Shown piece by piece: positions 1-42,528 of a stretch of DNA of 42,528 nt. The notes beneath the pieces are model-generated. The model had not been told where the DNA came from, did no database searches, and worked only from the letters and a program-made list of their open reading frames with translations. Position numbers and translations under genes: made by a program. Positions within the stretch are counted from its first letter, which is position 1. Each line of letters opens with the position of its first letter. This DNA comes from Burkholderiales bacterium (GTDB taxonomy: Bacteria; Pseudomonadota; Gammaproteobacteria; Burkholderiales; JACMKV01), in NCBI GenBank assembly GCA_013695435.1, contig JACDAM010000041.1, positions 1-42,528 of the forward strand, read 5' to 3'.

Positions 1-54
1 CAGGCGAGAGACGCAAGAAACACTGCTCGCGAATCCAGCGGAGCCGCGCAATGA
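1..54 (+). CDS. Possible 3' end of an upstream gene (partial)
   Basis: The frame starting at base 1 is open for 17 codons and stops with a TGA at 52-54, overlapping the ATG of the next gene by the common ATGA arrangement. That fits the tail of a co-transcribed upstream gene cut by the window edge. Seventeen open codons can easily arise by chance and the residues match nothing I recognise, so this is only a possibility. Confidence 0.2.
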   Translation, partial: QARDARNTARESSGAAQ

Positions 55-2003
55 GCGAGCAGGTGATGCGGCATATATTGAAGAAGTTGCGCGCGTTATG
101 CTTCGTGGTAAGCGCGAGCTTGCTTTACCTGCTTTACGCGCAAACTGCCTTCGCTGCGATCACGATCGGCAATACGAGCTTCGGCGACTCGGGCGGTGGC
201 GCCCTTTCTTTCTCGCATACCGTTGGCGCCGGCTCCAACAGGGTTTTGATTGTCGGCATCTCGATCGATCGGACAACCATGGTCAATGTGATCAGCAGCG
301 TCACTTACGGCGGAACGACGTTGACCAATATCGGCAACACGGCGGGATCCAGCAACACCATGCGAATTTCGTTGTGGCGCCTGGTCAATCCCGCGGTCGG
401 CACTGCGAACGTCGTCGTCACGCCCAGCATCAACAACATAAAATATGTCGCGGGAGCGGTTTCGTATTTCGGCGTGGACCAGACGACGCCGCTAGGAAGC
501 TTCGCAGCCGCGACCGGCGGCAGCGGCACGCCGACGGTGAATGTTTCGAGCGCGGCCAACGATCTCGTTGTAGACGTTGTTGCAGTGGGCGGCGCGCTGC
601 TCGGCAACAGCATCGCGCCCGGCGCGGGTCAAACGCAACGCTACAACATCAATACGGCCACGATCCTGGGCGGCGGCATGATCGGTGCGGGAAGCACCGA
701 ACCTGGGGCGGCGACTGTGACCATGAGCTGGACGCAAAATGGCTTGCTCAACGGGCCATGGGCAATCGGTGCGGTTGCGCTAAAGCCAGCGCCGCCGACG
801 ATTACGAAGGTGTTCAACCCGAACACGATCGGCGTCAATAACAATTCGGTACTGACCTTTACTATTACCAACCCGAATCCGGCGACATCGCTGACCGGTG
901 CTGCTTTCTCAGATACGTATCCCGTCGGACTCGTCAATGCGGCAAGCCCTTCGGTCACGAATACTTGCGGGGGGACCGTGACGGCGAACGCAGGCGCCGG
1001 CTCGATCGCGTTAAGCGCAGGAACGATCGCCACCGGCACCAGCACCTGCACGATCTCGGTGACTGTTACCAGCGCGTCGGCGGCGACCTACAACAACACA
1101 TCCGGCGCCGTCGCCTCCACCAACAGCGGAACCGGCAACACCGCGAGCGCCGCATTGGTTGTGCTCAATCGGCCGGTCGCCTCCAAAAACTTCGCGCCTG
1201 ATCCAATGGTGACAGGTGGGGCCAGCGTGCTGACCGTCACGCTCACCAATCCGAACGCAGGCACGGCAATCACCGGAGCCGCATTTACCGATACCTATCC
1301 CGCGCAGATTACGAATAGCGCGACCCCAAGCGGCTCTACCACGTGCGGCGGCAGCGTGACCGCGGCTTCCGGTGGCGGCAGTGTATCGCTCTCGGGCGGC
1401 ACGATACCCGCAGGCGGCTCGTGTACCGTGACGGTCAACGTGACGAGTAGCACAACCGGAGCGCACACCAACACGATCGCAGCCGGTGCGCTCACTTCGA
1501 CCAATGCAGGAGTGAGTACTGCGGCGGCGAGCGACACGCTGACAGTCACCGCTTCGCTGACCGTGGTCAAAAGCACACAGACTTTTTCCGATCCGCTCAA
1601 TAGCGCAACCAATCCAAAAGCCATCCCCGGCGCTTTCATAGGCTATACGATCGTCGTCACCAACCCAGGGCCCGGCGCCGTAGACGTTGACACGGTGTTC
1701 GTCATCGACGCGATTCCCGCGAATACCGATTTGTTCGTCGGCGATTTCGGGGCCGCAGGTTCGGGGTCTGTGGCGTTCACGGATGGCGCGCCGGCAAGCG
1801 GACTTGGCTACACATTTACCTCGCTTGCGAGCGGCGCGGACGACGTGGGCTTCTCGAACAACGGCGGCGCGACATTTACTTATACCCCGGCGCCCGATAT
1901 CAATGGAGTTGATCCCGCAGTGACCCACGTCCGTATCAATCCCAAAGGCGTCTTCAATGCCGGCTCGAACTTCACGCTGATGTTCCGCATCCGGATCGAG
2001 TAG
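51..2003 (+). CDS. Secreted surface protein with repeated DUF7933/DUF11-like beta-sandwich modules
   Basis: 650 aa. Residues 1-35 form a signal peptide (basic HILKKLR, hydrophobic core, cleavage near QTAFA). Residues ~36-245 are a Gly/Ser/Thr/Asn-rich all-beta domain beginning ITIGNTSFGDSGGGALSFSH. Two homologous repeats of ~125 aa follow, each opening K.F.P..(I/M)....S.LT.T.TNPN and carrying the paired TGAAF(S/T)DTYP and TCGG motifs, then a C-terminal DUF11-like module (SLTVVKSTQ, YTIVVTNPGPGAVDVD). Such modules occur in large exported bacterial proteins and are thought to be structural or adhesive; no catalytic motif is visible. There is no sortase, PEP-CTERM or autotransporter signal at the C-terminus, so attachment is unknown. 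The start at 51 has GGAG eight bases upstream; ATG at 66 is an alternative. The strand assignment is firm because only this frame gives a signal peptide and repeated domains. Confidence 0.85.
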   Translation: MSEQVMRHILKKLRALCFVVSASLLYLLYAQTAFAAITIGNTSFGDSGGGALSFSHTVGAGSNRVLIVGISIDRTTMVNVISSVTYGGTTLTNIGNTAGSSNTMRISLWRLVNPAVGTANVVVTPSINNIKYVAGAVSYFGVDQTTPLGSFAAATGGSGTPTVNVSSAANDLVVDVVAVGGALLGNSIAPGAGQTQRYNINTATILGGGMIGAGSTEPGAATVTMSWTQNGLLNGPWAIGAVALKPAPPTITKVFNPNTIGVNNNSVLTFTITNPNPATSLTGAAFSDTYPVGLVNAASPSVTNTCGGTVTANAGAGSIALSAGTIATGTSTCTISVTVTSASAATYNNTSGAVASTNSGTGNTASAALVVLNRPVASKNFAPDPMVTGGASVLTVTLTNPNAGTAITGAAFTDTYPAQITNSATPSGSTTCGGSVTAASGGGSVSLSGGTIPAGGSCTVTVNVTSSTTGAHTNTIAAGALTSTNAGVSTAAASDTLTVTASLTVVKSTQTFSDPLNSATNPKAIPGAFIGYTIVVTNPGPGAVDVDTVFVIDAIPANTDLFVGDFGAAGSGSVAFTDGAPASGLGYTFTSLASGADDVGFSNNGGATFTYTPAPDINGVDPAVTHVRINPKGVFNAGSNFTLMFRIRIE

Positions 2004-3110
2004 GTCGCAACGCATCGAGCTTGCGCTTATGACGGTGCCGAAGCGGGAAACCCCGCGCCTCGTCAGCACCAAGCGTCCACGAATGTTCAAAGATCCCAAC
2101 ACAACCTTCGCCGGCAGCACGTTCGGCGATGCCAACATGGCAAGTACTGCGCCAGTTTCGCGTCGCACTCGGCGATGTGTCTGCGACTTAACGCAGCGGG
2201 AACGCTGTAGGAAAGCCTGTTTGTGCGGGATCGCAACCGAGACCTTGGGTGCGCATAATCGCGCCACCGCGCGATGCGTTTCGATGCGGACGCCATTCCT
2301 GGTGTCCGATGTATCGATTCAAGAAAACCCTGAACCAGGCGTCCTGTACTTTCCGAACTTTCGCTCGGGCCGGACGAGGAAATCAAAGGGATGAAACTGG
2401 ATTCGCAACAAGTACCGGCATGGCGCGATGCTTTACTTCGCGTACTCCGGCGCGATCATGCTCGCGGAGACAGGACTGCTTAGATGGTTGCGATGCAGCG
2501 GAAACCCGCTGTTGAGCGGCCGCTGGCTGGGAGGTGATGTATTATTTTAGAGGAACTGCCGGAACGTGTTGATGGCTCCCTCCAGTCCGCGTATTGCGTC
2601 TTTGCGGCCTTTTTATCGATCTCTTTTCCAAAAGAGCGCTAAAAAGGGGAGGGGAACCCCCTCCCAAAACTGCCTGTCCGTTCCCGCGAGCGGGAGGCTA
2701 GACGCAACCCGACTGCTTCTCCCCACGACTTTTTTTGTCGAAAGCAGTAGATCGCGCCACGCCGCAGGGACCTGCAGCAAAACACTAGCGGTCAAACATG
2801 ATGGGTATATCGCAAACACCGTGCCATTTCATATGTTTGCCTGGTAAACATAAAGTATCACTTGTACAAAAAATCCGGCGCTTGACTCCGGCTGCTTAAC
2901 CAGAAACGAATCACCGAGATCGATGTAAGGCTCTGTAAACACGTTAGAAAGGAGGCTCAAAGCAAAGCTTAAATTGCGGCACTTTGTGACGGAATTTTCG
3001 GGAAAATATTTACTCTCTTTGCGCCTATTTCATGAACGGAAAATCCGGATTGCCGAGCGGTGGAAAAGCGGGGGATAGTGAACGGTTCGCTGGGAACGTC
3101 GATAAATCGT
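2004..3110. other. Gene-poor stretch, no supported CDS
   Basis: About 1.1 kb between the surface protein and the metallopeptidase. Short open frames exist on both strands but none has a Shine-Dalgarno, a recognisable domain or plausible composition. The segment 2029-2210 contains a short string (DPNTTFAGSTFG, then in another frame RQFRVALG) that faintly recalls the C-terminus of large outer-membrane receptors, which would make it a decayed gene end, but this is too weak to call. From about 2560 to 3050 the DNA is more AT-rich and holds a strong hairpin at 2647-2665. Promoters for the metallopeptidase gene should lie in 2850-3060 but no convincing -35/-10 pair was found. Confidence 0.5.
2647..2665 (-). 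terminator. Perfect G/C hairpin, terminator-like on the minus strand
   Basis: GGGAGGGG-AAC-CCCCTCCC forms a perfect 8-bp stem with a 3-base loop. Read on the minus strand the stem is followed by C and then five T residues, as in an intrinsic terminator; on the plus strand it is followed by AAAA and would not terminate. No minus-strand gene lies just upstream of it, so it may be a relic or serve another purpose. Confidence 0.4.
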
Positions 3111-4079
3111 ATGCGCAGACGAAGTTCGAGCAAATGCCTGGCGGCAGCGGTTTTGTCCGCAGTTCTCGTGACTGAAACGCTTGCTATCGGCAACTTCGAG
3201 ACTGCAGGAATGCCGTATGCGGCGTTTTCCGCGCTACCTTCGGAAAGGCTCGAGATCGCGGGTGCTCGGCTGGAAGTCGCCTTTGCGCCGAGTGCGCAGC
3301 ATGTTCCGCGCGTCGCGATCATCCACTGGATTACGCAATCGGCGCGGGCGACGGCGGCTTACTACGGCCAATTTCCGGTCAAGGACGTGCAGATTCTCGT
3401 GATGCCTGTGACGGGGGCAGGGGTGCGTGGCGGGACTTCGTATGGCTACGGCGGCGCGGCCATCAAGGTACCGGTTGGCAGCGCGAGCACTGAACGGCAT
3501 TTCGCGCGCGATTGGGTGATGACCCACGAGATGGTGCATCTGGCGCTGCCCGGGTTGCGCTCGTCGCAACATTGGCTGGAAGAGGGTATCGCAACTTATG
3601 TCGAACCGATCGCGCGCGCGCAAGCCGGGCAGTTGAGCGCGGCACAGGTTTGGGCGAGCATGGTAGACGGGCTTCCGAATGGTTTGCCGCAGGCAGGCGA
3701 CCACGGGCTCGATCACACGCCGACCTGGGGTCGAACCTACTGGGGCGGCGCCTTGTTTTGTCTACTGGCGGATATCGAGATTCGTCAACGCACGGCAAAC
3801 AAGCGCGGCCTGCAGGATGCGCTGCGTGCGATCAATCGAGCTGGCGGCAACATCGAAAAAAGTTGGCCGATTTCACGCGTTCTCCAGATCGGCGATGAAG
3901 CGACCGGCGTTCCGGTTCTGCGGGAAACCTATGACCGCATGAAGGCCGCGCCATCCGAAGTCGAACTCGACGAACTGTGGGCGCGGCTTGGCGTCGAGCG
4001 AAGCGGCGCAACGGTAACGTTCAACGAAGACGCGCCGTTGGCGGCCATACGAAGGGCGATCACGGAAAAAAGAAGTTAG
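3111..4079 (+). CDS. Secreted HExxH zinc metallopeptidase-like protein (gluzincin type)
   Basis: 322 aa from the chosen ATG. The N-terminus is a clean signal peptide (MRRRSSSK, then a hydrophobic AAAVLSAVLV, cleavage near ETLA). The catalytic motif HEMVH (HExxH) lies about residue 140, preceded by DWVMT. The segment HWLEEGIATYVEPIARA about 20 residues later supplies the acidic third zinc ligand expected in gluzincins. Peptidase activity in the periplasm or outside the cell is inferred; substrate unknown. Longer starts exist in the same frame: GTG at 3060, and GTG at 3078 with a GGGGG tract close upstream. I prefer 3111 because the n-region is then basic and short. It stands alone, convergent with alaS. 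I do not recognise a more specific family name. Confidence 0.75.
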   Translation: MRRRSSSKCLAAAVLSAVLVTETLAIGNFETAGMPYAAFSALPSERLEIAGARLEVAFAPSAQHVPRVAIIHWITQSARATAAYYGQFPVKDVQILVMPVTGAGVRGGTSYGYGGAAIKVPVGSASTERHFARDWVMTHEMVHLALPGLRSSQHWLEEGIATYVEPIARAQAGQLSAAQVWASMVDGLPNGLPQAGDHGLDHTPTWGRTYWGGALFCLLADIEIRQRTANKRGLQDALRAINRAGGNIEKSWPISRVLQIGDEATGVPVLRETYDRMKAAPSEVELDELWARLGVERSGATVTFNEDAPLAAIRRAITEKRS

Positions 4080-4110
4080 CGGACGCGGAAAATCGCGCGG
4101 CCAGCGAATC

Positions 4111-4140
4111 CCACCCCAGCCCCCCAGCAAATGGGGAGGG
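4111..4140. repeat. G/C-rich hairpin in a convergent intergenic gap
   Basis: Between the metallopeptidase (+) and alaS (-) lies a pyrimidine run followed by a purine run, with the core stem CCCC-AGCAAAT-GGGG at 4122-4136. The layout resembles dispersed intergenic repeats of proteobacteria that have CCCC/GGGG arms and an AT-rich loop. It may act as a bidirectional transcription stop. There is no second copy in this window to prove it is a repeat. Confidence 0.3.
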
Positions 4141-4237
4141 TGCAACCCGAAGTGATTCAGAAATCGAGCCGATCTGGGCCTGCCGCCGGACCTTTAACCG
4201 AAGGGACGAACGGCGCTTGATCAGAAGTTCGGCAGCT

Positions 4238-6853
4238 TTACGTCGTGGCCGCCTGCTCGCTGAGCAGCTTCTGCCTTGACCACTCGGGAACGCCAGCCAG
4301 GGCAGCCGGCAACTCCTCAGGAAGATTGCCACCGGCCTGCGCCATATCCTCCCGGCCTCCACCCTTGCCACCTACCTGCTGCGCGACGAAGTTGGCCAGC
4401 TCACCGGCTTTGATGCGACCGGTCAAGTCGGAGGAGACGCCGGCAATCAGCGTGACCTTCGCGCCATCGTGCGAGGCAAGTACGATAACGCACGATTTCA
4501 GTTTGTCCTTGAGCTTGTCGACCGCTTCGCGCAGCGATTTTGCGTCGGTATTTTCGAGCGCGGCAGCAAGCACTTTGACGCCTTCGACGTCGATCGCCTG
4601 GCTCACGAGATCGCCGCCCGACGTGTTGGCCAACTTCGCTTTCAACCGCGCCAGTTCCTTTTCGAGCGCGCGCACGTTATCGAGCACCTGGCCGATTTTC
4701 TGGCCGACTTCGTTCGGCTGCGCTTTCAGCGATCCGGCGATTTCCTGCATGGTTTGCTGCTGTTGCTGCACGTAATTCAATGCGCCATCCGCCGTTACTG
4801 CTTCGACGCGGCGAATTCCGGCGGCGACGCCCGACTCCGATACGATCTTGAAAAACCCGATGTCGCCACTGCGCTTGACGTGCGTGCCGCCGCACAGCTC
4901 GGTCGAAAAATCGCCCATGCCGATCACGCGGACTTCATTGCCGTATTTTTCGCCGAACAGCGCCATCGCGCCGGTCTTGATCGCGTCGTCGTATTTCATC
5001 AAGCGCGGTTCGACCGGGTGATTGCGGCGGATTTCGCGGTTGACCAGCGCTTCAATTTCGCGCAGCTGCTCGGGCGTGACAGGAGACGGGTGTGAAAAAT
5101 CGAAACGCGTGCGGTGGCGATCGACCAACGAGCCTTTCTGGGTGACGTGCGTTCCCAGTACCTGGCGCAGCGCTGCGTGCATCAGATGCGTCGCCGAATG
5201 GTTGTACATGGTGGCCGCGCGCGCCGCGCAATCGACTTCGGCATCGACCGCATCACCAACCGCGAGCCGCCCCATTTGCAGCATGCCCTTGTGCCCGAAC
5301 ACGTCGGCCTGGATTTTCTGCGTGTCGTCGACGCGGAACGTGCCGTGGCCGGCAAGCAACATCCCGGTATCGCCGACCTGGCCGCCGGATTCCGCGTAGA
5401 ACGGCGTCTCGTCCAGAACTATGACGGTAGCATCACCGGCTTCGATCGCATCGACCGACACGCCGCCGGAATAAATCGCGAGAATTTGCGCGCTGTACTG
5501 CAGAACCTCGTAGCCGTGGAAGCGTGTTGTCGCGCCGCTGTAGGCCACGCTCTGCCGGGCGCCGAATTTCGATGCCGCTTTGGCCCGGCTGCGCTGTCGC
5601 TGCATCGCTTCCTCGAAGCCGGCGAAATCGACATTGATGCCGCGCTCGCGCGCAATGTCGGTGGTCAGGTCGAGCGGGAAACCAAAGGTGTCGTAAAGCC
5701 TGAACACCGTTTCGCCCGACAGCATGCGGTCTTCGGTATGCATGGCGGATTCGAGCACCTGCATGCCGTTCTCCAGGGTTTCGGCAAAACGCTCTTCTTC
5801 CTGTTTCATTACCGCGGCGACACGCTCTTTGGCCTCGCGCAGTTCAGGATAAGCATCGCCCATGACGTGATCAAGCTCGGCGACCAGCAGATAGAAAAAC
5901 GCTTTCTTCACGCCAAGCTTGTAGCCATGCCGGATGGCGCGACGGATGATCCTGCGCAGCACGTAGCCGCGCCCCTCGTTGCCCGGAATCACGCCATCGA
6001 CGATCAGAAAGCTGCATGCGCGAATATGGTCGGTGATGACTTTCAGCGAGTTGTTGCCGGGGTCGTCGGTATTCGTGATTCGAGCGGCAGCCGCTATCAA
6101 ATGCTGAAACAGATCGATCTCGTAATTGCTGTGCACGCCCTGCATAACCGCGGCGATGCGCTCCAGTCCCATGCCGGTATCGACCGATGGCTTGGGCAAC
6201 ACATGCAGCACGCCGTGCTCGTCGCGGTTGTACTGCATGAACACCAGATTCCAGATTTCGATATAGCGGTCACCGTCGGCGTCGGCGCTGCCCGGGGGGC
6301 CGCCCTGCACCAGCGGGCCATGGTCATAGAAAATTTCGCTGCACGGACCGCACGGGCCGGTATCACCCATTTGCCAGAAATTGTCGGCGGTCGCGATGCG
6401 CGTTAGCCGTTCGGCAGCAATGCCGATGTCATTGAGCCAGATATCGGCGGCGACATTGTCGTCTGCGTAAACCGTGATCCAGAGTTTGTCGGCGGGCAGA
6501 TGCAGCACTTCGGTCAAAAATTCCCACGCGTAGCGTATGCCGTCGCGCTTGAAATAATCGCCGAAGCTGAAGTTGCCGAGCATCTCGAAGAACGTATGAT
6601 GGCGCGCCGTGTAGCCGACATTTTCGAGATCGTTATGCTTGCCGCCGGCGCGTACGCAGCGCTGCGAACTCGTCGCGCGAACATAATCGCGTTTTTCGCG
6701 GCCGAGAAATACGTCCTTGAATTGCACCATGCCGGCATTGGTGAAAAGCAGAGTCAGGTCAGTGGCCGGGACGAGCGGGCTCGAAGGCACAATCCGATGA
6801 CCTTCGCTCTCGAAATAATCGAGAAACTTCTGGCGGATTTCGCTGGAATTCAT
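4238..6853 (-). CDS. alaS: Alanyl-tRNA synthetase
   Basis: 871 aa, the usual full length. It charges tRNA-Ala with alanine in the cytoplasm and clears mischarged Ser/Gly through its editing domain. The N-terminal class II catalytic core begins [19 protein letters not shown] and contains [17 protein letters not shown] and [18 protein letters not shown]. The editing domain has the zinc ligands HSATHLMH (HxxxH) and CGGTH (CxxxH). The C-Ala domain ends with the Gly-rich [15 protein letters not shown]. It is the last gene of the long minus-strand block and follows recA-recX, the order common in proteobacteria, except that a small lipoprotein gene intervenes. Start ATG at 6853 agrees with family length. 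Confidence 0.98.
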
Positions 6854-6973
6854 AAGGATGGCAATGCCTTGGCGTGAATCTGTGGGGTTTTTGGGATGTT
6901 ACAACCCGGCAACGAGCGCGGCAAGGCAGAAGCTGTGCATCCGGGCTTTGCGAGCCGCTTAAACCTGGTTGAT

Positions 6974-7324
6974 TCAGAAACGTGGCAGACGTTCCGTTTC
7001 GGTAACGCGCAGCGCGATCGATCGACCGCCGATGATGGCGCCGCTTTGCACGACGCCGCGCACGCGAATTTCCTCATTCAGCGCGGGAAGCTTGGCGGAT
7101 GTGACCACGGCGATTTCCGCGCCATCGCCTTCCAGCAGGAAAAGGTTTACTTCGAGCAGCGGGATTTGCGTCGTGTTCACGACCCTGCCTTTGATCTTGA
7201 CTTCCTTGCCTTCGAACCGGGTCGGCGCGGCGGCGATCTCGGCGATCGGCGTGTAGCCGAATGGCATTGTGTCGCAGCCGGCAAGGAGCAAGGCAGTCAT
7301 CACGACGAATAGCGCGGGCTTGAT
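6974..7324 (-). CDS. Small putative lipoprotein with OB-fold-like domain, apparent AUC start
   Basis: About 116 aa if translation starts at the ATC at 7324. From there the protein reads (M)KPALFVVMTALLLAGC, an ideal lipoprotein signal with lipobox LAGC and the lipidated Cys at residue 17. The mature part (IAEIAAAPTRFEGKEVKIKG, later VNLFLLEGDGAEIAV and IRVRGVV) looks like a small OB-fold beta-barrel, as in periplasmic nucleic-acid or cofactor-independent OB proteins; function unknown. The frame has no ATG/GTG/TTG at a sensible place: ATG at 7300 would leave a signal of only eight residues before the Cys, and TTG upstream lies inside recX. ATC at 7324 has GGAG at 7332-7335, a 7-base spacing. 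It lies between recX and alaS, on the same strand. Confidence 0.7.
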   Translation of the reverse strand: MKPALFVVMTALLLAGCDTMPFGYTPIAEIAAAPTRFEGKEVKIKGRVVNTTQIPLLEVNLFLLEGDGAEIAVVTSAKLPALNEEIRVRGVVQSGAIIGGRSIALRVTETERLPRF

Positions 7325-7335
7325 GTCGATGCTCC
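7322..7335 (-). promoter_or_regulatory. Shine-Dalgarno and AUC start codon of the lipoprotein gene
   Basis: On the minus strand CGGAG is followed after 7 bases (counting from GGAG) by ATC, which opens the lipoprotein signal peptide exactly where an ATG is expected. AUC is a rare, weak initiator, so either expression is deliberately low or a single base (ATG to ATC) has changed by mutation or sequencing error. Confidence 0.5.
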
Positions 7336-7352
7336 GTTGTCGGGTGAGGTCA

Positions 7353-7802
7353 CTATCGCTTCGCTTCGGCGTCGCGCAATACGATCCTGATGGTTTCAAA
7401 ATCGAAGCCGCGGTTTTGCAGGAATCGCATTTGCCTGGCGCGTTCGCTGGCATTGTGCGGCAGCGCGCCGAATTTTCGCTGCCAAACGTTGCGCGCGGCG
7501 TCGGTTTCGCCCGCTTTCAACCCCGGCAGTGCAGCCGTTATCAATTCTTCGCCGACGCCTTTGTTGCGCAGGTTATGGACGATGCGCGCGGCGCCGCGCT
7601 TTCCGCGGTGGGCGTTGATCATGTTTTCGAGCGCGCGCTGATCGGATAAAAATCCGCTGCGCGCCAGATCATCGAGCACGGCGGCAAGCTCGCTTTCGTC
7701 TTCAGTTTGACCGGACAACTTGTTTTCAAGCTCGGCTCGCGTGTGTTCGCGGCGCGCCAGATAGCGCAAAGCGCGAGCACGCAGGCTTGGCGCCTGACTC
7801 AA
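7353..7802 (-). CDS. recX: Regulatory protein RecX
   Basis: 149 aa. RecX binds RecA filaments and modulates recombination and SOS activity. The protein is all helical, with the three-helix RecX repeats: RALRYLARREHTRAELENKL at the N-terminus, LDDLARSGFLSDQRALENMI in the middle and MRFLQNRGFDFETIRIVL at the end. The start is TTG at 7802, nine bases after the recA stop, so translation is probably coupled to recA and the weak start may keep RecX below RecA levels. Placement directly behind recA is the classical arrangement. Confidence 0.93.
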   Translation of the reverse strand: MSQAPSLRARALRYLARREHTRAELENKLSGQTEDESELAAVLDDLARSGFLSDQRALENMINAHRGKRGAARIVHNLRNKGVGEELITAALPGLKAGETDAARNVWQRKFGALPHNASERARQMRFLQNRGFDFETIRIVLRDAEAKR

Positions 7803-7811
7803 ATTACCCGA

Positions 7812-8828
7812 TCAGGCAGTAGCGGCAACGCGCATTGCCGCGACGCCGACGTTTTCGCGGATGCGTGCTTCGATATCGGCCGCGATCTCCTGATGATCGC
7901 GTAAAAACTCGCGGACGTTGTCCTTGCCCTGGCCGATTTTTTCGCCACGATACGAGTACCATGCGCCAGCTTTTTCGATCAGCTTGTGCAGCACGCCAAG
8001 CTCGATGATTTCACCTTCGCGCGAAATGCCTTCGCCATACAGGATGTCGAACTCGGCCTGCTTGAAGGGCGGCGCGACCTTGTTCTTGACGACTTTGCAG
8101 CGCGTCTCATTGCCGATCACTTCGTCGCCTTTTTTGATCGAACCGGTGCGGCGAATATCGATGCGCACCGACGCGTAGAACTTCAGCGCATTGCCGCCTG
8201 TGGTGGTTTCCGGATTGCCGAACATCACGCCGATTTTCATGCGTATCTGGTTAATAAAAATCACCAGCGTGTTTGAGCGCTTGATGTTCGCCGCCAGCTT
8301 GCGCAATGCCTGCGACATCAGGCGCGCCTGCAGACCCATTTGCGGTTCGCCCATCTCGCCCTCGATCTCGGCACGCGGCGTGAGCGCGGCAACGGAATCG
8401 ACGACGATGCAATCGATCGATCCGGATCTGACCAGCATGTCGGCGATTTCTAGCGCCTGCTCGCCATTGTCGGGCTGCGAAATCAGCAGGTCGCCGACTT
8501 TTACGCCGAGCTTTTGCGCGTATTGCGGATCGAGCGCGTGCTCGGCGTCGATGAAGGCCGCAGTGCCGCCGATCTTTTGCATTTCGGCGATCACCTGCAA
8601 AGTCAGGGTCGTCTTGCCCGACGATTCCGGACCATAGATTTCCACCACGCGGCCGCGCGGCAAACCGCCGACGCCGAGCGCGATATCGAGCCCGAGAGAA
8701 CCGGTCGAGACGACGTCGATATCGCGCGCAACCTCGTTTTCGCCAAGGCGCATGATCGAGCCCTTGCCAAACTGTTTTTCGATCTGCGACAAGGCGGCGG
8801 CAAGCGCCTTGCTTTTGTTGTCATCCAT
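7812..8828 (-). CDS. recA: Recombinase RecA
   Basis: 338 aa, typical length. ATP-dependent strand-exchange protein and co-protease for LexA self-cleavage. It shows [20 protein letters not shown], Walker [14 protein letters not shown], the conserved [16 protein letters not shown], Walker [21 protein letters not shown], and [20 protein letters not shown]. The ATG at 8828 is preceded by AAGGA with seven bases of spacing. The 143 bases upstream, back to pncC, contain no CTG-N10-CAG LexA operator that I can find, which is unusual for recA. It lies in the long minus-strand block with pncC upstream and recX downstream. Confidence 0.98.
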
Positions 8829-8971
8829 GGAAATTCCTTGTGTTGGAGAAGCTTGCGAAGAGATGGATCAGCGCTGGCGCGGATTGAGAAGACGGTTCCG
8901 CATAGGCGATCAATAGCGCCCGATTATTGCATAAAGTCGGCGGCCGCCGGAAGCACGCGCCGGAGCGGTTT

Positions 8972-9466
8972 CTAGGCTGCCGCGATCAGATCGAGCGCAA
9001 CGCGCAAGGCGCGAGCGACTGCCTGCCGTCGTATCGCTTCCCGGCCGCCGTCGAAGCGCTGCGTTTCGCTGACCGGATTTCGGCCTTTAACAGCCCAGGC
9101 AAGACAAACAGTGCCAACCGGCTTCTGCGGCGTGCCGCCATCCGGGCCTGCGATGCCGCTGACAGCGAGCGCTACATCCGCCCGGCTATGAGCCAGCGCG
9201 CCGCTCGCCATTTCGATCGCGGTCTGTTGGGATACGGCGCCGTGTTGTTCGAGCGTTCGAAGATCGACTGACAGCATTTCGTATTTCGCCGCGTTGCTGT
9301 AAGTGACGAAACCGCGCTCGAACCATTGCGAGCTTCCGGCAACGGCGGTGATTTCCTGCGCGACCCAGCCGCCGGTACAGGATTCGGCCGTCGCCAGCAT
9401 CCATTTTCTGCTGCAAAGCGCCGCGCCCAGTCCTTGCGCAAGTACGAAAAGGCGATCGTCCGTCAT
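8972..9466 (-). CDS. pncC: Nicotinamide-nucleotide amidase (CinA C-terminal domain protein)
   Basis: 164 aa stand-alone CinA C-terminal domain. The family deamidates nicotinamide mononucleotide to nicotinate mononucleotide, recycling pyridine nucleotides released by DNA ligase. Signature motifs are AESCTGGWVAQEIT near residue 27, the segment GFVTYSNAAKYEML, and AVSGIAGPDGGTPQKPVGTV, which fits the active-site Ser/Tyr region and the Gly-rich loop. It sits upstream of recA and downstream of a relic of pgpA, matching the betaproteobacterial order thiL-pgpA-pncC-recA. No strong Shine-Dalgarno precedes the ATG at 9466. Confidence 0.93.
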   Translation of the reverse strand: MTDDRLFVLAQGLGAALCSRKWMLATAESCTGGWVAQEITAVAGSSQWFERGFVTYSNAAKYEMLSVDLRTLEQHGAVSQQTAIEMASGALAHSRADVALAVSGIAGPDGGTPQKPVGTVCLAWAVKGRNPVSETQRFDGGREAIRRQAVARALRVALDLIAAA

Positions 9467-9493
9467 ACGGCTTTTGCGTTCAGATGACTTTGA

Positions 9494-9607
9494 TCAATGC
9501 CGGGCAAAAGCAGCGTTGCCGACGCCGAAACCGCATGCGAGCAGGTGGGCGGCTGCTTTGACGAAATTCCACGTGCCGCGCGGCGAGGCTGCCGCTAGCG
9601 ATGCTTC
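9494..9607 (-). pseudogene. pgpA: Relic of pgpA (phosphatidylglycerophosphatase A), N-terminus only
   Basis: In the gap between thiL and pncC, exactly where pgpA normally lies, the minus strand encodes an open stretch ending in TGA at 9494-9496. It reads WNFVKAAAHLLACGFGVGN. This closely matches the start of PgpA proteins, e.g. E. coli WHLLAVGFGSGLSP, with the HLLA.GFG.G core conserved. After GVGN the similarity ends: the usual P..PGT.G catalytic region is missing, and pncC begins 28 bases after the stop. No start codon is present. So about 140 aa of the enzyme have been lost by internal deletion, leaving a scar of ~25 recognisable codons. Another phosphatase (PgpB/PgpC type) must presumably make phosphatidylglycerol. 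Confidence 0.7.
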
Positions 9608-10562
9608 AGGCGAAATGGTCGTACCCCCGGCGTTCGATGTTCATGGCTTTCCCGGTTTCATCGCGCACGACCAGTTTGTCGCCGGCGTCGATGTGACCGA
9701 TCCGGGTCAGCGGCAATTCGAGTTCCTGCGCGATTCGCCCTATGCGGGCTTTTTCGCTCAGCGGGGCGGTAAAACACAATTCGTAATCGTCGCCCCCGGC
9801 CAGCGCTGCTTCACGCGCAACCGGGTTGGCAGCGTGACGACCGAGGATCGCCGTTTTCGGGATCGCGGCAAAATCGATAGACGCGCCGACTCCCGAGCGT
9901 TCGAGAATATGGCCGAGGTCGGCCACCAGACCGTCGGAGATATCGATCGCCGCCGACGCAATGCCGCGCAAAGCCTGGCCTAGCGCGATCCGCGGTTTCG
10001 GCATATGCAGCGCCTGCAGAAAAGCATCGAGCGCTTCGATCTCAAGCGTGATGCGATGCTGCAGATGCGCGAGCGCGAGTGCCGCATCGCCGAGTCGCCC
10101 GGATATCCAGATCTGATCGCCGGGTTTTGCGCCATCACGGCGCAATGCGCAGCCGACCGGAACCTCGCCGATGATGTGCACGCACAGATTCAACGGACCC
10201 TGCGTCGTATCGCCGCCAACCAGGTCGACCTCATGGCGGCGGGCAAGCGCCATGAAACCGTCAGCAAATTCGGCGAGCCAGCCCTCGTTGATTTCGGGAA
10301 GCGCCAGTGCCAGCATCGCCCAGCGAGGCGTTGCGCCCATCGCCGCCATATCGGACAGATTCACTGCCAAGGCTTTGTGTCCGAGCTGACGCGGATTGGC
10401 ATCGGCAAAAAAATGCCTGCCCGCGACCAGCATATCGGTCGCCGCGGCGAGCGTCATTCCGGGTGCCGGCTGTACAAGCGCCGCGTCGTCGCCGACGCCG
10501 AGCAGCGTTCGCCGGCACGGCTGCGTGAAATAGCGCGCAATGATGTCGAATTCGGAAAGCAT
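9606..10562 (-). CDS. thiL: Thiamine-monophosphate kinase
   Basis: 318 aa from the chosen ATG, which gives the family-typical N-terminus MLSEFDIIARYFTQP; an ATG ten codons upstream (10592) is possible but adds a non-conserved extension. It phosphorylates thiamine monophosphate to the active cofactor thiamine diphosphate with ATP. Visible motifs are LLGVGDDAAL (Mg/ATP-binding Asp pair), KALAVNLSDMAAMGA, DLVGGDTTQG, and AIDISDGLVADLGHIL, then LAGGDDYELCFTA. It lies 81 bases downstream of nusB, in the same block. Confidence 0.96.
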   Translation of the reverse strand: MLSEFDIIARYFTQPCRRTLLGVGDDAALVQPAPGMTLAAATDMLVAGRHFFADANPRQLGHKALAVNLSDMAAMGATPRWAMLALALPEINEGWLAEFADGFMALARRHEVDLVGGDTTQGPLNLCVHIIGEVPVGCALRRDGAKPGDQIWISGRLGDAALALAHLQHRITLEIEALDAFLQALHMPKPRIALGQALRGIASAAIDISDGLVADLGHILERSGVGASIDFAAIPKTAILGRHAANPVAREAALAGGDDYELCFTAPLSEKARIGRIAQELELPLTRIGHIDAGDKLVVRDETGKAMNIERRGYDHFA

Positions 10563-10643
10563 GCCGGATTTTACGCCATCCCGTCGTCGCACAAACGGGC
10601 GAAGCCAGCTGCCGCCAGCTACGGCGCAATGGCTTTGCGATGG

Positions 10644-11096
10644 CTATTGTTCGCCTGTGCGCGCGATTTTCGCAACATGATCCAGAACGCCGTTCACATA
10701 TTTGTGACCGTCAGTGCCGCCGTAGCGTTTGGCGATTTCGATGGCTTCGTTGATTACGACGCGGCGTGGAATTTCGAGATAATGCGTCAACTCATACGTC
10801 GCCAACAGCAGAATCGCGTGCTCGACTGGGCTCAGCGCGTTGATCGGGCGATCGAGATGCGGCGCCAAGGCGGTACGCAAGGTTTCGTCCTCGCGGATGA
10901 CGCCCCTGATCAGCGCCGAACAGTGCTCGGCATCGGCGCGCGCAAAATCTTCGCGCTCGGCAAGATGGGCGATGATGCGATCGGGCGTTTCGGCCGAGAG
11001 CAGCCATTGATAGAGGCCCTGCGCGGCGAATTCGCGTGAGCGCCGCCGGCTGGTTTTGCCGCCGCCGGCTCGATCGCTCTTGTCATTCGTCATCAA
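10644..11096 (-). CDS. nusB: Transcription antitermination factor NusB
   Basis: 150 aa. NusB binds boxA RNA together with NusE (S10) in rRNA antitermination. The sequence has the basic N-terminus [18 protein letters not shown] and helical body motifs [19 protein letters not shown] and [30 protein letters not shown] (in part), all characteristic of the family. The start overlaps the end of ribH by 14 bases, so the two are probably translationally coupled, as is common for ribH-nusB. Confidence 0.96.
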
Positions 11097-11541
11097 GCCG
11101 TTCCAGCAGCCGCGCCATTTCGATCGCAGCTGCGGCGGCGTCGGCGCCCTTTTCGCGCGCGCGGTGCAGTGCCTGATCCTCGGTGTCAGTCGTCAGTATG
11201 CCGTTAGCGATCGGTAGTCCGTTGTCGAGTTGGACAGCCATCAAGCCGCTCGCCGATTCATTGGCGACAATTTCGAAATGATAAGTGTCGCCGCGGATGA
11301 CCGCACCGAGCGCGATGAGTGCATCGAAATCGCCGCGCGTCGCCAGCCTCTGTAAGGCCAGCGGCACTTCGAGCGCGCCGGGGACCGTGACCAGCGTGAT
11401 ATCGTTTTCGGCGACGCCGCGCTCCTTCAGCGCCGCATGACAGGCGCCCAGCAAAATTTCGCCGATGGCCTGATTGAATCGGCTCATCACGATGCCGACG
11501 CGCAGTCCGGCTCCGTTTAAAGTGTTCTCGATCTCTTTCAT
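11083..11541 (-). CDS. ribH: 6,7-dimethyl-8-ribityllumazine synthase
   Basis: 152 aa. It condenses 5-amino-6-ribitylaminouracil with 3,4-dihydroxy-2-butanone 4-phosphate to give the riboflavin precursor lumazine, usually as an icosahedral or pentameric assembly. Seen motifs are [55 protein letters not shown] (catalytic His included) and [16 protein letters not shown]. Downstream of ribBX and overlapping nusB. Confidence 0.97.
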
Positions 11542-11593
11542 GGTCGCTGTCGCTTGTTTGCCGTTCCGGCGATCGGCTCGTTGAACCCCGAAA

Positions 11594-12688
11594 TTAATCG
11601 GGCAGCTCGTGGCCGGTCACTTCGAGCCCGAAGCCGGCCATGCTCGGCATTTTGCGCGGCGCAGCCAAGAGCCGCATTTTGCGCACATTCAGGTCGCGCA
11701 GAATTTGTGCGCCGATGCCGTAATTGCGCAGATCGATGCGCGATTGATCGGTGTTGACTGGCGCTGTACCGCGCGCACGATCGAGCAGTTCGGCGGCGGT
11801 TTCCGGCTTGTGCAACAACACGATGACGCCGCGTTTCGCATGCGCGATCGTCTGCAGCGTATCGTTCAGATTCCAAGAGTGGCGGCGGTCGCCGGCATCG
11901 AGCAAATCCATCACCGATAAGGGCTCATGCACGCGCACCAGCGTTTCCTCGGCCGCGGCAATTTCGCCTTTGACCAGAGCCAGATGCGTCGCCTGCGTGG
12001 TCTGATCGTTATAGACGACCAGCGTAAATTCGCCGTGCAGCGTCTGTATCGGCCGCTCGGCGACGCGCGTAACCAGCGATTCGGTCTGGCTGCGGTAATG
12101 GATCAGATCGGCGATCGAACCGATTTTCAAATCGTGGCGCTCGGCGAATTCAACGAGATCGGGCAGGCGCGCCATCTCACCATTGTCGTTCATGATTTCG
12201 CAGATCACGGCCGCTGCCGTCAATCCAGCGAGCTGGGCCAGATCGCAGCCGGCTTCGGTGTGCCCGGCGCGCGACAGGACGCCGCCTTTTTGCGCCATCA
12301 GCGGAAAAATATGGCCTGGCTGCACGATGTCGTCAGGCGTCGCATCGCACGCAACCGCGGCTTGAATCGTGCGCGCGCGATCGGCGGCCGAGATGCCTGT
12401 CGTCACGCCGCGCGAAGCTTCGATCGATACCGTGAAATTGGTTCCCGGCGACGAGCGATTGCGCGCCACCATCAGCGGCAGATTCAGTTGCCGGCAGTGC
12501 GTTTCAGTCAAGGTCAGACAAATCAGACCGCGGCCGTGCGTGGCCATGAAATTGATGTGGCCGGCGGTCGCGAATTCGGCGCCGAGTACGAGGTCGCCTT
12601 CGTTCTCGCGCTCTTCGTCGTCAACGAGGATCGTCATTTTGCCGGCTTTGATTTCGGCGAGGATTTCAGCCGTCGAGTTAAGCGCCAT
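11594..12688 (-). CDS. ribBX: 3,4-dihydroxy-2-butanone-4-phosphate synthase with degenerate RibA-like C-terminal domain (RibBX type)
   Basis: 364 aa. Residues 1-~205 are a complete RibB domain that converts ribulose 5-phosphate to 3,4-dihydroxy-2-butanone 4-phosphate: [29 protein letters not shown] and [18 protein letters not shown] carry the acidic loop and catalytic residues. The C-terminal ~155 residues have the GTP cyclohydrolase II outline ([35 protein letters not shown]). They contain no cysteine at all, so the three zinc-binding Cys of RibA are absent. By known family logic this half cannot open GTP, and a separate RibA must exist elsewhere. The next gene upstream, ribE, ends six bases before this start. 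Confidence 0.93.
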
Positions 12689-12694
12689 CGTTTC

Positions 12695-13303
12695 TCATTG
12701 CGCGGTCGATATCGATACCGCGCCGAATTGCGCGAGCCGTTCCACATAGCGCGCGAGCATATCGATTTCAAGATTGACCTTGCTGCCGCGCCGCAGTGCG
12801 TGCAGATTCGTGGCCTGCAAGGTTTGCGGAATCAGGTTGATGCTGAAGCTGTCTGCATTGACCGCGTTCACCGTCAAGCTGACGCCGTTCACGGTGATCG
12901 ATCCTTTGCGCGCGATGTATTTCATCAGCGCGTGCGGCGCGGCGATCCGCAGCAACGCATTGTCGCCAGCCGGTTCGAATTCCGCGACATCGCCGACGCC
13001 ATCGACGTGGCCGCTGACCCAGTGTCCGCCGAGCCGATCGGACGCGCGCAACGCCTTTTCCAGGTTGACGCTATCGTCCTGCCGAAACCCACTCGTGCAG
13101 CTTATGGTTTCCGCCGACACATCGACACTGAAAACATTCTGCTCGATCGCAACCACAGTCAGACAGACGCCATTGACGGCAATGCTGTCGCCCACCTTGC
13201 TGTCTCGCAAATCCAGCGGTGACGCGATGGCGGCGCGATAACCGGCCCGGCAAGGCGCTATGGCCGCGATTTTTCCTGTGGTTTCGATGATGCCGGTAAA
13301 CAA
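12695..13303 (-). CDS. ribE: Riboflavin synthase (alpha chain type)
   Basis: 202 aa. Dismutates two lumazine molecules to riboflavin. It has the two lumazine-binding repeats of the trimeric enzyme: the first starts [12 protein letters not shown] and includes [15 protein letters not shown], the second includes [16 protein letters not shown] and [15 protein letters not shown]. Also called ribC in some schemes. It is separated from ribD by a methyltransferase gene, which breaks the usual ribD-ribE pairing. Confidence 0.96.
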
Positions 13304-13378
13304 TTGCGAACCTCGATGGATTCTGTCGGCCGCTGAATGCGCCTCGTGGCAAATTGCAGACGGAAACGGGCGCCTAGC

Positions 13379-14125
13379 TCAATTCTTTGTGCCAGCCAGC
13401 AGATGCAGCGGCCACGCAATCACGCGCTTCATGGTTTCCGGCCCCCACGCGGCGCGCAGTTCGCTGTCGATTTCGGTGCGCGGATCGCGGCCGGTTGCAG
13501 CGAGGTAACGCCGGCTCGCAGACCATGTACCGAGGTAGCCGAGCAGCTCAGCCAAATCCCATTCGACTGTCATCTCGAATTCGCCAATGCCGATGCGCTC
13601 GAACGGAAACGGCAGGCTGCGATAACCGTCCTCGACCAGCGCGCGTTCCGGCGGCCAGTAAGGGCCGACGACATCGCGATAATAGCGAGTGAATACGCGG
13701 TCGATGTCCGGCGCAATCATGCGCTCCCCGTAACACCACGCGGCGATGATGCCATTCGGCTTCAGCACGCGCCGCGCCTCGGCGTAAAACTTTACCAGAT
13801 CGAACCAGTGCAAAGCCTGGCCGACTGTGATCAGATCGACACTTGCGGAGCCTTGCGAAGATTGCTCGGCTGTTTCGACTTTATATTCTATATTCGGGAG
13901 CCGCGCCGCGTTCCCGATTTGCTCCGCACTGGCGTCGCTGGCAATCACGCGCGCAAACAATTTTGCGAGGGCGACCGCGGCCTGGCCACTGCCAGTCGCG
14001 CAATCCCACGCCAACTCGCGCGCCGGCGCGCTTTCGACAAGCTTCGTGAACAGCTCGGCTGGGTAACGCGGGCGATATCTGGCGTACTCGCCGGCGTGCC
14101 CGGAAAAATGATCCTTGAATGCCAT
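13379..14125 (-). CDS. Class I SAM-dependent methyltransferase (small-molecule type)
   Basis: 248 aa. The N-terminus FKDHFSGHAGEYARYRPRYP is typical of a methyltransferase subfamily acting on small molecules (trans-aconitate or similar carboxylates), and motif I (AWDCATGSGQAAVALAKLF) binds SAM. Further motifs are VIASDASAEQI, VDLITVGQALHWFDLVKFY and ARRVLKPNGIIAAWCYG. The substrate cannot be read from sequence. It lies inside the riboflavin block between ribD and ribE on the same strand, with gaps of only 26 and 75 bases, so it is probably co-transcribed. That position is not part of the standard operon and suggests a later insertion. Confidence 0.85.
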   Translation of the reverse strand: MAFKDHFSGHAGEYARYRPRYPAELFTKLVESAPARELAWDCATGSGQAAVALAKLFARVIASDASAEQIGNAARLPNIEYKVETAEQSSQGSASVDLITVGQALHWFDLVKFYAEARRVLKPNGIIAAWCYGERMIAPDIDRVFTRYYRDVVGPYWPPERALVEDGYRSLPFPFERIGIGEFEMTVEWDLAELLGYLGTWSASRRYLAATGRDPRTEIDSELRAAWGPETMKRVIAWPLHLLAGTKN

Positions 14126-14151
14126 GCGCGAGGCGCGAGAGACCAGAGCTG

Positions 14152-15276
14152 TCAGCGACCAGCCAGGGCGGGAGCGCCATCTGCCGATTGCTCGATCAGG
14201 CGTGCGACGATGCGGATAGCGCCGCCGACTTTGCGCAGGTCGGTGATATTGAGCTCCCGTCTGCCCGACAGATCGGTGAGCTCGGGCAAATCGAACATGC
14301 CGCGCGCGGTATCGCCGAACAATTGCGGCGCGAAATACAGCAGGAGTTCGTCGACGAGCCCGGCTTTCAGCAGCGCACCGTTAAGCTCCATGCCGGCTTC
14401 GACCAGCACTTCGTTGATCTCGCGCTGCGCGAGTTCCTGCATCAGTTGCGGCAGTCCTACCTTGCCGGAATCGCCGGGCACCAACGCAACCTGCGCGCCG
14501 GTTTTTTCCAGGCGTTTGACGAGCCCAGGAAAATGTAGAGCCGACGCGACCAGCACGCCGCCGCCTTTCAGCACCCGCGAAGTCAGCGGAATTTGCAACT
14601 TGCTGTCGATGATCACGCGCAGCGGCTGGCGCGTCGTTTCGACTTCGCGCACGTTCAATTCCGGATCGTCCTTGCGCACGGTGCCCATGCCGGTCAGCAC
14701 AGCGCACGAACGCGCGCGCCAGTGGTGGCCATCGCGCCGGGCGCTGGCGTCGGTGATCCAGCGGCTTGCGCCGTTGTTGAGAGCCGTCTTGCCGTCGAGG
14801 CTGGCGGCGATTTTCAGCCGGATCCACGGGCGGCCGCGCGTCATGCGCGAAACGAAACCGATGTTCATCTCGCGCGCTTCGTGCTCGAGCACGCCCGACT
14901 CGACCTCGATCCCGGCTCTCTTCAATCGTTCGAAACCGCTGCCCGCGACTTTCGGATTCGGATCCTGCATGGCTGCGACCACGCGCCTGACCTTTGCTTC
15001 GATCAAGGCATCGATGCACGGCGGCGTGCGCCCCTGGTGACTGCACGGCTCCAGAGTCGTATACACGGTCGTGCCTGCGGCCTGGGCGCCAGCCGCTTTG
15101 AGCGCGGCGACTTCGGCATGCGCTTCGCCGGCTTTTTCATGAAAGCCCTCGCCGACGATGCGGCCGTCGCGTGCGATCACGCAGCCGACGCGCGGATTCG
15201 GGCTTGCGGTGTACAGGCCGCGCTCCGCGAGTTGCAGGGCGCGCGCCATCATGGCGTAGTCATCAGGCTGCGGCAT
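14152..15276 (-). CDS. ribD: Bifunctional pyrimidine deaminase/reductase RibD
   Basis: 374 aa. The N-terminal cytidine-deaminase-like domain (to ~145) has the zinc motif HAEVAALKAAG and TTLEPCSHQGRTPPC. The C-terminal dihydrofolate-reductase-like domain starts near FVSRMTRGRPWIRLKIAASL and includes RDGHHWRARSCAVLTGMGTV. It deaminates the pyrimidine product of GTP cyclohydrolase II and reduces its ribosyl side chain with NADPH. It is the first riboflavin gene after nrdR, 90 bases downstream. Confidence 0.97.
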   Translation of the reverse strand: MPQPDDYAMMARALQLAERGLYTASPNPRVGCVIARDGRIVGEGFHEKAGEAHAEVAALKAAGAQAAGTTVYTTLEPCSHQGRTPPCIDALIEAKVRRVVAAMQDPNPKVAGSGFERLKRAGIEVESGVLEHEAREMNIGFVSRMTRGRPWIRLKIAASLDGKTALNNGASRWITDASARRDGHHWRARSCAVLTGMGTVRKDDPELNVREVETTRQPLRVIIDSKLQIPLTSRVLKGGGVLVASALHFPGLVKRLEKTGAQVALVPGDSGKVGLPQLMQELAQREINEVLVEAGMELNGALLKAGLVDELLLYFAPQLFGDTARGMFDLPELTDLSGRRELNITDLRKVGGAIRIVARLIEQSADGAPALAGR

Positions 15277-15366
15277 AAGTGGGTCGTCGTATTGTCGGTT
15301 GCGATTTCTGAATAAAAGCAGACGAACGGGCCGGGCGTCCTTGGCATTCGTGCTGGTTCCCCCGTG

Positions 15367-15837
15367 CTAGCGGCGCCTCCTTTTTGGCGGATTTTGCACT
15401 TCCTTGATGGCGTCGTGAAAGTCACCGACGTCCTGGAAGCTTTTATACACCGAGGCGAAGCGTATATAGGCAACTTTATCGAGCTTGTAAAGTTCCTGCA
15501 TCACCATCTCGCCTATTTGACGTGATGCCACTTCACGCTCGCCAAGCGCCAGCAGTTTCTGCGTGATGCCGTGCATTGCTTTATCCACGGTTTCGGCTGC
15601 GACCGGCCGCTTGTGCAACGCCCGCGAAAAGCCGGTACGTAACCGTTCGGCGTCGAATTCGGTGCGCGTGCCGTCCTGCTTCACGACCTGCGGCATGCGC
15701 AATTCGACTGTTTCGTACGTCGTAAAACGCTTTTCGCAAATCGCGCAGCGGCGGCGTCGGCGTATGCTGTCGCCCTCCTCGTTGACGCGGGAATCGACGA
15801 CCTGCGTGTCGGCAGCGTTACAAAAAGGACATTTCAT
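15367..15837 (-). CDS. nrdR: Transcriptional repressor NrdR
   Basis: 156 aa. NrdR senses ATP/dATP through an ATP-cone and represses ribonucleotide reductase genes. The N-terminal zinc ribbon is [18 protein letters not shown] with the second pair in [12 protein letters not shown]; the RRRRRCAIC stretch is the conserved basic region. The ATP-cone follows from ~residue 49 ([20 protein letters not shown]). It is the promoter-proximal gene of the long minus-strand block, as in many proteobacteria (nrdR-ribD). A probable operator pair for this protein lies upstream of nrdA at 32910-32957. Confidence 0.97.
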
Positions 15838-16127
15838 GGCAATCCGTTTGGCGAGCCGCGAATTTTACCGTAAACGGCTGGCATCTGTTCGACGCAACTC
15901 ATTTCCCGGCGCGACGCGTTACTTGATGGCGGCAAGACTCCAGCAGATCATTTAGCGGCCGCCATGTCTCTGAATCGAGTTCATCGATGGCGGGCTTTAA
16001 AGCGCATTGCCGTCCAGATTCGGATCTCTTGATCGAAACCACGTGATATCCCTGGCGTTACAATGACGCGGAGTCAAAACCTGCGCAAAACCCTGCGCGT
16101 ACCAAAAAACCTCGAACATTTGCCGTC
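15838..16127. other. Divergent intergenic region between nrdR and dctQ
   Basis: 290 bases that must hold promoters in both directions. No clear -35/-10 pair, repeat or hairpin stands out. glyA, a frequent neighbour upstream of nrdR, is absent here. No riboflavin (FMN) riboswitch signature was recognised before the rib genes. Confidence 0.4.
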
Positions 16128-16643
16128 TTGTACTTCCTTCTCCGCATAGCCGCCTTCATCGATGCGCTGAACGAGCGCATCGGCCGCGCGTGCGCCTGGC
16201 TGGTGCTGATTGCCGTTCTCGTTTCAAGCGGCAACGCGGTTTCGCGCTACACGTTCGGCATGAGCTCAAATGCGTTTCTCGAGATTCAGTGGTATCTGTT
16301 CGCCGCGATCTTTCTGCTCGCTGCCGGCTATACGCACCGACACGATGGCCACGTGCGCGTCGATGTCTTCTACAGCCGATGCTCGAAACGGACACGGGCA
16401 TGGATCGACATTTTCGGTGGATTGCTGTTTCTGTTGCCGATGGCGATCGCCATCCTCTGGTTGTCGTGGCCGATGGCCGCGTCGTCGTTTCAAATCAATG
16501 AGGGTTCGCCCGATCCGGGCGGTCTTTTGCGCTGGCCTGTCAAGCTGATGATTCCACTTGGTTTCGCCCTGCTCACGCTGCAGGCGATCGCCGAGATCAT
16601 CAAGAAAGCCGCCACCATTACGGCCACGGGCTCAGCGCCGTAA
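16128..16643 (+). CDS. dctQ: TRAP transporter small permease (DctQ family)
   Basis: 171 aa with four predicted membrane helices: CAWLVLIAVLVSSGNAVSRY, WYLFAAIFLLAAGYT, IFGGLLFLLPMAIAILWLSW and LMIPLGFALLTLQAIAEII. The DctQ hallmark HVRVDVFY sits after helix 2. DctQ pairs with DctM to drive Na+-dependent uptake of organic anions delivered by a periplasmic binding protein. TTG at 16128 is the only start that keeps helix 1 with its n-region; no good Shine-Dalgarno precedes it, so the exact start is uncertain. The stop overlaps the dctM start (TAATG). Confidence 0.9.
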   Translation: MYFLLRIAAFIDALNERIGRACAWLVLIAVLVSSGNAVSRYTFGMSSNAFLEIQWYLFAAIFLLAAGYTHRHDGHVRVDVFYSRCSKRTRAWIDIFGGLLFLLPMAIAILWLSWPMAASSFQINEGSPDPGGLLRWPVKLMIPLGFALLTLQAIAEIIKKAATITATGSAP

Positions 16644-17968
16644 TGATCTTCGAGCTGATGGGGCCGTTGATGTTCGTCGGGCTCGTCGTTTTTCTGCTGC
16701 TCGGCTATCCGATCGCTTTCTCGCTTGCCGCGGTCGGGCTGCTGTTCGCGGCGATCGGCATCAAGCTCGATTTGTTTCAGGTCAGCCTGCTGCAGGCCTT
16801 GCCCGATCGCATATTCGGCATTATGTCGAATCAGACCTTGCTCGCGATTCCGTTTTTCACGTTCATGGGCGTGCTGCTGGAACGCAGCGGTCTGGCCGAA
16901 GATCTGCTCGACACCATGGGTCAGTTGTTCGGCCGCTTGCCCGGCGGCCTCGCCTACTCGGTGATTTTTGTCGGGGCCCTCCTCGGCGGGCCCGCCGGCG
17001 TGGTGGCCGCGGTGGTGATCGCCATGGGATTGATTTCGCTGCCGATCATGCTGCGCTATGGCTACGACGTTCGGCTCGCGACCGGAACCATCGCCGCGTC
17101 CGGCACCTTGGCGCAGATCATCCCGCCCAGCATCGTGCTGGTCGTGCTGGCTGATCAGATGGCGGTTTCGGTCGGCGATTTGTACGCCGGCGCGCTGGTT
17201 CCAAGTCTGGTGTTGAGCGGACTCTATTTCGGCTACGTCTTCCTCGTCACGCTGATCAATCCGAAAGCCGCGCCGCCGCTGCCCGCCGAAGCGCGCGTTT
17301 TGCGAGGGAGCGCGCTGGCGCGGCGCGTGGTATCCACTATGCTGCCGCCGCTCGCGCTGATTTTTCTCGTGCTGATCACAATTTTTCTCGGTCTGGCAAC
17401 GCCAACCGAAGGCGCCGCCATGGGCGCCGCGGCGACGCTGGCAATGGCGCTCGCCAGGCGCAAGCTCAACTGGAAGCTGCTGCGCGAAGCGATGGACCAG
17501 ACCGCGCGCCTCACCAGCTTCGTGATTTTCGTGCTGATCGGATCGACGATTTTCACGCTGGTATTTCGCGGCGTCGACGGTGATCTATGGATAGAAAGCC
17601 TGATGACCGCGCTGCCGGGCGGCGCGCTCGGTTTTCTGATCTTCGCCAACGTCGTCGTTTTCCTGCTCGCGTTTTTTCTGGAATTCTTCGAGATCGCCTT
17701 CATCCTGGTGCCGCTGTTCGCGCCGATCGCGCAAAAGCTCGGCATCGACCTGGTCTGGTTCGGCGTGCTGCTCGGCATCAATATGCAGACGTCATTCCTG
17801 CACCCGCCGTTCGGCTTCGCGCTTTTCTATCTGCGCAGCGTCGCGCCGGCGTCGATCAAGACCAGCGATATCTATTGGGGCGCGGTCCCGTTTGTGATCA
17901 TTCAGATCATCATGGTAGCGCTGGTCATCGCGTTTCCGGCAATGGTAACGAGCTTCGTCTCGCGATAA
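16643..17968 (+). CDS. dctM: TRAP transporter large permease (DctM family)
   Basis: 441 aa, highly hydrophobic with about 12 helices, the normal size. Typical segments are LLGYPIAFSLAAVGLLFA, IPFFTFMGVLLERSGLAEDL, GTLAQIIPPSIVLVVLADQM and NMQTSFLHPPFGFALFYL, all DctM signatures. It forms the ion-coupled translocation channel with DctQ. Coupled to dctQ by a one-base overlap. The matching binding protein is encoded just downstream on the opposite strand. Confidence 0.95.
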   Translation: MIFELMGPLMFVGLVVFLLLGYPIAFSLAAVGLLFAAIGIKLDLFQVSLLQALPDRIFGIMSNQTLLAIPFFTFMGVLLERSGLAEDLLDTMGQLFGRLPGGLAYSVIFVGALLGGPAGVVAAVVIAMGLISLPIMLRYGYDVRLATGTIAASGTLAQIIPPSIVLVVLADQMAVSVGDLYAGALVPSLVLSGLYFGYVFLVTLINPKAAPPLPAEARVLRGSALARRVVSTMLPPLALIFLVLITIFLGLATPTEGAAMGAAATLAMALARRKLNWKLLREAMDQTARLTSFVIFVLIGSTIFTLVFRGVDGDLWIESLMTALPGGALGFLIFANVVVFLLAFFLEFFEIAFILVPLFAPIAQKLGIDLVWFGVLLGINMQTSFLHPPFGFALFYLRSVAPASIKTSDIYWGAVPFVIIQIIMVALVIAFPAMVTSFVSR

Positions 17969-18016
17969 GTCCGTGTATTTCCCATCGCGGGCAGGCGCGG
18001 AAATCCGGAACCTTGG

Positions 18017-19099
18017 CTAAACCTTATTGGCGTACACAAACCGCTCGAACGCAGCCTCATTCGCAGCGAACCACTGATACTGCTCGTCGCGGAATTTCTT
18101 CCAGTTGTCGTAGATTTTTTTGAATGCCGGATTCTTGCCGGCTTCTTCGGCGTAGATTTCGAACGCGGTTTTCTGGGCGGCTTTCATGAGATCGTCGGGA
18201 AAGCTTTGCAGCGCGACACCGGATTTGATCAGGCGCTGCAGAGCCGCCGTGTTTTTGGCGTCGTACCCGGCAGTCATGTCGAGATTGACTTCCTTGCACA
18301 CCGTCGCGAGGACTTCCTGGTAGGGCGGCGGAAGTTTTTTCCACTGCTCGGCATTGACGATCAGGCTCACGGTGGCGCCCGGTTCCCACCAACCCGGCGC
18401 GTAGTAGTTTTTCGCGATCTTGTAAAAGCCGAGCTTTTCGTCGTCGTAAGGGCCGACCCATTCGGTGGCGTCGATCGCGCCGCGCTCCAGCGAGGGATAC
18501 ACATCGGCGCCGGCAATCGTCTGCGGCACCGCGCCGAGCGCCGCCAGGATGCGTCCGCCCAAACCCGGAATCCGCATCTTTAAACCCCGGAAGTCGGCAA
18601 GCGATGTCACTGGCCGCCGAAACCACCCCCCCATCTGGGCGCCGGTGTTGCCGCACGGAAAGTTGACAGTGTTGTACTGCGCGAACAATTCGCGCATCAG
18701 CTGCAGGCCGCCGCCGTAGTAGAACCACGAATTCTGCTGGCGCGCCGTCAATCCGAAGGGCAGCGTCGTGTCGAATGCAAGCGCGAGATTTTTGCCGATG
18801 TAGTAGTAAGCCGCGGTATGGCCGCATTCGACGGTGCCCTGCTGCACAGCATCGAGCACCTGCAGGCCGGGCACCAATTCGCCGGCGGCGAACGCCCTGA
18901 TCTGAAATTTGCCATCGGTGAGCATGGCAACGCGCCGCGCAACCATTTCGCAGCCGCCAAACAAGGTATCGAGGCTTTTCGGCCAGCTCGTCGCCATGCG
19001 CCAGCGAATTGCGGGCAGATCGTGCGCGATGGCGGGCGCCGCAAGTGCGCCGACCGCGGCCCCTGCGCTCAAACGTTTCAGGAACGAGCGTCTTTGCAT
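18017..19099 (-). CDS. TRAP transporter substrate-binding protein, TakP-like (2-oxo acid type)
   Basis: 360 aa. The N-terminus MQRRSFLKRLSAGAAVGALA is a twin-arginine (Tat) signal, with cleavage near APAIA. The mature protein follows TakP of Rhodobacter, a DctP-family binder of 2-oxo acids with a bound Na+: IRWRMATSWPKSLDTLFGG, FAAGELVPGLQVLDAVQQGT, GNTGAQMGGWFRRPV and DATEWVGPYDDEKLGFYKIA. The last holds the conserved substrate/sodium pocket residues. Substrate assignment (pyruvate-like oxo acids) is by family only. A strong AGGAGG precedes the ATG. The gene converges on dctQM with a 48-base gap, so it is transcribed separately from its presumed permease. Confidence 0.92.
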   Translation of the reverse strand: MQRRSFLKRLSAGAAVGALAAPAIAHDLPAIRWRMATSWPKSLDTLFGGCEMVARRVAMLTDGKFQIRAFAAGELVPGLQVLDAVQQGTVECGHTAAYYYIGKNLALAFDTTLPFGLTARQQNSWFYYGGGLQLMRELFAQYNTVNFPCGNTGAQMGGWFRRPVTSLADFRGLKMRIPGLGGRILAALGAVPQTIAGADVYPSLERGAIDATEWVGPYDDEKLGFYKIAKNYYAPGWWEPGATVSLIVNAEQWKKLPPPYQEVLATVCKEVNLDMTAGYDAKNTAALQRLIKSGVALQSFPDDLMKAAQKTAFEIYAEEAGKNPAFKKIYDNWKKFRDEQYQWFAANEAAFERFVYANKV

Positions 19100-19272
19100 C
19101 TTTATTCCTCCTGGTTAACCTGATCTCTCAGGTTGTGACGCATCTTTGGCGTCCGGACTTTGCGGCCAGTTTTTGGAAGTTCATTGGACGGACGCGATGC
19201 GGCCAGAACTGCTGCCATCGACGCGAATGCTCAGGCGAGAAACGGCAGACTGCAGTGGCGCCTGCGCGATGG

Positions 19273-20613
19273 TCAATTGCCGGCGATCGTCATATTGTCG
19301 ATCAGGATCGACGGGCAATGTTTGGAGCCGCGTGCCAGTACGTCTGAACCGATCTCGGTAATGCTGCGAAACATGTCCTTCAGATTGCCGGCGATGGTGA
19401 TTTCATCGACTGCGTGCACAACCTCGCCGTGCTCGATCCAGAAACCGGCGACGCCGCGCGAATAATCACCGGTCACGAGATTCACGCCCTGGCCGAGGAC
19501 TTCCGTGACAAGCAGACCGCGATCCATTTTCTTCATCAAGCCGTCGAGATCGAGCGCCCCTTTTGCGATCACCAGATTATGATTGCCGCCGGCGTTGCCC
19601 GTCGTTTGCATGCCGAGCTTGCGCGCCGAGTAGCTGCCAAGAAAATAACCGCACAGCACGCCGTCCTTGACGATATCCCGCGATCTCGTGGCAACCCCTT
19701 CGTCATCGAAAGCGCTGCTCGCGAGGCCGCGCTTCAAAAACGGCAGATCGCTGATCTGCACGATCGGCGAAAAAATCCGGGTGCCCAGCGCATCCAGCAA
19801 GAACGACGATTTGCGGTAAAGGCTGCCGCCGCTTGCCCCAGCGACGAGATGGCCGATCAGGGTTGCTGCGACCGGCGCTTCGAACAGTACGGGCGATCGT
19901 CCGGTTTTTATCTGGCGCGAATCGAGGCGCCGGACCGTGCGCTTGCCGGCGATCGCGCCGACGCGCGCAGCCGCCTCCAGATCCTGCTCGGCCCGCGCCG
20001 TCGTGTACCAATCGTCGCGCTGCATGCCGTCATCATGGCCGGCAATGACCGCACAACCAATGCTGTGGCGGGACGTCGGGTAACCGCCCAGGAAACCGCG
20101 TGAATTGCCGTAGATGAACTGCGATTCATGGACGCCGACTGACGCGCCTTCGGAATTGTTGATGCGCTCGTCGATGCTGAAAGCGGCGGCCTCGCACGAT
20201 TTCGCGAGTTCGATGGCGTCCTCGATCGGCAGATGCCAGGGATGATATAAATCGAGGTCGGGGAATTCGGTCGCGAGGTTTTCTTTATCGGCGAGCCCGG
20301 CGCAATCGTCCGACCCCGTAAAGCGGGCGATCGATAAAGCGGCATCGACGGTATCGCGCAAGGCCTGCGGCGTGAAAACCGAGCTCGTCGCATGGCCGCG
20401 CTTGTGGCCGGCATAAACGGTGACGCCGATCGCTTTGTCGCGGTTATACTCGATGGTCTCGACTTCATTCCGCCGCACAGTGACGTTCTGGCCGAAGCTT
20501 TCGTGCACTTCGGCTTCGCAATCGCTGGCGCCGCGTTCGAGCGCGCGCGCCAGCAGATCGCGCACCATTTGTTTGAAGGTATCGGCGCTGTGATAAAAAC
20601 GATGGTCGGACAT
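19273..20613 (-). CDS. pmbA: Metallopeptidase-like protein PmbA/TldE
   Basis: 446 aa, full length. TldE/PmbA works with TldD as a heterodimeric metalloprotease that degrades unfolded peptides, matures certain ribosomally made peptides and helps break down CcdA-type antitoxins; the catalytic HExxxH is in TldD, which is not in this window. Recognised segments are ASDCEAEVHESFGQNVTVRR, DKAIGVTVYAGHKRG, RINNSEGASVGVHES, DDEGVATRSRDIVKDGVLCG and the C-terminal ILIDNMTIAGN. A MITE-like element ends 22 bases upstream of its start codon, so its promoter or leader has been altered. Confidence 0.95.
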   Translation of the reverse strand: MSDHRFYHSADTFKQMVRDLLARALERGASDCEAEVHESFGQNVTVRRNEVETIEYNRDKAIGVTVYAGHKRGHATSSVFTPQALRDTVDAALSIARFTGSDDCAGLADKENLATEFPDLDLYHPWHLPIEDAIELAKSCEAAAFSIDERINNSEGASVGVHESQFIYGNSRGFLGGYPTSRHSIGCAVIAGHDDGMQRDDWYTTARAEQDLEAAARVGAIAGKRTVRRLDSRQIKTGRSPVLFEAPVAATLIGHLVAGASGGSLYRKSSFLLDALGTRIFSPIVQISDLPFLKRGLASSAFDDEGVATRSRDIVKDGVLCGYFLGSYSARKLGMQTTGNAGGNHNLVIAKGALDLDGLMKKMDRGLLVTEVLGQGVNLVTGDYSRGVAGFWIEHGEVVHAVDEITIAGNLKDMFRSITEIGSDVLARGSKHCPSILIDNMTIAGN

Positions 20614-20637
20614 GAAGTGGCGTGCGGGATAGACTAA

Positions 20638-21003
20638 GAGCTTGTCCGTAAATAATTCAGTCCTGCGCCGGGATCAATTTGAGCGCAGGCCGCGAAGCAA
20701 GACGCGCCGTTGTGTCGGCCACAACCAGGCGGGCGCGGACACGTTGGCGGCGACCCCGCCCGTTTGCGGGTAGCGCCCGCGAGGCCTGCTCCCGCAAACG
20801 GCCGTTTTGCGGTAACGGGTCGCAGGCCTCCTTGCGACAAAGGGATGCGCTCACATTGATCCCGGCCCGAAGGGTTGGCGCCCGAAAGCGCGTCTGCCGC
20901 GTTGCGAGCCTTGCCCAATGCATGACATTCGGGCTGCGACTCGCGACTTGCATCCATCGCTTTGGGGCGCCAACGCAGGGCTGAATTATTCACGGACAAG
21001 CTC
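20638..21003. mobile_element. MITE-like non-autonomous element, 366 bp, 30-bp terminal inverted repeats, TAA duplication
   Basis: The left end (GAGCTTGTCCGTAAATAATT..., 20638-20667) and the right end read on the other strand (GAGCTTGTCCGTGAATAATT..., 20974-21003) are identical at 28 of 30 positions. TAA flanks both ends directly (20635-20637 and 21004-21006), a 3-bp target duplication. No transposase frame is present. The interior folds strongly: CGTTTGCGGG/CCCGCAAACG at 20761-20770 and 20791-20800, and GAGGCCTGC/GCAGGCCTC at 20781-20789 and 20822-20830. Size, ends and lack of a gene fit a MITE mobilised by a related IS; GAG termini and a TAA duplication recall the IS5 superfamily, but that is inference. 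It sits between phaM and pmbA. Confidence 0.8.
20649..20677 (-). promoter_or_regulatory. Possible outward promoter in the MITE end, toward pmbA
   Basis: On the minus strand TTGATC (20672-20677) and TATTTA (20649-20654) are separated by 17 bases and point to pmbA. The -35 fits at four positions and the -10 at only three, so this is weak. Elements of this kind often supply outward promoters, which would matter here because the insertion lies immediately upstream of pmbA. Confidence 0.2.
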
Positions 21004-21010
21004 TAACAGG

Positions 21011-21277
21011 CTAAGGCTTGGGCCTGGATTTGGGGTCGGGGTCGGGCATCAAGGCGACCAAGGCGGCTTTCTGCATCTCCATGGTCTTGATCGTCATTTG
21101 CAGCAAGCCGAGATTCATCGCCAGCCAGTTTTCGACGGACTTCAACTCCGAAATCTTTTTCTCGAGCTCATCGGGGTTGATGGTAGGCGTCAGCATGCCG
21201 GGGAACGGTAACGACATCGGGTTCCACATCTTTTGCATGAACTCGAACATATCGCCGGGAGCGGACGATTCAGCCAT
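21011..21277 (-). CDS. phaM: Short PhaM-like polyhydroxyalkanoate granule regulatory protein
   Basis: 88 aa from the ATG at 21277, which has AGAGGA seven bases upstream; the frame is open further up but those codons overlap the next gene and look unrelated. The core DMFEFMQKMWNPM, MLTPTINPDELEKKISELKS and VENWLAMNLGLLQMTIKTME matches the conserved N-terminal domain of PhaM, a protein that activates PHA synthase and ties granules to the nucleoid. The long Ala/Lys-rich DNA-binding tail of Ralstonia PhaM is absent; instead the protein ends PDPDPKSRPKP. So it may act on granules without binding DNA. The MITE insertion lies 4 bases beyond the stop codon. Confidence 0.8.
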   Translation of the reverse strand: MAESSAPGDMFEFMQKMWNPMSLPFPGMLTPTINPDELEKKISELKSVENWLAMNLGLLQMTIKTMEMQKAALVALMPDPDPKSRPKP

Positions 21278-21281
21278 GGTC

Positions 21282-21818
21282 TTATCCTCTATCGAAATGA
21301 AAGGCGCCCGCAATCGGGCTTTGAACTGGGCCGGCGACCGGATCGTCGCGCCCGACCCGAAGAGCCGCATAAAACGCATTGAGCGGGACAAGCTGGCAGC
21401 CGTTTATCTTCCATTCGGCGCTACCGGCCGCTCCCTCGCGCTGCATCGAATAAAGCGCGACCACAACATTGCCGTCCGGCGCAAGCACCTGCCCGGGCTG
21501 CACCGGTACGTCATCGACGATTGAGGGCGGCAGAAAGGTGAACGCGCGCGGCCGATAAACGGCTGCGTAATTCTGCCTGATCATAGAGATGAATTGGCGC
21601 GGCGTCTGAAACAGTTTCCGCAATGCCGGCGACGCGTACGAAAACGCGGTTTCCGCATCATCCTCCAGAAGTGCGTCGATTTGCGCGTTAATGACGGCGC
21701 GGATCGCGATCCAGTCATCCTCGCTCATCGCCGATTGCTGAGCCGCGGCTGGCAGGCCGGCGGTCAAGCCAAAGCAGGTCATCCACAGGAACAGGAGCCG
21801 CTTCTTGGTCAACTTCAT
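21282..21818 (-). CDS. Exported DUF4864 family protein
   Basis: 178 aa from ATG at 21818 (an ATG nine codons upstream adds a polar stretch that spoils the signal). MKLTKKRLLFLWMTCFGLTA then GLPAAAQQ is a signal peptide, so the product is periplasmic. The mature part, WIAIRAVINAQIDALLEDDA, TAFSYASPALRKLFQTP and NYAAVYRPRAFTFLPP, is characteristic of DUF4864, a small alpha+beta domain of unknown function with a cystatin/NTF2-like look. It ends four bases before the phaM start and is probably co-transcribed with it, an association I cannot interpret. Confidence 0.8.
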   Translation of the reverse strand: MKLTKKRLLFLWMTCFGLTAGLPAAAQQSAMSEDDWIAIRAVINAQIDALLEDDAETAFSYASPALRKLFQTPRQFISMIRQNYAAVYRPRAFTFLPPSIVDDVPVQPGQVLAPDGNVVVALYSMQREGAAGSAEWKINGCQLVPLNAFYAALRVGRDDPVAGPVQSPIAGAFHFDRG

Positions 21819-21963
21819 GGTCGATATGGTACTCCGATCGATCACCCGGAACCCAGGTCATCCGGCTTGCGGCTGCTCATCTGCATTTCAAGGAACGACC
21901 CGGCATCGCCCGTAAACCTCGGTAAAGCGCTGCGGTCATACCCAAGGTAACAGGACAAACCCA

Positions 21964-22497
21964 ATGAAAATTATCCATCCAGCGCTATTCGCTTGCCTGA
22001 CGCTGAATTCGTTTACCGCCGAAGCGGTGCGTGACCGCGAACGCACGCTCGATCGCGATTTCCAGGGACCGCGCGTCGAGTGGCAAGGTGCGATCGTCGC
22101 CCGCATCGAGGATGACGGGGATACCTGTTTCCTGCTCGAGCGCCTGGCTGACCCGTACCGGTCGCGAGGCCCGCGCGAGGTCGCCCGCTTTATCGCTTGC
22201 AATCCCGGTCCGTTCGATCAGGACCGCTTCGCGCCGGGCCAGATTTTGCGGGTCACCGGCAATCTCGGCGAGGCGGTTCCGCGGCGCATCGGGGCAGAAG
22301 TCTGGGAGCAGCCGATTATCGCTGGCTCGATCCTGAAACGGGAATCTGCTGCGGATTATCCGGCCCGCTATCATGGCAGCCCTTATTACGATCCGTTCTA
22401 CGCGCCGTTTTACGCGCATCCTTATGGCTACCCGTATGGGTACCCGCATAACCCGGGGTTTTCTACCCATTTCTTCTTCGGCAGAGGCTGGCATTAG
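21964..22497 (+). CDS. Exported Slp-like protein with Tyr/Pro-rich tail
   Basis: 177 aa. N-terminal signal (MKIIHPALFACLTLNSFTAEA). The middle, VEWQGAIVARIEDDGDTCFL ... RFIACNPGPFDQDRFAPGQI ... LRVTGNLGEAVPRRIGAEVW, follows the Slp/YeaY family of small envelope proteins: a beta barrel with the pattern W.G.I..I, then FDP..F.PG..L.V.G. Most Slp proteins are lipoproteins; here LFAC at residue 11 is a poor lipobox with a very short n-region, so lipidation is doubtful. The C-terminal 45 residues are rich in Tyr, Pro, His and Gly (YAHPYGYPYGYPHNPG). Divergent from the DUF4864 gene. Role unknown. Confidence 0.75.
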   Translation: MKIIHPALFACLTLNSFTAEAVRDRERTLDRDFQGPRVEWQGAIVARIEDDGDTCFLLERLADPYRSRGPREVARFIACNPGPFDQDRFAPGQILRVTGNLGEAVPRRIGAEVWEQPIIAGSILKRESAADYPARYHGSPYYDPFYAPFYAHPYGYPYGYPHNPGFSTHFFFGRGWH

Positions 22498-22831
22498 GGC
22501 TTATGCTCGAAAACCCGAGCTAAACATGGAGTCTCGGCTTGAGGTGCCGGGAAGTCATCAAGACTGTTAGAATCAGTTGGCCAGGCGCGCGCAACACCAG
22601 CAACCGCAGGTACGGGGAAGGTACCTGATTCGAATAAATTTTCAATGCGATGTAAAGGACTTTTCCTGGCATGGCATGTGAGTTGCTGACAGTACGGTCA
22701 TAGGGAGACGAAAGCCGAGGGGTCGCGCAACCGAAGATCTCGATCGGCAGACTCAGCAGCAGCAAAGCAAATGACCCATCGGCCGCTTCACGTCGATGCG
22801 TTTGCCGTCTCGCCCCATTCAACAAGAAAAG
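22498..22831 (+). other. Intergenic region upstream of the HDOD kinase
   Basis: 334 bases. A hairpin GCTCG-AAAACC-CGAGC just after the Slp-like gene may end its transcript, though no T-run follows. A second stem AGGTAC-ggggaag-GTACCT occurs near 22610-22630. I looked for a c-di-GMP (GEMM) riboswitch because of the c-di-GMP regulator downstream and did not find its conserved bases. No convincing promoter identified. Confidence 0.4.
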
Positions 22832-24997
22832 ATGAGCGAGCTTCCACAGAAACTACGGGAACGGATAGCAGGCACAACACTGCCGTCGCTCCCGCACGTC
22901 TTGTTGAAGGTGCTGCGGACTTTCAATAGCGAGCGGGTTAATATCGCTGACCTGAGCCGTTTGATCAATCTCGACGTTGCGCTGCGCAACAGAATCGTTG
23001 CACTGGCCAACCCCTTGAGCAACCAGAAGCCTGCTCAAATCGTTTCGCTCGAACAGAGCATCGTGGCACTTGGGCTCGACACCGTCCGGACGATTGCAAT
23101 CAGCGCCGCGATCGCCGAGGTATTCAAACCGCAATCGCCAATTCGGCGAGCCGAAGCGAAACGTCTGTGGCGGCATGCCGCGCACGCGGCTGCCATCGCA
23201 AAAAGGCTGGCTGAGCTCACGCAGTACATGCATCCCGAAGAAGCGCATCTGGCCGGCCTGCTGCACGACGTCGGCCAGCTCGTGCTGGCCGCCGCGTTTC
23301 CGGAGCAGTACGCGCAAGTCCTGGCAGAGCCGGATGAACTTCGGCAAATCGATATCGAGCGCCAGCAATTCGGCGCCGATCACGCGCAAGTGGGCTTTTG
23401 GTTGATGGGCCACTACCAACTGCGTTCCATCATCGGCGACGCGGTCCTCTATCATCACGAGCCCACAGAACGGATAGTCGACGCGCACTTATTGGTCAGG
23501 ATCGTCAGTGCGGCGCACGCGTTATCGTCAGACATCGCCGCACAGGTTGCGGGCGGAATCGAACTGGCCGAGCGGCTATTCAAGTTGCCCGCGAACGAAA
23601 TTCTTGCCGTCGTCGAACACGCCCGCAAAGAGGTGCGGCAGGACGCTGACTATCTCGCGCTGAATATCGAAAAAGGCGTCGAGTCGATAGCACAAGACAC
23701 CGCGAAGCGCAGAAAGCCGGTCGAAATCGAGTTGAGCGATGATGACAATCCGATTGATGCAGAGCTCGCCGAAGAAATCCGCAGCATCATGCTGTTGAAC
23801 GGGGTCCGGCAGGCGATTGCCGCGGCTGCCGGAGAACCGGCGGTGCTCGCCGCGATCCGGAAAAGCGCACAAATCCTGTTTGGCGTCGATGCGACTTTCT
23901 TCATCTATGAACCGGGCAGTAACCTGCTGCTCGTCAGACGCGCGTCCGGCGATGCGGCATCAAACGACCAGATCAGCGACCAGATCGTCATTCCATACGA
24001 TTCGGGAGATAGCTTGATCGCGCAAGCCGTGCGCGGCGATGCGCCGCTCAACTCATTCAGCCGCAACGCCGAGCTTGCCATCATCGACCAACAGGTGATC
24101 CGCGCGACCCAAAGCGCGGGGATTTTGTGCCTGCCGCTGATCATCGGCGAGAAGACGCTGGGGGCGATTGTGTTCGGCGTCAACGCCGAAACCGCGGCAG
24201 CGCTGAGCGAGAACATGCATTTCATCAGGGCATTCGCGAATCTTGCCGCGAGCAGTCTGGACGCGTTCAGAAGCCGTGAGGCTTACGAGAGGCTCATCGA
24301 AGCCAATCGGGAAGCTGAAACCGCGGGTCACTTGCGCAAGATCGTGCACGAGGTCAGCAATCCGCTGTCGATCATAAAAAACTACATCAGCATATTAGGT
24401 ATGAAGCTTGGCCCTGACGATCCCAGCCGGCAAGATCTCGAGGTGCTGAACGAGGAGATCGATCGCATCGTCGGCATCATTCGCAGCTTGTCCGATCCGC
24501 ACACGCCTGCTGTCGATATGACCGCGGAGGCCGATCCCAACCTGATCGTCTCGGAAGTCGTCGAGCTGTGCCGGAAATCGCTGTTTGCACCGAACCGGAT
24601 AAGCCTGAAACTCGATCTTGATCAATCGATGGAGACCGTTGCTACCAACAAGAACGGCGTCAAACAGATTTTGCTAAATCTGGTGAAAAATGCAGCGGAA
24701 GCGATGGTTGACGGTGGCACGCTGTCTCTTTCGACGGCAGACAGCGTCAACCGCGACGGCGAAGACTACGTGGCAATAACCATCAGCGACACCGGCCCGG
24801 GTATCCCGCCTTATGTTATGTCCCATCTGTTCGAGCCGGGCAACAGCAGCAAAGGCAATGGCCACGCCGGATTGGGTCTGGCCATCGCCAAAAACATCGT
24901 CAAGGAATTGCGAGGCTTCATTACGTGCCGAAACACACAAAGAGGGGTTTCATTCGAAATACTGCTGCCAAAAAAACCCTCTGGATCGATCGCCTGA
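22832..24997 (+). CDS. HDOD-GAF sensor histidine kinase
   Basis: 721 aa from the ATG at 22832 (weak AAGAAAAG upstream; an in-frame start 12 codons earlier is possible). Residues ~8-210 are an HDOD domain (LPSLPHVLLKVLRTFNSERV, AHLAGLLHDVGQLVLAAAFP, GHYQLRSIIGDAVLYHHEP). Residues ~330-480 are GAF-like (AIRKSAQILFGVDATFFIYE, GILCLPLIIGEKTLGAIVFG). A HisKA region carries the phospho-acceptor His near residue 506 (VHEVSNPLSIIKNYIS). The HATPase domain follows (NLVKNAAEAMVDGG, ISDTGPGIPPYVM, GHAGLGLAIAKNIVKEL). No membrane segment, so it senses a cytoplasmic signal. The next gene, 77 bases on, encodes a REC-headed c-di-GMP enzyme and is the likely phosphotransfer partner. Confidence 0.93.
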   Translation: MSELPQKLRERIAGTTLPSLPHVLLKVLRTFNSERVNIADLSRLINLDVALRNRIVALANPLSNQKPAQIVSLEQSIVALGLDTVRTIAISAAIAEVFKPQSPIRRAEAKRLWRHAAHAAAIAKRLAELTQYMHPEEAHLAGLLHDVGQLVLAAAFPEQYAQVLAEPDELRQIDIERQQFGADHAQVGFWLMGHYQLRSIIGDAVLYHHEPTERIVDAHLLVRIVSAAHALSSDIAAQVAGGIELAERLFKLPANEILAVVEHARKEVRQDADYLALNIEKGVESIAQDTAKRRKPVEIELSDDDNPIDAELAEEIRSIMLLNGVRQAIAAAAGEPAVLAAIRKSAQILFGVDATFFIYEPGSNLLLVRRASGDAASNDQISDQIVIPYDSGDSLIAQAVRGDAPLNSFSRNAELAIIDQQVIRATQSAGILCLPLIIGEKTLGAIVFGVNAETAAALSENMHFIRAFANLAASSLDAFRSREAYERLIEANREAETAGHLRKIVHEVSNPLSIIKNYISILGMKLGPDDPSRQDLEVLNEEIDRIVGIIRSLSDPHTPAVDMTAEADPNLIVSEVVELCRKSLFAPNRISLKLDLDQSMETVATNKNGVKQILLNLVKNAAEAMVDGGTLSLSTADSVNRDGEDYVAITISDTGPGIPPYVMSHLFEPGNSSKGNGHAGLGLAIAKNIVKELRGFITCRNTQRGVSFEILLPKKPSGSIA

Positions 24998-25063
24998 TAA
25001 TTTACATTCGAAATTAGCGCGCCTAAACTCGCTCAAAACGTTTTGACGGTTCAGGCGACGACA

Positions 25064-25077
25064 GGGAGAAGAGAATC
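25064..25077 (+). promoter_or_regulatory. Shine-Dalgarno and AUC start codon of the c-di-GMP response regulator
   Basis: GGGAG at 25064-25068 is followed after six bases by ATC at 25075, in frame with a complete receiver domain. The frame is closed upstream by TAA at 25024-25026, and no ATG, GTG or TTG lies between that stop and the receiver's first strand, so the true start must be a non-standard codon (or a sequence error). This is the only position with a good ribosome-binding site. Confidence 0.55.
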
Positions 25078-27276
25078 AGCGCTATCGAATACCCGGTCCC
25101 CGAGTACCGGGCGTCCTCTTCAAAAATACTGATTGTTGACGACGAACCGCGGCTGCGCACCAGTCTCAGACGGCTGATCGCTCCGCACGGCTACGCGCTG
25201 GACCTGTGCGGCAGCGGCAGCGAAGCGATTGCCAATCTGCAACGCGCCCGCTTCGATCTAATTTTGCTCGATCTTGTGTTGCCCGACATGACCGGGCTCG
25301 ACGTCATGGAATTCATCAGCGGTAAACGACTGGATACCACGGTGATCGTCGTCAGTGGCGATACGTCCATCAATTCCGCAATCGGGACCTTGCGCCGCGG
25401 CGCCTACGATTTCATCCGCAAACCGTACGAGCCTGAAGAGCTCCTGAAAGCGATCGATAATGCGCTGCGCAAACGTTACCTCGAAAAAATAAATCGCCGC
25501 ATCAGCGTCAAGCTCGAACATTCAGAGCGCTCCTATCGCTATCTGGTCGACAGTTCACCCGATATCATCTACACGCTGAATCAGCAGGGCAACTTCAGCT
25601 TCCTCAATGACCGCATCGAGAGCCTGCTCGGCTTCGCCAGGGATGAACTGCTGGGCAAGCACTACACGGCGATTATTCATGATGAGGATTGCGATCGCGC
25701 GGCCTACGTGTTCAACGAGCGCCGAACCGGCGAGCGCGGCGCACGCAACGTCGAACTGCGGCTCAAATGCAAACAGGGTTCCGAGCGATATCGTCTGTTT
25801 GCGACGAATTACATCACCGTCGTGCTGAATGCAATGGGCGTATACAAAAACGGCGGCGGCGTCCAGCCGATGCTGTTCGCCGGCACGCATGGCGTCGCGC
25901 GCGACATCAGCGAGCGCAAGAAGGCCGAAGATACGATCAGCTATCAGGCTTACCACGACATGCTGACTGACTTGCCGAATCGGGCATTGTTCAAAGACAG
26001 ACTCGGCCTCGCGATAACCCACGCCCAGCGCAGCGGCCACCTGCTCGCGATGATGTTTCTCGACCTTGATCGCTTCAAGCTGGTGAACGACACCCTGGGT
26101 CACGTGAAGGGCGACGAATTACTGCAAGCTGTCGCGCAGCGTCTCAAAAATACCTTGCGCAAGGGCGACACGCTGGCGCGCGTCGGCGGCGACGAATTCA
26201 CGTTGCTGCTGCCGGAAATTAACAGCCGGGACGATGCGGCTTTGATCGCCCAGAAAGTACTCGATGAGCTGCGGCGTCCATTCCTGATCGAGGAGCAGGA
26301 CATTTTCTCGACGGTCAGCATCGGCATCGCCGTATTCCCGGACGATGGCGACGGCATCGACGATCTGATCAAGAATGCCGACATGGCGATGTACCACGGC
26401 AAATGGGAAGGCAAGAACAACTATCAGTTCTATAGCAAAGCCATGAACGTCGTGTTCCAGCAGCGGCTGGCGGGCGAAAGCGAATTGCGCAAGGCGCTCG
26501 ATCGCGACGAGTTCGTGCTCCACTACCAGCCGCAAGTCAATATCGTAAGCCGCAAAATAATCGGCATGGAGGCCTTGATCCGCTGGCAGCATCCGACCCG
26601 CGGGCTGGTCAGTCCGGCTGAATTTATGCCACTTGCCGTAGAAACAGGCCTGATGCCAAGGATCAGCGACTGGGTTTTGCGACACGCATGTGCGCAGTTG
26701 CGGTCGTGGCGCGAAGCCGGCTTGCCGCCAGTACGCGTCGCGGTCAATCTCTCACCCCAGGATATCGAGCAGTCGCGCTTCGTCGAGAAAGTGCTGGGTG
26801 TGCTGCAGGACAATTATTTCGAAGCCAACGCGCTTGAAATCGAAATCACCGAGAACGTCATGATGCGCGACATCGAAAACACAATGACCAAATTGAGCCG
26901 GCTAGGCGCGCTCGGTGTGAAGATTGCGATCGACGACTTCGGTATCCACTATGCGTCGCTCAACTACCTGAAGAAGTTTCCAATCCACACCATTAAGATC
27001 GATCAATCGTTCGTGCAGGACATCACCTCCGACGCGAGTGATGCGCCGATCATTACCGCCATCGTGGCCATCGCGAAAGGCTTTAGGCTGAATTTGATTG
27101 CGGAAGGCGTGGAAACATTGCGCCAGCTCGAAGTGATACGTGCGCTGCACTGCGTTGAAATGCAGGGCTTTCTGTTCAGCGCCCCATTGTCGCCCGCGGA
27201 CGCGACAAGAATACTTGCCAATCAGCAAGAACTCTTTCTGCCTCTCAATCATCGGAACGACGTTTCCGAACATTAG
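25075..27276 (+). CDS. Response regulator with REC-PAS-GGDEF-EAL domains (c-di-GMP turnover)
   Basis: 733 aa if started at ATC 25075. REC: KILIVDDEPRLRTSL, phospho-acceptor near Asp66 in LLDLVLPDM, and the conserved Lys in FIRKPYEPEELL. PAS ~140-270: RSYRYLVDSSPDIIYTLNQQ. GGDEF ~285-455: RKGDTLARVGGDEF has an intact active-site motif and an RxxD inhibitory site five residues upstream. EAL ~470-720: MEALIRWQHPTRGLVSP, EIEITENVMM, IDDFGIHYASLNYLKKF, KIDQSFVQ and LNLIAEGVETLRQLE. Loop 6 reads DDFGIHYASL instead of the usual DDFGTGYSSL, which may lower phosphodiesterase activity. If the start were placed at the first TTG (25264) the receiver would be cut in half, so that start is wrong. Cognate kinase: the gene just upstream. 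Confidence 0.9.
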   Translation: MSAIEYPVPEYRASSSKILIVDDEPRLRTSLRRLIAPHGYALDLCGSGSEAIANLQRARFDLILLDLVLPDMTGLDVMEFISGKRLDTTVIVVSGDTSINSAIGTLRRGAYDFIRKPYEPEELLKAIDNALRKRYLEKINRRISVKLEHSERSYRYLVDSSPDIIYTLNQQGNFSFLNDRIESLLGFARDELLGKHYTAIIHDEDCDRAAYVFNERRTGERGARNVELRLKCKQGSERYRLFATNYITVVLNAMGVYKNGGGVQPMLFAGTHGVARDISERKKAEDTISYQAYHDMLTDLPNRALFKDRLGLAITHAQRSGHLLAMMFLDLDRFKLVNDTLGHVKGDELLQAVAQRLKNTLRKGDTLARVGGDEFTLLLPEINSRDDAALIAQKVLDELRRPFLIEEQDIFSTVSIGIAVFPDDGDGIDDLIKNADMAMYHGKWEGKNNYQFYSKAMNVVFQQRLAGESELRKALDRDEFVLHYQPQVNIVSRKIIGMEALIRWQHPTRGLVSPAEFMPLAVETGLMPRISDWVLRHACAQLRSWREAGLPPVRVAVNLSPQDIEQSRFVEKVLGVLQDNYFEANALEIEITENVMMRDIENTMTKLSRLGALGVKIAIDDFGIHYASLNYLKKFPIHTIKIDQSFVQDITSDASDAPIITAIVAIAKGFRLNLIAEGVETLRQLEVIRALHCVEMQGFLFSAPLSPADATRILANQQELFLPLNHRNDVSEH

Positions 27277-27550
27277 GGCCTATTCACACCTAAATCATGC
27301 CCGCGCTTTGTTCTCGCGGGACGAAATGCTAGGCGGACGGCGCTGTGCGTCCAGAATTTACCGGCTTTAAGACCATCGACAAATTTGCAAAGGGTTATCG
27401 GGTGGTTTACGGATAGCGGAACATGAAGGCTGGCGCCCACCGCGCGGAAACCGGCTTGACAAAAGCGGCCGACATAACCGCTTGGACATCTGTAGACCAG
27501 ACGGCAGCGCGACGAAAGTATCGGTGCTGCCGCTGGCCTTCCTGCAGCCT

Positions 27551-28111
27551 TTAGTTTGGCCGATTGCCAGACATCGGAAAAGGCCAGGCGCCTGGAACAG
27601 GAGCTGGTTTTTCCGATTCCGATGCTTCGCTCGGCGTTGAGGTTACCGATCCGGTTGGCTTGACCACTGGTTTGGCTGCCGGCATTGCGGCCGGCTTTCT
27701 CGCAGCTGGTATTGCCGCCGCTTTTCTGGGCGCTGCTGTTTTCGGCGCAACCTTTCTGGCGACCGGTTTTTTCGCAGCGGCAGGTTTAGCAGCTTTGGTG
27801 GCGGCTTTTTTAGCGGCGGGTTTCTTCGCCGCCGTCTTGCTCGCGGATGGCTTTTTGGCCGCTGCCTTTTTAGCGGCAGGTTTCCTGGCCGCTGGTTTCT
27901 TCGCCGCTACCTTTTTAGCGGCAGGTTTATTCGCAGCGGTTTTCTTGGCCGCTACCTTTTTAGCGGCAGGTTTCGCTTTGGCTGCGGGCTTTTTCGCTGC
28001 CGTTTTTTTAGCAGCCGGCTTCTTCGCCGCCGCTTTCTTAGCAGGTTTCTTGGCCGCCGATTTCTTGGCCGCCGGCTTTTTCGCTGCACTTGCTTTCGGT
28101 TTTGTTGCCAT
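27551..28111 (-). CDS. Lys/Ala/Pro-rich histone H1-like (AlgP-type) DNA-binding protein
   Basis: 186 aa from ATG at 28111, which has AGGAGG seven bases upstream. The protein is almost wholly tandem KKPAAKK / KKAAAKKPA units for ~130 residues, with a less repetitive tail rich in Pro, Ala, Val and Ser that ends [14 protein letters not shown]. Such proteins are disordered, very basic and bind DNA non-specifically, like the C-terminal tail of eukaryotic H1 and Pseudomonas AlgP; a nucleoid role is inferred. The low-complexity DNA also gives a long open frame on the plus strand, but that frame would be an implausible Ala/Gly/Phe polymer and lacks a ribosome-binding site. Confidence 0.85.
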
Positions 28112-28485
28112 GTCCAACCTCCTGTTCAAGTTATAGGAACGTCCGTTTCAACCGCAACGCTACCAATAGCCGCGTGCATATGGCAAAGGCTGGACGCACG
28201 CGTCCAGCCTTCTTGCATTGGCTATTACTGCTACAACAGCGATGATCCACGAAGCAGAATGGTCGCCAAAGCCCTGCGCTCGCCAAAAGCTTCTCTCGAA
28301 AAAGTGCGATTTAACAGTGCCCCGTTTCCAGTCCGCGTTCCTTTATCCTCGCTTGTTGATCTGCTCGTCCGTTTCGAAACATCCGGCAACCCTGGCTCCT
28401 GGTCGGCGAGGAATGCTTCCGTAGACGTTAAGGTTGATTTCGGCGGGTCCCGTTTATGACAGTGATCCGCGACGGGCAGCGAAGG
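28112..28485. other. Spacer between nrdB and the histone-like gene
   Basis: 374 bases with no supported gene. It must hold the end of the nrd transcript and the promoter of the histone-like gene. A strong hairpin at 28188-28209 divides it. Nothing else was recognised. Confidence 0.4.
28185..28214 (-). terminator. Hairpin, probable end of the nrdA-nrdB transcript
   Basis: GGCTGGACG-CACG-CGTCCAGCC (28188-28209) is a perfect 9-bp stem with a 4-base loop. On the minus strand TTT follows the stem directly; on the plus strand TTCTT follows. It could stop transcription either way, but only the minus strand has a gene (nrdB) ending upstream, about 275 bases away. Confidence 0.5.
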
Positions 28486-29655
28486 TCAATCCCAATTCAG
28501 TGCGCCTCCCGTCTGATATTCGGTAACGCGCGTTTCGAAGAAATTCTTCTCCTTCTTCAGATCGACCATTTCCGACATCCACGGAAACGGATTGGTAGCG
28601 CCGACGAACAGGACATCAAGTCCGATCTGCTGGCAGCGGCGATTCGCGATGAAGCGCAGATATTCCTTGAACATCGGCGCATTCAAACCGAGCACGCCGC
28701 GCGGCATCGTATCTTCCGCGTAGCGATACTCGAGTTCAACACCGCGCTGAATCAAGCCGCGAATTTCTTCGCGGAATTCGCTCGTCCACAGATGCGGGTT
28801 TTCCATTTTTATCTGGTTGATCACGTCAATGCCGAAATTACAATGCATCGATTCATCGCGCAAGATGTATTGATACTGTTCTGCCGATCCAGTCATTTTA
28901 TTTTGCCTTCCGAGCGCAAGTATTTGCGTAAATCCAACATAAAAGAACATTCCTTCCATGATGCACGCGAATACGATCAGGCTTTTCAGCAACTGCTGAT
29001 CGGTTTCCGGTGTGCCGGTTCTGAATTCGGGATTGGTCAGCGTTTCGATGAACGGGAGCAGAAATTCATCCTTGTCGCGAATACTGCCGACCTCGTGATA
29101 CATGTTGAACACCTCTCCCTGATCGAGGCCGAGAGATTCGACGATGTACTGATAGGCGTGCGTATGGATCGCCTCCTCAAACGCCTGCCGCAGCAAATAC
29201 TGGCGGCATTCGGGATTGGTGATGTGGCGATATGTGCCAAGCACAATGTTGTTGGCGGCGAGCGAATCGGCAGTCACGAAAAAACCGAGGTTGCGCTTGA
29301 CGATCAGCCGCTCGTCGTCGGTCAGGCCGTTCGGATCTTTCCACGTCGCGATGTCGCGGCTCATGTTGATTTCCTGCGGCATCCAGTGATTCGCGCAGCC
29401 GGCCAGGTATTTGTCCCATGCCCATTTGTATTTGAAAGGGACGAGCTGATTTACGTCGGCGCGGCAGTTGATGATCTGCTTGTCCTCGACTGTCACGCGG
29501 CGCGTCGCGTTGCCCGCGGTGTAGCGCTCGTCGCTTGCTCGCCGGTCTGCCGCTGGCTCGACGATTTTCTGCTCGCTCAATACCGCGCGCGTCTGACTGC
29601 CGGCAAAACCTTGCGCTTCGTTTTCGCCGCCGTGCCCGCTTTCAAAGCTCAACAT
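28486..29655 (-). CDS. nrdB: Ribonucleotide reductase class Ia, beta subunit
   Basis: 389 aa from ATG at 29655, which has AGGAGAG upstream; an earlier in-frame start is unlikely. It houses the diiron-tyrosyl radical cofactor that feeds the alpha subunit. Iron ligands and radical Tyr are visible: the first Asp in [14 protein letters not shown], the helix [14 protein letters not shown] (Glu, His three later, radical Tyr four after that), [13 protein letters not shown] and [14 protein letters not shown]. The C-terminus ends with an aromatic-rich tail near [10 protein letters not shown] used for docking to NrdA. It follows nrdA after an unusually long 320-base gap. Confidence 0.97.
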
Positions 29656-29975
29656 GATTTTCTCTCTCCTGGTATTTTTCGTTGGCGGGACATTTTGTTC
29701 CCGGCCCAAAGGTGTTCTGACTTCCAGCAGTCGGAAGTTGGTTTGGCAGACGCCGCTATCGGGCTCGCCTGCTCTTTGTACTGGCTCCTGATATACGCCA
29801 GATGAATCCGCGAAAGTCCGTCATATCGATTCACAAATCGCAATGCTCGTTTCAATTCAAGTCCCTCGCCGTTTGTCCAAAAAAACCGGCTTCCAATTTG
29901 TCTTTGGCGCTATACGCCAAACGCCTTCTGCGCCGCTGAGGTTTGGCAGACACAGACCGAGCGGGAGTTGTAAAT
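29656..29975 (-). other. Long nrdA-nrdB intergenic spacer with hairpin and direct repeat
   Basis: 320 bases between two genes that normally lie close. It contains a perfect hairpin TTTGGCG-CTATA-CGCCAAA at 29902-29920 and two copies of GGTTTGGCAGAC, near 29740 and 29940 (plus strand). In the direction of transcription a T7 run follows the hairpin by about 20 bases, too far for a standard terminator. A 68-codon open frame exists but has no ribosome-binding site. The spacer may hold an attenuator, a second promoter or a repeat relic. Confidence 0.4.
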
Positions 29976-32852
29976 TTACTGACAAACCTCGCACTCCGGA
30001 CTCGATATCGAACAAAACTGTTCGCCCCGCGCCTGCCCGGACGACACCGCATTCAGCTCGCCGCCCTTGCCGGTCGATTTCTCGGCGTGACTCGCGCCTA
30101 GCGTGCGCAAGTAATACGTCGTCTTCAACCCCCGCAGCCACGCCAGTTTGTAAGTCTCGTCGAGCTTCTTGCCTGAGGCGCCTGACATATAGATGTTCAG
30201 CGACTGCGCCTGGTCGATCCATTTCTGGCGACGCGAGCCGGCTTCGATCAGCCACGTCGGCTCGACCTCGAACGCGGTCGCATACAGCTTGCGGATTTCG
30301 GCTGGAACGCGGTCGATTTTCGCCAGGCTGCCGTCGAAATATTTGAGATCGGCGATCATCACCTCGTCCCACATATCGAGCTTTTTGAGATCGTTGACCA
30401 GATACTGGTTGGTCACGGTGAATTCGCCCGACAGATTCGATTTCACGTACAGGTTCTGATACGTCGGTTCTATGCTGGCCGAAACGCCGATGATGTTGGC
30501 GATGGTCGCGGTCGGCGCGATAGCGAGGCAGTTCGAGTTGCGCATGCCATGCCTGGCGATGCGGGCGCGCAGCGCATCCCAATCTAGCGTGCTCGATTGG
30601 TCGACTTCTAGATACCTTGTCCCGAGCCCGGTCGTGGGGCCGCCGCGTTCATCGCCCAGCAGTTTCAGCGAATCCTGCGGCAGGACGCCGCGCGACCAGA
30701 GCGAACCCTCATAAGTTGCATAGCGGCCGCGCTCCTCGGCCAGTTCGGTCGATGCCCAGCAGGCGGCATAGGAGACGGCCTCCATCGAGCGATCGGCGAA
30801 TTCGACGGCGGCGTCCGATGCATAAGGAATGCGCAGCTCGTGCAGGCAATCCTGAAAACCCATGATGCCGAGACCGACCGGCCGGTGCTTGAGATTGGCG
30901 TTGCGCGCTTTCGCCACCGCGTAAAAGTTGATGTCGATCACGTTATCCAGCATGCGCATCGCGGTGGTCACGGTGCGTTGCAGCTTTTCGCGGTCGAGTT
31001 CAAAGTCCCCTTCGACTCCGCTCAGGACGGGCTTCAAATGCGCCGGCAGATTCAGTGAACCGAGGTTGCATACCGCGATTTCGTCCTCGTTGGTGTTCAG
31101 CGTGATCTCGGTGCACAGGTTCGAGCTGTGCACGACGCCGGTATGGCTTTGCGGCGAGCGGATGTTGCACGGATCCTTGAAGGTGATCCACGGATGACCA
31201 GTTTCGAAAAGCATGGTCAGCATCTTGCGCCATAGCTGCTGCGCCGGAACTTTCTTGAACAGCCTGATTTTTCCTTGCGCAGCTTTTTTCTCATAAGCCG
31301 TGTAAGCCGATTCGAATGCGCTGCCGGTCTTATCGTGCAGATCGAGGACATCGGAAGGCGAAAACAGCGTCCACTCGCCATTTTCCATGACGCGCTTCAT
31401 GAACAGATCGGGCACCCAGTTCGCGGTATTCATGTCGTGCGTGCGGCGGCGATCGTCGCCGGTGTTCTTGCGCAGTTCGAGAAATTCCTCGATATCCATG
31501 TGCCAGGATTCGAGATAGGCGCACACCGCGCCTTTCCGCTTACCGCCCTGATTGACGGCAACCGCCGTATCGTTGACGACTTTCAGGAACGGCACGACCC
31601 CTTGCGATTTGCCATTGGTGCCCTTGATATGCGAGCCCATTGCCCTGACTTGCGTCCAGTCATTGCCGAGCCCGCCGGCGAATTTCGACAGCAGCGCGTT
31701 TTCCTTGATCGCTTCGTAGATATCGTCAAGGTCATCGCCGACCGTCGTCAGATAGCAACTCGACAACTGCGAGCGCCGCGTGCCGGAATTGAACAGCGTC
31801 GGCGTCGAACTCATGAAGTCGAAGCTCGACAGCAGGTTGTAGAACTCGATCGCGCGCACCTCGCGATTCTTTTCGTTCAAGGCCAGGCCCATGGCGACGC
31901 GCATGAAAAACGCTTGCGGCAGCTCGATGCGTTTGTCATCGACATGCAGGAAATAGCGGTCGTACAGGGTTTGCAGGCCTAGATAGCCGAATTTCAGATC
32001 GCGCTCGGGGTTCAGCGCCGTGGCCAGGCCCGCCAGATCGAATTTCAGCAAGCGCCGATCGAGCAACTCGGCGTCGATGCCGCGCTGAATGAAGGCGGGG
32101 AAATATTCGGGATAACGCGCGGCCATTTCGGCCTGCGGCGTTTCTCGGCCGAGAACCTCGAGGCGTATGGAGTTGAGCAGCAGGCGCGCCGTGACGAAGC
32201 CATAAGCCGGCTCTTTCTCGATCAGCGAGCGCGCCGACAATATCGCCGATTTGCGGACTTCCTCGATCGGCACGCCTTCATAAATATCTTTCAGTGTGGC
32301 TTGCAGAATAGGCTCGGACCTGACCGCATCGCCGAGCCCGGCGGAGCAATCGGCGAGCAGGTCTCGCAAACGCGAAATATCGAGGGGCGCCAGCCGGCCC
32401 GCTTCCATTACATTGATCGCAGGCGGCGTCAATCCAGCCTTGGCCTCGCGCTCTTTGGCCCGACTTTTCGCGCGCTCTTCGCGATACAGCACGTACGAGC
32501 GCGCGACGTCGTGCTCGCCGGAACGCATCAACGCCAGCTCGACCTGATCCTGGATATCTTCGATATGGAAAGTGCCGCCGTTCGGCTGGCGCCGCATCAG
32601 CGCGTTGACCGCGTTTTCGGTCAGGGTTACGACGAGTTCGCGCACGCGCGCCGATGCCGCGCCCTGGCCTCCGTTGACGGCGAGGAATGCCTTGGTCAGC
32701 GCGATCGAAATTTTTGCCGGCTCGAAACCGACCACCGCGCCATTGCGGCGAATGATCTTGTACTGCGCGTAGCGCGCATCGGATGCGGACCGTTCGTCCA
32801 GCGAGAACCGGGTTATCTGGGTCGGGGAAATCGCGGGTGTTGCAAGCTGCAT
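29976..32852 (-). CDS. nrdA: Ribonucleotide reductase class Ia, alpha subunit
   Basis: 958 aa from ATG at 32852, preceded by AGGAGA; codons further upstream overlap the promoter. It reduces ribonucleoside diphosphates to deoxy forms. An N-terminal ATP-cone (YKIIRRNGAVVGFEPAKISI, GTFHIEDIQDQVELALM) gives dATP control. Catalytic residues are the first Cys in SQLSSCYLTT, NLCTEITLN (thiyl Cys and Glu) and the partner Cys in AVCNLGSLNL. The radical-transfer Tyr pair is plausible at TYYLRTLGA, and the C-terminal thiol pair is CEVC. Residues ~608-615 (PVLSGVEG) come from a dispersed palindromic repeat inserted in frame after LPAHLK, a place where relatives have a shorter loop. Two NrdR boxes precede the gene. 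Confidence 0.97.
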   Translation of the reverse strand: MQLATPAISPTQITRFSLDERSASDARYAQYKIIRRNGAVVGFEPAKISIALTKAFLAVNGGQGAASARVRELVVTLTENAVNALMRRQPNGGTFHIEDIQDQVELALMRSGEHDVARSYVLYREERAKSRAKEREAKAGLTPPAINVMEAGRLAPLDISRLRDLLADCSAGLGDAVRSEPILQATLKDIYEGVPIEEVRKSAILSARSLIEKEPAYGFVTARLLLNSIRLEVLGRETPQAEMAARYPEYFPAFIQRGIDAELLDRRLLKFDLAGLATALNPERDLKFGYLGLQTLYDRYFLHVDDKRIELPQAFFMRVAMGLALNEKNREVRAIEFYNLLSSFDFMSSTPTLFNSGTRRSQLSSCYLTTVGDDLDDIYEAIKENALLSKFAGGLGNDWTQVRAMGSHIKGTNGKSQGVVPFLKVVNDTAVAVNQGGKRKGAVCAYLESWHMDIEEFLELRKNTGDDRRRTHDMNTANWVPDLFMKRVMENGEWTLFSPSDVLDLHDKTGSAFESAYTAYEKKAAQGKIRLFKKVPAQQLWRKMLTMLFETGHPWITFKDPCNIRSPQSHTGVVHSSNLCTEITLNTNEDEIAVCNLGSLNLPAHLKPVLSGVEGDFELDREKLQRTVTTAMRMLDNVIDINFYAVAKARNANLKHRPVGLGIMGFQDCLHELRIPYASDAAVEFADRSMEAVSYAACWASTELAEERGRYATYEGSLWSRGVLPQDSLKLLGDERGGPTTGLGTRYLEVDQSSTLDWDALRARIARHGMRNSNCLAIAPTATIANIIGVSASIEPTYQNLYVKSNLSGEFTVTNQYLVNDLKKLDMWDEVMIADLKYFDGSLAKIDRVPAEIRKLYATAFEVEPTWLIEAGSRRQKWIDQAQSLNIYMSGASGKKLDETYKLAWLRGLKTTYYLRTLGASHAEKSTGKGGELNAVSSGQARGEQFCSISSPECEVCQ
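31008..31031 (-). repeat. Palindromic dispersed repeat embedded in the nrdA coding sequence
   Basis: On the minus strand the DNA reads CCCGTCCTGAGCGGAGTCGA followed by AGGG. CCTGAGCGGAGTCGAAGG is a sequence met very often as an intergenic palindromic repeat in bacterial genomes and, when inside genes, as the peptides PVLSGVEG or FDSAQDG. Here it is in frame and adds about eight residues to NrdA. It is a REP-type unit by resemblance; no second copy is in this window. Confidence 0.6.
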
Positions 32853-32909
32853 GCCTGTCTCCTGTTTTAGATGGCGACGCTTTTCGCACGCCGCGCAGTC
32901 AAAATATCT

Positions 32910-32957
32910 ACACCTTATACACAGCTTATCCAACGAGTCATACACAACCTATTGTGG
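32910..32957 (-). promoter_or_regulatory. Probable NrdR operator pair upstream of nrdA
   Basis: ACACAACCTATTGTGG at 32942-32957 matches the NrdR box consensus acaCwAtATaTwGtgt at 13 of 16 positions. A weaker second box, read on the minus strand as GCTGTGTATAAGGTGT (32910-32925), matches at about 10. Their starts are 32 bases apart, three helical turns, as known NrdR box pairs usually are. They lie 58-105 bases upstream of the nrdA start, over the expected promoter. The regulator gene nrdR is at 15367-15837. Confidence 0.65.
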
Positions 32958-33131
32958 TTTTACGTGATGACGCTACTAATTCTAGTACTCTCAGCAACAG
33001 AGTCAACAACTTTCGAAGAAAAAATCTGCCGCCCCGGAGGACCTCTTGAACTGCCGATTTGAAAAGGGAATGGACAGCGGGTCGGCCCTCACGCAAACCC
33101 GCCTGCGCAAAAAAAGCGGCGCCTGAAGTTT

Positions 33132-33686
33132 TTATGAGACCGCGAGCGCGGCTCGGTAACGCTGCCAGTCGAAGCAAGGTCCCGGATCGGTTTTGCGGCC
33201 CGGGGCGATATCGGAATGGCCTTTTATATCGGAAATCGGGTAGGTCGCGCGCAGCGTCCTGGTGAGTGTCGCCAGGCCTTCGTATTGGCAATCGGTGAAC
33301 GGTATGCTGTCGCAACCTTCAAGCTCGACGCCGATGGAAAAATCGTTGCAGCGCTCATGCCCGCACCAACTGGAAATCCCTGCGTGCCAGGCGCGCTTGT
33401 CGCAGGAGACGAACTGGATGATTTCGCCGTTGCGGCGAATCAGGAAATGCGCCGATACGCGCACATGCGCGATCGACCGGTAATAGGGATGCGCTGCAGG
33501 ATCGAGACGGTTGGTAAATAATTCGATAATGCCGTCGCCGCCGAATTCGCCCGGCGGCAGGCTGATGTTGTGAATGACGAGTAATTGAACGCTGGAATGC
33601 GCTGGACGCTCATCAAAATTCGGCGAGGCGATGAAACTGGCTGCGGAAAGAAGGCCATTTACATCGATGGACGACGATTGATTCAC
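33132..33686 (-). CDS. ampD: 1,6-anhydro-N-acetylmuramyl-L-alanine amidase AmpD
   Basis: 184 aa, family length. Cytoplasmic zinc amidase that cleaves anhydro-muropeptides during cell-wall recycling and so keeps AmpR-type beta-lactamase induction low. Amidase_2 motifs: LLVIHNISLPPGEFGG (first zinc His), VSAHFLIRRNGEIIQFV, KRAWHAGISSWCGHERCNDF, IGVELEG and IKGHSDIAPGRKTDPGPCF with the second His and the zinc Asp. No signal peptide, as expected. It lies downstream of pilS-pilR on the same strand, a neighbourhood common in betaproteobacteria. Confidence 0.95.
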   Translation of the reverse strand: MNQSSSIDVNGLLSAASFIASPNFDERPAHSSVQLLVIHNISLPPGEFGGDGIIELFTNRLDPAAHPYYRSIAHVRVSAHFLIRRNGEIIQFVSCDKRAWHAGISSWCGHERCNDFSIGVELEGCDSIPFTDCQYEGLATLTRTLRATYPISDIKGHSDIAPGRKTDPGPCFDWQRYRAALAVS

Positions 33687-33773
33687 GACTACGGCGCGGA
33701 AACTTCCGGATATTTGCGGATTTTTCGAAGGTTTTCGTCGACTGGGCGATGCGCGGCATCGCGCAGCCGTAAC

Positions 33774-35147
33774 CTACTGTATCCCCAATCTTTCCATCCG
33801 ATAGCGCAGCGCCCGGAACGTGATTCCCAGCAGCTTCGCCGCCGCCGTGCGGTTGAAGCGGGTCTTGTCGAGCGCCTCGAGTATGGCCTGCTTTTCCATG
33901 CCATCGAGATACTCTTGTAGCGGCAGCTTGCCGCCATTCGGCGCGGCGCTCTGCTGAACGATCGATTCCGGCGGCGAAAGCTGCAGGTCGCAGGTCATGA
34001 TCCGCGAATCCGAGCACAGCGCCAGCGCGCGCTCCAGGATATTTTCGAGCTCGCGCACATTGCCCGGAAAATCGTATTGCGTCAGCGCGCGCAACGCTTC
34101 CTTGTCGAGTTCACACGGCGTGCCGCCGATCGCGCGCGACATGCGTGCCAGAACTGAACGCGTGATCAGGGAAATGTCCTCGCGCATATCGCGCAGCGCA
34201 GGCATTTTGAGCTCGATCACGTTCAGCCGGTAGTACAGATCCTGGCGGAATTTTCCGGTCTCCACGCATTCGCTCAGCGACTGGTGCGTCGCGCTGATGA
34301 TGCGCACGTCGACCTTGTCTTCCTGCGTCGCGCCGACCTTGCGCACCTTCTTTTCCTGGATTGCGCGCAACAGCTTGACCTGCATCAGGATCGGCAAGTC
34401 GGCGACTTCGTCGAGGAACAGCGTCCCGCCGCTGGCGGCCTGAAAAAACCCATCGCGATCGGCCTCGGCGCCGGTAAACGCGCCGCGCCGGTAGCCGAAA
34501 AATTCGCTCTCCATCAGGTTTTCCGGAATCGCGCCGCAATTGACCGGCACGAAAGACTTGTCGCGGCGCGCGCTTTTCTGGTGGATCAAACGCGCCGCAC
34601 GCTCCTTGCCGCTGCCCGATTCGCCGGTGATGTAAACCGGCGCTTCGCTGCGCGACAGCTTTTCGATCAGTTGCCGCACCTGATTCATCGCCGGCGATTC
34701 GCCGAGCAAGGCATTTTCCGTACTGACGATAGCGACATTGGCCTGCGGCAGACTCAACGCGGATTTGACCAGCGTGCGCAGATGTTCGAGCGAGACCGGC
34801 TTGGCGAGATAATCGAAGGCGCCGGCCTTGAGCGCGGCAACGGCGTTTTCGGCGCTGCCGTGCGCCGTAATGCAGGCGACCGGCAAATCGGCGCAATGGG
34901 CGCCGATGTGCTTGACGAGTTCGAGACCATCGCCATCGGGAAGCCGGATATCGGTCAGGCAAAGATCGAAATGCCGCGTTTGCACGAGCTGCATCGCTTC
35001 ACGCAGCGTCATCGCGCGTTCGACTTCCAGACCCATGCGCAGCAGCGTCAACTCGAGCAGCTCGAGAATGTCGGCTTCGTCGTCGACTATCAGCACGGTG
35101 GTCATAGCGCTTGCGGTCCGGCCGCCGCGCTCTTTGCGCTTTTGCAT
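33774..35147 (-). CDS. pilR: Sigma-54-dependent response regulator PilR
   Basis: 457 aa. REC domain: MTTVLIVDDEADILELLELT, acceptor Asp in LCLTDIRLPDGDG, Lys in DYLAKPVSLEHL. AAA+ domain: Walker A GESGSGKERAARLIH, the sigma-54 contact loop GAFTGA and Walker B GGTLFLDEVADLP. Fis-type HTH at the C-terminus: FNRTAAAKLLGITFRALRYR. The kinase neighbour identifies it as PilR, which drives pilin transcription. I place the start at ATG 35147 because GAGGGAG lies five bases upstream and the ATG overlaps the pilS stop as TGATG. ATG at 35105 has no ribosome-binding site; 35162 is also possible. Confidence 0.92.
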   Translation of the reverse strand: MQKRKERGGRTASAMTTVLIVDDEADILELLELTLLRMGLEVERAMTLREAMQLVQTRHFDLCLTDIRLPDGDGLELVKHIGAHCADLPVACITAHGSAENAVAALKAGAFDYLAKPVSLEHLRTLVKSALSLPQANVAIVSTENALLGESPAMNQVRQLIEKLSRSEAPVYITGESGSGKERAARLIHQKSARRDKSFVPVNCGAIPENLMESEFFGYRRGAFTGAEADRDGFFQAASGGTLFLDEVADLPILMQVKLLRAIQEKKVRKVGATQEDKVDVRIISATHQSLSECVETGKFRQDLYYRLNVIELKMPALRDMREDISLITRSVLARMSRAIGGTPCELDKEALRALTQYDFPGNVRELENILERALALCSDSRIMTCDLQLSPPESIVQQSAAPNGGKLPLQEYLDGMEKQAILEALDKTRFNRTAAAKLLGITFRALRYRMERLGIQ

Positions 35148-36805
35148 CACGCTCCCTCGCAAGAAATCATGAAATGCGCGCCGACGTCCGAAGGCACGTA
35201 ATCGAGTGTCGCATTGTTGGCTTCACACACTTCGCGCGCAATCGACAGCCCGAGGCCGGTGCCGCTTGCGGCAGTGGTGAAGAACGGTTCGAACAACTGG
35301 TGTCGCAAGGCTTCGTCAACCCCGGGGCCGTCGTCGATAACGTGTAATTTTACCGCATCACGCCGCGCGGCGTGGGTGATCAAACGTATGCTGGCGTCGT
35401 GACGCCCGCAATAACGCAGCGCGTTGCGGCAGAGATTCCACATCACCTGATTCAAGTGACTGCGGTCGAAGTTGACGACCAGCCCCGTCTCCAGCTCGAG
35501 CTTGAAAATCGTATCGGCAATTTTTTCGATCTGGCAAAACTGTTCGACAAAGGTGCGCAGGTAGTCGCCGACCAGAAAATTTTCGCGGTGCGCGCGGTCG
35601 CGCCAGTTCAGTTTAAGCACTTCGTGCACCATGCGCTCGAGCCGCTGCACGTTGTCGTGAATGATGCAGAGCAAGCGCGCCTGGGTGGGCGAGGCGCCCG
35701 GCTCCTCCTGCAGCAGTTCGGTCGCATGATTGATGGCGCTGAGCGGATTACGAATCTCGTGCGCGATATTGGCGGTGAGCCGTCCGAGCGCCGCCAGCTT
35801 CAATTGCTGCGCCTGGCTTTGCACGCGACTCAAGTCTTCCATAAAAATAACCGCGCCCTGGTGGCGGCTTTTTCCAATCGGAATGAAGCGTGCCGAAATC
35901 GGCGCTTGCGACAGCATGGTGCGCATGGGCTGAGGCCGGGCCTCGGGCTTTTCGCGCCAGAGTTGCAGGCGCTCGGCGAGCGCCGGCGAATAGTCTTCGA
36001 GCATCGCAGCGCCGCGCAAATTCGCAACCGAACCGAGCAAGCGTTCAGCCTGAACGTTGAACTGCCGGATCACGCCGAGCTCATCGACAACCAGCACGCC
36101 GTCGTGCATGTCCTGGATAACCAGTTGATTGACCTGCGCCATGTTCGCCAGATCGATGCCGCGCTGTTCCGCCAACTCCTCGCTGGCAACCGCGTATTTG
36201 GCCAGATTGTAAGCCAGCCAGGCGGTCGCGAAGTAGCCGGTGCTGAGGAGCCCGGCCTGGATATAAAGGGAACTGCTGCCGTCCAGAAACCACACCTCGT
36301 AGGTATGTTCGAACAGCACGACAAGGCTGGCGAGCGCGGCGTGAAATAACGCGAGCCGGCCGCGGCTGATCAAGCCGGCAGCGGCCAGCGACGCGAGCAG
36401 CAAAAGTCCCAGCCCGCTGGTGATGCCGCCGCTTGCGAACATCATTGTGACGATGATGGCGATATCGGCGCTGATCAGCACGCTGAGCTGAAAATCGAGC
36501 CGCGGTTGGCGCACGCGGCACGCGATCAGGCTGGCGACGCCCAGCATCAGATAAGTGATGCTGGCGGATAGAAACAGCGCCGAGTTGCGGGATCCGAACG
36601 AAACGACGTCGTCGAACATCACCGCGCCAAGAAACAACAGCGCCGCGACGAGCAGACGATAGGTATTGAAATAACTGAGCGATCGCCAGTACGAATCGGT
36701 CTGCGGATCGATTTGCGGAATGGCCGGAGCGGCCAGGTCCAGCGGATGCAGCGTCGACGACTTCGCCATCAGCGCGCTACGGGAAGAACGATCGCTATCG
36801 GACAA
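35147..36805 (-). CDS. pilS: Sensor histidine kinase PilS
   Basis: 552 aa. Six membrane helices in the first ~215 residues (YFNTYRLLVAALLFLGAVMF, ITYLMLGVASLIAC, VLISADIAIIVTMMFASG, GLLLLASLAAAGLI, LFHAALASLVVLFEH, AGLLSTGYFATAWLAYNLA) with no large periplasmic domain, as in PilS, which senses pilin in the membrane. Then a PAS domain (IQDMHDGVLVVDELGVIRQF), the phospho-acceptor His in NIAHEIRNPLSAINHATELL and the ATPase motifs NLCRNALRYC, DDGPGVDEALRHQLFEPFFT and GTGLGLSIAREV. One-base stop/start overlap with pilR. Confidence 0.93.
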   Translation of the reverse strand: MSDSDRSSRSALMAKSSTLHPLDLAAPAIPQIDPQTDSYWRSLSYFNTYRLLVAALLFLGAVMFDDVVSFGSRNSALFLSASITYLMLGVASLIACRVRQPRLDFQLSVLISADIAIIVTMMFASGGITSGLGLLLLASLAAAGLISRGRLALFHAALASLVVLFEHTYEVWFLDGSSSLYIQAGLLSTGYFATAWLAYNLAKYAVASEELAEQRGIDLANMAQVNQLVIQDMHDGVLVVDELGVIRQFNVQAERLLGSVANLRGAAMLEDYSPALAERLQLWREKPEARPQPMRTMLSQAPISARFIPIGKSRHQGAVIFMEDLSRVQSQAQQLKLAALGRLTANIAHEIRNPLSAINHATELLQEEPGASPTQARLLCIIHDNVQRLERMVHEVLKLNWRDRAHRENFLVGDYLRTFVEQFCQIEKIADTIFKLELETGLVVNFDRSHLNQVMWNLCRNALRYCGRHDASIRLITHAARRDAVKLHVIDDGPGVDEALRHQLFEPFFTTAASGTGLGLSIAREVCEANNATLDYVPSDVGAHFMISCEGA

Positions 36806-36824
36806 TGGCTTGCGCTAACAGCCG

Positions 36825-37049
36825 TTAATGCAGGCGCCGGTGCTCTTCGGAGCAAAACGACTGCCCCTGCGCCGATATGCTTTCGCTTCTCGGAAGGTGA
36901 ACGCCGCAGTGGCTGCAACGCACCATGTCTTCGCCGCTGACCTGTTGCGCGGATTGCGACGGATCGGGCTTCCGCAATCCCCTGCCGTAGGCTTTCAACA
37001 CCCAGTAAACCAGCAGAAAACCAGCGACCAGCAACAGAAGCTTCATCAC
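36825..37049 (-). CDS. PP0621-family small membrane protein with Cys-rich C-terminus
   Basis: 74 aa. One N-terminal membrane helix (LLLLVAGFLLVYWVLKAYGR), a short linker, and a C-terminal CSHCGVHLPRSES / FCSEEHRR segment that can form a small zinc site (two Cys in CxxC, then Cys and His). This is the layout of the PP0621 family found next to pilS or related genes in proteobacteria; function unknown. It ends 19 bases upstream of the pilS start and is probably co-transcribed. MM start: either Met could initiate. Confidence 0.85.
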   Translation of the reverse strand: MMKLLLLVAGFLLVYWVLKAYGRGLRKPDPSQSAQQVSGEDMVRCSHCGVHLPRSESISAQGQSFCSEEHRRLH

Positions 37050-37111
37050 GCTACGCTTGCTCCGCCAACATGAGAAGAAAAGAAAGAAAAAACCGAAACA
37101 AGTGATCGCTC

Positions 37112-37188
<77 letters not shown>

Positions 37189-37318
37189 TTTCAACAACCG
37201 CACTGACAGCCCGGCCGCCGGCGAAACATGCACCGCCCATGCAGTGAATCACATAAAGCGGGATGACATGAAGCGGATCTTTCAAAAGGATGGGCGATTC
37301 GAATCAAATGCTTCCGAA

Positions 37319-38353
37319 TCAATGCGTCCGCGTGACTGCAAAGTCCGCCAAGTGTAGCAAACAATCCTTGTAATTAGAATGCGGCAGGGTGGCGATCGCG
37401 GCCGCTGCCATGTGCGATTCGACAAGCGCCTGGGCGCGCGCATAATCGAGCGCCCGTGTCTCGTAAATCGCCTCGAGCACCTGCTGGAAATCATTGCGCC
37501 CGCTGCTTTCTATCGCGTGCCGCACGAATTCGGCCTGCGCCGGCGTGCCGTTCTGCATCGCGTAAATCAAGGGCAGCGTAGGCTTACCCTCGGCGAGATC
37601 ATCTCCGAGATTTTTGCCCGTCTCAACGTGATCGCCCGAGTAATCGAGCACGTCGTCGATCAACTGGAAGGCGGTGCCGAGATGCATGCCGTACAGCGCC
37701 ACGCGATCTTCATCGGCGCGTGTCGCAGCGCCGAGGATCGCGCCCAGGCGCATCGCGGCTTCGAACAGCTTCGCGGTCTTGAAACGGATGACCTGAAGGT
37801 AGCTTTGCTCGTCGATCGAGGCATTCCGGCAATTCAACAACTGCAATACCTCGCCTTCGGCGATGATGTTGGTCGCATCGGCCAATTCCCGCATGACGCG
37901 CGGATTGTCGACCGCCAGCATCATCTGGAACGCGCGCGAATACAGGAAGTCGCCGACCAGCACGCTGGCCGGATTGCCGAACAGGGAATTGGCGGTAAGC
38001 TGGCCGCGGCGGAGTTCGGACGCATCGACGACATCGTCGTGCAGCAAGGTCGCGGTATGTATGAATTCGACGACGGCCGCGAGTTCGTGGTGGAATTTGC
38101 CCCGATAACCGAACGCGCCCGCGGCAAGAATGACGAGCGCGGGACGCAGGCGCTTGCCGCCGCTGCCCACGATGTGCTCGGCTACCTCGCGAATCAGCGC
38201 GACTTCCGAGTACAGGCGCGCCCGGATGACACGGTCGACCGCCGTCATATCGTCCGCTATGAAGCGGCGAATCGCTTGCAGGGAATCTATCCTGAAGATG
38301 TCAACTGCGGCGTTTTCGGGCACGGGACGACGAGAGCCGGGGAGAGCAACCAT
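37319..38353 (-). CDS. ispB: Octaprenyl diphosphate synthase (polyprenyl synthase)
   Basis: 344 aa. Makes the long isoprenoid side chain of ubiquinone from farnesyl and isopentenyl diphosphate. Both Asp-rich motifs are intact: LLHDDVVDASELRRG and QLIDDVLDYSGD; GSGGKRLRPALVILAAGAFG binds the diphosphate. Chain length (octaprenyl) is by family and neighbourhood. The ATG at 38353 gives ~20 residues beyond the typical IspB N-terminus (DSLQAIRRFIADDMTAVDR), so the real start may lie at the GTG ten codons inside; neither has a clear ribosome-binding site. Divergent from rplU, the standard arrangement. Confidence 0.95.
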   Translation of the reverse strand: MVALPGSRRPVPENAAVDIFRIDSLQAIRRFIADDMTAVDRVIRARLYSEVALIREVAEHIVGSGGKRLRPALVILAAGAFGYRGKFHHELAAVVEFIHTATLLHDDVVDASELRRGQLTANSLFGNPASVLVGDFLYSRAFQMMLAVDNPRVMRELADATNIIAEGEVLQLLNCRNASIDEQSYLQVIRFKTAKLFEAAMRLGAILGAATRADEDRVALYGMHLGTAFQLIDDVLDYSGDHVETGKNLGDDLAEGKPTLPLIYAMQNGTPAQAEFVRHAIESSGRNDFQQVLEAIYETRALDYARAQALVESHMAAAAIATLPHSNYKDCLLHLADFAVTRTH

Positions 38354-38426
38354 TATACCCAGCCGGTCGCGACGAACGGAAACGCCTGTCGATGCTCGAC
38401 AGGGATAACGACGGGATACAACGATT

Positions 38427-38455
38427 TTGACGCAAAAATTCTTATCCTATAAAAT
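38427..38455 (+). promoter_or_regulatory. Sigma-70 promoter of rplU-rpmA
   Basis: TTGACG (38427-38432) and TAAAAT (38450-38455) are 17 bases apart, in an AT-rich pocket 33 bases before the rplU start; the overlapping TATAAA at 38448 could also serve. A near-consensus promoter fits highly expressed ribosomal protein genes. Confidence 0.75.
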
Positions 38456-38487
38456 GCCCGGTTTGCAAATGTCCGATCGGGGTCGTC

Positions 38488-38808
38488 ATGTACGCGGTGA
38501 TAAAAAGCGGTGGCAAGCAATACCGCGTCGTTTCCGGTGAAAAACTGAAGGTCGAAACAATCTCGCAGGAAGTCGGTGCTGCGATCGTGCTCGATCAGAT
38601 TCTGATGGTCGCCGACGGCGACAAGCTGTCTTTCGGCAATCCGCTGGTTTCCGGCGCAACCATCAAGGCGACGGTTATATCGCACGGCCGCGGCGAGAAG
38701 ATAAAAATCTTTAAAATGCGCCGGCGCAAGCACTATCGCAAGACGCAAGGGCATCGCCAGAATTACACCGAAATCCAGATCGACAGCATTTCGGCCGAGC
38801 AAGGATAA
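38488..38808 (+). CDS. rplU: Ribosomal protein bL21
   Basis: 106 aa. Large-subunit protein that binds 23S r[23 protein letters not shown] is the invariant start of bL21, and [20 protein letters not shown] followed by YTEIQIDSI is its RNA-binding C-terminus. First gene of rplU-rpmA-obgE, with rpmA three bases downstream. Confidence 0.98.
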
Positions 38809-38811
38809 ACC

Positions 38812-39069
38812 ATGGCACACAAGAAAGCCGGTGGAAGTTCGCGCAACGGCCGCGATTCCAATCCGAAGATGCTCGGCGTCAAGGCCTACGGCGGCGAGTT
38901 GATCCCCGCAGGCAGCATCATCATTCGCCAGCGCGGGACCAAGGTTCACGCGGGCGGCAATGTTGGCATGGGCAAGGACCATACGCTATTCGCGAAAATC
39001 GATGGCAAAGTCGAGTTCTCGGTCAAAGGCGGGCAAAAGCGCAAGGTCGTGAGCATCGTGCCGGCCTGA
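38812..39069 (+). CDS. rpmA: Ribosomal protein bL27
   Basis: 85 aa. The N-terminus [20 protein letters not shown], which reaches the peptidyl-transferase centre, is intact and has no cleavable extension. [20 protein letters not shown] and [20 protein letters not shown] complete the family pattern. A strong terminator follows. Confidence 0.98.
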
Positions 39070-39090
39070 AATCCGGTCGCCGCACCGACA

Positions 39091-39118
39091 AGCCCTGTCG
39101 CCGGCGACAGGGCTTTTT
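39091..39118 (+). terminator. Intrinsic terminator after rpmA
   Basis: AGCCCTGTCG-CCGG-CGACAGGGCT, a perfect 10-bp stem with a 4-base loop, followed by TTTTT. It separates the ribosomal-protein pair from obgE, which may depend on read-through or on its own promoter in the following 50 bases. Confidence 0.9.
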
Positions 39119-39175
39119 TGTTTGTAGCGGCACTTTTGCCTGGCGTTCGGTTGGCGTCAGTCAAGGCGTAATTGA

Positions 39176-41403
<2,228 letters not shown>

Positions 41404-41425
41404 CAGGTCTTAAAAAAATCAGTTG

Positions 41426-41510
41426 TCATTCCCGCGCAGGCGGGAATCCAGGGTTTCCCTTAACTATCTGTTTCTAATAGCTTCTGGATTCTCGCTTGCG
41501 CGGGAACGAC
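41426..41510. repeat. Inverted pair of REP-like repeats between proB and the cfa-type gene
   Basis: Copy 1 (41426-41452) has the palindrome ATTCCCGC-GCAG-GCGGGAAT and then CCAG. Copy 2 (41484-41510), on the other strand, is the same unit with a few changes (GTTCCCGC-GCAA-GCGAGAAT). Units with ATTCCC...GGGAAT arms are dispersed in many proteobacterial genomes. The pair is placed between convergent genes, where it could form one large hairpin and stop transcription from both sides. Confidence 0.75.
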
Positions 41511-42528
41511 ACCGGAGGCTCACGCCGGCAAGCGAATCGATTAGCGGGCATCCAAACCGCGCCCGACGCTACTCCCGTATCCCTCGTCCCTGGTGAACGT
41601 TCGTATAAATACTCGCGCGTCAGAGGGAAATTGAAGCGGCCATCCGGCAGCGGTTTGCCGCCCAGGACCTGATAGATCGACATCCAGCCGCGCTCGAACG
41701 CGTGCGCCGAACCCGCCATGTAAATGCGCCAGATACGGAATTTCTTTTCCCCGACCAGCGCGATCGCCTCGCGTTTGCCGGCTTCCAGCCGATCGACCCA
41801 ATGCCACAAGGTTTTCGCGTAATGCTGCTGCAGGCATTCGACGTCCCAGCATTCCAGCCGCTGCTCCGACATGGCCGCCATCGCTTTCGACACATGGACG
41901 AGTTCGCCGCCCGGAAAAACATATTCGTCGATGAATTCGCCAATGCCGCTGCCGAGCCGGTCGTTATCGGTCGAGCTGAGCGTGATGCCGTGATTCAGGA
42001 TCAAACCGCCAGGTTCGAGCAGACGATAAATCTTGCCGAAATAAAGCGGCAGATTCTTTTCCCCGACGTGCTCGAACATGCCGACGCTGGCAATCTTGTC
42101 GAAGCGTTCGTGCTCAGACAGATCGCGATAATCGAGCAGCCGCACTTCGCACAACCCTGACAGGCCGAGTTCGGCGATTTGCTGCTGAACGTAGCGACAC
42201 TGGTTTTCGCTCAGCGTGATGCCGGTCGCTTTCACGCCGTAGTGCCGCGCAGCCCACAGGATCAATGCGCCCCAGCCGCAGCCGATATCGAGGAATCGTT
42301 CGCCCGCCCGCAGATTCAGCTTGTTGCAATTATGAGCCAGCTTTTGCGCCTGCGCCTGATCGAGGCTGTCGTCGGGATGGCGAAAATAAGCGCACGAATA
42401 CACGCGCTGGCGATCGAGCCATAGCGCGTAAAATTCGTCGGCGACATCGTAATGATACTGGATCGCCTCGCGATCGCCGGGGCGCGAATGGCGCCACCAT
42501 GCCGCGTTGACCCTGCCGCGCGTGAAAT
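41474..42528 (-). CDS. cfa: Cyclopropane-fatty-acyl-phospholipid synthase family methyltransferase (5' end beyond window)
   Basis: At least 351 aa; the frame stays open to the window edge (…QYHYDVADEFYALWLDRQRV before YSCAYF), so the GTG at 42403 is internal. SAM binding: FLDIGCGWGALILWAARHYG and ATGITLSENQC. Family motifs: YSCAYFRHPDDSLDQAQAQK and MFEHVGEKNLPLYFGKIYRL. The enzyme methylates membrane lipid double bonds to cyclopropanes, or belongs to a close relative. The last ~40 residues after FNFPLTREYLYE do not look like the family; the final PVSFPRKRESRSY is the translation of a REP-like repeat, so the original stop has been lost. Confidence 0.92.
   Translation of the reverse strand, partial: FTRGRVNAAWWRHSRPGDREAIQYHYDVADEFYALWLDRQRVYSCAYFRHPDDSLDQAQAQKLAHNCNKLNLRAGERFLDIGCGWGALILWAARHYGVKATGITLSENQCRYVQQQIAELGLSGLCEVRLLDYRDLSEHERFDKIASVGMFEHVGEKNLPLYFGKIYRLLEPGGLILNHGITLSSTDNDRLGSGIGEFIDEYVFPGGELVHVSKAMAAMSEQRLECWDVECLQQHYAKTLWHWVDRLEAGKREAIALVGEKKFRIWRIYMAGSAHAFERGWMSIYQVLGGKPLPDGRFNFPLTREYLYERSPGTRDTGVASGAVWMPANRFACRREPPVSFPRKRESRSY

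Follow-up and report, generated by a model that had tools for sequence, protein, structure and literature searches.

A predicted AUC start codon for a c-di-GMP response regulator gene in a Burkholderiales genome

Where would translation begin on a gene that encodes a complete response regulator, but that offers the ribosome no canonical start codon ahead of its first domain? This question is raised by a c-di-GMP response regulator gene in the window (the whole stretch of 42,528 nucleotides that we analyzed), which comes from one genome, assembled in 302 contigs.

An intact response regulator beside a histidine kinase

The gene, located at 25075..27276 (+), comprises 733 codons plus the stop when counted from an ATC at 25075, and its Pfam matches describe a receiver-PAS-GGDEF-EAL protein. 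Its frame is open for 749 codons, from the last in-frame stop 5' of the receiver (TAA, 25024..25026, +) to 27276. A sequence-only reading of this DNA had described the encoded receiver as complete, which is confirmed by a full-length match to the Pfam Response_reg profile (PF00072; about 91-95.6 bits) at 25126..25455 (+), corresponding to residues 18-127 counted from the ATC. In the same numbering, the PAS domain (about residues 154-239), the GGDEF domain (residues 292-449; 174 bits), and the EAL domain (residues 470-704; 253 bits) all score above the Pfam cut-off. The protein retains (i) the acidic pair, the phospho-Asp, the Ser/Thr, and the Lys of the receiver (in VDDE, LLDL, SGD, and KPY, respectively), as well as (ii) the catalytic motifs GGDEF, EALIRW, DDFG, and EGVET, together with an RxxD inhibitory site (RKGD). 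Judged by these domains and motifs, the gene product is a c-di-GMP response regulator with intact receiver, PAS, GGDEF, and EAL domains, predicted to make or break c-di-GMP.

Upstream of the regulator, at 22796..24997 (+), an open reading frame with Pfam matches encodes a histidine kinase of the HDOD-GAF-HisKA-HATPase_c type. The kinase stop precedes the ATC by 77 nt, the gaps at orthologous loci being mostly −4 to 106 nt, and a kinase homolog lies directly 5' of the regulator in 29 of the 32 orthologous loci checked. The kinase is the likely partner of the response regulator, whose receiver it would phosphorylate. A frameshift out of the kinase frame was rejected as the source of the regulator, given that the kinase frame ends in TGA TAA (24995-25000), that frame 2 then stops at TGA 25130, and that no convincing slippery site is present.

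The start region

As the sequence-only reading had noted, the frame lacks ATG, GTG, and TTG codons from TAA 25024 up to the receiver, and the first such codon is a TTG at 25264..25266 (+; from the list of open reading frames). This absence largely extends to the other frames, with no ATG or GTG in any of the three across 24998-25132, and with a sole TTG (25043) that lies in frame 2 and has no Shine-Dalgarno (SD) sequence (+1.8 kcal/mol). An indel joining the gene to an upstream start was rejected on the same grounds. The proposed start codon, ATC (AUC in the mRNA; 25075..25077, +), is located 17 codons before the ILIVDDE segment of the receiver. It follows GGGAG (25064-25068) after six bases, exactly where the earlier reading had placed it, and the SD sequence AGGGAG (25063..25068, +) forms a predicted anti-SD duplex of −8.2 kcal/mol for this ATC. 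A second in-frame ATC (25084..25086, +) is a weaker alternative start, with a duplex of −7.1 kcal/mol and a poor spacing of 15 nt from GGGAG.

The TTG at 25264, by comparison, has no SD sequence (+0.1 kcal/mol). The prediction that a gene caller's start at this TTG would halve the receiver proved accurate, as only positions 48-110 of the Response_reg profile would be kept (43 bits), and the first 47 positions, along with the acidic pair, would be lost. In a caller's annotation, the c-di-GMP enzyme would be left with only half of its receiver, and its connection to the kinase gene 5' of it would be obscured.

Taken by itself, the SD-ATC pair is suggestive rather than decisive, because when the leader is subjected to dinucleotide shuffling, 4.65% of the resulting sequences have a near-cognate codon (counted as AT[ACT] or CTG) in a plausible place behind an equally strong SD sequence. 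The leader RNA does not fold more strongly than its shuffles (z = +1.03), and we therefore make no structural claim for the arms of a perfect 6-bp inverted repeat, CCCGGT/ACCGGG, which is present at window 25092-25111 and begins 18 nt into the coding sequence counted from the AUC.

AUC in the same genome and canonical starts in the orthologs

Thirty receivers were examined in the genome, namely the studied gene, which lacks a canonical start, one truncated at the end of a contig, and 28 others, each with a canonical start. The infC gene of this genome (L140, G000:C155) reads TTTTGGAGGTTAGACT-ATC-GCT-CAA-GAA, with the ATC located behind GGAGG, and infC of a same-genus sister genome (L143, G001:C378) has an identical start region (GGAGG TTAGACT ATC GCT CAA GAA). 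Among 20 genomes sampled from the order, 13 have ATC and 7 have ATA where infC starts, with one of the latter also having an ATG two codons upstream. By homology, the start of the genome's own infC is AUC; a caller restricted to ATG, GTG, and TTG would instead place it at a GTG that lies 18 codons further inside the open frame. Since infC begins with AUC in both this genome and its sister, and with ATC or ATA throughout the sampled order, AUC is an initiation codon that the lineage appears to use.

We also surveyed 1.17 of the 2.97 Mb (39% of the genome, as 100 pieces and the window; 866 coding-like open reading frames with both stops) for coding potential 5' of the first canonical start combined with an SD sequence and a near-cognate codon, a crude criterion that uses codon log-odds only. 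The first threshold missed infC by one codon, and a relaxed version recovered it. Of the 26 open reading frames listed, several look on inspection like frameshifts or in-frame stops. The AT[ACT] candidates with an SD duplex of −7 kcal/mol or lower were infC (−10.5 kcal/mol), the studied gene (−8.2 kcal/mol), L223 (−7.6 kcal/mol), and a weak case in L169. A third candidate AUC start, at L223:1468, was rejected, as a frameshift explains this frame better. The clean cases, in which a canonical start is absent and a well-spaced near-cognate codon lies behind a strong SD sequence, were infC and the studied gene, and an approach that recovers both is applicable to any genome.

Apparently frameshifted or stop-interrupted genes were seen at L223:1357 (+), L161:1913 (+), L195:1753 (−), and L176:10147 (+), which indicates that the assembly holds errors or real pseudogenes. 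Separately, an open frame of 673 codons whose N terminus resembles a signal peptide (L179:6734 onward, +; G000:C78) has no canonical start before codon 31, and it may either start at a CTG without an SD sequence or contain an in-frame TGA after ATGGAAATGCGC.

A match to the regulator at E <= 1e-200 was found in 43 of 399 sampled genomes of the order. We read the start regions of 41 orthologs, with a best identity of 59%, which belong to the receiver-PAS-GGDEF-EAL regulators that this order carries next to HDOD-GAF histidine kinases. In all 41, the start codon is ATG or GTG, and it precedes the receiver core by 9-40 codons, compared with 17 codons for ATC 25075. The SD sequence at this ATC (−8.2 kcal/mol) is beaten at only five of 32 orthologous starts. 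The three orthologs that start at GTG have strong predicted SD duplexes of −7.4 to −8.5 kcal/mol, which fits a strong SD sequence compensating for a weak start codon. None of the 41 orthologs, all distant (<=59% identity), has a near-cognate start, which is thus not conserved at this distance, and the gene is missing from the one same-genus genome. As far as sampled, the near-cognate start appears confined to one genome, and the family of the nearest ortholog itself comprises one genome only. The sequence-only reading had pointed to a conserved canonical start elsewhere in orthologs as evidence against it. Such a start is indeed present in every ortholog, but at an equivalent position rather than elsewhere, which makes the AUC a lineage-specific departure.

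The same-genus sister genome (87% complete) contains neither the kinase nor the regulator, at the conserved neighborhood or elsewhere. In a comparison of the sister locus (L087, G001:C48; 2144-3261) with window 27502-28635, DNA similarity stops at window 27502; the sister genome retains an AlgP-like gene, homologous to window 27551-28129, which adjoins adk instead of the kinase-regulator pair. From this comparison, the genus has seen either a gain or a loss of the pair. Because a sister species does without it, the pair is possibly not essential, and the gene could be undergoing decay. Elsewhere in the window, a dispersed repeat with related inverted ends (near 20630 and near 21006) occupies 20630-21006; partial copies of it are numerous in the sister genome, and it resembles a small mobile or palindromic element.

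Competing explanations and comparison with known near-cognate starts

Taken together, the SD sequence, its spacing, the position of the orthologous starts, the intact protein, and the AUC of the genome's own infC make AUC initiation the best-supported reading. We conclude that translation of the response regulator probably starts at AUC 25075, as had been proposed, while the AUC codon itself has no counterpart in the orthologs. That every ortholog has ATG or GTG would also be expected if the base at 25077 were miscalled in the consensus or represented an allele of a minority strain, in which case the population would have ATG and the gene would be ordinary. A G at this position would create an ATG behind a good SD sequence, and the assembly, fragmented into 302 contigs, includes several apparently frameshifted genes. 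However, consensus sequences rarely carry single-base substitutions, and no comparable startless gene occurs among the 28 other readable receivers. We regard this explanation as unlikely.

It is quite improbable that the gene lost its start codon by a recent mutation and is now silent, with little or no full-length protein being made, and is heading for loss. While such decay would agree with the absence of the kinase and the regulator from the sister species (87%-complete genome), and with an AUC shared by no ortholog, the 733 codons and all of the motifs are intact, the strong SD sequence is retained, and AUC is known to support initiation. Initiation could also occur elsewhere, at AUC 25084, AUA 25126, CUG 25129, or TTG 25264 (with a truncated receiver), or at TTG 25043 followed by a frameshift. 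Among these, AUC 25084 is within reach of the same SD sequence (−7.1 kcal/mol), albeit at 15 nt, and a start at TTG 25264 would leave GGDEF-EAL complete, while destroying a receiver that is conserved in all orthologs. Neither TTG 25264 nor TTG 25043 has an SD sequence (+0.1 and +1.8 kcal/mol, respectively), and there is no convincing slippery site between frame 2 and frame 1. A start at any of these other places is very unlikely.

If translation does start at AUC 25075, this codon would be decoded by the initiator tRNA as formyl-Met, with the SD sequence six bases 5' making a weak AUC usable. Starts at AUU, AUC, and AUA generally give low synthesis, which is raised when IF3 is scarce. The AUC would accordingly be expected to keep synthesis of this receiver-controlled c-di-GMP enzyme low, and a shortage of IF3 would increase it, a behavior also expected of the genome's own AUC-start infC. 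The sequence-only reading had drawn the comparison with the AUU start of infC, and this comparison is well founded; by analogy with infC and sigR, low expression and IF3 dependence of the response regulator are plausible. That the regulator and infC share an IF3-dependent control through AUC, with c-di-GMP turnover increasing as IF3 becomes limiting, is a tentative proposal that we consider doubtful. If true, it would wire initiation fidelity to a second-messenger pathway, tying a lifestyle-switch enzyme to translation initiation as sigR is tied to it for oxidative stress in Streptomyces. To our knowledge, proven near-cognate starts outside infC are few, and they are invisible to gene callers.

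IF3 discriminates against near-cognate starts and regulates infC, which starts at ATT in E. coli and at ATC in Streptomyces (PMC5472188). The response regulator resembles infC in its near-cognate AUN codon behind a strong SD sequence, the codon being AUC in this genome's own infC and in that of Streptomyces (PMC5472188). The unusual start of infC, however, is conserved across genomes, whereas that of the regulator occurs in one genome, where control by IF3 is predicted from the likeness; the orthologous receiver-PAS-GGDEF-EAL regulators all start at ATG or GTG. Streptomyces sigR, which is repressed by IF3, offers a further parallel, in that a regulatory gene distinct from infC combines a strong SD sequence with an unusual start (PMC5472188), but its GTC is conserved in the genus and was tested by mutants and IF3 dosage, while the ATC of the response regulator is predicted. 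Outside infC, near-cognate starts have also been described for S. aureus cvfC1 (AUU) and ccpN (AUA), which have extended SD sequences and give roughly 10-30% of AUG output (PMC13009471), and for Listeria rnhC, whose ATC start is experimentally confirmed (PMC13068326). The starts of these three genes are experimentally mapped and conserved, and their functions are unlike that of the response regulator. Near-cognate starts are thus already known in bacteria, and the gene studied here would add one to their number.
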